Positions 1 through 64,000 of a stretch of 64,000 nucleotides of DNA are shown here, in pieces (within the stretch, counting starts at the first letter, position 1; every line of letters starts with the position of its first letter). The position numbers and the translations under genes were made by a program. Source of the DNA: Termitomyces sp. T153 (lineage: Eukaryota; Basidiomycota; Agaricomycetes; Agaricales; Lyophyllaceae); NCBI GenBank assembly GCA_018296165.2, contig JACKQL020000001.1:2666001-2730000 (forward strand), written 5' to 3'. The notes beneath the pieces were generated by a model that was not told the DNA's origin, did not search any database, and saw nothing but the letters and a program-made list of their open reading frames with translations.

Positions 1-1074
1 GATTTGGTAGACACAACAACCGACGAAGTCGGCGAGGGTATAAGGTGGGAGGGTTGCAGAAGTTCACTTTCAGTAAGAGAATCATTACGTCCGAATCTCG
101 CAGCACGTTGTCTAGCAAGGTTCTACATATATTAGTCCTTCAACAGACAGTTGGATCCAACAAGTGACAGCGGTCGACTTACGACATACTATAAAGATAT
201 GGATTCGCCAGACCAGAGATAAATCGATGAAGACGTACCTGCTTTTTGTCGACGATACTGGCGGGTCGGACTTGCTCGACTGTGGCACCTAGGGCCCGTA
301 ACGCAGAAATCTTTTCCTTCGCTACATCATCGGGCATAATGATGGCTTGAGTCGGCAATGAATCACAAAGATCATATCGGAAGATTTGGAAGACGTACTG
401 GCATCGTAGCCCCTAGTATTATGTCTTATGAGAAGAAGAATCGTCACGGTTGAAACGAGTAAACTCACTTTGCACGGGCAATAGTCGCGATGGAAATTCC
501 AGTAGATCCAACAGTCCCTTCGAAGATTCGTGAACCTGTATGTCGTCGTAAGAGCCCCAATCGTTCAGCGTCGTTGATCACTGAAAACGAAATTTTGATC
601 ACTTCTACATTCGAAGAACACGGGTGCTTACTGCGTAGGGCAACACGATCTTTGACACTTCCTCCAGGATTGAGAAACTACGTCACGTTTTAGGGGCATG
701 CACAATGGAAGGCGATACGACCCACTTCAGCCTTCCCAAGTATTTCGACACCAAGAGCATCGCTTAACGAATTGATTCTGACCAGAGGTGTGTTTCCTTG
801 GGTATTCAAATTAGGGTAGTCCTAATCGACACCCAAAATACAACACACCAATCAAGCCAGTGACACCCGAAACTACTTCGTCAATTCGCAGTTCAATCGG
901 CCGTGGAGTAAATTTTTCCGCTATTTTCTGTCGTTTTCGCGTCTGGTAGTATAAGGCCAGAGATGTCGAGGTCAGAGAAAGCGAGAATCCGATGATGATT
1001 CCGTATAGGACGTGTCGCGTTGTTGAATGTGAGGGCCAGCGTATCCAGGAGGGTAGTTGGGGAAACCAAAGCAT
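1..1074 (-). CDS. Cysteine synthase-like PLP enzyme, membrane-anchored (partial)
   Basis: Multi-exon gene on the minus strand, cut by the left window edge. GT-AG exons in transcription order: 1074-849, 796-726, 677-632, 580-469, 412-399, 345-239, 188-183, then 122 to the edge. Joined, they give family hallmarks of fold-type II PLP enzymes: [11 protein letters not shown], the PLP-lysine segment [13 protein letters not shown], the substrate/phosphate loop [15 protein letters not shown], then a MPDD segment and GATVE. This matches O-acetylserine/O-succinylhomoserine sulfhydrylases that make cysteine. Residues ~22-42 form one hydrophobic helix followed by a basic stretch (TRKRQK), as in fungal cysteine synthases anchored in the mitochondrial outer membrane, so an anchored location is inferred. 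The start is the only Met before the helix in frame. The 14-bp and 6-bp exons are less certain. Cystathionine beta-synthase is the main alternative. Confidence 0.85.
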
Positions 1075-1536
1075 TTGGTCTCAATGAAGATGGAGGTCAT
1101 GAAGAACGTCCCGTCGCCCGATTTCATCATTCAAGGAGTAACTAGTGATCCCGACATAACAACGTATATATTCAACCTTTTCTCTTTATACGTAGATGCA
1201 TTTCCCTCACATATAGCGGCCGAAACTCTAGTCTTTTGTTTTCCGAAGATACTTCATCGACATTCGCTGTCAGTCTATTTCCCGTGCATTGACACGGTCG
1301 TTCATTTTGATGACTTGAACATTGGAATCCGTGCCGTAAGGGTCCTCAGTCAACAATCCCGTGCACATGCTGAAGCACCGTGCCACAGTGCCTACGTGCT
1401 TCAGAGCCCTTAATAGTATATATACCAATTGCGACATACGGACAAAATCGCAGTGGCATGTTCCCGCGAGGGTACCGAAAGATCATCTGCTAGAACCATT
1501 TCTCCGTTAACACCTTCACAGCTCACAAGACGCGCA
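1075..1536. promoter_or_regulatory. Divergent intergenic region with a TATA-like box
   Basis: Shared upstream region of the minus-strand cysteine synthase gene and the plus-strand CoA-binding gene. A TATATATA run at 1417-1424 followed by CCAAT lies about 113 bp before the ATG at 1537. An open frame across 1057-1413 has no recognisable motif and overlaps the start of the opposite gene, so it is not called. Confidence 0.4.
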
Positions 1537-2163
1537 ATGTCTCTTGCTCACTACAACTTTGGTGCTATGACCGATGCCCAGAAGGTTGTTGGGAAGGCTT
1601 TTCTGAAGAAGTCTACCTTCGCAGTTGTTGGCGCGTCGAAAGATCAGATGAAAGTTGGGAATAAGGTAGCTTCCATCTTTGAGCATGACGAGGACTTGGA
1701 TAACTTTGAAATTTACAGGTACTTCGCTGGTACCAGGCCAGGGGTCTTGATGTTATCCCTGTCCATCCAGTTTGTTTGCTTACAGTGCCTTGCAATTTCA
1801 CCTAATCACATCCTGGTGTCATACAGAAGGAGCCCGAGCTGGAGGGGCTCAAGACTATCACCGAGATCTCTCAATTGTCCTCGCCTTCGACAACTGCACT
1901 CAGTATCATTACACCTCCCCAAGTACGCTCCACCATCACTGCGTGCCTCGAGCTACACAGCCCCTGACATCGGATTGTGGCAGATCACCCTTTTAGTCCT
2001 GGAAAAAGCCAAGGAACTCAATGTTCCCTCTTATTGGATCCAGGCTGGCGCTGAAGATGAAACTGTTCTCAAATATATTGAAGAGAATGGTTTGAGCGAC
2101 CGTGTCGTTTGCGGTGGTCCATGTATCCTTGTTCTTGGAGATGGAATCCGTAGTCATTTGTAA
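1537..2163 (+). CDS. CoA-binding domain protein, copy 1
   Basis: Exons 1537-1665, 1719-1769, 1827-1922 and 1984-2163, all introns phase 0 (53, 57 and 61 bp), giving 151 residues. The protein is a single Rossmann-type CoA-binding domain (CoA_binding_2, YccU-like): Gly-rich loop AVVGASKD near residue 30, DVIPVHP at the end of strand 2, and a C-terminal GGPC. The length fits single-domain members of the family (about 140 residues). The start at 1537 is preferred because it places the loop ~30 residues in; an upstream in-frame ATG at 1429 would add a basic tail unlike the family. The family is thought to bind CoA or a nucleotide, with no settled reaction. It lies about 340 bp before a paralogue in the same orientation. 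Confidence 0.85.
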   Translation: MSLAHYNFGAMTDAQKVVGKAFLKKSTFAVVGASKDQMKVGNKVASIFEHDEDLDNFEIYRYFAGTRPGVLMLSLSIQFVCLQCLAISPNHILVSYRRSPSWRGSRLSPRSLNCPRLRQLHSVSLHLPKYAPPSLRASSYTAPDIGLWQITLLVLEKAKELNVPSYWIQAGAEDETVLKYIEENGLSDRVVCGGPCILVLGDGIRSHL

Positions 2164-2503
2164 CGTGTATCTCCCCAAATCTCACGCTACGAACGACATC
2201 ACTGAAGAAGTGAATTGTTAATTTTCCTTATCACCGTGGATCTAAGGAAAACATGGACATCTAAACTGACAAGAATGTTCGTTACTGGTACTCGAGTCCT
2301 CTTTTCCCGCCCATCCCGCGGCTCTGGAGGCCGCGGCGAGTCTTCGTCATATACATCGTGAAATTCATCAAACTATGTCTGGCATCGACCCTAGGAGTTA
2401 TGTACATATGTACTCCAGTCATGAGATCATCCGAACCTATGATCTCTCTCAAATAGCGGTTGTCCTCAGATATTCCCCATCCCCTCTGTTGCCTGATTAC
2501 GCC

Positions 2504-3109
2504 ATGCTTACTACAACACTCCCTCGTTGCAACAAGCAAGAAAGATTCTTTGCCTCATCACAATTCGCTGTCATTGGCGCATCTTCAGATACTTCGAGAC
2601 TAGCAAACGAGGTATCTCGTAACCACTCGTTTCTTACGATGACTAACGACTATCAGGTGTTGGACTGGTATCGAGACAAACACATGGATGTGATACCTGT
2701 CCATCCAGTCAGTTGGCATGCTGAATGAATGCTACATTACCCTTCATTAATGAGATACAGGAAGAGAAAAAACTGGAGGGTTTAAGTGTTATACCCTCAA
2801 TATCCAGGCTACCATCGCCGTCGACGACGGGGCTTACGATAACGGCAACGCCACAAGTATGTACTAGGAAATGTATCACCTTTAAACTTGTTATCTTTAC
2901 TTCGACAGGTTACACTCTCATTGCTCAAACAAGCTCACAAGCTTTCCATCCCTACAATATGGATACAACCTGGGGCAGCAGATCAATACGTCATCGATTA
3001 TATTGAAGCAAACAATTTGTCAGAAAAGGTCATTTGGGGCGGCCCCTGTATTCTGCGAGAAGGCGACTATCTCATCCAAAGAAGATGGTTTGACGAAACT
3101 TACTCGTAA
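2504..3109 (+). CDS. CoA-binding domain protein, copy 2
   Basis: Exons 2504-2611, 2657-2707, 2761-2856 and 2909-3109, introns 45, 53 and 52 bp, phase 0; 151 residues. Motifs: AVIGASSD near residue 24, DVIPVHP, WIQPGAAD and GGPC. Exons 2 and 3 are exactly the same length as in copy 1 (17 and 32 codons), so the gene is a tandem duplicate with conserved intron positions. It differs in having a shorter N-terminus and a longer C-terminal tail ending RRWFDETYS. Open and correctly spliced as read, so probably functional. Same likely ligand (CoA) as copy 1. Confidence 0.85.
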
Positions 3110-3780
3110 TAAAAGTAACAGTTGAAGTAAAAAGTGAACATTGAGTGTTGATGGATTGCTCTTACTTCTATATCCGCTGGGGCCGCGCCCTATGCCGGGA
3201 ACATTTAGTTTCATTGGATTTTCAGTTCCCGCCATTCTGTCAACTGTCAAGATAGGCCAAGTTACAGGAAAATTCTGGTATGCCATATCATCACACCAGG
3301 TTGTACCTGATAGTTGCGTCAGAACCAGTCCCTGATTCGGAAGACCAGATGCACCTGGAAGATACAAGGGAGAGGCAGACTCCAACAAGGTGCCAACAGA
3401 GGCTGAACTCGATATCAAAGGATAAAGCTAAACTGTATGAGGACGTATCACAAGAGGACCGTGACGAAGAACTAGAACTAGTAGTCGCGGATACACAATA
3501 TCCTACCAGAAGGGAATACAAAGCATGGAAGTCAGCTAGGATAGACTGACCCAGGGTCGAAACCGCTAGAGAAAGGTCCGAGGAAACAAAGCCCACTCTA
3601 TGCGTAAGGGCATTTCCCCTACGATGGGGGCTGAAGCAACCATGGAGATTTTCGAATCTATCCTACTTTCTGACCGCTAGAAGCTACCTATGCGGATACG
3701 TCTAGCAGTCCATAGAACCAGCGAAAAAAGAAAGCAAAATTGTCAAGCGCTCGCTCGGAACTTTGGTACATGATAATTTG
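3110..3780. other. No supported gene
   Basis: Short overlapping frames on both strands (for example 3280-3549 plus and 3020-3418 minus) show no recognisable motif and no convincing splice structure. I see nothing I can name here. Confidence 0.5.
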
Positions 3781-4069
3781 TATCTACCTAGGTTGGCTTT
3801 GGCCCGGCTCACGTCGAAAGCCGGAGCCGGCGGCTCAGGCCGGACTCCAGTAGTTACTTACAGATACAAACAACAACACATTTTTGATCGCTGTTTGTAA
3901 CTTCGATGTCGACGACTTCAATCTAAGCTCTCACAGTGCTGAAGGATGACAGCGTCGCCATGCAAATTCAACAGAAATAGCCAATACTTTACTGCCTATG
4001 GACATGACATGATGTATAAGATGTGAGCTTTTTCTTTGATCGACCTTTCCTTGCCCCCATTCTATAGGC

Positions 4070-4441
4070 ATGGAAATGCCTACCATCGCTGCAATTCAGT
4101 CGCTTGTAAAGACTCTTACTGCTCTATCTTCTGATTTACCTCTGTCTATCAAACAAGGCAGCAAGTCTGATAAAATATGGGTTGTAATGAACACGGGAGA
4201 AGGCAAGACTCTGCATGAAATTTTCAACAGACACTTCGATGCCATGTTCGGTGATGACTGTCATGATTCTAATGGATGTCTGGAGCATGTCCGCAGGGGG
4301 AAATTGGGCCTTGGACTTGTCTGTTCATATCTTTCGAAAATTGACTGGACGACAAACTTCTCTTTGGATCTGGTTGAGATCAAGCTTCAGGGACTTGTAG
4401 CCAGATCTCAAACACCTTCAGTAAGTTCTTGGATGTGGTAA
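4070..4441 (+). CDS. Unrecognised reading frame inside the hAT relic
   Basis: A 123-residue open frame starting with two close Met codons (MEMPTIAAIQSLVK). It has no domain I recognise. Directly downstream the reading seems to continue after a possible intron into transposase-like sequence, so it may be an exon of the hAT gene or an unrelated capture. Function not assigned. Confidence 0.3.
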   Translation: MEMPTIAAIQSLVKTLTALSSDLPLSIKQGSKSDKIWVVMNTGEGKTLHEIFNRHFDAMFGDDCHDSNGCLEHVRRGKLGLGLVCSYLSKIDWTTNFSLDLVEIKLQGLVARSQTPSVSSWMW

Positions 4442-4489
4442 GTCATTTTTGACTGCTTCACCATGGAAAAACAGCTCTAATCACAGAGG

Positions 4490-4990
4490 ATCCAGACTGG
4501 CCCTGGTTGCGATACTTCAATGAGTATATAAACTCTGAAGTAAAAGTAGCGGACAGTTTGTCAACAATTGAGTGATGGGGCGTGAGTTATCTTTTGTCTT
4601 CTGCAGTTCTTAGTATCTCATATCCTCCTTCAGTTTAACTCTTGTCAACTCCACCCAGCTTGGGGATCTCTCGCTTGTGATTATCTGTCAATAATGGCAA
4701 CATTGGTTTCAAGCAAGCATGCCTTTTCACAAGGTGGCTTAATGACCACTAAGCAATGGAATTGACTGAAGGGTGATATAGTGGAAGCACTGCAGTGTTT
4801 GAAGTGTGCTATACACCATGATCTGCTCTTCAAGAAACCTGGTCCTTCATTGCTATATGAGGCAGAGCTTGAGAAGGAGAATGATGAGGAAGATGGCAAA
4901 CCTAAGGAGGAGGGTTGGGATCAATTGCTTTTCAATGATGAAGATGACAACAGTTTCAATATGGACATTGACCTTGACTCCAAGTTGTAG
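4490..4990 (+). pseudogene. hAT transposase C-terminal dimerisation domain (relic)
   Basis: Reading in frame pieces gives EDPDWPWLRYFNEYI, then TIE-stop-WG where hAT proteins have an EWW signature, then DYLSIMATLVSSKHAFS, which corresponds to the conserved VSSERAFS block of the hATC domain, and finally DIVEALQCLKCAIHHDLLF with an acidic tail ending at 4990. A possible intron (donor near 4578, acceptor near 4606) separates the first parts. At least two stops interrupt it. The hATC domain normally mediates dimerisation of the transposase; here it cannot be made intact. Confidence 0.7.
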
Positions 4991-5154
4991 AAGTGCCATG
5001 TTACCTATGCATTGTAATTCTTTGAGAAAATGTGTTTTGTCTGCTCAAAGCTGTGGCCTGGGCCAAGCCAAGCCAGAGCCAGGCCACTATTGGGAGCTTG
5101 GGCTTGGCCCAGGTATTGGTATGAGCCAGAGCCATCTCAAGCTGGGCCAAAGCC

Positions 5155-6345
5155 ATGGCTTTCAGGCCAAGCTGGGCCAGAACAACACTATATCTACCTT
5201 ACCATGATGTACCACCACCTCACATCCACACAAACAATCCTGAGAACTCAGCCAGTTGAAATTGGGTGCCTTGATGTTGAACGTTTAGTTATTGACTTCG
5301 CCGATTGCTAGACAATTGGTTCAATATAGCGGCAGCAACGTTCAGTGACATGTTACCAGTTTTATGACCAAACTGTCCAAAACGTTCACAAGGGACACCA
5401 ACATCTCTCTTCCAGCTTCCGATAGATCTACGAAGTACTCTCGAAATGATTCGAAATCTTTTAAGGAATCTTCATCTTGGTCAACGATCTAACATGTTTC
5501 CCAATACCTTTGTGGTTGTGATGGGCACCCAATACTTCCGCATGGAAGCTGAAGGTTCTGACCGTCAGATACGCGACTATGGTTTGATGGAGCTGGATAG
5601 GATGTAAGGTCAAACCATATCAGGCTATCTCCACCTGTTTTTCCAGGCAGAAGCCAAAGACATCTTTACCCAATTCTTGAATAAAGGTCTTCCAATCAAG
5701 TCTTGACTCTTAGAGATGGACAATCTAGTGCAGTGGATCAGTTTGCAACAGAGAGGTAATAATGGATTGAAAGTTCAAGTCATTCTTGATGTCTTGTTGT
5801 TCACCTTTCTCTTGCAGTGCCTTGTCAGTAACCCTCCCTATTACAATTGCACATTTGCTTCACAAGATGAGAATCTTTTATGCATTGCTGATAATATAAT
5901 GTCCAGGTCATCCAAATTGATGCACAGCTTTTCAAATGTCTCACCACCACCAACACCTTTGCCTACACAGAGAGAAAATGATAGATAACATTCCAGATCT
6001 ACAATATTCTACAGCACCTTTGCCTACAACAGAAACAATAGATAATATTCTAGATCCACAATATTCTATAGGTTCATGACAGAAGGAACAACTTAATTCT
6101 TTTTCAAAAAGTTTTTCAGACCTTGCGATTGCTCTCCTGCTGCTTAAGAGTCTCCAAGTCTTTTGCAAAATGAAACAGATCAGGCATATACTTCTCCTAT
6201 TCTGGCGTGCTCTTCACAGTAGCAGTAGAACTGGAACCTTAGGTGAATGATTCGGCTGAGAAGTTAACATGCTCAAGATCTTACCTGAAGTCTCGGCCTC
6301 TGCCCAAGACACTCTTTGGGAATGGATAATAATTTTGTAGGACAA
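5155..6345. other. Uncharacterised AT-richer stretch
   Basis: No gene could be assigned. A 90-residue frame at 5716-5988 has a hydrophobic middle but no motif. The stretch includes a short imperfect tandem duplication (listed separately) and may contain further decayed transposon sequence leading into the pol relic at 6350. Confidence 0.4.
5956..6071 (+). repeat. Imperfect tandem repeat, two ~58-bp units
   Basis: Two consecutive units both begin TTGCCTACA, continue through AGATAA-AT-TTC-AGATC and finish with ACAATATTCTA. They differ at several positions and by a small indel. Confidence 0.6.
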
Positions 6346-6349
6346 GCTC

Positions 6350-7370
6350 ATTGCCAAGTCTCAGAAGACTTCCAAATCAAGTGCAATATTGTTGGCAACC
6401 CCCGAGTGACCATGCCACCCCTCAAACCAGTTGCTTGACAGAAGAACACAAGAAGACTTTTGTCAGCAAACACAACACAGGTTTCCTCACTACCAATAAA
6501 CTTAATGTACTGGTTGACCTTGAAGTAGCTAAGCAAAACATGGTAAGCTCTGCCTTGTCCCACATTACAATTCAACATTTTGGAGTACTGCCTTTCCCAG
6601 ACCAATTGACAGAATTGTTTGCTGGCTGCATATGTGGCACTACACTTGACCTCTACATTGGCTGCAATAAGCACTTGTACCATCCATGTTCCCATGACTC
6701 AACAACATTCCAGACTCCTTTTGACACTGACACCTTCCAACTCATGATGCTACCAATGGGCTGAACAAATTCCATACTGATCTTTCATGACAAGATCACC
6801 TTCATTCTGAAATCCTCCATAACATACTGCCTATCATTGACAATGTTGGCACTCAAGGCCCCAAGGACTGGATCCAAGTAGATGGCATTTCTGCTAAGCC
6901 TTCCACTAACCCAAACATTTACCTAGTACTCTGGGGGTTTTTGAACCATTCTCCAGTGCACATTCTCCAGTGCATGAAGTACTGCAGCAGTATGTTTTCT
7001 GGCCATAAACTTGTCCTTTTCACTTCTCAGTTTAAGATCTCCAGACATGTTTGCACACCTGAAGGCTGTGTTTCCAATGAGAGTCATTTGGCACTGATTG
7101 AGCACTTGGGACCTTGTCAGTTGCTATTAGCAGTTTATGCCTTTGTTAGTACCATTGGTGCCTTTTGAATTTTTGTTAAAAATTTTGTGCATCATGTTCA
7201 CCACCTGATAAAACTTACTCATGCTGGCTTTGAATTTGGCCCTGATCAGATCCATGTGCAATACAGTCTTGTTAAAGCACTCGAAGATGCTAAGCCCCTT
7301 GTCCCCATTGACTATGAATCAGCTGATCCCACTATCCTAGCTGTCAATTCCTCATATATTGCTGCCAGTT
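6350..7370 (+). pseudogene. Ty3/gypsy reverse transcriptase relic (family 2 type)
   Basis: Translated pieces match element A of this window (47000-48260) block for block: a GFLTTNKLNVLVD segment, then GVLPFPDQLTELFAG, TTFQTPF, LPMG, a degenerate FIDD region, STFSGHKL-like sequence, and the connection-domain piece FEFGPDQIHVQYSLVKALED with PIDYESADPTILAV. The text between the first two blocks is missing relative to A (a deletion). Stops and frameshifts are frequent from ~6760 on. No LTR adjoins it, so it is a detached fragment. Confidence 0.8.
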
Positions 7371-7985
7371 AGGGTGTTGGAGGTGAACACTTGACTGCTC
7401 AGCTGGATATAGGTGATGCAGGACTGAAGAAGGTACTCTCCAGCCTTGCAGTCACATAAACATTCAGAAGTGTAGAGCAGAGAATTTTTGTGTGGAGCAT
7501 CAAGATATCATAGCAAAGTGCAGAAACAAAATGTTCTGCAGCTGCTGGGGATGTAGAGGGAGCAATAGAAGGAGGTTGGAGATACTCCAGGATGACCTGG
7601 AGTGACAGGGATACAGACTCAGTGGTTTGATATAATTTGGAAAGTTTGGCAGTGTAAGAGGTAAGGGAGGCTTGGGTAAGTTGCACCTGTATATCTAGAG
7701 TTAACAAACAACTCAAGGCATTGTCTTATGGGCTTGAAGGATCAGAAGGAGGTGTTGGAGGAGTCTGGTGTAGGAGATGATGATGATGATGATTTGTCCT
7801 ACACCTGCTGGGGCCTTGCTCTATGTTGGGGTCTACTTGTAGCTACTCTTCTACATACATGCCCTGTCTAAACTAGTCTCCAATTTGATTTTTCATGCCT
7901 GGATTTGGGCTGGTGGCCATATTATGCTGGTATGGGCATGTGTACTGTGAATTATTGGTGTTAGTGATGTAACTGGTCCAGTTCT
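7371..7985. other. Unassigned stretch with a GAT microsatellite
   Basis: Contains a short run of GAT repeats near 7770-7792 and an open minus frame at 7399-7716 without recognisable motif. The right part is probably the 3' untranslated end of the LINE that follows on the minus strand; whether the GAT run is its tail is uncertain. Confidence 0.35.
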
Positions 7986-8000
7986 TCTTCCCCTCTTCCA

Positions 8001-8478
8001 TTACCTCACTTCCCTTCCTCTGGTCTTTGGCTTGGTGTTTACCATGTCCTCTGTAGTTGTCAGGTCTCTGTAGGTCCTCTCAAACCTCCTTGTGCTGTTG
8101 ATGTACTGGAATAGTGCTTTTGTGGCTTTGGTGTTGCTTAGAAGCTTGCTCCAGGCCCCTGTCCCTAGCTCTACTGTTTTGGCCAGTTCACACTGTTGCC
8201 TTTTATAGTCACTGCAGTGGAGAAGATAATGCTTGATGTCCTCCTCCATGTGTCCACATGCTCTGCATGCCAGGCTGTCAGCTCTCCTGAACCTGTGCAG
8301 GTACTGGTTAAGGGGGCAATGTCCTGTGGGCAGTTGCGTCAGGATGGATGCCTGTCTGCATGGTATGCTCACTAGCATCTGCTGTATGGCTTTTATGTTG
8401 GGTGCATTTGGGTCTATGGTTTTTAGTCTGTTAAATCTGGGCAACTTGCAGATATGCCTTTTTGCTGCATCTTTTCTC
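8001..8478 (-). pseudogene. LINE ORF2 C-terminal region
   Basis: Minus-strand frame with the usual end of Tad1-type ORF2: LPTGHCPLNQYLHRFRRADS, a zinc-binding-like C-x2-C...H-x4-C block (CRACGHMEEDIKHYLLHC) and LFQYINSTRRF. It is the continuation of the RNase H region at 9638-9800, separated from it only by the inserted LTR and its CATTG duplication. Confidence 0.75.
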
Positions 8479-8483
8479 CATTG

Positions 8484-9632
8484 TGTCAGGTTCTGCTGAC
8501 CATGGGGGCTCAGCTACACTGGGCAAGTCCTTACTAGGTGGACATGATTCCCTGCACTAACAACTGGGCATTTGGAGGTGTCCCAAACATTGGGGACTTG
8601 TGAGGATAGTTGGTGGAGATTGATCCGAGCAAGTCCAGGGAGGTCTGGAGGAGTAGGGGATGAGCTGAAGAGAAGGGGGACGGGCTTGGTGGGGTTCAGG
8701 CACAAGTCTGTATGCAAGTATTGTGAGTGTGGAGGGGGCAGAGGCTATGCAAGTGATGGAAGTGGAGCCGGAGTTTGATGAGGGGATCAATGGAGGTTGA
8801 TAGAGTTTGGAGCCGAGCATGTAGCGAGGTCCGGAGTTGGTTAAAGAGTGTTTGGGATTTGTAATTGTAATTGTGGGGTTTGCAAAAGCATTAAGGTTGG
8901 GAAAGATAGGAATATGATGGATGGGACAGATCAAATAAGATGAGATGGAGTCAAACAAAATGAGATGGAGTTGAGATGAGATTGAGATGAGAACAAGAAT
9001 AGATTCAGGCAGAGATATAAAACAATAATGAAAATGATAATGGAATAGAGATGAGACAAGACTGGGAGACTGAGAGTAAGAAAACAAGACACAGAACATG
9101 AAACATGAGAGAGAAACAATCAGACCATAGGTAACATTAAGCAATATCAAGACTAGAGTACAAAGAGCTACTCTATATCTTATATACTGACTACTGGAGA
9201 GCTCTGGGGAATGTCAGCTGTGGTGGTGGGGCTTGGCAGAGCTCGATTTAGTTGATGGGTGTCAGTTACAATCAGAGGGCAGGCTGTATTGATATGTTGA
9301 TGGGATCAATTGGTGATGCGGGCTGTTTTGAGGTCATTGTGATACTCCAAAGTAAGTTGGAGGAACCAGGGTATTGAGTTGATGATGTGTAATGGGGTCA
9401 GGCATGGTGGGGGGATGGTCCCAGGGGCTCAGGAGATCCAGGAGAAGTGTTGCCAAATGTGGGGAAGACATTGGAGTTGGCCAGGGGGCCATTGGAGTTA
9501 GCTGAGGATGCATTGGAGTTAGCCAGAGTAGGCACGGAGCACTGTGGAAGTTTGGCAAGGCATTGGGGGAGGTTCTGGGGGGGCAGGGGGTCATTGGGTG
9601 ATGTACAGGGGTCCAGGGAATGGGTCGTGACA
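8484..9632 (-). mobile_element. Solo LTR, family 1, inserted in the LINE (TSD CATTG)
   Basis: Begins TGTCAGG and ends CGTGACA on the plus strand, that is TGTCACG...CCTGACA in its own orientation, 1149 bp. Perfect 5-bp target duplications CATTG at 8479-8483 and 9633-9637. Contains the family TATA (near 9180) and the conserved AATATCAAGACT block downstream of it. No internal sequence, so it arose by LTR-LTR recombination. Confidence 0.93.
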
Positions 9633-9637
9633 CATTG

Positions 9638-11705
9638 CTTCTTGTGCATGACCAGAATAGTGGCTTTTGACACCTTCAGGGGCTTTCTAAGGAGTGGTAC
9701 TGCCTTTAACTCCATTTTATTGCCTTCAGCTGCTTTCTTAGCCTCTCAGTCTGCCCTTTCATTGCCCACTATACCCATGTGACCTGGTGTCCAGTACACC
9801 TCAATGTCAATGCTCAGGTTGATCTCCTTTACCTTCTGGGAGCCTTCAATACTTTGTCCATGATGTACCTTGCCATTCCCAGGCTCTGCATCTCCAGTGC
9901 CTTCAGTCCCACTTGGTTATCCATCCCTACCATTACTATCTTCACTCTCCTTCTACCTCTGTTCCTCCCCCCTACTTCCTTCCTCAACAGCTCAAAGCTC
10001 TATACCTGTCCTATGCATTTCCCTTTGAACACTGTATGTTCCTCCTCCCTCCTCAGACACTTTCTCAACATCTTGGCTTTCTCCATTCCCCTGTATAGCA
10101 CTGCTGTTGCCCCTATCTTGCCTCCTTGTCCCAATCCATCAGTGTATATCCTGATGTCTGCCTTATTATTTCTCTTCCTTTCCTCTGCCTCTTCCCTCAT
10201 CTCACTCACCACAATCTTTGCAGGGCATTTCCAATCTGGCAAGAGTCTGACAGTGCCTATTGTCTCTACTCTCTTTGGTTGCTCTCCAAGTGCCCTGCCA
10301 CTGCACTACATCATCAGGGCACTTGGAGAGCAACCAAAGTGCCCTGTGCTGCTTCACAACTCTGGCTGCACACTGTGCCAGCTTGCATAAGGGATGTGTG
10401 TCTGGTAGCATTGCTATCCAAGCTGCTGCCATCACACACATCTTCTGTATCTGCAATCCTATTGGGTCCAGGCCTGCATGGGCCTCTAGCTGGTTGTTTG
10501 GCATTGTTTGCAACACTGCAGTTATTTGCAATGCCCCCATCCTCTGCACCTGTCCCATTCTGTCTTTGTACCCCATGGTCCCCCTCTCTCTTCCCCTTCT
10601 TACCCCTATGCTCACACTCAGTGCACACCACATGTCCACTGAATACTGCATAGTTGGTACCACCACCACCTTGTACAGCCAGCTGCCTTGCCAGTTCCCC
10701 TTTGATACCTCCATTAACTTTCACCAACTGCTTAGTTTGGATGGCTGCCACTATGCCCTTCCCATGTGTGTGCGCTACATGTTTCTTAAAGCAAAGCTCT
10801 TGGTCCAAGATTACCCCCAGAAACTTGTGGGATGTCTCCATCCTGATTGGTGTCCCTTCAATGATCACACTTGGTCTTGTTGCTGGCTTTGTTTTAGCCT
10901 TTCCTCTCCTCTGCTGTTTATTCTCCCTCCTTCTGGTGAACCCCATTCCTACAAACTTCCTCACTTTGTATATTGAATGATGTTCCTCTGCCCATTTGCC
11001 TGCCCCTCCTTCTCTGCCCATCATCTCCTCCACCTTCCTTGCTGCCCCTTCCATGTCATCAGCTTCTGCTGCTAAGTATGCATCATCTGCAAAGAATCCT
11101 GCCAGTTCTTTGTCTTGCTTTCTTGCCCTCTTAATTTGGCCTGTGTTGTAGAAATTATAGCACAACCCTGAGGTGTTGCACCCCTGGTTGAGAGCACTGC
11201 TAACTGGTATCTGCATTGAAGTGAAGTCATCAAATGATATCACTGTCTTCTGCCTCTTCAGCTTCCTTACAAACCACCCTACTACTCCTCTGGCAGGCCT
11301 CTCTTCCTCATGTCCTCTGCCAGGATCCTGGGTACCATGTTTGGAAAAGCTCCCTTGACATCCATGAAGACTGCCACAACTTCCTTTCCCCTCCTCCATG
11401 CATTCTTGATGAATGTAGTCAGCACATGCAGTAAGTCCATTGTGGATCTCCCTGGCCACTCTCCAAACTGGTATTTTGGAAGGATATTCATCTTCCCAGC
11501 ATAATATGCCACTTTGTTCTTCACACAGGATAAAAGGACCTTTGTGACCATATCCAGCAGGGTGATTTGTTGGTATGAGTTTGGGTTACTGTAATTGTTC
11601 TTGTTGGGCTTCCTCAGCACTACAATCTTAAAGACTTTCCACCACTCTGGGTATATCTAGTGTGTGAATGTTGCCCAGAATATGAGTTCCAGGTATGGCA
11701 TGAGA
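9638..11705 (-). pseudogene. LINE reverse transcriptase and RNase H
   Basis: Minus-strand pieces in order: FKIVVLRKPNKNNYS followed by NSYQQITLLDMVTKVL (RT block 1-2), KEVVAVFMDVKGAFPN (block with the first catalytic Asp), SALNQGCNTSG (normally QGSPLSP), GFFADDAYLAA (catalytic ADD retained), then HKFLGVILDQELCFKKH. Further down the RNase H part ends in a VGNERAD-like region before the LTR. Several frameshifts break it. Tad1-like LINEs encode endonuclease, RT and RNase H; the endonuclease is absent here because of 5' truncation. Confidence 0.8.
10273..10339. repeat. Perfect 25-bp inverted repeat with 17-bp loop
   Basis: Arms 10273-10297 and 10315-10339 are exact reverse complements, loop 10298-10314. 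It lies in the coding part of the LINE relic. Confidence 0.95.
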
Positions 11706-14440
11706 GTCCACTTGGAGTTCTTTGTCATAGATATCATAGCTGAGCTCTGCAGGAATCATCAAACAAGTGTAGAAGGTGATGGGGCAGAGGTCCTTGCCTC
11801 CAGAGTCTGACTGGGAGAGTATTCCAGCAATGGTGTAGTTAGAGGTGTTGCATTTGAGTACAATTGGCAAGGAGGGGTTAAAGTGGTGGAGGATTGGAGT
11901 GGAGGTGAAGGCCTTTTTGAGAAGGAGGAATACACTTTGGCACTTGCTGTCCCAATCCCAAGGGGTGTCTTTCTGCATGAGTTGGTTGAGGGGTTTGGTG
12001 ATTCCAGAGTAGTTATCAATGAATTGGCAATAAAAGTTAGCAAACCCCAGAAACAACTGTACCTCCTTGACATTCCATAGTGGGGGCCAGTTAAGGATGG
12101 CTTTGACCTTGGTGGGGTCCATACATATGCCATTGGGGGTGACAATAACTCCAAGGTATTTGACCTCTGTTATATGGAACAAGCATTTCTTGGGTTTGGT
12201 GTGAAGGTGGTACTCTCAGAGTCATTCTAGGATATGGCAGACATGCTCTGGATGCTCCTCTGGTGAATTCAAGTAGATCAGGATATTGTCCAGGTATACA
12301 ATAACAAAGACATTGTTCATGTTGTGGAAGATATCATTTATGAAGTACTGGAAAGTGGTGGGGGAGTTAGTCATTCTGAAGGGCATTACTAGGTACTCAA
12401 AGAGGCCATAGCAGGTGCAAAATACGGTCTTCCATTCATGCCCTGGAGCAATCCAGACATTGTTGTAGCCAGAGCAGAGGTCTATTTTTGTGTAGATCTT
12501 GGCACTGTGGAGGCAGTCAACAAGGTCTCCAATCAGGGGGAGAGGATACTGGTTCTTTTTGGTGACTTTGTTAAGTCCCCAGTAATCTACACAGAGTTAG
12601 AGTGACCTGTCCTTCTTCTTGAGCATGTCATTGAGGTAGTCCTTCAGGGCCCAGAGGTTGATCTCAGACATGTTGTAGATTTTGCCAAACAGGAGTAAGG
12701 TGCCTTCTTCAAGATTGATCTTGTGATCATAGAAGTGATGTGGAGGAAGTTTTTTTACACTCCCTTTAGAGAATACATCAGCAAATCCATGATATTCTAG
12801 AGAAACTACTTTGTATAGGATCTGCTCCTCTATTTTGTGTTCTGGCAGGGTAGTTTCTGCATGGAGGTACTCCTCTGGTAGGGCTGGTGTGATCTGCAGT
12901 TGGATGGTGGGAGTGCCATCTTGCAAAATGCACATGAAGGGGACAGCACTAATGATTTTGATGTCAAAGTCTCTGGGATCAATGGGGGTGGGTGACAGGA
13001 CAGCAGTGGCTGGATCCAGAGTGGTGGTGGAGTTGTTTAAAGGGGTTGGGTGTCATTGGTTAGGGTACTACAGACCTTTGTATTGATTCTAGGGGATGTT
13101 GGGGGGCAGCTGTCATGATTTGCTCAAGGGCAACTGAGGCAGGGGCACATTGTCTTCACTCTCTTGGTTGCCATCAAGAGTTGAAGGGCTTTTGGTTGCT
13201 CTGGAGGTGCTGGTGTTGGGGTCAGAGATGTTGGAGTCCAAGATGGACTGGAGGCAGAGGGGGATAGTAGCTGCTAGACTTGCTTTGGGGCCAGGAAATC
13301 ACATGGTGAAGTTCTTCCAGTCAATGTTGGGGTCAATTGGTGCTGGGAGGTCCTTGGCCCAGGGAGGAATAGAGTGCAGGATTGGCAGAGTTGGCAGGGA
13401 TCAAGAGTCGGTTGCTGTTGGTTGCTCCAGCCTGCCAGTTGGTATTGCCAGTGGTGTTCCACATGGTCTGCAGCACTGTATTCTCACACCAGTCTTCCCA
13501 GTAACATTGGTTGATCTGGGTAACAAGTGCCTTGTATCCATTATACATAGTTTGCTTGAGTGTGAGGCAAAGGACATCCTTAATTTGTTGAGGCAGGGCA
13601 TGATGGAGGGCAAATTGGAGGGCATTGTAATTCCATCCCATTTTGTAGGCCTCCCATTTGAATTGTACAATGAAGGTTGTGAAGCATTCATTGTTGCACA
13701 TTCAGAGGTTGAAGAGATTTTCCTCTGCTTCTGCTACAGTGTCAAAGATGCCAAACTTACTGGAGAATTCTTGGGTAAAGGCAAGCCAATTGGAGAGCAT
13801 GGGGTTGTTGGAGTTGAACCAGAGTAGTGTGGTGTAGTGGTCAAAGGCAATGCCATGCAAATATGATGTAGCAAAGGCTACTTGTGAGCTCTCAAGCTGG
13901 AAAGTAATAGGCTTAGCTTGGAACATGGTTAGACATTGTGTTAGGAAGGTTCTCCACTTCTATAGGTTATAACCCATAAAAGACTTGGGCTTTTGAATGT
14001 TGAGCTTTCCTTCTCAAGCCAGTGCATTGTGAGTGTCATCTTGAGTGTTTTGAGTTTGGGGCAGGGGTCTGGCATTGTTGTAGTAGTAATAGTTGTTCCT
14101 GTTTCCATGCTGAGGAGAGAAGTTGTCCATAGTTGGACCCCATCCTCTAGGAGGTCCACTGTTAGGAGGCCTGCCCCTGGGGGGTTGGCCCACATTGCCT
14201 GGGGGAGGCCCTGGAGCCCAACAAGGAGGAGGGGGTCCTCTGGGGGTGGGGGGTCCAAAGTAATTGGTGTCAGTGGGAGGAGGGGGAGTTGGGCATTGAA
14301 ATGGGTGGGGGACAAGGGAGGTTGATGAGGAAAGAGGGTCAAAGCACCCTGGGGCCCATGGTTGCCTTAGGAGAACTGGGACATTCTGGTGGGGTGGAGG
14401 GGCATTAACATGGGGGGCATGGAAGTCAAAGTGGGAGGGT
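11706..14440 (-). pseudogene. Family 1 gypsy block gag-protease-RT, minus orientation
   Basis: Reading right to left: gag proline/poly-Tyr region (14340-13990), main gag domain (13926-13340, starting MFQAKPITFQLESS, with FTQEFSSKFGIFDTV and a TGA after ENLFNL), then an immediate jump into the end of protease 2 (13330), the linker, and RT. The zinc knuckle and protease 1 are missing, a deletion at ~13335. A second deletion in RT joins NDML directly to KKKD (12600-12610). RT retains [13 protein letters not shown] and has YLDN instead of YLDD. It stops in the RNase H start at 11706 against the LINE and at 14440 against oppositely oriented integrase sequence. Confidence 0.85.
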
Positions 14441-15239
14441 TTACAACCCCCAACTCACACTATTCCTCAAAGACATTCCCTTCCACATTGCCCACAAAGT
14501 TGCCAAAGACCTCCAATCCCTCCATCAGTTCCTCCAGAACAAAATCAACACTGCCAATCAAGCCTACTCCAAACATACCAATGCCCAACTGGCCCCCTAG
14601 CACTTTGGTTTGGCTCAATTGACAAAACCTCAAGACCTAGAGGCCCTCCATCAAACTTGATCACAAATGTCTCAGTCCATTCAAGGTCCTCCAGAAGGTC
14701 TCAACACATGCCTACAAGCTCAACCTACCCCCTAGCCTGAAGGGTCTCCACCTCATGTTCCATGTGCACCTCCTCAAAAAACATGCTCCAGACCCCTTCC
14801 CTAGGCAATGCTCCAGTTGACTGCCCCTTATTGAAGTCAAGGACAAATATCACTATGAGGTTGACCAGATTCTTGACTCCCGCTTGGTCTGTGGCTAGCC
14901 TCAATACTTGGTCTGCTAGAAGGGCTATGGGCCTGAGGATGACACTTGGAAACCTCAAAAAAACCTTGACAGAGCCTCCAATAAACTCTGGGACTTCCAT
15001 TGACAACACTCCATCAAGCCCCAGGACCCCTGGGACCAGTCAACACAGATGGCATTAGTGGGCATAACCTCTGCCTCTGGATTCATCAGGGATTCAACTC
15101 CCACAAGTAACCCCTACATGTTTCATGTACTCTCCTCCTCCCACAATTTGACACTCCTTATGCTTAGCAGAACTGTAAAAAATTCAATATATACAAAACT
15201 ACAGAGTACAAAATTGTCCAACTAAGACTGGGAGAAGTG

Positions 15240-15560
15240 CAAGATAGCAAGAAAATGGGGCCTGACCACCTCCTCACTCTCCCTCCTCTTTTGGAATCCT
15301 CTGCACTATACCTCTAATGAAATTGACCTCCATCTGGGCAACCACCACACTCAGGACCTCTGGTTGCCTTGGTAGGGGCTCCCTCATGTCAGTTACCACC
15401 TCCCACCATACTCTGGGGACCGCTGCACTCCTCTGCCAGTGCCCTGACAACAGCCATCCCATCTATCAGAATCCCTGCTCTAACTCTGGAGAGAGTTCTC
15501 CAGGCATCTGTACTAGCCTATCCTGAATTAAGGCATGAGTGGCTGATGCTCCATTGAGGA
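15240..15560 (-). pseudogene. Remnant of the family 1 antisense gene (last exon)
   Basis: Minus-strand reading gives GHWQRSAAVPRVWWEV and PLPRQPEVLSVVVAQMEVNF, aligned with the last exon of the antisense gene in element B (HWRRAMADLGAWWEV, PLPGHPEVLAMVVAQLEVDL). Only the C-terminal part remains; the piece upstream lies beyond the solo LTR at 16808-16907. Confidence 0.7.
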
Positions 15561-15659
15561 GAATGCAGTGCTGTTGGACCTAGTCTAAACAGCTTCTGTC
15601 AGTAGGATCAGAGGAACAAGAAACAAAAGGACTCATGTATTATTCCTTTTCACCCTGAG

Positions 15660-16807
15660 TGTCATGACCCATTCCCTGGACCCTCACACATCACCCAATA
15701 ACCCCCCACCCCCCCAGAACCTCCCCCGATGCCTTGCCAAACTTCCACAGTGCTCCATGCCTACTCTGGCTAACTCTAATGCATCCTCAGCTAATTCCAA
15801 TGGCCCCCTAGCCAACTCCAATGTCTTCCCCACAGTTGGCAACACTTCCCCTAGATCTCCTGAGCCTCTGGGACCATTCCCCCACTGTGCCTGACCCCAT
15901 TACACATTATCAACTTGACACCCTGGTTCCTCCAACTTACTTTGGAGTATCACGATGACCTCAAAACAGCCCGCATCACCAATTGATCCCATCAACATAT
16001 CAACACAGCCTGCCCTCCAATTGTAACCAACACCCATCAACTCCATCAAGCTCTGTCAAGCTCTGCCACCACAGCTGACGTTCCCTGGAGCTCTCCAGTA
16101 GTCAGTATATAAGACATAGAGTAGCTCTTTGTACTCTAGTCTTGATATTGCTTAACATTACCTATGGTCTGATTGTTTCTCTCTCATGTTTTGTGTTCCA
16201 TGTCTCGTTTTCTTACTCTCAGTCTCCCGGTCTTGTTTTGTCTCTATTCTGTTATTGTTTTTATTATTGTTTCATATCTCCGCCTGAATCTATTCTTGTT
16301 CTTGTCTCAATCTTGTCTTGACTCTGTCTCATTTCATCTGACTCTGTCTCATTTCATTTGATCCATCCTGTCCATTGTGTTCCTATCTTTTCCAACCTTA
16401 ATGCCTTCACAAACCCCACAATTATGATTACAAATCCCAGACACTCTTTAACCAACTCCGGACCTCACTATATGCTCAGCTCCGAACTCTATCAACCTCC
16501 ATTGATCCCCCATCAAACTCTAGCTCTGCTTCCATCACTCACATAGCCTCTGCCTCCTCTACACCTGCAATACTCACATACAGACTTGTGCCTGAACCCC
16601 ACCAAGCCTGTCCCCCTTCCCCTCAGCTTGTCCCCTACTCCTCCAGACCTCCCCAGACTTGCTCGGATCAATCTCCATCAACTATTCTCACAAGTCCCCA
16701 GTGTTTGGAACACCTCCAAATGCCCAGTTGTTAGTGCAGGGAATCATGTCCACCTAGTAAGGACTTGCCCAGTGTAGCTGAGCCCCCATGGTCAGTGGAA
16801 CCTGACA
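15660..16807 (+). mobile_element. Solo LTR, family 1 (TSD CTGAG)
   Basis: TGTCATG...CCTGACA, 1148 bp, plus orientation, with perfect duplications CTGAG at 15655-15659 and 16808-16812. Inserted into the antisense-gene region of element G, whose sequence continues on both sides as judged against element B (57000-57150). Confidence 0.93.
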
Positions 16808-17122
16808 CTGAGGCTGCCTCATTAGCCAACCATTCCTCATGTCATCTCCCCACCTCTGCCCTGGCCCCTTCTGCCTCTGCAACCACTTGCTATACCTTCA
16901 CCCTCTGTGTCATAACCTGCTCTCTGGACTCCCAACATCATTCCAAGCCTGCTCACTTCCCTGGAGTCCCTCCTCCAATGCCTTGCCAAAACCCCCAACT
17001 ATTGAACACCCTCTGTGGCCACTCCAAGTAACTCTGAGACTTCTCTGGCAAACCCCAATGGCCTCCTGGCTAACTCTGATGCCTTCTCCACAGCTGTTGA
17101 TGCTTCTCTTGACTCTCCTAAG

Positions 17123-18279
17123 TGTCAGGTTCTGCTGACCTCAGGGGCTCAGCTGTACTGGGCGAGTCCTTACTAGGCGGGCGTGATCCCATTGCACTGG
17201 TAACCAAACACTCAAAAACATTCTGGGCACTGATGGCTTGTGCAGATAGTCAGTGGGATGTGACCCAGACAGATCCGGGGAGGTCCGGAGAAGTCGGATT
17301 GCAGGGAAATGGGATGGTCTTGGTGGGGTTCAGGCAGAAGACCATATGGGGGATTCGCGGAAGCGAAGGATTAGGCGGCTGTGTGATCAATGGGAGTGGA
17401 GCTGGGGTTTGATGGGAGATCAATTGGAGTTGATGGAGTCCGGAACCGAGCAAAGAGCGAGGTTCGGACCTGGTGAAAGAGTGTCGGGGTTCATGATCGT
17501 AATCGCAGAGTTCGTGAGGTCGTGTAGGTTGATGAGGACTTGGGCACAATGGCCAGACGGAGTCACCGAGACAGCGTCAGATGAAATGGAATGGAGTCAA
17601 TATGGAACAAGAGTAGATTCGAGTGGAGATATGAAACAATAACAAGAACTATAACGAAATGGAGACGAAACAAGACCAGGAGACTGAGATAAGACCAGGA
17701 GACTGAGAGTAAGGAGAACAAGACACGAAACACGAAACACAAAACATGAAACATGAGAAGGAAACAATCAGACCATAGGTAACGTTAAGCAATATCAAGA
17801 CTAGAGTACGAAGAGCTACTCGACGTCTTATATACTGACTACTGGAGAACTTCAGGGTACATCGGCTGTGGCGGCGGGGCTTGGCGGAGCTTGATGGAGT
17901 GGGCAGGTGTCGGTTGCGATCAAGGATCAGGCTGCACTAATACGTTGATGGGATCATTTGGGAACGCGGGTCGCTCCAAGGTTGTTGTGATACTCTGGAA
18001 TGGGTCGGAGGAACCAGGGTGTTGAGTTGATGATGGGTGGCAAAGATCGGGAACAGTGGGGGTGGTTCTCGGGGCTCGGAAGATCCAGGGTGAGTGTCAG
18101 TGGCTGCGGGGAAGGCGTTGAAGTTGGCCAGGGGGCCGTTGGAGTTAGCTGGGGAGGCGTCGGAGTTAGCCAAAATAGGCGTGGGGCATGGGCGGAAGTT
18201 TGGCGGAGCGTCGGGGGTTTTTTGGAAAATTGGGGGGTTGCTGGACGATGTGTGGGGGTCCAGGGGATGGGTTGTGACA
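17123..18279 (-). mobile_element. Solo LTR, family 1, inside the 5' LTR of C (TSD CTAAG)
   Basis: Minus orientation, 1157 bp, ends TGTCAGG/TTGTGACA, perfect CTAAG duplications at 17118-17122 and 18280-18284. It is rich in CpG compared with the LTR around it, suggesting it arrived later. Confidence 0.93.
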
Positions 18280-18555
18280 CTAAGCTCCTGAAACCCTCCT
18301 CCACCATTCCTGACCCTGTTGTATGTCTTCAGCTCACCACCCTGACTCACCCAACCTACTCCAAAGCATTACAACAACCCTGGAGCAACCCATGTCCCCA
18401 ACTAATCCCATCAGAATATTGCTGCAGCCTGCTCCTCAATTGCAACCAACACCTGTCAACTCTGCACAGCTCCATTGAGCTCTGCCACCACACCCACTGC
18501 CCCCAGAGCTCTCCAGTAGTCTGTATATAATTCATAGAGTAGCACCTCATACTCT

Positions 18556-18568
18556 AGTCTTGATATTA
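18556..18568 (+). promoter_or_regulatory. R-start block complementary to the PBS (element C)
   Basis: AGTCTTGATATTA lies about 30 bp after the TATA box of the LTR and is the exact reverse complement of the 13 bases that follow the LTR (19130-19142). See the PBS entry. Confidence 0.75.
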
Positions 18569-19129
18569 CATTAACTGGTTACTTGTGTCTTATATCTCTT
18601 TCTGTCTCTATTTCTATTTTTAGTCTTGAATCTATCTCTTCTCTCAGCCTTATCTTGTCTCACCTCTATCTTGTCTTGATTATCTTTATCTCCTTTGTTT
18701 CTCTAAGTTCTTTTCATCTCTGATATCAGTATAAACTCCATGCATGTGCTATGACCCCCAAACATTTTTATGACAACTCTGGACCTTGTCCATCACTTGG
18801 CTCTGGAACCCATCAAGTCTTGATTGATCCCCCATCCAACTCTGGCTCCACCTCCATCACTTGTGAAGCCTCTGCTTGCCCTGCAATCTATTTGCATGCC
18901 TACAAACTTGTTCCTGGTGCCTGCCCAAGCCCAATGTCTAATATACTTGGTCTTAGACTTCCTCAGACCACTCTGGACTTGCTTGGACTGCTTCCCTTAG
19001 CTTCTTCTTGCAAGTCCCTCTACTCTGTGCCAACCCCAGAGTGCTGGGTTATAAGTGCAGGACAATTGTGTCTGCATAGTAAGGACTTGCTCAATGTAGC
19101 TGAGCCCCCATAGTTAGCAGAACCTGACA

Positions 19130-19142
19130 TAATATCAAGACT
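19130..19142 (+). other. Self-priming primer-binding site of element C
   Basis: TAATATCAAGACT directly abuts the 5' LTR. It does not begin with TGG as tRNA-type sites do; instead it pairs with the first bases of the predicted transcript. Confidence 0.75.
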
Positions 19143-19161
19143 CTCCCTTATCCTGTTCTCA

Positions 19162-21308
19162 ATGTCTGCATATAACACTGTGTATAACCCTGCCAGCTAC
19201 CTAACCAATGTCTAGGGTCAGCCAGTTCCTGAAAACCAATATGCCCTGTTCTACTCAGGCCCCCCTGGAAATTAGTATGTTCCCTGCCATTGGACCCCTG
19301 ACCCCAACCAGGCATTCTATGCCCCTTCCATCAGCCAGGGAATACCTCCAGGCTGGTGCCACCCTCCAGCATTCCCTGCTGATGGCAATTACCATCATAT
19401 GTACCCTGGAGGATACTCTGCAGTGTCCCCCAACCCTGCCTACCTTCCTCCTACCCACTACTATATGTACCCAGCCCCTGCTGCAGCCCCAGCCCCTCCA
19501 GAGCACCCAGATAATTATTCCCCCCCTCAATTGCCATTTTCTGCTCAAGTCCTTTCTTTCCTCAGACAGCAAAGGGTTGAAGCCTATATCCAACAGCATG
19601 ACAAAGTCCTCTGCTTCCTCTGCCTCTCCTCTGTGGAGTTTGCAAGGCATGCTTGCACTCTTCTTGTCAACCTAGGCTACCTCAACACCCCCACCACTCC
19701 AGAAGTTTGGGCAAATCGGCTCCTTGACTTTCACAAATGCTACCTGCAGGAAAACCTCTCCAAAACTATGCAAGGCACCCTAGGAATTGATGCTAATTTA
19801 TAAAACAAGCTTTGCACATTAGTCAAGGAAATTCACACCAGTCTGAACCCCTACCCATTTAAAGACCCTCTGGACCCCTCCTGCTCCTTCCATGTGCAAT
19901 GCAAGGAACCTCTTGGGACACAAAGTGAAGCCCTGCCTCCCATTCCCTACTACTAAGAAGAACTTAACATAGCTTCCAGCATCTTGAGGAACCTCAACTC
20001 TGCAGGGGGATTGTTTGACTAACCTGCCACCCACACCCTGGCCCTCTCCATTTGTTCCCAGGCCAACTCTGTCCCCAGCACCTTCCATACATGAAATCAG
20101 CCCACTGTCCCTGAATCCCATGCACAACAGCCACCCCCATGCATCAACAACAACAACTGGACTCTCTCTTATATCAACAAGCCTGGTAACTCTGCCAATG
20201 AGCCTGCCCCATGCAATGGCCCTCCATGGGACAGACCCCCCCACTTCAATCTCTGCACCCCCCATGTCAACATCTCTCTACCTTGCCAGAACATCCCAGT
20301 CCCTCCAAGACAGCTCATGGGCCCCAGGGCACCCCAACCCCCTTTCTCCACCAACCCCTCTCACCCCTCACTCAGTCTAGTGCCCAATCCTTCCACCAAC
20401 ACTAATTACCTTAGACCCCCCACCCCCAGGGGACCCACTCCCCCTTGATGGGCTCTGAGACCTCCCCTAGGCAATGCAGGTCAACTCTCCAGTGGCAGGC
20501 CTCCCAACAGTGGACCACCTGGAGGATGGGGCCCAGCCATGGACAACTTCCCCCCTCAGCATGGAAATGGAAACAATTATTATTACTACTACAATGCCAG
20601 ACCCCTGCTCCAAACTCAAAACACCCAGGACAATACTTGTGACACACTGGCTTAGGAAGGAAAACTTAACATCTAAAAGCCTGAACCTTTCACTGGCTGT
20701 GACCCTCAGAAGTGGTGCATTTTTCTAACGCAGTGTCTAACTATGTTCCAAGCTAAGCCCATTACCTTCCAGCTTGAGAGCTCACAAGTGGCCTTTGCTG
20801 CATCATATTTGCAGGGTATTGCCTTTGACCATTACATGGCACTACTCCAGTTTGATCCCAACAACTCTGTACTCTCCAATTGGCTCACTTTCACCCAGGA
20901 ATTCTCTAGTAAGTTTGGCATCTTTGATACTGTAGCAGAAGTGGAGGAGAATCTCTTCAACCTCCAAATGTGTGACAACAAATGCTTCATGACCTTCATC
21001 ATACAATTCAAACAGGAAGCCTATGAAACCAGGTGGAATTACAATGCTCTCCAATTTGCCCTCCATTGTGCTCTGCCTCAGTGGATCAAGGACATTTGTT
21101 GTCTTGCACCCAAGCAAACCACATACAATGGATACAAGGCACTTGTTACCCAGATCAACCAGCATTACTGGGAAGACCAGAGTGAGAACACAACACCACA
21201 GACCTTGTGGAACACCTCCAGCAACACCATCTGGCAGGCTGGGGCAACCAATGGCAATTGACCCTTGATCCCCATCAATCCCACCAACCCCACACCCCAT
21301 TTCCCTCC
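19162..21308 (+). pseudogene. gag of element C, N-terminal and main domains
   Basis: ATG at 19162 (MSAYN). An N-terminal Tyr/Pro-rich part (QGIPPGWCHPP, PNPAYLPPTHYYMYP) leads to a helical part (QQRVEAYIQQHDKVLCFLCL), a Pro-rich linker, a Tyr run and the main retrotransposon gag domain from 20743 (MFQAKPITFQLESS to WQAGATN). Stops at several points (for example 19801, 19954). In the C copy the codon after ENLFNL is CAA where B, D and G have TGA. Gag forms the particle shell. It continues after the nested LTR at 24737. Confidence 0.85.
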
Positions 21309-22228
21309 TGTCAGGTTCTGCTGACTATGAGGGCTCAGCTACACTGGGTGAATCCTTACTAGGCAAATGTAATTCCCTACACTGATAACTGGGCACTTGG
21401 AGAGGTCCTAAATGTGGGGGACTTAGGAGGATAAGTGATGGGAAGTGATCTGTACAAGTCTGGAGTGGTCCAGAGGAGTCTAGGATGAGTTGTGGGGGAA
21501 GGAGCAGACTTGACAGGGCATCAGGTACAAGTCTGGAAGCAAATATTGTGGGTGCAGAGTAAGCAGAGGCTACACAAGTGATGGGAGCAGAGCCAGAGCT
21601 TGAGGAGGGATCGACAGAGATTGATAGCTTTCAGAACTAAGCAAATAGTGAGGTCTGGAGTCAGTTTAACAAATGTTCAGGGGTTGTAATCATAAGCATG
21701 GAGTTTGTAAGGGTGTAAGGTTGAGAGAACTTGGACATAATAATGGAAACAGAGTTGAACAGAGCAAAACAGAGTTGAGACAAGATTGAGACAAGAACAA
21801 AAATAGATTCAGGTGGAGATACAAAACAATAATAAGAACAATAATGGAGATGGAGAGAAGACAAGACAGGGAAACTGAGAGAAGAGGAAATGTAACATGG
21901 AACACAAAACACAAGACAGAAACAATCAGACCATAGGTAATGTTAAGCAATAGGTAATATCAAGACTAGAGTACAAGGAGCTACTCTACAACTTATATAC
22001 TGACTACTGGAGAGCTCTGGGGAGCAGTGGGTGTGGCAGCAGGGTTTGGTGGAGCTGTGCAGGGTTGATAGGTGTTGGTTGTGATCAGGGAGTGGGCTGT
22101 AGTGATATTCTGATGAGATCAGCTAAGAATGTGGGCTGTTCCAAAGTTGTTGTGGTACTCCAGAGTAGGTTAGGTGAACCAGGGTGATGAGCTGGTGGCA
22201 TATGACAGAGTCAGGAATGGAGGGTTCT

Positions 22229-23366
22229 TGTCACAACCTGTCCCCTGGACCCTGTACATTGCCCGACAAACTCCTGTCCCCCTGGACCCTCCCCCAATGC
22301 TTTGTCAAACTTCCCCAGCACTCCATGCCTACTCCGGCTAACTCCGATGCATTCTCGGCTAACTCTGACGGCCCCCTGGCCAACTCCGATGTCTTCCCCG
22401 CAGCTGCTGGTGCTTTCCCTGGACTTCCTGAGCCCCTGGGACCACTCCCCCGCCATGCCTGACCCCATTACACGTCATCAACTCAACACCCTGGCTCCCC
22501 CGACTTACTCTGGGATATCATAACAACTTCAGAACAGACTGCATCACAATTGATTCCATCAACATATCAACGCGGCCTGCCCTCTGGTCATAACCGACAC
22601 CCATCAACTCCGTTGAGCTCTGCCAAGCCCTGCCACCACAGCTGATGTCCTCGGAGCTCTTCAGTAGTCAGTATATAAGACATAGAGTAGCTCCTCGTAC
22701 TCTAGTCTTGAGATTACCTACTTACCTGCCTTATCTGATGTGTTTCTGATTGTTTCTTCTTGTGTTTTGTGTTCTGTGTCTCATTTTCCTTATTCTCAGT
22801 CTCCCAGTCTTATCTTGTCTCTATTCCATTATCATTTCATTATCGTTTTGTGTCTTGACCTGAATCTATTCTTGTTCTTGTCTTATCTTCATCTCATTTC
22901 ATCTGACTCCGTCTCGTCTCATTTGATTCTGTCTATTGTGTTCCAGTTCTCTTGACCATAACATCCTCACAAACTCCGCAGTTACAATTACAAACCTCTG
23001 ACACTCTTTACCAACCCCAGACCCTGCTACATGCTCGCTCTGAACCCCATCAATCCCTGTTGATCCCCCATCAGAACTCTGGCTCTGCTCCTGTCATCCA
23101 TGTAGCCTCTGCCTCCTCCGCACCTGCAATACTCATACACGAACTTATGCCTGAACCCTGCCAAGCCCATCCCCTGTCCCTGCAACTCATCCTCTACTCC
23201 TCCAGACCTCCCCAGACTTGCTCAGATCAATCTCCACTAACTATCCTCACAAGCCCCCAATGTTTGGAACACCTCTGAGTGCCCGGTTGTCAGTGCAGGG
23301 AATCATGTCTACTTAGTAAGGACTTGCCCAGTGTAGCTGAGCCCCCATGGTCAGTGGAACCTGACA
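22229..23366 (+). mobile_element. Solo LTR, family 1, nested (TSD GTTCT)
   Basis: TGTCACA...CCTGACA, 1138 bp, perfect GTTCT duplications at 22224-22228 and 23367-23371. Lies head-to-head inside the minus LTR. Confidence 0.94.
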
Positions 23367-23475
23367 GTTCTCAAGGCTCAGGACAGAAAGGGGAAGTGTT
23401 GACAGCTGCAGAGAAGGCATTGGAGTGTGCCAGAGAGTCATCAGGGTTTGCTGGAGAAGTGTCAGAGTTACCCAG

Positions 23476-24617
23476 TGATAAGACCCAGTTGTTGCTGAGC
23501 ACCATTTTTTGGCATTTTGGACTTAGCAGCAGCTGACTATTTTAATTTGGCACAAGTCACAACACTCAGCATGTGGGGCCTAGCCCAAGGTCTGGACCAA
23601 TGTAGCCTTTGCACAGAACTGTAGCAACTACAAGACTTGTTGATCACAAGAAATATCACATGGAGCCTGGACCTTGGGTCTAGAATAGTAAGGACAAGAC
23701 CTTTCCTAGCAATGATTATTAGCAACTCTAGCGACTTCTTGGCAACAAAATGGCTTTCTCTTCCCATATATGGACATATTGCCAGACACATATCTTTTTT
23801 TCTCTTATCATTTCTTTTGGTAAACTTACCAACATACTTGAATGGCATTTACCCTTTGAGTATGGACATTTCCTCACTCTTTTTGGACTTATTTGCAATT
23901 ATACACCACAGAGACTTTGCTTATAATTCTTCACTTAGTTACAGACTGACACCTTGTATAAACCATGAACATATTGACAGACACCATTGCTAGTGGCAAC
24001 TGCTTGCTTACTTTCTCATACTATACTTTGGAGCAGTATAAATACTGTCTGTACATAAACACTTAATCATTAAATCACAGAGAATTGACTCCCCCTTGAA
24101 TCAAACCCATCTATCTCTAAGCCCATCAGCTTGAGATTTTACTTTGCTGCTACCTTTACTCTATTCCCTCACTTGCTGTTGAAAACAACTTAGTGACAAG
24201 TCTTACCAACTTTGACCCCTGACTTAGTGTGGTACCAACTGTGGATGCCCCTTGTGTTATCTTGACTTAGTGAAGCTAGCAACTGTGGCTAGCAATCAGT
24301 TTACACTTGTCCTCTGTTCAGTCTTCCTATTACCATCTACCCCCCCCCTCCCTGCCACTGCTGTTCAAACATTGCTTTGTCTTAGCAATGTTTCTTGCCT
24401 TCACTCATTCTTCTTTCTGTTACTAGTGACTTAGGCTAGCAATAGCAATCCTTTCAACTCCACCTTATGACACAGCACTTGCTCTTCTTTTCTGAGATGG
24501 TTATTGACTCACCCTCTACTATTAACTTCCTACTGCCAGCTACCCCTATCTATTGACTAGTGTTAGGTTCTCTTTTTAAGCTTCCTGCATGGCACTAGGC
24601 AGCATAGGAGCACATCA
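23476..24617 (+). mobile_element. Solo LTR, family 2 (element A type)
   Basis: TGATAAGACCCAGTTG...GGAGCACATCA, 1142 bp, matches the 5' LTR of element A (31188-33382) from end to end. The terminal TGAT/ATCA are inverted. Flanks (CCCAG left, CTGGA right) do not give a clear duplication. It has TATA-type sequence (TATAAATACTG near 24036) and no coding sequence. Confidence 0.85.
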
Positions 24618-24741
24618 CTGGAGTGGGCATGGAGGGTGTACAATGGTTGGGGGTTTGATGGGGCACTGGGGGGGGGACTCCAGGGAAACAAGCAGGCTGG
24701 AAACAGAGTCAGGGGTCCAAGGAGTGGGTCATGACACCTCT

Positions 24742-26926
24742 AGGCTGAGGACCTTCCAGTGCCAATCAACCCCTGGGACAATGCCCACCTGCCCAACTCA
24801 ACACTGCTAATCTCCATGAGGCCCTGGAACCCCTGGACACCAACTCTGATGACCTCAATAATATGCTAGATGCCACTAACAACTAAGAAGCCCTATGCAC
24901 AAACAAGATTTCGAATAGGCCCTGGATCAATATACCAGAGGAGACTTAGGAGAAACAATGGAAGGAGGGTGCATGCATCCTATGTAGTGAGCAGGGACAC
25001 TTTATTAGTAATTGTCCTAAATGCCAGGTGATGGGACATGCCATGTGGACTATTGACAGAAAAGACTGCAACTACCAGTTTATGGAAAACAAGTCAGCAG
25101 TTTAGGTCTTGAAGATGTACTAGACTGCAAACCAGACCCCAATGTCTTCTCTGCCCTAGCCCTACTTCTCTGCACAATAGTATTTGCTCCAGACAACCTC
25201 CCAGCACACCTCCCCTCCCACTCCTCCACCACCCTCCTCTGCATCACCCTCCCCTTCTCCAACAACTCTGTCCCCACATTGGTCAACAGCAGTGCCACAG
25301 ATAACTTCATCAATAAATCCCTGGCAGCACTTGCTTCCTAATGCCTCTGATGCCTCCCCACTCCAATCCTCCTCAAGCTCTTTGATGGCAACCCCACTCC
25401 CACTGGAGATATCACACACTGCCTGGAGACAACTGTGACCTTCACCAATGGATGACCGCAAGAACTCCAATTACTCATCACAAAACTACACTCCTTTGCT
25501 CCCATCATCTTAGGCTTTTCATGGCTCTGCTCCACCAATCCATGCATTGACTGGCCTAGCCTCACCCTCTGCTTTGACTAGGACAGCCTGACTGACTCCA
25601 GACTAGTGCCTTTCAATGTCTCACCCCCCTCTGAGAACTCTGAGGCCACAATCAACCAACTCCAGACTCCCCTGCGGCACTGCTTGAGGTCCACACAGTC
25701 ATTTGTCATCAATGTTCAACTCAACAGCTTGCCCAAGGTCCTCCCCACCCTTGTCAATAGTGGCATCTCTGGCACCTTCATCAGCAGTCAACTTGACCTC
25801 TGATGCAATGACCTTGACAAACCCCTCAAGCTCCAACTCTTTGATGGAAGCCTCACCATGATAGGAATCACTCAATATCATGACAACACCTTCACCCTTG
25901 ACAATGACCTGTGGTTTCAGGCCTGGCTTCTCATCACCCAACTCCCCCTGTTGACTCTGATCATGCTTGGACTTCTATGGCTGCAAGATGTCAACCCCAA
26001 CATTGACTGGAAAAACCTCACCATGTAATTTCCCAGCCCTGAAGCAAGTCTAGTGGCTGCCATCCTCCTCTGCCTCCAGTCTATCTTGGGCTCCAATGTC
26101 CCTGACTCTGGCACCAGCACCTCTGGAGCAACCCAAAGCCCCTCAACATCCAATGGCAACCCAGAAGGTGAAGGAAATGCAACCCTGCCTTAGTTACCCT
26201 TGATTAAATCACAATGGCTGCCCCCCAATGTACCCTGGAATTGTTACAAAGGCCTATGGTACCCTAACCAGCAATGCTCAGCCTTTCCAAACAACTTTGC
26301 TGCCACTCTGGACTCAGCCACTACTGCTCTGATGCCCACCCCCATCAACTCCAGAAGCCTCAACATCGAAATCATTGGCACCATCCCCTTTGCATGCATC
26401 TTACAAGATGGCACCCCCACCTTCCAGCTACAAATCATGCCAGCCTTACTAGAGGAGCACCTCCATACAGAAACTACCCTGCTGGAGTGCAAAATGGAGG
26501 AGCAGATCCTATAGGAAGTAGTTTCTCCAGAGTATTATGAATTTGCTGATGTGTTCTCTGAAGGGAGTGCCAAAGAATTTCCTCTGCATTGCTCCTACAA
26601 TCACAAGATCAACCTTGAAGAAGGTGCCTCACCCCCATTTGGCAAAATTTACAACATGTCCAAGATTGAGCTCCAGGCTCTGAAAGAATACCTCAATGAC
26701 ATGCTTGGCAAAGGCTTCATATGCCCATTGATCTCTGCTGCTGGTGCTCCAGTCTTGTTTGTCAAGAAGAAGGATGGATCACTCAGACTCTGTGTAGATT
26801 ACTGGGGACTCAACAAAGTTACCAAAAAGAACCAGTATCCTCTCCCAGACCACCTTTTGCACCTGCTATGGCCTCTTTGAGTACTTAGTAGTGCTCTTTG
26901 GAATGACAAACTCCCCCGCCACCTTC
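24742..26926 (+). pseudogene. Element C: gag end, zinc knuckle, two proteases, partial RT
   Basis: CCHC knuckle CILCSEQGHFISNC at 24974-25015. Protease 1 at ~25190-25600 with LVNSSAT where LVDSGAT is expected, ending in FSWLCSTNPCIDWPSL. Protease 2 at ~25690-26040 with LVNSGIS, ending in LLWLQDVNPNIDWKNL. Both catalytic Asp are Asn. After the linker (IIGTIPFACILQDG) RT begins: [47 protein letters not shown] deletion then joins the YPLP block to CYGLFEYL, removing the middle of RT. Element F interrupts it at 26927. Confidence 0.85.
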
Positions 26927-28100
26927 TGTCAGGTTCTGCTGACCATGGGGGCTCAGCTGCACTGGGAAAATCCTTACTAGACAGACATGATTCCCTGCAC
27001 TGATACCTGGGCACTTGGAGAAGTTTTAAATGTGGGGGACTTGCAAGAATAAGTGATGGGAAGTGATCCAAGCAAGTCCAGAGTAGTCCAGAGGGGTGTA
27101 GAATAAGTTGCAGGGAAGGGACAAGCTTGGCAGAGTGTCAGGTATGAGTCTGTAAGCAAGTATTATAGGTGCAGAGGAAGTGGAGGCTACATGAGTGATG
27201 GGAGCAGAGCTAGAGCTTGATGGGGGATCAATGGAAGTTGATGGAGTTTGGGGCCAAGTGAGTAGCAAGGTCTGGAGTTGGTTTAAAGAATGTTTGAGGT
27301 TTGTAATTATAATTGCAGAGTTTGTGAAGGCATTAAGGTTGAAGGGGACTTGGGCACAATGAAGGAAATAGATCAATCAAGACAAGATGGAGCTGAACAG
27401 AATGAGGTGGAGTCAAGATAAGACTGAGATGAAATGAGAATAGATCCAGGTGGAGATACAAGATGATAATGAGAACAATAATGGAATAGAGATGAGACAA
27501 GACTGGGAAACTGAGATAAGACCAGGAGACTGAGAGTAAGGAAAACGTAACATGGAACACAAAACACAAGAGAGAAACAATCAGACCATAGGTAATGCAA
27601 TATCAAGACTAGAGTATGAGGAGCTACTCTATGACTTATATACTGACTACTGGGGTGCTCTGGGGGACAGCAGGTGTGGCAGTGGGGCTTGGCAGAGCTC
27701 AGCAGAGTCAACAGGTGTCAGTTGTGATCAGAGAGCAGGCTACATTGATATCTTGATGGGATCAGTTGGGAACACAGGCCATCCCAAGGTTGTCATAATA
27801 CTCTGGAGTGGGTTGGGGGAACCAGGGTGATGGGCTAGTGATGTATGACAGAGTCAGGAATGGCAGGGGATGGTTCCAGGGGCTCAGAAGAGCCAGGGGA
27901 AGTGTTGGTGGCTGCAGAGAAGATGTTGGAGTTGGCCAGGGGGCTATTGGGATTTGCTGGAGAAGTGTCAGAGTTATCCAGAGTGGGTGTGGAGGGCATA
28001 CAATAGTTGAGGGGTTTGAGGGGGCATTGGGAGGGGGGAAACTCTGGGGAAGTGAGTGGGCTGGGAATGGGGTTGGGAGTCCAGGGAGCAGGTCATGACA
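26927..28100 (-). repeat. 3' LTR of element F (family 1, minus)
   Basis: TGTCAGG at 26927 to CATGACA at 28100, 1174 bp. The internal side is followed by TCACTCCCCCTTCAGC (28101-28116), the complement of a polypurine tract, so it is a 3' LTR and not solo. AATATCAAGACT at 27599-27610 is intact. The 5 bases before it are CCTTC. Confidence 0.88.
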
Positions 28101-28312
28101 TCACTCCCCCTTCAGCATTGAGACTCTTGAGACACAGGACACAGGTTGGGAGTTGGCAGGGTGTGGGAATCAAAGCCAAATAATATTGATTAAACTGCAG
28201 TGAGTGGCAGTGGCATGGGGAAACAAAGTTGAAGCATGGCCGCCATTTGTCAGGGGGCTCTTCCCAAGTCATTAAAAGGTCAGATGTACCCCAGGGCTCC
28301 TAAATCTTTGCC

Positions 28313-28726
28313 ATGTCTTCTGTTGTGCCATCATCATGTTCTCCATTGCCAACTGCACCCCCTTCAGAAGATAACCATGTGGCTATTTGGGCAGAGTACA
28401 AGTGTCACTGGCAGGAGTTTGAGCAGTGGTGGAACCATAGGAGGGTAGATGCAATGACCCATTGTTGTGAGTGCAGTGTTTTTTCATTGCTCTGGAGTCA
28501 CTAATTGAGTTCAGCAGAGTTGTCCTCAGCAGTGGTGGGTTCATCTGGGGGTTTTTTGTGCATGAGGGGGTTGGGGCCTGCTGGCCATTCAGTTCCTGTT
28601 GCCCTGGAGCATTCTGCAAGGCCCAGTCTGGGGGCAGGGATCATCCATGTTGTTCTAGAGGCAGAGAGGATTCCACAGGTGCAAGTGACACTGGAGATAT
28701 TTGCAGGGGTGCTGGAGCAGGCATAG
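28313..28726 (+). pseudogene. Antisense gene of element F, first two exons
   Basis: Opposite strand to F. Exon 1 begins MSSVVPSSCSPLPTAPPSED and ends near 28467; an intron with donor GTGAGT (28468) and acceptor ...TTCAGCAG precedes exon 2, which reads LSSAVVGSSGG and ends GVLEQA. The intron sits at the same place as in B and D (before a LSAVVAGSSG block), although the protein is clearly diverged. The Cys6 exon is missing because F is broken off at ~28840. Confidence 0.6.
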
Positions 28727-28769
28727 TGTAAGGGCAATTTCTGGTGCAGTGGATTGGAGTCATGCAGCT

Positions 28770-28852
28770 AGCAGAGGGGAATCCAAAGTATATTAGCAGA
28801 GTAAATGATGATACAAATTGGTAACTAATCACCTAGCAGAGGGGAATCCAAA
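28770..28852 (+). repeat. Short direct repeat near the F/E junction
   Basis: CTAGCAGAGGGGAATCCAAA occurs near 28774 and again near 28833, about 60 bp apart. It lies where element F stops and family E sequence is about to start; possibly a trace of the break. Confidence 0.6.
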
Positions 28853-29096
28853 AAGAACAAGTCTAAGGATCCCCACTGCTTAGTATGGCACATCAGTGGG
28901 TGGTGGAGGCATGGGAACTACTGTACAGGTGACTAGAGCTACTCCTAACCCTAGGGTAATGGTTGCTGAGGTAATATGGAGAACTCTGGAGTTCTCTGGA
29001 GATCTCCAGGGTTTTGGAAAGAGCTCTGGAGATATTGAACAAGCTGTGGAGGTGCTGGAACTAGTTACAGAAGTTGGAAATGGAAGTCCCCTGACA
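28853..29096 (-). repeat. Partial 3' LTR of element E (family 3)
   Basis: Ends in CCTGACA at 29096 and is followed by TCACCCCTCCTCT (29097-29109), the complement of a polypurine tract, then by chromodomain sequence on the minus strand. Its own orientation start is TGTCAGGGGACTTCC, unlike family 1. The far end is not recognisable. Contains the perfect palindrome CTGGAGATCTCCAG (28996-29009). Confidence 0.55.
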
Positions 29097-29122
29097 TCAC
29101 CCCTCCTCTAGCATGCAGCGTC

Positions 29123-30760
29123 TCAATGTGCAGGGTAGAAGTAGTCCCTGATTGCATGGTCTGCTGGTGAGAGAGGATAGATGCCCCATATAGTGCACAG
29201 GGCATCTGGATGTCTCCAATGGAACTCCTTAACAAGTCTGGGGGCATGTACATTCTTCTGTGGCTCCCAGGAAATATTCTTGATCCCATAGCCTTTCCAC
29301 TTCACCTTGTACTGTAGTTGTCTCTGGAATAAACAGCTGTCCAGGATTTCTTCCACTTCATACTCTTCATTGCTGTTGACCACCACCAGAGGCAGTGGAG
29401 GTGGCAGACATCGCCCTGGGATAGGATCTTTAGGAGCTGGGGTTAGTTTGACCATGTTGAACACCAGATGAAGCTGGCACATCCCAGCAGGGAGTTAGAG
29501 TCAATAGGCCAAGGGTCCTACCTGTTGTTCCACTGTGAATGGTTCTAACTGGTGGTGTGACAGCTTTTTTGAGGAACAGGTGGTTGTAATGTCAGAGGTG
29601 TCTAGGTAGACTTGATCTCTGGGCTGATATCTGCACTCCAGGGTCCTCCCATGGTCATAGTATTGTGCCATGTCATCTCTTGCTTTTGCCAGTGTGGCCT
29701 GGGCTTCCTCCTGAAACTTCTTTATCCAGTCCACAAATTTGTTTACTGCCTCATTCTCTAAGAGTCAGGCTAAGGGTTTAAAACCCATGCACAAATGCTG
29801 TCCAGTATTGAGGAAGAATGGGGAAAAATGAGTGGATGAGTGAACATGGTTGTTGTACTGAAATTTGGTGTCAGGGAGGAGTTTGTCCCAGTTGTCTTGG
29901 CACTTGTTGTAAAAGAGGCAGAGATACTATTCCAACTCCTGGTTTACATGCTCTATCTGGCCATCAGACTGTGAATGGTAGGTGGTAGTGGTGTGGAGCT
30001 TTACTCTAAGCAGTCAGTAGAGCTTGTGGGTGAACTCCACCACAAATTGTGGTCCCTGATCCAAAACATAGGCATTGGAGAGGCTGTGGAGCTTCTAGAT
30101 GTTCCTCTGGTACAGGTTTGCAGTGCCTATGGCAGAGCAGGTGGTGTGGGTCGGAATGAAGTGCACTCTCTTTCCATACAGATCCACCACCACCATGATT
30201 GCATCATAACCATGGGCATTGGGGAGCTCTACAATGAAGTTCACAGATGCTACACTCCATCATTCTGCAGGCACTGGGAGCAGGTGTAACTGTCTGTAGG
30301 GGAGTCTATGCTGAGGCTTAGTCTAGAGGCAGAGATTGCAGATACTGGTGTAGGATCCAATGTACTGGGACATCTGGGGCCACCAGTAGTTCTGTGATAC
30401 TAGCTCCAGTGTCTTCCACCACCCCAGGTCCTCTGCAATGCAGGAGTCATAGTGTTGCTCCATGATCCTCCAATGGAGCTCCAGGATGTTGGGGACATAG
30501 ATACAGTCTTGGAATGTCAGGATTCTGTCTCAGAGAGCCCATTCATCAGTGCAGACTGCCTTGACACCTGTAGCATGCCCCAATTTCAGCATCTGAGCAG
30601 CCTGCACCACAAGCTCCTCCTGTTGACTATCCTTATTACCCCATCAGATGTCCTGGAGGATGTCCGCTTCTGCTCTGTCAATAGCAAGGCCCTTCATGGC
30701 TCAGATTGCAAACAATTCAGGGTGTAGGAGCATGATGTTACTATTATCCCCTTTCCCCAT
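29123..30760 (-). pseudogene. Element E integrase and chromodomain
   Basis: Minus strand. From the N-terminus: H2C2 part NYWWPQMSQYI with CNLC; core with VNFIVELPNAHGYDA (Asn where the first catalytic Asp is usual), VLDQGPQFV (second Asp kept) and YHSQSDGQIEHVNQELE (Glu kept); GFKPL linker; then KARDDMAQYYDHGR and a well-kept chromodomain at 29300-29390 (YEVEEILDSCLFQ, YKVKWKGYG, SWEPQKNV). The last is the module that guides chromoviruses to marked chromatin. Stops at a few positions only. Confidence 0.85.
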
Positions 30761-30769
30761 TCCATAGTC

Positions 30770-31187
30770 TGTCCTCCAAGACAGGGTATCTAGTTTTCCC
30801 ATGCTCCAGCCAGGCTTGTGGTGCAAGGAGAAGTCAAAGTTGGCGAGGTAGAGGGACCATTGGGCCTACCAGCAGTTAAGCTTCTTGGCTGTCTGGAAGT
30901 ATTCAAGGTTCTTGTGATCTGTCCAGACCTCAAACTTGTGCCATGCACCTTCAAGAAAGTGCTGCCACTCCTCAAATGATCAGATGATGGCCAACATCTC
31001 CTTGTCATGGATTTCATAGTTCTGCTCCACTGCATTCAGGCTTTTGGAGTAGAAGGCCACTGGATGCCACTTCCCATCCTCCAGAGACTGCTGCAAGACT
31101 GCTGCAAGAGCACTGCCCCCATGGTGAAGTCAGAGCTATTGGCCTCTATATGGAAGGGAGAGTTGTTGTCTGGGAAAAGGAGAACAG
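30770..31187 (-). pseudogene. Element E RNase H region, cut by element A
   Basis: Minus-strand frame: [78 protein letters not shown] and FSLHHKPGW. This is the gypsy RNase H (RT_RNaseH). It is interrupted at 31188 by the 5' LTR of element A; the rest of RT of E should lie beyond the right end of the window. Confidence 0.85.
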
Positions 31188-33382
31188 TGATGAGTCCCAG
31201 TTGTCACTGAGCACCATTTTGGCATTTCAGACTTAGCAGCAGCTGACTATTTTAAATTTGGCATAAGTCACAACACTCAGCACATGAGTGTCATGACCCA
31301 TTCCCTGGACTCCTGCACATCACCCAACAACCCCCCACTCCCCCAGAACCTTCTCTGACACCTTGCCAAACTTCCACAGTGCTCTATACCTACTCCAGCT
31401 AACTCCAATGGCCCCCTGGCCAACTCTGATGTCTTCTCCACAGTTGGCAATGCTTCCCCTGGATCTCCTGAGCCCCTGGGACCATTCCCCCACTGTGCCT
31501 GACCCCATTACATGTCATCAACTCGACACCCTGGTTTCTCCAACTTACTTTGAAGTATCACAAAGACCTTGGAATGGCCCACATCACCAATTGATCCCAT
31601 CAACATATCAACATGGCCCGCCCTCCAATCATAACTAACACCTGTTGACTCTATCGAGCTTCACCAAGCCCCGCCACCACAGCCAATGTTCCCTGGAGCT
31701 CTCCAGTAGCCAGTATATAAGATGTAGAGTAGCTCTTTGTACTCTAGTCTTGATATTGCTTAATGTTACCTATGGTCTGATTGTTTCTCTCTTGTGCTTC
31801 ATGTTCCATGTCTTGTTTTCTTACTCTCAGTCTCCCAGTCTTGTCTTGTCTCTATTCCATTATTGTTTTCATTATTATTTTGTATCTCCACCTGAATCTA
31901 TTCTCGTTCTTGTCTCAATCTCATCTTGACTCCATCTCATTTTGTTCAACTCTGTCTCATCTCATTTGATCTGTCCTATCCATCATGTTCCTATCTTTCC
32001 CAACCTTAATGCCTTTGCAAACCCTGCAATTATGATTATAAATCCCAGACACTCTTTAACCAACTCCAGACCTCACTACATGCTTGGCTCTGAACTCTAT
32101 CAACCTCTGTTAATCCCACATCAAACTCTAACTCCACTTCCATCACTTGCACAGCCCCGCCTCCTCCACACCTGTAATACTTGCATACAGACTTGTGCCT
32201 GAACTCCACCAAGCCCGTCCCCCTTCCCCTCAGCTTGTCCCCTACTCTTCTGGACCTCCCTGGACTTGCTCAGATCAATCTCCACCAACTCTCCTCACAA
32301 GTTCCCAGTGTTTGGGACATCTTCGAATGCCCAGTTGTCAGTGCAGGGAATCACATCCACTTATTAAGGACTCACTCAGTGTAGCTGAGCCTCCATGGTC
32401 AGCAGAACCTAACAGTGGGGCTTAGCCCAAGGTCTGGACTGAGGTAGCCTTAGCATAGGACTTTAGCATGTGGAGCCTGGAACTTGGGCTTAGATCAGCA
32501 AGGCCTAGACTCTTCCTAGCAACTTTAGCAATCCTAGCAACTCTGGTGACAAAACAATGCTGTCTCACTATATATGGATATATTGCCAGATGCATACCTT
32601 TTTGCTATCATTCCCTTTGTCAAGCTGACCAACATACTTAAATGGTGTCTACACATCAGAAACTTCACTTATAGTTTTTTTTACTTAGTTACAGACTGAC
32701 ACCTTGTATGGACCATAAACATGTTGACAGATGCCATTGCTAGTGGTGAGTATTTGCTTACTTTCCCATACTATACTTTGGAACCATATAAATACTGCCT
32801 GTACATAGACACTAGCAACAAGGAGAATTGACTCAGGTAGATCCCCCCTTGAGCTGTACAGTCTAAGCTTACCAGCTTGGGATTTCACTTTGCTTCTCTC
32901 ATCACTCTATTCCTTTCTTGCTGTTGACTTTGACTTTGTGATAAGTCTTATCAACTTTGACCTCAACTTAGTGTGGTACCAACTGCAGGTGCCTTTTTGT
33001 GTTATTTCGACTTAGTGACATTAGTGACTGTAGCTAGCAACCAGTTTATGTTTGTCCCCTTGATTCAGTGTCTCTATTACTGTCTTTCTTTTTTTTTTTA
33101 CCTTACTCCCTAACTCTACCACCACTGTTAAGAGGTCACTTTGTCTTAGCAACACTTCTTGACTTCACCTACTCCCTTTTCTGTCACTAGTGACTTAGGC
33201 TAGCAATAGCAATTCTTTCAACTTCACCTTACAACACAATTATTGCTCTCATTCTCTGGGATGGTTACTGACTTGCCCTTTACTATCAACTTCCTACTGC
33301 CAGCTACCCTATCTAGTGATTAGTGCTAGTTTCTCTTTTTTTAGGTGTCCTGCACAGCATTAGGTGGCATAGGAGCACATCA
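31188..33382 (+). repeat. 5' LTR of element A (interrupted by a solo LTR)
   Basis: TGATGAGTCCCAGTTGTC...GGAGCACATCA. Pieces 31188-31288 and 32415-33382, ~1.07 kb together. The same start is seen at 63710 and 23476. TATA-type TATAAATACTG near 32788. Confidence 0.9.
31289..32414 (+). mobile_element. Solo LTR, family 1, inside the 5' LTR of A
   Basis: TGTCATG...CCTAACA (last block CTGACA changed to CTAACA), 1126 bp. Flanks ATGAG and GTGGG match at three of five bases with only transitions between them, so the duplication is probable, not proved. Confidence 0.88.
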
Positions 33383-33385
33383 TTT

Positions 33386-33397
33386 TGGAGCCCACTG
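33386..33397 (+). other. Probable tRNA-type primer-binding site of element A
   Basis: TGGAGCCCACTG starts 3 bases after the LTR and begins with TGG, the complement of a tRNA CCA end. The tRNA was not identified. It contrasts with the self-complementary site of family 1. Confidence 0.5.
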
Positions 33398-33484
33398 CAA
33401 AGGCTATTTAAAGTTAACCATTCTGCCAGAAACTAGAGCTCAAGCAAAACAAAATTGGAAAATCTTATCAAATCACCCCCATCT

Positions 33485-33946
33485 AGTACCAGGGGTTACT
33501 CTATGACTTATATACTGACTACTGGGTGGTTCTAAAGGACAGAGGATATGGTGGTGGGGCTCGACAGAGCTGCATGGAGTCAACAGGTATTGGGTGTGAT
33601 CATGGAGCGAGCTGTGGTGACATTCTGATGGGATCAGCTAGAAAGTGGGTTGCTCTGGGGTCATTGAGTGCTCCCCAGCAGGTTGGGGGAATTAGGGTGG
33701 GGGGTTGAGGTTGTGTGATGTGGTTAGGAGCAGTGGGGGAAGTCTTGGGAGTTCAGGAGAATTCAGAGGATGTGTCAATGGCTGTGGAGAAAGCGTCAGA
33801 ATTGATTAGGGAGCTGTTGGAGTTTGCCAAGGAAGTGTCAGAGTTATCTGGAGTGGGTGCAGAGGGTGGACAAGGGTTGGGGGAGTTTGGCGGAGCATTG
33901 GGAAGGACTGGGAATGATACTGGGGTCTAGGGAGTGGGTTGTGACA
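33485..33946 (-). repeat. Truncated 3' LTR of element D (U3 only)
   Basis: 462 bp, matching exactly the U3 part of the 5' LTR of D (43486-43947, also 462 bp). The match stops 2-3 bases before the conserved R-start block, so R and U5 are absent. Followed by the complement of a PPT (TCACTCCCTCTTCAGC, 33947-33962). Confidence 0.8.
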
Positions 33947-34158
33947 TCACTCCCTCTTCAGCATTGAGACCCTTGAGATATGAGACACAGTTCAGGGATT
34001 AGCAGAGCATGGGAATCAAAGTCAAGCAATATTGATCAGACTGTAGTAGCGGTGGTGGCATGGGGAATGAAGTCAAAGCATGGCCGCTGCTCATCAGGGG
34101 GTTCCTTCCAAGTCATTAAAAAGGGTCAGACATACTCCGGAGTTCCCAAACTTTCCCA

Positions 34159-35880
34159 ATGTCATCTTCCACATACTCTCCAGCAGCGTCCCCATCCCCC
34201 TCAGCACATACCTTGATTTCTTCCTCTGAGGATTCTGAGGATTGGTGGGACTATAGGTGGGTCCAGGCAATGTACTATAGTCATAAGTGCTGTCCCTTAC
34301 TTGTCATGGCTGGAGTGCTGATTAAGTCCCATCAGAGTTGTCAGTGGCAGTGGCAGGCCCCTCAGAGCTTTTGTTGGGGGAGGCCCCAGTGCAGTTGGTG
34401 GTAGAAGCAGTCCCCACTTCTCATTCCAGGCCTGGTATTGGCCCTAGGGTGGTCCACTCTGTCCCTATGGGATTGAGAGTCGCACAGGCAGACATGATGC
34501 CAGAGCACTTTGCAGAGGCTGTGTGGCAGGCAAGGGGTCCCCCAATATTAGAGTGGTGTCAGGCAGTGGCCCCAGTGCATCACTGGCATGTCCCTTCCTT
34601 ATTGAGCTAACCTACGTCTCTAGTGCATGTCCTGTACCCAGTGGAGTGAACAGTGTGAGGTTGAGGAGCCCATGCTAGGAGTGTGGTGGGACATGTCAGT
34701 GTGTCTCCTGTGTCACTTGCAGCACGAGAAGTGCTCTGTCACTCTGAGTTGGCATGCTGCTTGCATTGCAGCAGAGCAGGGGTGGGACTGCAAATGGGTC
34801 ATCATGCAGTTGGAGGAGGGTCAGAGGGGTAGGGTGTTGGGGTGGGGTTCTGGGGTAGAGGAGAGAGTTGGCATGGGGCAGCCCCCAATGAAAGTTGGGC
34901 CCCCACAGGGTGGGCAGAGGGAGGGGGCCCCTGTGGCATATGACAAGGGTAAGCGGAGAGCATCCCCCTTGCCAGAGGTGGGGCCTAGCAAGCGGGCACA
35001 GGGGGAGCCAGTGATGGTGGGCCCTCCAGGTTCCACGGTGTATTCCCCAATTTCTGGGGCCTTGGTTGAGCAGTCTGTAGGAGGATTATAGTTGGCTACC
35101 AAGGCTTTTCTGCAGTGTCAGGTGGAGGAGTTGGAGTGGTCATTGGCCACACTTGGAGAGGAAGCTTGTAGAATGGGGGAGGAGAGGGACAGGTTTTGAA
35201 AGGAGCTGGATGGGGCTTGGAGGGAGTGGGACTTGGTATGTAGGGATAAGGACATTGCCATGGGGGCCGCCACAGAATGATTGTCACAGCTTCAAGAGCT
35301 GCAAGCACGTATAAAGCCATTGAAGGCATGGGCAGGGATGGCAGAGCAGCAGTTGGAGGGGTTAGGAGTGTGGCGGACTCAGCAGGGGCCTGGTGTGGAG
35401 GTGACCTGAGCAATGGCAGAGAGGGTGCAGTGGCAGGAGGAGTGGCTCGCCAATGAGGCGGCCTTGGGGCAGCAGAGAGTGCTCTGTAAGTGCTTCCTTC
35501 ATTTCCTATTTTCTATGAGCTGATTTCCACAGACTAGGCCAGGGAGCACTGCATTCTCCTTGATGGAGCATTGGCAGCACTGGAGTTCATCCATGACAGG
35601 TTGGCGAGGATGCCCAGGGATCTCCTGCTGGAGTTGGGGCAGGGGGTCATGCAGATGGGGCATTTGCTGGCAGGTCATTGGCAGAGGGTGATAGCAGACC
35701 CCAGAGCATAGTAGGAGGTGGCAATGGACGTGGTGGAGCCACTCCCAGGGCATCCCAAAATTCTGGCAACAGTAGTAGTGCAACTGGAGGTGGATCTGGT
35801 GGGGAGGATAGCAGAGGTGGAGTTGGAGGGAGAGGGGGAGTAGGGGCTTTCTTGAACTGGTCTTCTTGTGCTCCAAGCCT
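34159..35880 (+). pseudogene. Antisense gene of element D (Cys6 cluster, charged helix)
   Basis: Encoded on the strand opposite to D. Starts MSSSTYSPAASPSP with a Ser/Glu-rich exon; the first donor is decayed (ATAAGT for GTAAGT), acceptor ...CCCATCAG; exon 2 reads LSVAVAGPSELLLGEAPVQL to CQAVAPVHHWH. A 34-bp intron (GTCCCTTCC...CTAAC...CTCTAG) leads to the cluster exon: CMSCTQWSEQC, then CLLCHLQHEKC, that is C-x2-C-x6-C-x15-C-x2-C-x6-C, followed by WHAACIAAEQGWDCKWV. A Pro/Gly-rich linker, a charged helical part (EELEW, EERDR, LQELQA) and, after another GTAAGT...CACAG intron (from 35487), a last exon with GHPKILATVVVQLEVDL. Three or more stops break it. Confidence 0.75.
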
Positions 35881-36029
35881 GTTGTACCTCTGTAACATTG
35901 TATAAAATTAGTATACAGCTGCTTCTAAACATTTGGCCTGAATAAGTGACTCTTTTTAGTATTAAGTGAGGGGGAGTGAACAAAACACATAGGGGGTACT
36001 CATGGGAGTTGAATTCCTAGTGAATCCAG

Positions 36030-37880
36030 AGGCAGGAGTTATGCCCACTGATGCCATCTGTACTTGCTAGTCCTGAGGGTTCTGGGGCTTGGTGGGGTGT
36101 TGTCAATAGAAGTCCTAGAGTTTGTCAGGGGCTCTGTTGAGATTCTTTCAGGGTTCCTATGTGTCATTCTCAGGTTCATAGCCCTTCCAGTGGACCAAGT
36201 ACTGGAGTCACCCACAGACCATGTGGGAGTTAAGGATTTGGTTGACCTCATAGTGGTACTTGTCTTCAACTTCAACGGGGGGTGGTCAGCTGGGGCATTG
36301 GCTGGGGAAGGGGTCTGAGGCATGTTTTTCAAGGAGTCAAATGTGGAACATGAAGTGGAGGCCTTTCAAGCCCAGAGGTAGGTCGAGTTTGTAGGCATGC
36401 ATGGAAACCTTTCAGAGGACTTTGAAAGGACCAAGACATTTGTAGTCTAGTTTGAGGGAGGGCCTCCAGGTCTTGAGGTTGCGTCAATTGAGCCAAACCA
36501 AGGTGCCAGGGGGCCAGTCAGGGGTAGGATCATGTTGGGCATTGGCATGTTTGGAGTAGGCTTGATTGGTGGTGTTTATCTCATCCTGAAGGAACTAGTG
36601 AAGGGATCAGAGGTTCTCGGCGACTTTGTGGGCAACATGGAAGGGGATGTCTTTCAGAGATAGGGTGGGTTAGGGGTTGTAGCCTTTGTTGGCATAGAAG
36701 GGGGAGACTCCAGTGGCAGAGTGGGGCATGTTGTTGTAGGTAAATTCAGCGAGGGGGAGTTCTGTGTGCCAGTTGTTCTGTAAATAGTTAACATATAGGC
36801 AGAGATACTGCTCCAGTGTCTGGTTTACTTGTTCTGTTTGTCTGTCGGTCTCTGGGTGATAGGCAGTGGAGAGGCTGGTTTTGATTTTGAGTGCCTTGCA
36901 TAGCAATTGCTAAAAGTGAGATATGAACAGGGATTTGCAGTCGGAGACAATGTCATCTGGGAGTCTGTGCTTGGAGAATACGTGCTCAAGGAATAGTTTG
37001 GCAAACTCCAGAGCATTGTCAGTGGTGTGGCAGGGGATGAAGAGGGCTTGTTTGGTGAGGCGGCAGATGACAATGAGGATCGCGTCAAAGCCTTCAGAGT
37101 CAGGGAGTTCGACAATATGATCCATCAATATTGAGGACCAGGGGCACCAACCGACAGGGAGGGGCTTCAACAATTTGTGAGGGTGGTAGTGGGGTACCTT
37201 GGCCCAGAGACAAGGTTTGCAGGCCCTCATATATCACATGACATCCTTCTTCATTCCTGGCCAGAAGTAAGTCCAGGATATGAGTTGAAGGGTCTTATGA
37301 ATTTCTGGGTGTCCCCGGAGCTTGTGGTTGTGGTGTTGCCAGAGTATGTCAAGGCAGGTGCTCCAGAGCAGGAGGCAGTGGTCTAGAGAAAGCAAAAAGG
37401 GGTTTTTGGTGCTTGACTTGTTGGAGTTGTTGCAGGGGTCATGCTAGGTGAAGAAGGAGTCCAGGGGTGAATTTCTGATTTGCTGGAGGATTCCTTCTTC
37501 ATTTAAAATTAGCACAGCATGTAGATGTTTGAGGAGGATTACCACTCAATGGTTGAATGCATTCTGTTCAGCTTTGAATGATTTCTTTAGATACACGTTG
37601 GACCTTTGAGTGAGGGCATCGGGCTTCACGCCAAGTTGCCTAGGGCAGTAGTGGATGGTGAAGTTGTACTCCGAGAGGGTTTCAGACCATTGAGCTTGGC
37701 AGTGGCTGGGCTGTTTTGTGGTTGTGAACTATTGCAGATTGTTGTGGTCAGAGTAAACTTGAATGTGGTGTGGGGATCCCTCGAGGTAGGCCTGCCACTG
37801 ATGGAAGGCTTTAACAATTGCAAGGAGTTCCTTATTGTAGATGTCATAGTTGAGCTCTGTGGGGATCATTGAATAGGTGT
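36030..37880 (-). pseudogene. Element D integrase and chromodomain
   Basis: H2C2 part with MKKDVI and CKPCLWAKV; core with MDHIVELPDSEGFDAILIV (first Asp), DDIVSDCKSLF (second Asp) and [18 protein letters not shown] (Glu). The C-terminal part has NQAYSKHANAQ and TLVWLN, then a chromodomain with EVNQILNSHMVCG and KGYEPENDT-stop. Stops at ~10 places. Integrase inserts the cDNA; the chromodomain steers it. Confidence 0.85.
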
Positions 37881-39270
37881 AGAAGGCAACAGGGCAGAGA
37901 TCCTTGCCTCTGGAGTCTGACTGGGAGAGTATTCCAGCAATGGCATAGTCAGAGGCATTGCATTCAAGTATGATTGGCAGGGAGGGGTCAAAATGGCAGA
38001 GGACCAGGGTGGAGGCAAAGGCCTTCTTGAGGAGGAGGAATGCACTTTGACACTTGCTATTCCAATCCCAAGGAGTGTCTTTCTATGTGAGTTGGTTGAG
38101 AGGTTTGGTGATTCTGGAGTAGTTGTTGATGAATCGGTGATAAAAGTTAGTGAACCCCAGAAATGACTGCACCTCCTTGACATTCCGTGGCAGGGGCCAG
38201 TTGAGTATTGCATCGACCTTGGTGGGGTCCATGCACACACCATTGGGGGTGACAATGACTCCAAGATATTTGACCTCCATCGAGTGGAAGGAGCATTTCT
38301 TGGGTTTGGCATGAAGGTGATACTCTTGGAGTCATTCCAAGATGTGGCGGGCATGCTCTGGGTGCTCTGCTGGTGAATTTGAGTAGATCAGGATGTCGTC
38401 CAAATACACAATAACAAAAATGTCATTCATGTTGTGGAAGATGTCATTCATGAAGTACTGGAAAGTAGCGGGAGAGTTAGTCATTCTAAAGGGCATTACA
38501 AGGTACTCAAAGAGGCCATAGCGGGTGCAAAAGGCAGTCTTCCATTCATGTCCCAGAGCAATCTGGACGTTGTTGTAGCTGGAGCAGAGGTCTATCTTTG
38601 TATAGATCTTAGCACTGCAGAGACAATCAACAAGGTCTTTGATCAAGGGGAGGGGATACCAGTTATTTTTGGTGACTTTGTTGAGTCCCTGATAATCCAC
38701 ACAGAGTCGGAGTGACCCGTCCTTCTTCTTGGCAAACAGAACTGGAGCGCTGGCAGCAGAGATCAATGGGTGTATGAAACTTTTGCTGAGCATGTCGTTG
38801 AGGTATTCCTTCAGGGCCCGGAGCTCAATCTTGGACATGTTGTAGATCTTGCCAAACAGAGGTGAGGTGCCTTCTTTGAGGTTGATCTTGTGGTTATAGG
38901 AACAGTGTGGGGGAAGTTCTTTGGCACTCCCTTCAGAGAACATGTTAGCAAACTCATGATACTCCAGGGGAACTACTTCAGATAGGATCTGTCCCTCCAT
39001 TTTGCTCTCCGGCACAGTGGTTCCTGCATGGAGGTGCTCTTCCAGTAGGGCTGGCATGATTTGTAACTGGAAGGCAGGAGTGCCATCTTGTAGAAGGTGT
39101 GCAAAGGGGATGGCACTGATGATTTTAATGTCAAGGCTTCCAGAAGTGATGGAGTTGGATGTCAGGGTGGTAGCAGTTGAGTCTAGAGTGGTGGCGGAGT
39201 TGGTTGGGGGTTTTGAGTGTTGCTGGTCAGGGTACCATGGGCCTTTGTATTGATTCCAAGGTATGTTGGG
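37881..39270 (-). pseudogene. Element D reverse transcriptase and RNase H
   Basis: The longest open piece is 39057-38332 (241 codons). Blocks: [73 protein letters not shown] (catalytic Asp pair intact, unlike B), then KYLGVIVTPNGVCMDP, SFLGFTNFYHRFI and RNase H with LECNASDYAIAGILSQSD and LNYDIYNKELLAIVKAFHQW. Interrupted by a TGA after HILE and others. Confidence 0.88.
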
Positions 39271-40400
39271 AGGCAGCCATCATAATTTGATCAAGGGTGA
39301 CCAAGGCAGAGTTGCGCTTCCTTCTCCGTCAGGGTTGCTGTCAGAGGTTGAGGGGGTCTGGGCCACTCCAGCAGTGCTGGTGCCAGGGTGGGAGATGTTG
39401 GAGTCCAAGATAGACTGGAGGTGGAGGGGGATGGCGGCTGCTAAACTTGCTTCTGGGCCAGGGAATTGCATGGTGAGGTTCTTCCAGTCGATGTTGGAGT
39501 TTATGTCTTGCAGCCACAGGAGTCCAAGCATGATTGGAGTCAATGGAGGTAGTTGGTTGACAAGGAGCCAGGCCTGAAACTGCAGGTCATTGTCAAGGGT
39601 GAGGGTGTTGTCATGGTATTGAGTGATTCTGGTTGTAGCAGGGCTGCTGTCAAAGAGTTGGAGCTCGAGGAGTTTGTCAAAGTCATTGTGTCAGAGGTTA
39701 AGTTGACTGCTGACAAAGGTGCCAGAGGTGCCACTGTTGATGAGGGTGGAAAATACCTTGGGTAAGCCATTGAGTCGGACATTGATGACAAATGACCATG
39801 TGGACCTGGAGCAGAGCTGTGGAGGAGTCCGGGGGTGGTTGATTATGGTCTCGGAGTTCTTGGAGAAGGGTGAGACATTGAAAGGTACCAGCCTGGAGTT
39901 GGTGGGGTTGTCCCAGTCAAGGTGGAGGATGAGGCTGGGCCAGTTAATGCAGGGGTTGGTGGAGCAGAGCCATGAGAACCCTAAGATGACAGGGGTAGAG
40001 GGGTGTAGTTTTGTGACAAGTAGTCAGAGTTCTTGCTGTTGTCTGTTGGCAAAAGTCATGGTCATTTCCAGGCAGTATGTGATGTCTCCTACTGGAGTGG
40101 GGTCTCCGTCAAAGAGTTTGAGGGGAATCAAGGTGGGGAGGCATTGGAGGGGGTGGGGAGTGAGTGCTGCCAGGAACTCATCAATGAAGTTATCAGTGGC
40201 ACTGCTGTTGACTAATGTGGGGACAGGGTTGTTGGTGAAGGGAAGAGTGGTGCAGAGGAGGAGGTTGGTGGAGGAATGGGAGGGGAGGTGTGCTGGGAGG
40301 TTGTCTGGGGCGAGTATCATTGCACGGAGAAGTGTGGCTGGGGTGGAGAAGATGTCAGGGTCTGGTTCATGGTTTAGTGTGTCTTCAAGACCTAAACCAC
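39271..40400 (-). pseudogene. Element D tandem proteases
   Basis: Protease 1 (40320-39950) reads VPTLVNSSATDNFIDEFLAA and ends FSWLCSTNPCINWPSL; protease 2 (39830-39470) reads LINSGTSGTFVSSQL, DNTLTLDNDLQFQAWLLV and ends LLWLQDINSNIDWKNL. Both catalytic Asp are Asn (GTCAAC where B has GTCGAC in protease 1). The two halves share the plan D-S-G-x, LFDG, LLI/V, WL...N-IDW. Confidence 0.8.
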
Positions 40401-42880
40401 CAACTTGTTTTCTATAAACTGGTAGTCACAGTCTTCTGCATTGATTGTCCTCATGGCGCGTCCCATCACCTGTCATTTAGGACAACTGCAAATGAAGTGT
40501 CCCTGCTCACCACATAGGATGCATGTGCTCTCCTTCTGTTGTTTCTTCTGAGTTTCCTCCAGCATGTTGATTTATGGGCTATCCTGGATCCTGTTTGCAC
40601 ATAAGGCTTCTTAGTCATTGGCAGGGTCTGGAATGTTGTCATGGTCATCAGGGTTGGCATCCAGGGGTTCCAGGGTTTCATGGAGGTCAGCGGCATTGAG
40701 CTGGGCAGGTGGATGTTGTCCTGGAGGTTGATTAGTGCTAGTAGTTCCTTGGCCCAGAGGAGAATGAGGTGTGGGGTTGGCGGGGTTGGTGGGGATTGAG
40801 GGTCAAATGCCATTGGTTGCTCTGGCCTACCAGTTGGTGTTACCAGAGGTGTTCCAAGGGGTTCAGGGCACCATGTTTTCACTGCGATCTTCCCAGTAAT
40901 ATTGATCAACCTGAGTAACAAGCACCTTGTACCTGTTGTAGGTGGTTTGCTTGGGTGTGAGGCAAAGGATGTTCTTGATCCATTGAGGCAGAGCACAACA
41001 GAGGGCAAACCAGAGAGCATTGTAGTTCCAGCTGGTCTCATAGACTTCCCATTTGAATCATACAATAAAGGTTGTGAAGCATTTGTTGTCATGCATTCAG
41101 AAGTTGAAGAGGTTTTCCTCCACCTCTGCTACAGTGTCAAAGATGCCAAACTTACTCAAGAGTGAAAGCAAGCCAATTGGAGAGCACAGGGTTGTTGGGA
41201 TCAAACCAGAGTAGTGTGGTGTAGTGATTGAAGGTGATACCCTGTAATTACGATGCAGTGAAGGCTACTCATGAGCTCTCAAGTTGGAAGGTAATTGGCT
41301 TAGCTTGGAACATAGTCAGACACTGAGTTAGGAAGATTTGCCACTTCCAGGGGTTGCAGCCAGTGAAGGGTTTGGGCTTCTGAATATCGAGTTTACCTTC
41401 CTGGGCCAGTGTGTCGTGAGTATCGTTCTGTGAGTTTTGAGCTCAGAGCAGGGGTCTGGTGTTGTAGTAGTAATAGTAGTTGTTTCTGTTTCCATGCTAG
41501 GGGGGGGAAGTTGTCCATGGCTGGGCTCCATCCTCCAGGAGGTCCGCTGTTGGGTGGTCCTCCATTGGGGGGTTGGCCTGCATTGCCTGGGGCCCATTGA
41601 GGGGGAGGGGGTCCTCCGGAGGTGGGGGGTCCAAAGTAATTTGCATCAGCAGGAGGGTTAAGCATCGGAGCAGGCAGAGGATGAGGGGAGTTGGTGGGAA
41701 AGGGTGGTCGGGGCACTCTAGGGCCCATGGGCTGTCATGGGGGAACTGAGGCATTGGGATGGGGCAGAGGGGCATTGACACAGGGGGCGTAGAGATCAAA
41801 GTGGGGGGGTTGGTCTCATGGAGGGCCATTGCATAGGGTGTGCTCATTGGCAGGGTTACCAGGCTTGTCAACATAAGAGAGAGTCTGGTTGTTATTGTCA
41901 ATATATGGGGGTGGCCATTGGGAGTGGAGTTCAGGGACAGCAGGCTGGTTCCAGGTTCAGAAGGTGCTGGGGACAGAGTTGGCCCAGGGATGAGCAGAGA
42001 GGGCCAAGGTATGGGTGGCTGGTTGGTCAAATAATCCCCCTGTGGGGTTAAGGTTCCTCAAGATGCTGGAGGCCACATTGAGTTCTTCCTGCTGATGGGA
42101 AACAGGAGGTGGGGCTTTGCTTGGCATTCTGATGGGTTCCTCACATTGCACATGGAAGGGGTGGGCAGGGTCTAGAGGATCTTCGAAGGGGTGGAGGTTC
42201 AGACTGGTGTGGATTTCTTTGACCAATGCACAGAGCTTGTTCCGTAAGTTATTGTCAATGCCCAGAGTGCCTTGCATAGTCTCCAGGAGGTTTCCTTGCA
42301 GATAGCACTTGTGGAAGTCGAGGAGTCAATCTGCCCAGACTTCTGGAGTCATGGAGGTGTTGGGGTAGTCTAGGTTGGTGAGGAGGGTGTGGGCGCATCT
42401 TGCAAACTCCATGGGAGAGAGGCAGATGAAGCAGAGGACTTCGTCACATTGTTAGATGTAGGCTTCGACCCTTTGCTGCCTAGGGGAAGGAGGAACTTGA
42501 GCAGAGAATAGTAGACAAGGGAGAGAGTAATTATCCATGGGCTCCGGAGGGGCTGGGGCTGCAGCAGGGACTGGGTATGCATAATAGTGGGTGGGGGGAA
42601 GATAGGCAGAGTTAGGGGGTGCTGCAGAGTATCCTCCAGGGTACATATGGGGATTGTTGCCATTGGCGAAGAATGCAGAGGGGCAGTGCCAGCCCAGAGG
42701 TATTTCCTGGCTGATGGAGAGGGCATAGAACACCTGGTTGGGGTCAGGGGTCCAGTGATGAGGGATGTACTGATCTACAGGGGGGCCTGAGTAGAATGGG
42801 GCATAGGGATTTTCAGGTACCAGTCAACCATAGACATTGGTTAGATAGCTGGCAGGGTTGTACGTGGGGTTATATGCAAA
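40401..42880 (-). pseudogene. Element D gag and zinc knuckle
   Basis: N-terminal Tyr/Pro-rich region around 42733-42450 (QEIPLGWHCPSA, AYLPPTHYYAYPVPAA), helical part ending near 42120 (ETMQGTLGIDNNL), Pro-rich and Tyr-run linker (41800-41430), main gag domain 41320-40850, and CCHC knuckle CILCGEQGHFICSC near 40530-40490. In-frame TGA after the ENLFN region, as in B and G. Confidence 0.85.
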
Positions 42881-42902
42881 CATCAAGAATGGGGTAAGGG
42901 GG

Positions 42903-42914
42903 AGTCTTGATATT
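42903..42914 (-). other. Self-priming primer-binding site of element D
   Basis: In element orientation AATATCAAGACT, one base after the 5' LTR. It pairs with the R-start of its own LTR (43483-43472), which has one mismatch now (AGTCTTAATATT). Confidence 0.7.
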
Positions 42915-42915
42915 A

Positions 42916-43947
42916 TATCAGGTTCTGCTGATGATGGGGGCTCAGCTACACTAGCAAATCCTTACTAGGCAGACACAATGCCCTGCGCTTATAACCTAGC
43001 ATCCCAGGATTGGTGCAGAGTGAAGGAACTTGTGAAGGGGAGCTAGGGGAGGCAGTCCGAGCAAGTCTGGAATGGTCTGGAGGAGTCTAAGACCAAGTAT
43101 ATTAGATGTCAAACCTGGGCAGGCATCAGAAACAAGTTTGGGGGCATGCAAATAGACTGCGGGGTAAGCAGAGACTTTGCAGTTGATGGGGGCAGAGCCG
43201 GAGTTTGAAGGGGATCACCACAGCTTGATGGGTTCTGGGGCCAAGCAAGGAGTGAGGTCTGGAGTTGTTGTAAGAATATTTGGGTCATAGCACATGCACA
43301 GAGTTTGTGCTGACATTGGAGAAGAAAGGAACTTAGGAAAACAAAGGAAATATACACAGTCAAGATGAGACAGAGATGAGGTGAAATGAGACAGAGGAAA
43401 GAGATTGATTCAAAACTAAAAATAGAAATAGAGATGAGACAAAAGATGAAACATAGGAAACCAGTAAATGCAATATTAAGACTAAAGTACCAGGGGTTAC
43501 TCTACGACTTATATACTAACTACTGGGTGGTTCTGGAGAACAGAGGATATGGTGGCAGGGCTCAACAGAGCTGTGCAGAGTCGATGGGTGTCAGGTGTGA
43601 TCATGGAGCAGGCTATGGTGACATTTTGATGGGATCAGCTGGAAAGCAGGTTGCTCTGAGGTTGTCGGGTGCTCCCTAGCAGGTTGGGGGAATTAGAGTG
43701 GGGGGTTGGGGTTGTGTGACATGGTCAGGAGCAGTGGAGGAAGTCTCAGGAGTTCAGGGAAATTCAGGGGATGTGTCAATGGCTGCAGAGAAGGTGTCAG
43801 AATTGATCAGGGAGCCATCAGGGTTTGCTGAGGAAGTGTTGGAGTTACCTGGAGTGGGCATGGAGGGTGGACAAGGGTTTGGGAAGTTTGGAAGAGCATT
43901 GGGGAGGACTGGGAACGATGCCAGGGTCTAGGGAGTGGGTCATGACA
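42916..43947 (-). repeat. 5' LTR of element D
   Basis: 1032 bp; plus-strand start TATCAGG (TGTCAGG with one transition), end CATGACA. TATA box near 43508-43516 in the reverse sense. Confidence 0.88.
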
Positions 43948-45400
43948 CTATCTTCCTCTTTGACCCCTCAACACTCTTTGCCAGCAACCTGGCCTAGACC
44001 TCTTGCTGACGAACTCAAAACCACTAGAAACCTTTGTGACATTAGCAAAATCCTTGCTGATTTTCTAGGTGCCTTTATCAAAAGTTTTCTTGATGCACCC
44101 CTCTCTCCTTTGACTCCTACCAACTCTATCTTCTTTCCAGCCACCCAATCTATTCCCTCATTGCTCATAAAACCCCCTTCTTTGCCAATTTTGACAATTG
44201 CTAATATGAACAATGACCCTGCTGCTTGGTATGCTAGAATGCTGCTGCACAATGACACAACTGTGCCTAAATGGGATGAGAGTTGCCCCAGGGAACTCCC
44301 CCAATATTTTAATGAACTGGAATACCTTTTTGATGACTGGGGTGACATTCAGAAGAAGGAGTACATGTCTCAATATGTCTCTTATGACATGGCAGAAACT
44401 TGGCTTGGCTTACCTGAATTTGGCAACAACATTGTTATCAGCCACAATGCTCCCTGACCTTACACTTACTAGGAATGGAAGGCAGCAGTGCTCAGGTTGT
44501 ACCCTAGTGCTGACACTAGCACTTGTTATAATCTTGGCAACTTGGAATGACTTGTCAACCAGACTTTCAACAGTGCTTAGTGACTTTAGGAAGGTTCTCG
44601 GACTACTACAGGGATTTCCAACATATCACCAGATGGTTACTAGCTAATAGCAAACTCTATCATAATGAGGAACATCACTTGTTCCAACAAGGTATCCCTA
44701 CATTGCTATGGTCTAAGATTGTTTGCCACCTCAAAATCATTCTTCCTGACCATCATCCTGAGGACCCTTATAATGTTGACCAAGTCTTCAAAGGTGCTAA
44801 GTGGGTTTTAAAGAGAATGGACACCTCAACAACCAAGACCAGCAATGCCACTAGTGGCATTTCTTCATTGATAATTGCTAGCACACCAGTTCCTCCGTCA
44901 CCTATGCCTAAGTGGGAAACTCTGGAATTAGGAACAACCACAGCAATTGTCAGTGCCCTAAAACAGCTGGAAGCTCTTTTGACCAACAGTAATGCTCAAC
45001 CTCATCAACAGTTTGCCAATAGCACTTGCCACTTTTGTAGTGAAACAGGTCACACTATGGTCCGAGGCACTTGTATGAAACTGAAGCAAATGATCCAACA
45101 GGGTAAGATCTGTCATAACACTGAAGGCAAGATCATTTTACCATCTGGTGCTATGATCCCCAATTATTTTGGCAAGCAGTTATATATTGAACACATCAAA
45201 GAATGGCACAGACTTAACCCAGAACAAATTATTACCAGCAGACTCTCTTCCAATGCTAACCCAGACCCAGAGCAGGCAGCTATGCAGCAGTCTCTAATCC
45301 ACAAGGTAATACAACAGAATGTTGCTACGGGCTGAGCATTAAGCAAGAGAGAACAAATCGAGGCTTTGGAACATGAACTCTTTGCACTCAGGTGACATGG
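43948..45400 (+). pseudogene. gag of element A
   Basis: Pieces in two frames: a part with PLADELKTTRNLCDISKIL and NDPAAWYARMLLHND to PRELPQYFNELEYLFDDWG and KKEYMSQYVSYDMAETWLGL (to 44457); then, after frameshifts, FSDYYRDFQHITRWLL, GIPTLLWSKIVCHLKI and QVFKGAKWVLKRMD. A zinc-finger-like CHFCSETGHTMVRGTC at 45027-45073 is followed by GKICHNTEGKIILPSGAMIP, a segment typical of this gypsy group. The capsid sequence is unlike family 1. Confidence 0.8.
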
Positions 45401-45469
45401 CAAAAAGTTTGATGGTGTACAAGTTCCCCACGCAGCATATCAACCAGCAAACAATACCTCCAAGGCAGC

Positions 45470-46780
45470 ACCCTTGACTAGCAACACCCTGATGACTTCA
45501 TTCCCTTCTGATTCCACTCCAGCTCCTGCCACTAAGCCTGCAGACAGAGGCAAAGCACCTGAATGTACTGTCACTAACAAACAACTGCCTGTTGCTAAGG
45601 AACCCATCACTCAACCTCCCATCCACTTGTTTTCTGGCATCCCTGGTCACTACATCCCACCCACTAATAGGAATTTTGCTGCCCCTAATGGGTCTAATGA
45701 TGGTGCATATCAAACTATGCCACCCATTTATGACATCGAGCAGTCCAAATCGGTCTTTGAATGGGTTTTAAGCACAAAGGTTACAGTATCATCAGCAAAC
45801 TTTGCTCAGTATCCCAGGACATCAGAAATCAATTTAGGACAGCAGTTATTCCCAAACGACTAGTAGGCACTAGTGCTAACATGGTACAGGACCCCAGCAA
45901 CATTTTTGAAGATATTTTGCTGACTTTTGCTATTGAAGAACCCCAGTTTTTGCTTGGATCCAACACTGATACTGCTAAGGGACTTACCTCGGACAAGGCA
46001 CCCCTTGCATCTGTCAACCCCATCAAAGCCTATATTGATTTGCTATGCCATGGAGAAGAGCCTGTGGTGCTCACTATCACTAAGGATTCTCAGTCACTTC
46101 ATTCCATCATGATGCTGATCAATAATAAAGAGGAAGTGGAATGCATCTACAACAGTGGCTCCCAAATAATCTCAATGTCCACAGAAATTGCTAGTGATCT
46201 AGGGCTATCTTATGACCCCAACATTGTTTTGAATATGCAGAGCACTAATGGTACCATGGATTGATCACTAGGACTTGCTTGGAATGTACCATGCACTATT
46301 GGCGATGTAATAGTTTTGTTTTATGTTCCCCTGCCTATGACATTCTCCTTGGATGCCCTTTTGATGTTTGAACCCAAAGTATGGTCAACACACTTAGCAA
46401 TGTCGAGACTACAATAACAATCATGGATCCCAACACTGGCCAACAGTGCAATATCCCTACCTTTCCACATGGTAAATCCAAAAGAACCAACCAACAAAAT
46501 GTTTGCTTCAAAACTGAAGCACCCCATTGCTTTCATCGCCAAAGGCCTTGACAAAGAAGACAGTGACATAGCAATCATTTTCAGCTATGACCATTCAACT
46601 AGTCTAGCAATTTGTATAGCTTCTTGTGATTTGGACAAAGACATTTTACTCACTAATTCTGACACATTGACTAACCCCACTCTAGCATACCTTTACACTA
46701 CTGCTAGTGACCTTACTGATTTGTCCCTTCCACTCCATTCCTATCTTGTTTCCTGGACATATTTTACTCCTTGATACAAA
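45470..46780 (+). pseudogene. Protease region of element A
   Basis: A linker (FRTAVIPKRLVGTSANM, then NPIKAYIDLL) leads to the aspartic protease: VECIYNSGSQIISMSTEIA at ~46138-46194, where the family has a DSGSQ motif; the catalytic Asp is Asn (46151-46153). It continues DPNIVLNMQSTNGTMD-stop-SLGLAWNVPC and a decayed FDV region, then a frame with NKMFASKLKHPIAFIAKG. There is only one protease domain, in contrast to family 1. Confidence 0.7.
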
Positions 46781-46799
46781 TGATACAAACACTGCCCCC

Positions 46800-48650
46800 A
46801 CCTACGTTTATGTTCCATTCCCCACTCAATTTGTTGCTAACAAACCTCATAAGCAAAAAAGAGTACAGGTGAAGAAGAAGTACAAACCCATTGCCATGAA
46901 GACCAAACCCATCACCAGCCACATTAGTGAGGACTTCCGAATTGAGCGCCAGATTATTGGCAATCCACTAGCAACAATCCCTCCACTCAATCCAAACCTG
47001 CCACCTTTCATCCCAACAAAGTGATTCACTAGCAAATGACAAGCAAAACTTGTTAAGGACCATGACACAGGATTCCTCACTAGCAACAAAATCAACATGT
47101 TGGTTGACATAGTTGCTAAGCAGGAGAAAGCTTTTGCCTGGGAAGACTCCGAATGAGGAAGCTTATGCCCTGACTTCTTTCTGCCAGTATGCATACCAAC
47201 AATACCTCACATACCTTGGGTTCAGCACAATCACCCCATACCACCAGGGCTAGAAAAAGAAGTATGCAAAATCATTTGCAACAAGATTAATGCTGGCATC
47301 TATAAACCTTTGAACTCTGCTTACTGCTCATGATGGTTTTGTGTTCTCAAGAAGAATGGTAAGCTCTGGATTGTGCACAGCCTCGAGCCACTAAACCATG
47401 TCACTATTTGCCATTCTGGAGTACCACCTTTTCCAGACCATGTTGCTGAATCCTTTGCTGGATGTATCTGTGGTGCCACTTTCAATCTCTACATTAGTTA
47501 CAACGAGCAACTTATTGACCCCACCTCACATGACATAACAACATTCCAGACTCCATTTGGCACCCTTTGCTTAGCAACCTTGCCAATGGGATGGGCCAAC
47601 TCTGTGCCTATATTTCACAATGACATTACCTTCATTTTGCAGCCAGAGACCCCCTATAATGTGCTCAGCTTTATTGATGATGTTGGCACTAAAGGGCCCA
47701 AGGACTGGAGGATCATTGACAGTAAACCCACTAAGCATCCTGCTAACCCACACATTTACCTAGCACTATAGGAGTTCTTTGAACTTCTTAACAGGATCCT
47801 CCAGTGAATGAAATACTGCAGCAGCACCTTCTCTGGCCACAAACTCATTCTATGTGCACCTACTTTCAAGATCCTCAGCTACATTTGCACTCCTAATGGT
47901 CATATCCCTGATGAAAGTTGCTTAGCCCTAATTGAGCAGTGGGGCCTTTGCAAGTCACTATCAGAAGTTCGAGCATTTCTGGGTACAGTAGGGGTACTTA
48001 GAATTTTCATCAAGAACTTTGCACACCAAGCCAACAACTTAATAAAACTTACTTGTGTGGGTGTCCCTTTTGAGTTTGGCTCCAACCAGATAAATGCCCA
48101 ATGCAACCTTGTGAAAGCCTTACAAGATGCTAAGCCCCTAGTTTCTATTGACTATGAATTGCCTGACTCTGTCATCTTAGCAGTTGACACTTCATATATA
48201 GCAGTCAGTTATTACCTTTGCCAGTGCACTAGCAAGAATTGCAAAGAATGTCACTACAATTGCTTTGGATCAATTACACTAAACAATAGAGAAGCCAGAT
48301 TCAGTCAGCCCAAGCTGGAACTTTATGGTCTTTATCAAGCGCTACAAGCTTTGCAGATGTACTTTATTGGTGTTAGGAACCTCATCATCAAAGTCAATGC
48401 TCACTACATTAAGGGTATGCTTCAGAACTCTGACATCCAGCCCTTCACTAGCATGAACCACTAGATTATGGTGATTTTGATGTTTCCCTTCAAGCTGGTC
48501 CACATCAAGGGAACTTTCCATGGCCCCAATGGTCTTTTGTGATGCCTGCCACAGCCTGGTGACCTGCCAGTTGATGATAGCAACAACTCCATTTATGAGG
48601 ATTGGATAAACTGCTTGCATGGGTTCATTCATCAAGTTCAGCTACCACTA
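46800..48650 (+). pseudogene. Reverse transcriptase and RNase H of element A
   Basis: YVYVPFPTQF and KKKYKPIAMKTKP precede RT. Blocks: KAFAWEDSE, IPHIPWVQHN, VLKKNGKLWIVHSLEPLN, GVPPFPDHVAESFAG, TTFQTPFGTLCLATLPMGW, VPIFHNDITFIL, FIDDVGTKGP (catalytic Asp pair intact, 47675-47680), then YCSSTFSGHKLIL, EVRAFLGTVGVLRIFIKNFA and RNase H with VILAVDTSYIAVSYYLCQ, ITLNNREARFSQPKLELYG. The linker FKLVHIKGTFHGPNGL follows and the text runs to FIHQVQLPLP, where B is inserted. About five stops. Confidence 0.88.
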
Positions 48651-48655
48651 CCACT

Positions 48656-49607
48656 TGTCACGACCTGCTCCCTAGACCCTGACACCACCCCCAGCCCCTC
48701 TCCTTCAATGCTCCGCCAAACTCCCCAACCCTCGCCCACCCTCTGCACCCACTTCAGGCAACTCCAACACTTCTTCAGCAGACCCTGACGGCTCCTTGAT
48801 CAACTCCGATGCCTTCTCCACAGCAGTTGATGCATCCCCTGAATTCCCCTGGACTCCCAAGGCTTTCCCCGACGCTGGAACGATCCACTTTCCAACTGAT
48901 CCCATCAGAATGTCACCGTGGCCCATTCCAAGATCGCACCCAACAACCATCAACTCCGCGCAGTTCCATCAAGCCGCTGCCATATCCTCTGCCCTCTGGA
49001 GCCACCCAGTATTAGGTATATAAGTCATAGAAGAACCCCTAGTACTTTAGTCTTGATATTGCATTTACCAGTTTCCCATGTCTTGTCTTTTGTCTCATCC
49101 CTGTCTCTATTTTTAGTTTTGAATCTATCTCTGTTCTCTGTCTCATCTCGCTTTGTCTCCGCCTTGTCTCGACCGTGTATAGTTCCTTTGTCTTCCTAAG
49201 TCCCTTTCATCCCCAATGATAGTACAAACTCTGCGCGCGTGCTATGACCCGAACATTTCTACGACAACCCTGGACCTCGCTCCCGCTCGGCCCAGGAACA
49301 CCTCACATCTTGGTGATCTCCTGTTAAACCTCTGGCTCTGCCCCCATCAACCGTGAAGCCCCCGATTACCCCGCATTCTAATTGCACGCCCATAAACTTG
49401 CTCCAGCACCCGCCTGGGTCCAACAACAAGTATACTTGATCTTAGACGCCCCCGAGCCGCTCCGGACTTGCTCAGACTGCCCCTAGCTTCCCCTTGCAAG
49501 TCCCTCCATGTCAATACTGGATGCTTGGTTATAAGTGCAGGACATTGCATCCACCTAGTAAGGACTTGCCAGTGTAGCTGAGCCCCCATCTTCAGCAGAA
49601 CCTGACA
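48656..49607 (+). repeat. 5' LTR of element B
   Basis: 952 bp. TATATAA at 49017-49023; the predicted transcript start, ~30 bp on, falls at the conserved AGTCTTGATATT block (49049-49060), which defines the U3/R border. Confidence 0.93.
49017..49060 (+). promoter_or_regulatory. LTR promoter: TATA box and R start of element B
   Basis: TATATAA at 49017-49023 and, 32 bp from its first base, AGTCTTGATATT. The same pair with similar spacing is in every family 1 LTR of the window (for example TATATAAGACATAGAG followed by CTCTAGTCTTGATATT). The transcript start is inferred from the spacing. Confidence 0.65.
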
Positions 49608-49608
49608 T

Positions 49609-49620
49609 AATATCAAGACT
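49609..49620 (+). other. Self-priming primer-binding site of element B
   Basis: AATATCAAGACT, one base after the 5' LTR, is the exact reverse complement of 49049-49060 at the start of R. This is the arrangement used by Tf1/sushi-type chromoviruses that prime from their own folded mRNA. Confidence 0.78.
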
Positions 49621-49639
49621 CCCCCTTACCCCATTCTCA

Positions 49640-52100
49640 ATGTCTGCGTATAACCCCGCATACAACCCCACCGGCTACCTAACCGACGTCTATGGTTGAC
49701 CGGTACTGGAAAACCCCTACGCCCTGTTCTATCCAGGCCCTCCCACGGATCAGTACATCCCCCGTCACTGGACCCCTGACCCCAACCAGGCATTCTACGC
49801 CCCCTCCATCAGCCAGGGAATACCTCTGGGCTGGTGCTGCCCTCCCGCATTCTCTGCCGATGGCAACAACCCCTGCCTGTACCCTGGGGGGTATTCCTGG
49901 CGCCCCCAACCCTGCCTACCTTCTCCCCGCCCACTACTACGCATACCCAGTCCCCGCTGCAGCCCCGACCCCTCCGGAGCCTATGGACAATTATTCCCCT
50001 CCTTGTATGCCAATCCCCACCCAAGCCCCTCCTTCTCCCAGGCAGCAAAGGGTCAAAGTCTATGCCCAACAACGCAATAAAGTCCTTCACTTCCTCCGCC
50101 TCTCTCCCGCAGAGTTTGCAAGATGCACCTGCACCCTCCTCACCAACCTAGGCTACCCCAACACCTCCGCGACTCCGGAAGTCTGGGTGGATCAACTCCT
50201 CAATTTCCATGAGCACTATCTGCAAGAAAACCTCCCAGAGACTATGCAAGGCACCCTGGGCATTGACAATAACTTATGGAATGAACTCCATGCATTGGTC
50301 GAACAAATCCACACCTGCCTAAACCCCCGCCCCTTTGAAGATCCTCTAGACCCTGCCCGCTCCTTCCATGTGCAATGTGGGGAGCCTGTCGGAACACGAA
50401 GCAAAGCCCTGCCTTCTGTTCCCTGTCAGCAGGAAGAACTCAATGCGGCCTCTAGCATCTTGAGAAACCTCAACCCCATGGGGGGATTGTTTGATCAACC
50501 AGCCGCCCATACCTTGGTCCTCTCCGCTCACCCTCAGGCCAACTCCGTCCCCAGCGCCTTCCAAACCTGGGACCAGCCCGCCATCTCTGAATCTTGCCCC
50601 CAATGGCCGCCCCCATGCATTGATGACAACAACCGGACTCTCTCCTACATTGACGAGCCTGGTAACCCTGCCAACGAGCATGCCCCATGCAACTGACCTC
50701 CACAAGACTGACCCCCCCACTTCAACCTCTGCGCCCCTCATGTCAATGCCCCTCCACCCCGTTCCAACGCCCTGGTCCCTCTGCAACAGCCCATGGGTCC
50801 CGGGGCGCCCCGACTACCCTTCCTTACCAACCATCCTCATCCCTTGCCTGCTCCACTGCCTGACCCTCCTGCCGACGCAAATTATTTTGGACCCCCCACC
50901 TCTGGAAGACCCCCTCGATGGGCCCCAGGGCCCACCCCGGGCAACATGGGTCAACCCCCGGGCAGAGGGCCACCCAACGGCAGACCCCCTGGGGGATGGG
51001 GCCCAGCAATGGACAACTTCCCTCCCCAGCATGGAAACGGGAACAACTACTATTACTACTACAACGCCAGACCCCCGCCCCGAGCTCAAAATCCACAGGA
51101 CGATACCCGTGACGCACTGGCCCGGGAGGGTAAGCTTGACATTCAGAAATCCAAAACCTTTACTGGCCATGACTCCCAGAAGTAGCGAATCTTTCTAACC
51201 CAGTGCCTGACTATGTTCCAAGCTAAGCCGATTACCTTCCAACTTGAGAGCTCACGAGTGGCCTTTGCTGCGTCATATTTACAGGGTATTGCCTTTGATT
51301 ATTACACCGCGCTACTCTGGTTCGACCCCAACAGCCCTGTGCTCTCCAATTGGCTTGCTTTCACTCAGGAATTCTCAAGTAAGTTTGGTGTCTTTGACAC
51401 TGTAGCGGAGGCAGAGGAAAATCTCTTCAACCTCTGAATGCACGACAACAAATGCTTCATGACCTTTATTGTACGGTTTGAACAGGAAGCCTATGAGACC
51501 GGCTGGAACTACAATGCTTTCCAATTCGCCCTCCATCGCGCCCTGCCCCAACAAATCAAGGATGTCCTTTGCCTTGCACCCAAGCAAACCACCTACAATG
51601 GGTACAAGGCGCTTGTTACCCAGGTCAACCAACATTACTGGGAAGATCGCAGCGAAAACATGGCACTCTGGACCCCCTGGAACGCCTCTGGTAACACCAA
51701 CTGGCAGGCCGGAGCGACCAACAGCATTCGGTCCTCAATCCCCACTAACCCCGCCAACCCCGCACCCCGTTTTCCCTCAGACCAAGGGATTACCAGCACC
51801 AACCTACCCCAGGGGCAGCGTCCACCAGCCCAGCTCAATGCCACCGACCTCCATGAAACCCCAGAACCCTTGGACACCAACCCCAATGACCACGATGACA
51901 TTCCGGACCCCGCCAACAACCAGGAAGCCTGATGCGCAAACCAGATCCAGGATAGCCCATGGATCAACGTGCCGGAGAAAACGCAGAAGAAACAATGGAA
52001 GGAGGGTGTGTGCATCCTATGTGGTGAGCAGGGACACTTTATTCACAGTTGTCCCAAACAACAGGTGATGGGACGTGCCATATAGATGATCAACGGAGAA
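49640..52100 (+). pseudogene. gag of element B with zinc knuckle
   Basis: ATG at 49640 (MSAYNPAYNPTGYLTD). A small frameshift near 49895 moves the reading to the frame of PNPAYLLPAHYYAYPVPAAA, then QRVKVYAQQRNKVLHFLRL, ETMQGTLGIDNNLWNELHAL, a Pro-rich linker with a Tyr run (NGNNYYYYYNARP) and the main gag domain 51213-51725 (FQLESSRVAFAASYLQGIAF, WQAGATN). An in-frame TGA follows ENLFNL (51435-51437). CCHC knuckle CILCGEQGHFIHSC at 52011-52052. Capsid and nucleic-acid binding roles. Confidence 0.88.
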
Positions 52101-52139
52101 GACTGTAACTACCAGTTTATGGAAAACGAGTCAGCGGTT

Positions 52140-53330
52140 TAGGTCTTGAAGACGCACTAGACTGCAGACCAAACCCTGACGTCTTCTCCGCCCTGGCCAC
52201 ACTCCTCCGCGCAACAATACTCGCCCCGGACAACCCCCCAGTACATCTCCCTTCCCACTCATCCACCAACCTCCTTCTCCGCACCACTCTCCCCTTCACC
52301 ACCAACCCCGTCCCCACACTAGTCGACAGCGGCGCCACCAACAACTTCATCGATGAATTCCTGGCAGCGCTTGCTCCCCACCCCCTCCGACGCCTCCCCG
52401 CCCTGATCCCCCTCAAACTTTTTGATGGAGACCCCACCCCAGCAGGAGACATCACACACTGCCTGGAAACGACCATGACCTTTGCCAATGGACGACAGCA
52501 AGAACTCCGACTACTTATCACCAAATTACACCCCTCCACCCCTGTTGTCTTAGGATTCTCATGGCTCTGTTCCACTAATCCCCACATCGACTGGCCCAGC
52601 CTCACCCTCCGCCTTGACTGGGACAACCCCACCAACTCTGGGCTGGTACCTTTTGATGTCTCACCCTCCTCCGAGAACTCCGAGGCCACAATCGACCATC
52701 CCTGAACTCCTCCGCAGCTCTGCTCTAGATCCACATAGTCGTTCATTATCAATGTCCAACTCAACGACCCTTCTAAGGTATTCCCTGCCCTTGTTGACAG
52801 TGGCGCCTCCAGCACCTTTGTTAGTAACCAGCTTGGCCTCTGGCACAACGACCTCGACAGACCCCTCGAGCTCCAACTCTTTGATGGGAGCCCTGCCATG
52901 ACAAGGATCATGCAATACCACGACAACACCCTCACTCTCGACATTGACCTGCAGTTTCAGGCCCAGCTCCTCATCACCCAAGTACCTCCACCAACTCCAA
53001 TTGTGCTCAGACTCCCGTGGTTACAAGACGTCAACCCCGACATTGACTGGAAGGACCTCACCATGCAATTCCCTGGCCCCAAAGTGAGTTTAGCAGCTGC
53101 CATCCGCCTCCGCCTCCAGTCTATCCCGGACTCCGACATCTCCCATCCTGGCGCCAGCACCTCCAGAGCAACCCAGAATCCCTCAACCTCCGATGACAAC
53201 CCCGACAACAAAGGAGACGCCACTCCGCCTCAGTCACCCTCAATCACATTATGATGGCTGCCTCCCAACATACTCCGAAATCGATACAAAGGGCTGTGGT
53301 ACCCCAACCAGCGATGTTCAAGGTCCCCAA
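52140..53330 (+). pseudogene. Tandem aspartic proteases of element B
   Basis: Protease 1: VPTLVDSGATNNFIDEFLAA (LVDSGAT at 52319-52339), LKLFDGDPTPAGDITH, LRLLITKLHPSTPVVLGFSW and NPHIDWPSL. Protease 2 about 150 codons on: FPALVDSGASSTFVSNQLGL (LVDSGAS at 52790-52810), LELQLFDGSPA, FQAQLLITQVPPPTPIVL, LPWLQDVNPDIDWKDL. Both catalytic Asp are present. Between the two lie two stops (in the TIDHP-stop and RST-stop region). Two DSG domains could pair with each other as a covalent dimer, since retropepsins work as dimers; this is inference. Confidence 0.85.
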
Positions 53331-53371
53331 CCAACTCTGCCACCACTCCAGACTCACCCGCTACCACTCTG

Positions 53372-54990
53372 ATGTCCAACTCCGTCGACCCCAGATGCCT
53401 CAACATTAAAATTGTCGGCGCCTTTCCCTTTGCACGCCTTCTACAAGACGGCACCCCTGCCTTTCAGCTACAAATCATGCCAGCCCTACCCGAGGAGCAC
53501 CTCCGCACAGGGACTACTGCGCCGGAGAGCAAAACGGAGGAACAGATCCTATCCGAAGTAGTTCCCCCAGAGTATCATGAGTTTGCTGATGTGTTCTCTG
53601 AAGGGAGTGCCAAAGAACTTCCCCCACACCGCTCCTACAACCACAAGATCGACCTCAAGGAGGGTACCTCACCCCCATTTGGCAAGATCTACAACATGTC
53701 TGAGGTTGAGCTCCAAGCCTTAAAGGAATACCTCAACAACATGCTCAGCAAGGGCTTCATACGCCCATCAATCTCCGCCGCCAGCGCTCCGGTCTTGTTT
53801 GCCAAAAAGAAGGATGGGTCCCTCCAACTCTGTGTGGATTATCGGGGGCTCAACAAAGTCACCAAAAAGAACTGGTATCCCCTCTCCTTGATCAGAGACC
53901 TTGTTGATCGTCTCCACAGTGCCAAGATTTACACAAAGATAGACCTCCACTCTGGCTACAACAACGTCCGGATCGCTCTGGGACATGAATGGAAGACCGC
54001 CTTTTGCACCCGCTATGGCCTCTTTGAGTACCTCATAATGCCCTTTGGAATGACTAACTCCTCCGCCACTTTTCAGTACTTCATGAACAACATCTTCCAC
54101 GACATGAATGACATTTTTGTTATTGTATACCTGGACAACATCCTGATCTACCTGAATTCGCCGAGAGAACATCCAGAGCACGTCTGCCACGTTTTAGAAC
54201 AACTCCGAGAGTACCACCTTCACGCCAAACCCAAGAAATGCTCCTTCCACACGATGGAGGTCGAATATCTTGGAGTTGTCGTCACCCCTGATGGTGTGCG
54301 CATGGACCTCGCCAAGGTTGACGCAGTACTCAACTGGCCCCCGCCACGGAACATCAAGGAGGTACAGTCATTCCTGGGGTTTGCTAACTTTTATCGCCAT
54401 TTCATTGACAACTACTCCAGGATCACCAAACCCCTCAACTGACTCACATGGAAGGACACCCTTTGGGATTGGAACAGCAAGTGCCAGAGCATATTCCGCC
54501 TCCTGAAGAGGGCCTTCACCTCTGCTCCAGTCCTCCACCATTTTGACCCCTCCCTGCTGATCATGCTCGAGTGCAATGCCTCCGACTACGCTATCGCTGG
54601 AATACTCTCCTAATCAGACTCTGGATGCAAGGACCTGTGCCCCATTGCCTTCTACACCTGCTCAATGATCCTTGCAGAGCTCAACTATGACATCTACAAC
54701 AAGGAACTCCTTGCAATTGTCAAAGCCTTCCATCAGTGGCAGGCCTACCTCAAGGGATCCCCACACCACATTCAAGTATACTCCAACCACAACAACCTGC
54801 AATACTTCACAACCACAAAACAGCTCAGCTGCTGCCAAGCCCAATGGTCTGAAACCCTCTTGGAGTACAACTTCACCATCCACTACTGCCCCAGGCAACT
54901 TGGCGTGAAGCCTGACGCCCTCACTCAAAGATCCAACATGTACCCAAAAAAGTCATTTGAAGCTGAATGGAATGCATTCAACCATTGAGT
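53372..54990 (+). pseudogene. Reverse transcriptase and RNase H of element B
   Basis: Open from 53372 to 54442: [113 protein letters not shown] (54128-54139), VEYLGVVVTPDGVRMD, SFLGFANFYRHFIDNYS. The catalytic YLDD is YLDN (GACGAC to GACAAC). RNase H follows with LECNASDYAIAGILS-stop and [46 protein letters not shown]. The RT is expected to be inactive. Confidence 0.9.
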
Positions 54991-56060
54991 GGGAATCCCC
55001 CCCGAACATCTACATGCCGTGCTGATTTTAAATGAAGAAGGAATCCTCCAACAAATCAGAAATTCACCCCCGGACTCCTTCTTCACCCAACACGACCCCC
55101 GCAACAACCCCAAAGAGTTGAGCGCCGGGAACCCCTTTTCACTGTCTCCAGACCACCGCCTCCTGCTCTGGAGTGGACGGATTTATGCCCCGGACCACAA
55201 GTCCATCTGCCTCAACATACTCCGGCAGCACCATGACCATAAGCTCTGAGGGCACCCAGGAATTTGTAAGACCCTTCAACTCATCTCCTGGACTTACTTC
55301 TGGCCAGGAATGAAAAAGGACGTCATGCGATACGTAAGGGCCTGCGAACCCTGCCTCTGGGCCAAGGTACCCTGTCACCACCCCCATGGATTGTTGAAAC
55401 CCCTCCCTGTCAGCCACCACCCCTGGTCCTCCCTATCAATGGATCATATTGTCAAACTCTCCGATTCCAAAGGTTTTAACACAATCCTCATTGTCATTTG
55501 CCACCTCACCAAGCAAGCCCTCTTCATCCCCTGCCACACCACCAACAATGCTCTGGAGTTCGCCATACTGTTTCTCGAACACGTATTCTCCAAGCACGGA
55601 CTCCCAGATGACATCGTCTCTGACCGCAGACCCCTGTTTGTATCCCACTTTTGGCAGTTGCTATGCAGGGCGCTCAAGATCAAAACCAACCTCTCCACTG
55701 CCTATCACCTGGAGACTGATGGACAAACAGAACAAGTGAACCAGACACTGGAGCAGTATCTCCACCTATATGTTAACTATTTACAGAACAACTGGCGTGC
55801 AGAACTCCCCCTCGCCGAATTCACCTACAACAACACGCCCCACTCCGCCACTGGAGTCTCCCCCTTCTACACCAACAAAGGCTATAACCCCCAACTCACC
55901 CTGTCCCTGAAGGACATCCCCTCCCACGCCACCCATGAAGTCACCGAGGACCTCTGATCCCTTCACCAATTTCTCTGGGACGAGATCAACACCGCCAATC
56001 AAGCCTACTCCAAACATGCAACGCCTGATGCGACCCCACCCCTGACTGGCCTCCTGGCAC
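54991..56060 (+). pseudogene. Integrase of element B
   Basis: H2C2 part: ILRQHHDHKL-stop-GHPG, LISWTYFWPGMKKDVM, RACEPCLWAK. Core: SMDHIVKLSDSKGFNTILIV (first Asp), LPDDIVSDRRPLFVSHFW (second Asp), [20 protein letters not shown] (Glu). Then [36 protein letters not shown]. Open over 55310-55957. All three catalytic acids are present. Confidence 0.9.
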
Positions 56061-56500
56061 CTTGGTTTGGCTCGATTGACACAACCTCAAGACCCGGAGG
56101 CCCTTCATCAAACTAGACCACAAGCACCTCAGTCCTTTCAAAGTCCTCTGGAAGGTCTCCATGCACGCCTATAAACTTGACCTACCTCCGGGCTTGAAAG
56201 GCCTCCACCCCGTGTTCCACGTTTGACTCCTTGAAAGGCATGCCCTGGACCCCTTCCCTGGCCAGCACCACAGCTGACCACCCCCCGTCGAGGTCGAGGA
56301 CAAGTACTGCTATGAGGTCAACCAGATCCTCGACTCCCGCTTGGTCTGTGGACGACCCCAGTACTTGGTCCGCTGGAAAGGCTATGGACCTGAGGATGAC
56401 ACATAGGAGCCCCAAAAAAACCTTGACAGAGCCCCCGACAAACTCCGGAACTTCCATCGACAACACCCCACCAAGCCCCAGGACCTCCGGGACTAGCAAG
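56061..56500 (+). pseudogene. Integrase C-terminus and chromodomain of element B
   Basis: APWFGSIDTTSRPG-type remnants of the barrel region, then KVSMHAYKLDLPPGLKGLHP, and the chromodomain: [31 protein letters not shown], a TAG at 56404-56406 where Trp is usual, then EPQKNLDRAPDKLRNFH. Chromodomains at this place steer chromovirus integration. Frameshifts precede it. Confidence 0.85.
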
Positions 56501-56689
56501 TGCAGATGGCATCAGTAGGCATAACCCCCACCTCTGGATTTATCAGGGATTCAACCCTCATGAGTACTCCCCTACGTGTTTTCACTTACTTTGCCCCCCA
56601 CTCATTCTGAAAACTTCTCACGCTCAGTAGAAATGCAGAGTCCAATGTTAATAAGACTACAAATACAAAATATAGGAACAAGGGAGTGC

Positions 56690-58407
56690 GGGGCAACGAG
56701 ACACCGGAATCCAGGAAGCTCCTGCTCCCCCTCCCCCCCTGAGTCTGCCTCCACAATCCTTCCCACCAGATCCACCTCCAGCTGCGCTACTACCATCGCC
56801 AGGACTTCGGGATGCCCTGGGAGCGGCTCTGCCATGTCCACCGCCACCTCCCACCACGCTCCGAGGTCTGCCATTGCCCTCCGCCAATGTCCCACCAGCA
56901 GATGCCCCATCTGCATGACCACCTGCCCCAACTCTGGTGAGAGATCCCTGGGCATCCTTGCCAGCCCGTTGTAAATGGACCCCAGCACTGCTGATGCTCT
57001 GTCGAGGAGGATGCAATGCTCCCTGGCCCAGTCTACAGAATCGAATGTCAGCTCGTAGTAAACAGGAAATGAAAGGGGCACTTATGGAGCACTCCCCACT
57101 GCCCCAAGGCTGCCTCGTTGGTAAGCCACTCTTCCTGCCGCTACGCCCTCTCTGCCATTGCTCGGGTCACCTCTGCACTGGGCCCCCGCTGAGTTCCCTG
57201 CATCCCTGACCCCTCTGATCATTGCCCCGCCGCCTGCGCCTCCAACAGCCTCATGTATGCTCGCAACTCTTGAAGCTGCAACAGTCGCTCCATGGCAGTC
57301 CCCATGGCGATATCTTTATCCCTATGCGCCAAGTCCCATTCCTTCTGAGCCTCGTCCAGTTCCCTCCAAAACCCATCCCTCTCCTCCCCCACCCTATGGA
57401 CTTCCTCCCTGTGTGTGGCCAACAGCCTCTCCAACTCCTCTGCCCAATGCCGCAGGAAAGCCTTGACAATCAACCACAACCCTCCTGCAGATGGCTCAAC
57501 CAAGGTCCCAGAAGTTGGGAAATACACCGTAGGACTGGGAGGGCCCACCAACGCCGGCTCCCCCCATGCCCACTTGCTAGGCCCCACCTCCGGCAAGGGG
57601 GACACCTTCCATTTACCCTTGTCGTGCGTCGCAGGGGCCCCCTCCCTCCGCCCACCCTGCGGAGGCCCAATCTTCATTGGGGGCCACCTTGTGCCAACCC
57701 CCCCCTCCACCCCAGAACCCCTCCCTGAGACCCTACCCCTCTGACCCTCCTCCAACTGCATTGCAACCCATTTGCAATCCCACCCCTGTTCTGCTGCAAT
57801 GCAAGCGGCATGCCAACTCAGAGTGACAGAGCACTTCTTGTGCCACGAGCGACATGGGAGACACACTAATGTATCCCGCTGCACTCCTAGCATGGGCTCC
57901 TCAAACTTGCACTGTTCACCCTGCTGGGTACAGGATGCGCACTAGAAATGTGGGTTAGTTCGATAGGGAAGGAACATGCCAATGATGCACTGGGGCCACT
58001 GCCTGACACCACTCCAACGTCGGGGGACCTCTTGCTTGCCCTGCGGCCTCTGCAAAGTACTCCAGCATCACGTCTGCCTGCGCGACTCTCAACCCCATAG
58101 GGATGGGGCAGACCACCCTGGGGGCCATACCAGACCTGGAGCGAGAAGCGAGGACCATCTCCCCTGCCAACTGCGCTGGAACCTCCCCCAATGTAGGCCC
58201 CGAAGAGCCCGCCACCACCGCTGACAACTCTGACAGGGCTTATTCAAGCACTCCAGCCATGACGAGTAAGAGATGGTACTTACGACTATGATACATTGCC
58301 TGCACCTGCCTATGGTCTTGCCAACCCTCAGAGTCCTCTGAGGAAGAAGTTGAGGTATGTGCCAATGGGGAGGGGGATGCTGCTGGAGAATATGTGGAAG
58401 ACGACAT
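56690..58407 (-). pseudogene. Antisense gene of element B (Cys6 cluster, coiled coil)
   Basis: Opposite strand to gag-pol, between chromodomain and PPT. Exon 1 58407-58284 (MSSSTYSPAASPSP..., Ser/Glu-rich), intron 58283-58230 (GTAAGT...CAG), exon 2 58229-57976 (LSAVVAGSSGPTLGEVP to CQAVAPVHHWH), intron 57975-57942 (34 bp, branch-like CTAAC), exon 3 from 57941: CASCTQQGEQC then CLPCRSWHKKC, that is C-x2-C-x6-C-x15-C-x2-C-x6-C, close to the fungal Zn2Cys6 plan but with a longer loop. Then WHAACIAAEQGWDCKWV, a Pro/Gly-rich linker and a charged helix (57450-57230: AEELERLLATHREEVHRVGE...). After a decayed donor (ATAAGT, ~57088) a last exon has REHCILLDRASAVLG and GHWRRAMADLGAWWEV. At least two stops (for example at 57219). 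Role unknown; nucleic-acid binding is a guess from the cluster. Confidence 0.8.
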
Positions 58408-58603
58408 TGGAAAAGTTTGCGAGTCCCAGAGTACATCTGATCCTTTTCAATGACTAGGAAAGAACCCCCTGAGCGGCGGTCATGCTTCGACTTCATTCCC
58501 CATGCTGCTGCCGCTACTGCGGTCTGATCAATATTGCTCGACTTCAATTCCCATGCCCCACCAATCCCCGAACTGTACCCCATGTCTCGAGGGTCTTGAC
58601 ACT

Positions 58604-58616
58604 GAAGGGGGGGTGA
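58604..58616 (+). other. Polypurine tract of element B
   Basis: GAAGGGGGGGTGA directly before the 3' LTR; primer for plus-strand DNA synthesis. The complementary form is next to the 3' LTRs of D and F. Confidence 0.85.
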
Positions 58617-59567
58617 TGTCACAACCCACTCCCTAGACTCTGACACCGCCCCCAGCCCCCCCCTTCAATGCTCCACCAAACTCCCCAACCCTCGCCCACC
58701 CTCCGTGCCCACTTTGGGCAACTCTGACACTTCTTCAGCAGACCCCAATGGCTCCTTGATCAACTCCGATGCCTTCTCCACAGCAGTTGATGCATCCCCT
58801 GAATTCCCCTGGACTCCCAAGGCTTTCCCCGACTCTGGAACGATCCACTTTCCAACTGATCCCATCAGAATGTCACTGCAGCCCGTTCCAAGATTGCACC
58901 TGACAACTGTCAACTCTGCGCAGTTCCATCAAGCCGCTGCCATATCCTCTGCCCTCTGGAGCTGCCCAGTAGTAGGTATATAAGTCATAGAAGAACCCCT
59001 AGTACTTTAGACTTGATATTGCATTTACCGGTTTCCCATGTCTTGTCTTTCATCTCATCCCTGTCTCTATTTTTAGTTTCAAATCTATCTCTGTTCTCTG
59101 TCTCATCTCACCTTGTCTCCACCTCGTCTCGACCGTGTATAGTTCCTTTGTCTTCCTAAGTCCCTTTCATCCCCAACAACAGTACGAACTCTGTGCGTGT
59201 GCTATGACCCAAACATTTCTACGACAACCCTGGACCTCGCTCCCGCTCAGCCCAGAAACACCTCACATCTTGGCGATCTCCCGTCAAACCTCTGGCTCCA
59301 CCCCCATCAACCATGAAGCCCCCAATTACCCCGCATTCTAATTGCATGCCCACAAACTTGCTCTAGCACCCGCCCGGGTCCAACAACAAGTATACTTGAT
59401 CTTAGACACCCCCGAGCCGCTCCGGACTTGCTCAGACCACCCCTAGCTCCCCCTTGCAAGTCCCTCCGCATCAATACCCGATGCTTGGTTATGAGCGCAG
59501 GACATTGTGTCCGCCTAGTAAGGACTTGCCAGTGTAGCTGAGCCCCCATCGTTAGTGGAACCTGACA
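58617..59567 (+). repeat. 3' LTR of element B
   Basis: 951 bp, TGTCACA...CCTGACA, pairs with 48656-49607. Confidence 0.94.
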
Positions 59568-59572
59568 CCACT

Positions 59573-61143
59573 CCTTTGCCAAGTCTCCATGGCTTTCCAT
59601 CGCCTACCTCCTCTGGTTGAGTACCCTTACTTGCAACTTATAGCAACTTTCACCAGTGATACCAATACTGCACCACAATTAGTGATCAGTAACAATATTC
59701 AACCTCTCCAAGATGATGGCACCACTACCTATAGTGACATATCCTGCAGTGCCAAAGCTATTGCCAGCAATGCCCATGTACTCCTAGTTGAGAAGTGGCT
59801 TAAAGACCTTGCCAGATCTGAAGGCCTTAGTGACAATGAGTATGCCACTTTTGTCCACTACACTTCCATGTTCTTCATCATGGGAAGCAAACTTTGGTGA
59901 AGGAATCAGGATGGTGCTCACAAGTTATTCATTCCTACCACTAGTCACCTATGAGTCTTGAAGGCCATGCACAATGAGTTGGGACATAGAGGCCTCTTTG
60001 CTACCTGCTCAGCCCTCCTAGAATGATTTTGGTGGCCTCAAGTTAGTGCTGATATTGTATGGTACATCTGGACTTGCCACCTCTGTCAGGTACACCAGAT
60101 GGCTAAAGTTCTCATCCTGCCAACTGTTGCTATGCCTGCGCCCTTGTTCAGCAAGATATATGTTGACACCATGTTCATGCCACCCTCCAATAAGTTTAAA
60201 TATATCATCCAAGAATGTTGTTCACTAACTCATTACCCCAAGTTTTGTATGCTTGCCAGGGAGAACACTGAAGCTATTGCTAAATGGCTATATGAGGACA
60301 TTATCTATTGCTGGGGAGTGCTTAGCAAAATTGTTACAGATAATGGACCTCCAATTCTGAAGGCAGTCACTTACTTAGCAAAGAAGTACAACTTGCACCA
60401 TATTCAAATTTCTGACTACAATAAGTGTGCCAATGGAATAGTCAAGCAACCCCATTTCAATGTCCACCAAGCCCTCTTCAAAGTGGTCAATGGTGATTAG
60501 TCCAGGTGGAGTACTGCTACTTACTCTGTCTTTTGGTCAGAACATGTTACAGTTTGCAAGTGAATGGGTTGCTCCCCTTACTATGCAACAACTGGTACCC
60601 ACCCTCTCCTGCCAGCTGACATAGTGGAAGTGACATATTTGCAGCTGCCACCAAACTTGCTGTTGTCAACAACTGACCTCATAGCCTGTGGAGCGATAGA
60701 TCTTCAATGTTGCCCAGAGGATCTTGACCACCTTCACAGTAATGTCCTTAGCACCAGTTGCCTAGCTGCCATTTGCTTCAAAGCAGAACACACCACTATG
60801 ATCCATGATTACAATTTCAAAACCGGTGATCTTGTACTGATAAGGAACACTAGAATCGAGGTGACACATAACAAGAAAATGAAGCCTCATTACCTAGGCC
60901 CACTGGTGGTAATCTCTTGTAACATGGAGGTGCCTACATTCTTTGGGAACTAGATGGTTCAGTACTGCATCACCCCATAGCAGCCTTTTATTTGGTCCCT
61001 TATCTTGCTAGAGAACACATAACACTGCCTAGTGATGCCTTTGACATTGATACCTCATGCCTTAGAGAACTGGAGCAAGCTGACCTTGTAGACAACAATG
61101 ATACTGGCAATGTTGCCAGTGAAGAAGAAAATGCTAAGCCCTA
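59573..61143 (+). pseudogene. Integrase of element A
   Basis: Directly continues the pol reading that broke off at 48650. N-part: EKWLKDLARSEGLSDNEYAT; H2C2 with HNELGHRG and CHLC; core with KIYVDTMFMPPSNKFKYII (first Asp), KIVTDNGPPILKAV (second Asp) and NGIVKQPHFNVHQALFK, where Lys replaces the usual Glu of GxxER. Then GCSPYYATTGTHPLLPADIV, DYNFKTGDLVLIRNT, MKPHYLGPLVVIS and, after a frameshift, LDGSVLHHPIAAFYLVPYLA to ~61143. Stops at 59898, 59952, 60022, 60500 and others. No chromodomain recognised. Confidence 0.88.
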
Positions 61144-61572
61144 GCAACCTTTCTTGATTCTGCTTAAATTTCTCACTACTCTTGTTCCTACTATCTAGAA
61201 AAATCATCAAAAACATTAAGTCCCTTTGTTCTTGCTACTCTTACTTTGTTATTATTTTAGTTAAGAAGACTTTCACAGACACTCTACTTTACTATTCTCT
61301 TGTTTCAATGCTGCACTTGGCCATTCTGTCGCCAATGCTTGGCATGCCTCTATAGATACTTTGCTATGATGATTTACTGAGCATTTGCCTTCAAGTGTTG
61401 CTAGCGTCAAGTGATGGTCACTAGTGCGTACTGCCTTATTGATTTTGCTTTTCTTGGTTTTTCTCTCAAAGTTGCTGATCTGTTGTAAACATTTTGGTGC
61501 CCCTTAAGAGGGCTAGTCTGTGTCCACTATGGAAAAACTAAAAAAATAAATATCTACAAGAGGCGACCATTG
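61144..61572. other. Element A, stretch between pol and the antisense gene
   Basis: No open frame of note; AT-richer, with an A-rich run near 61540. May hold the 3' ends of the two converging transcripts. Confidence 0.4.
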
Positions 61573-63530
61573 CTAAGCATTGAGGTTGGCATTGTCATCA
61601 GGCACCTCCCCTGGATCCTTCTTCTCCCAATCTCCCTCTCCAATGTTGTTTTCCTCCTGCCAGGCCAGAAAGGCCTGACAGTCATGCCAATATCCCACCA
61701 GTATCACCAATGTTTGCTTGGCAACAGCATACCACACCCTCACTGCCACCAACTCCTCTCTTGCAGCCTCTAGCTCCCTCTGGAACTGCTGTTCTACCCC
61801 TGCTACCCTCTCATTGAAATCCTCTAGCAATGCTGCTAGTGTTAGCAGCATCGGCCATGCTAAGTCCTTGCCCAACCACTCCAGTTCATCATTGCCAACC
61901 TGGCACAACAGCATGTCGCTCCACCCTAGCAAAGTGGTTAGCAATCAAAAAAAAAAGATTAGCGAATAAGAAGAACTTACCCATTGTTGAACTCTGGTCT
62001 CCTCTGCTCCTTTGTCCTTCTCCTTGTCCTCCTTGATGGTGACCAGGGCAGCCTCAAACTCCTCCTCACCCTTGACCTCCATGTCACTTGCTTCTTGCTC
62101 AACCTCAGTGACCATTGCTAAAGGAGTTGTCTCCCTCATCTCCACATCTTCCTCACCCTCCTCACTAGCGACCAAGGCAGGACTTGTGGGTCATTTCTAT
62201 GCCAGAGGCATGTTGTTGTTGCTGTTACTGCTATCATTGCCATCGCCCTCATTGCTCTCCACCAGCTCCCTACTCTTCCCCTTAATGACCCTGCTACCTC
62301 CAATGGCCACCTCCCCCTGTAATGTCAGCAGGCACAAGCTAGAGGGCTTGACCTCAATGGGCTCCTTCAACTCCCTCTGTCACTTCACAGAAGCCCTTGT
62401 GTTTCTTACTGATGCCACCTTTGCCACAATCTTCTTGGTGAACTTGCCACCAGTGCTCCTCAATAACTGTCCACTGTGTGAACAGCTCTTCCTTGTGCTG
62501 TTGCAACAATAACAGGGCTGGGCCCCCATTGGGTACTAGCAGCCCTCTGGGTCATTGTCAGCCCAGCAGTTATTGCACTCAGAAAAAGTTAGCAACTAAT
62601 TGAGAAACAATTACTAAGTGACTTACTGCTCCTTGCATGTGCTTGAACTCTTGTTGCTTCTTTAGTGACACAGTCACCTTCCCTTTAGCCTTCTTCAACA
62701 CCACCCCAGCCCCCAACCCAGTATCTACCACAGTCAAGGCCTTTTGCCAGTGAAGAAGTGTCACCAATCACTTCTCAGAAGAAGTGTCTTCAATTTGTTC
62801 CTATGAAGAAAACTTAGCAATTGTTGCCCAGAGTTAGCAAAAATAAAAGACTTACTTCTATGTCTTTGTCATCCTCTTCTTGAGCCTTTCCCTTCCCTTT
62901 GCTCCTTAGAGTTGTTGCCAATCTTGGCAACGTTGCAAAACCCCTAGCAATGCCTCCAGCCATAGCCTTAAAAGTAGAGGGGCCCTCTTGAGTGTCCCCA
63001 CAACCACCACAGCCCTTGCTCTGTTCCTTCCCTCTCACCACTGCTAATGCACCTACCAGGTGCTGGAAGAAGAACTGGTCATTGGGTGACAAATCTTCAA
63101 AAAGCTAACATACCTTAGTGGTGTCATTAGTGCTAGCAACTGCTGGGGCACTTACCGTCATTCCTGCCATTAAATTGTCAGCAAAAACTCCAAGGAGGGA
63201 TTGACTGGAGCCTAGCAATCTTATTAGAATTGTTGCTAAAAGAAGAAGAAGAAAAGAAAGGAACTTACAAAGTGCACATCATACAGGTGAACCCATTCTT
63301 TACCCTTGTACTGCTCATAGAGCTGGTGACACTCCTTCTCAATGTTTGCCAGCTCTGGCCACTCAACCCCACTCCCTGCAGTCTTGAACCACTGAAGCCA
63401 CGTCTGGAAAATGGTGGTGACTACCAAGTGAGGATCCTTTGCCAAAGATGCATGGGCCACAGAGAGCAAACAGTCAACTCAATCAAGAAAGGCATGGGCC
63501 ATAGTGATTTTCTCAAGTTGAGAGGCAAGG
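61573..63530 (-). pseudogene. Antisense gene of element A (Cys6 cluster, coiled coil)
   Basis: Multi-exon gene opposite to A pol. Right to left: an exon with LSVAHASLAKDPHLVVTTIF and ECHQLYEQYKGKEWVHLYD (donor GTAAGTT near 63268); short exons (63200-63150); an exon with DQFFFQHLVGALAVVRGK and a KGKGKAQEEDDKDIE end (donor GTAAGT near 62855); KKAKGKVTVSLKKQQEFKHM, then intron 62626-62578; the cluster exon from 62577: CNNCWADNDPEGC-stop-YPMGAQPCYCCNSTRKSC, spacing C-x2-C-x8-C-x8-C-x2-C-x6-C; an acidic stretch (62175-61985); intron ending GCTAG; and the last exon 61930-61573 with a long helical region (LLEDFNERVAGVEQQFQREL, EAAREELVAVRVWYAVAKQT). One stop (TAG, 62540-62538) sits inside the cluster. 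Function unknown. Confidence 0.75.
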
Positions 63531-63700
63531 TTGGCTATAGCAATAAGATCAAGATAGAAGAAGATTAGATGGGAGGAAATTGGGGTGATGAAGTTCAAGT
63601 AAAACCACCAGCCAATTTTATTTGAATCTTTTTGGTGCATGAACTAGGTGATTGAACATGTGACTTTGGGGTTGACTGAGAGCAGTCAAGATTTCAGTAT

Positions 63701-63709
63701 AGGGGAGGA
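63701..63709 (+). other. Polypurine tract of element A
   Basis: AGGGGAGGA immediately before the 3' LTR start TGATGAG. Confidence 0.8.
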
Positions 63710-64000
63710 TGATGAGTCCCAGTTGTCACTGAGCACCATTTTGGCATTTTGGACTTAGCAGCAGCTGACTATTTTAAATTTGGCATAAGTCACAACACTC
63801 AGCATACGGGGCTTAGCCCAAGGTCTGGACTGAGGTAGTCTTAGCACAGGACTTTAGCATGTGGAGCCTGGAACTTGGGCTTAGATCAGCAAGGCCTAGA
63901 CCCTTCCTAGTGACTTTAGTGATCCTAGCAACTCTGGCAACAAAATGATGCTGTCTCACTATATATGGATATATTGCCAGATGCATACCTTTTTGCTATC
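63710..64000 (+). repeat. 3' LTR of element A (cut by window end)
   Basis: TGATGAGTCCCAGTTGTCAC..., the same start as at 31188 and closely matching it for the 291 bases visible, apart from the solo LTR inserted in the 5' copy. Confidence 0.93.

Follow-up and report, generated by a model that had tools for sequence, protein, structure and literature searches.

An LTR-retroelement family of Termitomyces carries a selected antisense gene with three predicted introns, whose predicted nuclear, dimeric, zinc-cluster-like product probably regulates its own element

Does the strand opposite pol in a fungal Ty3/gypsy element encode a protein that selection has kept, and, if so, what might that protein do for the element? 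The question arises in a window of 64,000 nucleotides from Termitomyces sp. T153 (contig JACKQL020000001.1), where an earlier note had described an accessory gene with a six-cysteine (Cys6) block antisense to pol in two elements, D and B. Element D (48656..59567, + strand) is an LTR retroelement of the Ty3/gypsy chromovirus type: its LTRs (48656-49607 and 58617-59567, ~950 bp each), whose ends TGTCAC..CTGACA are of the TG..CA form, share 91.6% identity over 952 alignment columns and are flanked by a 5-bp target duplication, CCACT, read from the sequence at 48651-48655 and 59568-59572. The same strand holds ORFs for reverse transcriptase (53255..54442; RVT_1, E 4.2e-34) and integrase (55250..55957; Integrase_H2C2, E 1.1e-13, with rve at 25.6 bits missing its cut-off of 32.6), a chromodomain at the end of pol (approximately 56290..56450; recognised as a motif, with one stop in D, the homologous stretch in the relative L083 matching Chromo PF00385 at E 1.8e-18) and, ahead of the 3' LTR, a polypurine tract (58604..58616, GAAGGGGGGGTGA) kept across subfamilies. 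Element B is oriented the other way from D and has its copy of the antisense gene at 34159..35813 (+), with the Cys6 block at 34624-34734; the exons, intron positions, Cys6 block and charged helical region that the note had seen as common to the two are indeed present in both. Tblastn with the related protein P0001 recovers two remnants besides: exon 4 only, in a third element (15301..15579, -; 56% identity), and the exon 1/2 region in a further one (28095..28768, +; 52% over 42 aa and 29% over 184 aa).

The antisense gene of D runs from 58407 to 56725 on the - strand, between the chromodomain and the polypurine tract, and its structure, as predicted from splice signals and frame, comprises four exons and three short introns of the form GT..YAG. 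Exon 1 (58284..58407) opens with the ATG at 58407 and is followed by intron 1 (58230..58283; GTAAGT..CAG), exon 2 (57991..58229), intron 2 (57942..57990; 49 nt, with a CpG-decayed GTGCAT donor, a CTAAC box and a TAG acceptor), exon 3 (57086..57941), intron 3 (57033..57085; its donor CpG-decayed in D) and exon 4 (56725..57032), which encodes a conserved helical C-terminus. Joined at these junctions, the exons form a single reading frame. The D copy is itself decayed, with exon 3 a net 6 nt shorter and interrupted by two stops and with the usual terminal stop gone.

Across the genome searched (72.4 Mb, assembled into 307 contigs) candidate copies number in the hundreds and fall into at least four subfamilies. 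From 65 D-like places 60 were retrieved, one of them D itself; an alignment of the other 59 with D and B has 61 rows. L045 is the sole open row (510 aa when spliced, no stop), all the rest meeting an earlier stop or a frameshift; with the spliced frame broken in 60 of the 61 rows, nothing indicates present-day activity of these copies. Through most of the gene, stops are scarce in the antisense frames that the exon model requires (53 rows, after eight badly aligned rows had been dropped). The exception is the stretch at about 57300-57165, where stops in the coding frame reach a density of ~0.5-1.4 per 30 codons and are fewer in another antisense frame; in many copies these stops are attributed to CGA decaying to TGA. 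Donors and acceptors are likewise conserved unless a CpG spanning the exon/intron border has been lost to decay. CTAGTG is the intron 2 acceptor in 58 of the 61 rows; at the intron 3 donor, 30 rows have GTAAGT and 24 have ATAAGT. The donors of introns 1 and 3 follow an exon-final C, so that the heavy CpG decay of D-like copies (L010-L068) destroys them.

Other subfamilies bear directly on intron 2, which the note had read as a 34-bp intron with a CTAAC box. The acceptor and the box stand; the donor does not, the true one lying 15 nt upstream and giving 49 nt, and since these 15 nt are in frame the reading frame is unaffected. This donor would have been GTGCGT before CpG decay, and all 16 readable loci from two further subfamilies have GTGAGT at that position; the 34-bp version was rejected on that ground. 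At the identical codon boundary an intron 2 of different sequence is found in ten P0003-like and six P0098-like loci (a seventh P0098-like locus gave no match). A pattern scan of the P0003-like loci places intron 1 at the same position in 7/10, the three misses being decayed donors, and intron 3 in 8/10; among the P0098-like loci the patterns matched in 0/6 and 1/6, respectively. L073, L074 and L078 are left out of this splice table, and the start of the Cys block went unrecognised in L074 and L077. In the public Termitomyces proteins P0001, P0002 and P0003, ..AVAL or ..AAAL runs straight into CASC, in agreement with the 49-nt intron; other public gene models deviate, P0033 having six residues more and P0016 and P0059 omitting part of the Cys6 block.

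Whether this frame has been under selection was judged from dN/dS (NG86) over exon 3, and since D- and B-type copies are CpG-decayed the comparison was made with the younger P0003-like subfamily. The first set consisted of chosen copies with few stops (seven of ten P0003-like, 12 D-like and six B-like, L051 and L052 missing), and a repeat took every usable exon 3 (nine of ten P0003-like, since L080 has a frameshift, and every D- or B-like row of usable length, 34 in total). Between young and D copies the antisense frame gives 0.23 (84 pairs, chosen) and 0.24 (234 pairs, all usable), and between young and B copies 0.26 in both sets (42 and 72 pairs). The four other frames give 0.92, 1.10, 1.19 and 1.37 for chosen young and D copies and 0.87-1.31 for all usable ones; with CpG changes masked the antisense frame falls to 0.20, against 1.06-1.62. 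A ratio near 1 among young copies had been named in the note as a result that would speak against the gene, and the values found within the young subfamily are 0.35 (21 pairs, chosen) and 0.39 (36 pairs, all usable). The contrast between frames is weaker among the decayed copies, as decay after insertion predicts: 0.42 versus 0.57-0.78 for D with B, and a weak 0.54 versus 0.61-0.81 within D. By the author's criterion ~57% of pairwise differences (53 rows) fall in CpG to TpG/CpA columns, and CpG observed/expected is 0.40 in D versus 0.78-0.97 in three young copies; the decay may be RIP-like.

As a yardstick, integrase-chromodomain codons of seven young loci compared with D give 0.13, or 0.09 with CpG masked; the antisense gene is thus clearly constrained, though less so than pol. 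The P0116-like subfamily, over ~200 codons, gives 0.29 (15 pairs, six copies) against 1.5-1.8 in the four other frames; its six copies were drawn from places listed as stop-free, so that their lack of stops is itself no evidence, and four of ten P0098-like loci were used in the same analysis. A chance ORF was rejected on the frame-specific pattern of stops and the dN/dS of the antisense frame. The antisense gene, then, is almost certainly real, selected and protein-coding, and the note's accessory intron-bearing gene opposite pol is borne out by the purifying selection on its frame.

The product would consist, in order, of a Ser/Pro-rich N-terminus, the Cys6 block, a bipartite NLS-like box, a long helix and the helical C-terminus. 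The Cys6 block (57831..57941, -, within exon 3) has the spacing C-x2-C-x6-C-x15-C-x2-C-x6-C that the note gave for D and B, and its six cysteine columns are conserved at 96-100% against a mean column of 77% in 25 chosen copies. A seventh cysteine, 46 columns past the first in exon 3 (AxCIAAEQGWD), is present in all 25 of these copies, conserved like the six of the block. Membership of the Zn2Cys6 family, with which the note had compared the block, did not hold up: against a PF00172 gathering score of 21 bits, exon 3 of D scores 8.7 bits and L045 nothing, and in ten proteins the score is 10.6-12 bits in four with none listed in six, so that all tabulated scores lie at 8.7-12 bits; among 30 members nine match at E<=1, the best at E 0.017. 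The halves also match the profile, weakly, in swapped order, the second half aligning with profile positions 2-15 (D, P0003, P0008) and the first with 13-35 (P0098, P0051). Of 215 proteins collected, 53 have the block in full; in 52 of them, as in D and B, the loop is x15 and falls outside the x5-12 plan that the note had cited, and a single protein, P0098, has x10, inside that plan. Because it scores below the cut-off and its halves match in swapped order, the block is, as judged from its residues, Zn2Cys6-like and not a filed PF00172 member, with zinc binding predicted.

The NLS-like box, of predicted nuclear-localisation role (57561..57614, -), reads KWKVSPLPEVGPSKWAWG in the decayed D and KRRASPSPEAGPSKRARG in copy L083; it occurs in 23 of 26 loci of other subfamilies, in the strict KR..KRxR form in 8 of 26. 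Behind it stands a predicted long coiled coil (approximately 57220..57476, -), homologous to a helix that AF2 models in P0003 at residues 272-369 (~97 residues; pLDDT 92-96 over residues 281-360). The AF2 models further propose a short helix after each CxxC and a helical C-terminus, with low confidence overall (pLDDT 54 and 58) and in the Cys6 region (46-62). Fold searches with these models gave no match at E<=0.001, sequence searches of the PDB gave weak unrelated matches only, an NCBIfam search gave no lead, and the 14 Pfam families listed across 30 members do not include the TRP28 family (PF04195).

The gene is carried by elements of more than one kind. The places scored were the best 40 D-like of 500 candidates, 84 P0003-like of 2955, 90 P0098-like of 3176 and 118 P0116-like of 2283 (these lists may overlap), and 45 of the 84 best-scored P0003-like places are stop-free by the author's count. 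Each of the ten P0003-like loci fetched has, on the other strand, a match to D's integrase-chromodomain stretch, with DNA identity of 80-83%; D and these ten loci show every feature of aORF-3R genes, namely opposite strand, the interval between pol and the 3' LTR, retention and constraint. Two pol-less elements show the strand and LTR features only. One is a P0116-like carrier on C16, with LTRs of 97.4% identity over 1165 bp and ~3.8 kb between them, the antisense gene inside (one copy); the other is P0098-like, on C28, where an LTR pair of 91.6% over 547 bp encloses the gene (one copy). Tblastn with the four D gag/PR/RT/IN ORFs found no gag or pol match in either, and Pfam found no family in six ORFs of L090 and three of L089 (part of the interior only); unfiltered tblastx gave scattered short matches, at E down to 1e-11 against L090, read by the author as compositional. 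An LTR pair without gag or pol, as in non-autonomous (LARD-like) elements, is thus seen in one P0116-like and one P0098-like copy. The L090/L091 element (G000 C16:753828-759923) is young, and its Cys6-less antisense gene is its sole recognised gene; a thiolase-like coding sequence, recognised by eye, lies outside its 5' LTR.

In the six P0116-like copies read, the Cys6 block is absent, PK being joined straight to GKGASS, while the KRRA..PSKRPRG box is retained, as is the C-terminus in one copy read through to its end. As the block is present in three other subfamilies, it was presumably lost here and not never gained; since the Cys6-less subfamily is still constrained, the block is dispensable, at least there. 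Protein relatives come from Termitomyces sp. T112, Mn162, J132 and 'cryptogamus', none beyond Termitomyces being among the matches listed in the three protein searches (~8000 candidates scored in each of two, one of which listed 120 of 155). The listed relatives are filed as hypothetical proteins, and one model, P0102 (Termitomyces sp. T112 E4T56_gene4306), seemingly fuses parts of two antisense-gene subfamilies. Many copies lie at a near-constant distance from contig ends, near 1.6 kb on C181, C112, C241, C109, C289 and C10 and near 3.9 kb on C52, C284, C32, C39, C85 and C98, which suggests that contigs break within elements or that elements sit at true ends.

Upstream of the gene, between the polypurine tract and the ATG and ~120 nt from the latter, an 11-bp block, AATATTGATCA (58525..58535, -), forms a candidate element: among 24 upstream regions that represent four subfamilies (D and B counted as one), 23 have it unaltered and L087 has one change (L073, L074, L077, L078 and L084 are left out of this alignment). 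The block may serve as an antisense core promoter or a binding site, or it may take part in second-strand priming. From these parts a working mechanism may be proposed. An antisense promoter in the 3' LTR or the ~210-bp leader would start an mRNA from which the three introns would be spliced; the protein would enter the nucleus through its KRR..KRxR box, pair via the coiled coil and contact element DNA with the Cys6 block, the leader block being a candidate site. The introns would persist because the RNA that replicates is the sense strand, on which they are no introns, and if they survive in this way the gene must have an antisense transcript of its own. By the general logic of retrotransposition, the presence of the introns would also exclude copying of the antisense mRNA. 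The family's selected antisense gene would thus encode a predicted nuclear, dimeric, zinc-cluster-like protein, and by analogy it probably regulates the transcription of its own element.

Several other explanations must be set against this one. That the true coding frame lies on the sense strand, which the note had named as a rival account of the conservation, merits next to no credence: the sense frame S1 does show dN/dS of 0.37-0.39 (0.33 in the P0116-like set), a low ratio that arises because S1 has the same third positions as the antisense frame, and all three sense frames have at least three stops in exon 3 in each of eight copies checked (three or four in S1), five of these copies being antisense-intact there, while the splice signals suit the antisense strand. 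Sense-strand coding was accordingly rejected for D and the P0003-like copies checked, where every sense frame has stops; across the gene in one P0116-like copy a sense frame stays open for 359 aa, and the strand argument in that subfamily therefore rests on homology to the others and on the dN/dS ratio. Another possibility is that the antisense RNA matters, through dsRNA or siRNA control, and that the ORF is incidental. For plant elements, one source (PMC7264820, in the part available) discusses such antisense control; here this reading is strongly disfavoured by stop-free copies, conserved splice signals and antisense dN/dS of 0.20-0.39 against about 0.86-1.6 in the four other frames over the comparisons with young copies.

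A host origin, whether as a captured gene in passive cargo or as a host repressor domesticated against the elements, would suit the intron-bearing, host-like structure and the confinement of listed protein matches to Termitomyces. It is nonetheless improbable, since passive cargo predicts dN/dS near 1, since presence and constraint in several diverged subfamilies argue against recent transduction, and since the gene lies inside an LTR element wherever its surroundings were examined (D, ten P0003-like, one P0098-like and one P0116-like). A selected antisense gene whose product acts in the particle or in integration, as a Gag or integrase partner, chaperone or tether, and not in transcription, is unlikely but has points in its favour: the coiled coil and helical C-terminal part are kept where Cys6 is missing, and the two examined elements without detectable gag or pol retain the gene, as an aid to trans-packaging could be retained. 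Against it stand the NLS-like box and Cys6 block, the organisation of the gene as a separate antisense expression unit, when particle proteins are normally made from sense RNA, and the Pfam and fold searches, neither of which gave a particle protein above its cut-off. Regulation of the element's own transcription thus remains the preferred reading. A bolder extension of it, a "fungal HBZ", is doubtful: the one selected gene shared by an LTR superfamily would encode, on the antisense strand, a nuclear regulator whose zinc cluster is rearranged, pol-bearing elements would carry the DNA-contacting form, pol-less ones would also have spread a Cys6-less partner capable of dimerisation only, and autonomous elements and their parasites would contest one LTR switch.

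The gene has a wider bearing. Antisense accessory genes of LTR elements are already known as a class, described with function unknown in the part of the source available (PMC7264820), and the intron-bearing Cys6 form is a variant of which a literature search (open-licence papers; titles and starts of abstracts) returned no account. Here such a gene is multi-exon, under measured purifying selection and made of recognisable parts; carriers with and without pol, and with and without Cys6, form a natural set for testing what it does for a retroelement. The gene suggests that introns on the antisense strand can outlast retrotransposition; it is also a warning that Termitomyces 'hypothetical proteins' include at least some element genes.

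Parallels may be struck with several known systems. In fungal regulators of the Gal4 type, two C-x2-C-x6-C halves supply the six cysteines, and a basic box and a coiled coil come after them. The present protein resembles these regulators in its Cys6 halves with a basic box and predicted coiled coil behind, and differs in the sub-cut-off Pfam score, the x15 loop of most members, the swapped halves and the fungal regulatory middle domain, which is not among the Pfam matches listed.

Among elements, Boty of Botrytis cinerea is similarly a fungal chromodomain-bearing gag-pol element with an antisense gene, brtn, between pol and the 3' LTR, as the available parts of the sources describe it (PMC7264820, PMC8365987, PMC4227169). 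It is an ascomycete element, whereas the present family has three predicted introns, the Cys6 block, several subfamilies and pol-less carriers. The plant aORF-3R genes—gene23 of Grande, that of RIRE2, TRP28 of Retand and ORF2 of PvRetro13—come with indications of nuclear or DNA-binding products, and some Retand elements are non-autonomous (PMC7264820, PMC11963269, in the parts available). Place, orientation and retention in most copies are shared with them; they differ in having other domains, with no zinc-cluster-like block found in those parts of the sources.

A possible functional model is HBZ of HTLV-1, a spliced antisense gene read from the 3' LTR side whose nuclear product represses the 5' LTR, while APH-2, -3 and -4 of HTLV-2/3/4 are natural forms without the bZIP domain (PMC10186651, in the part available). 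HTLV is an animal retrovirus and a relation in sequence is not claimed; the likeness was judged from gene position, splice signals and the NLS-like box, with function predicted. Seen along these lines, the Cys6-less subfamily parallels the bZIP-less APH proteins.
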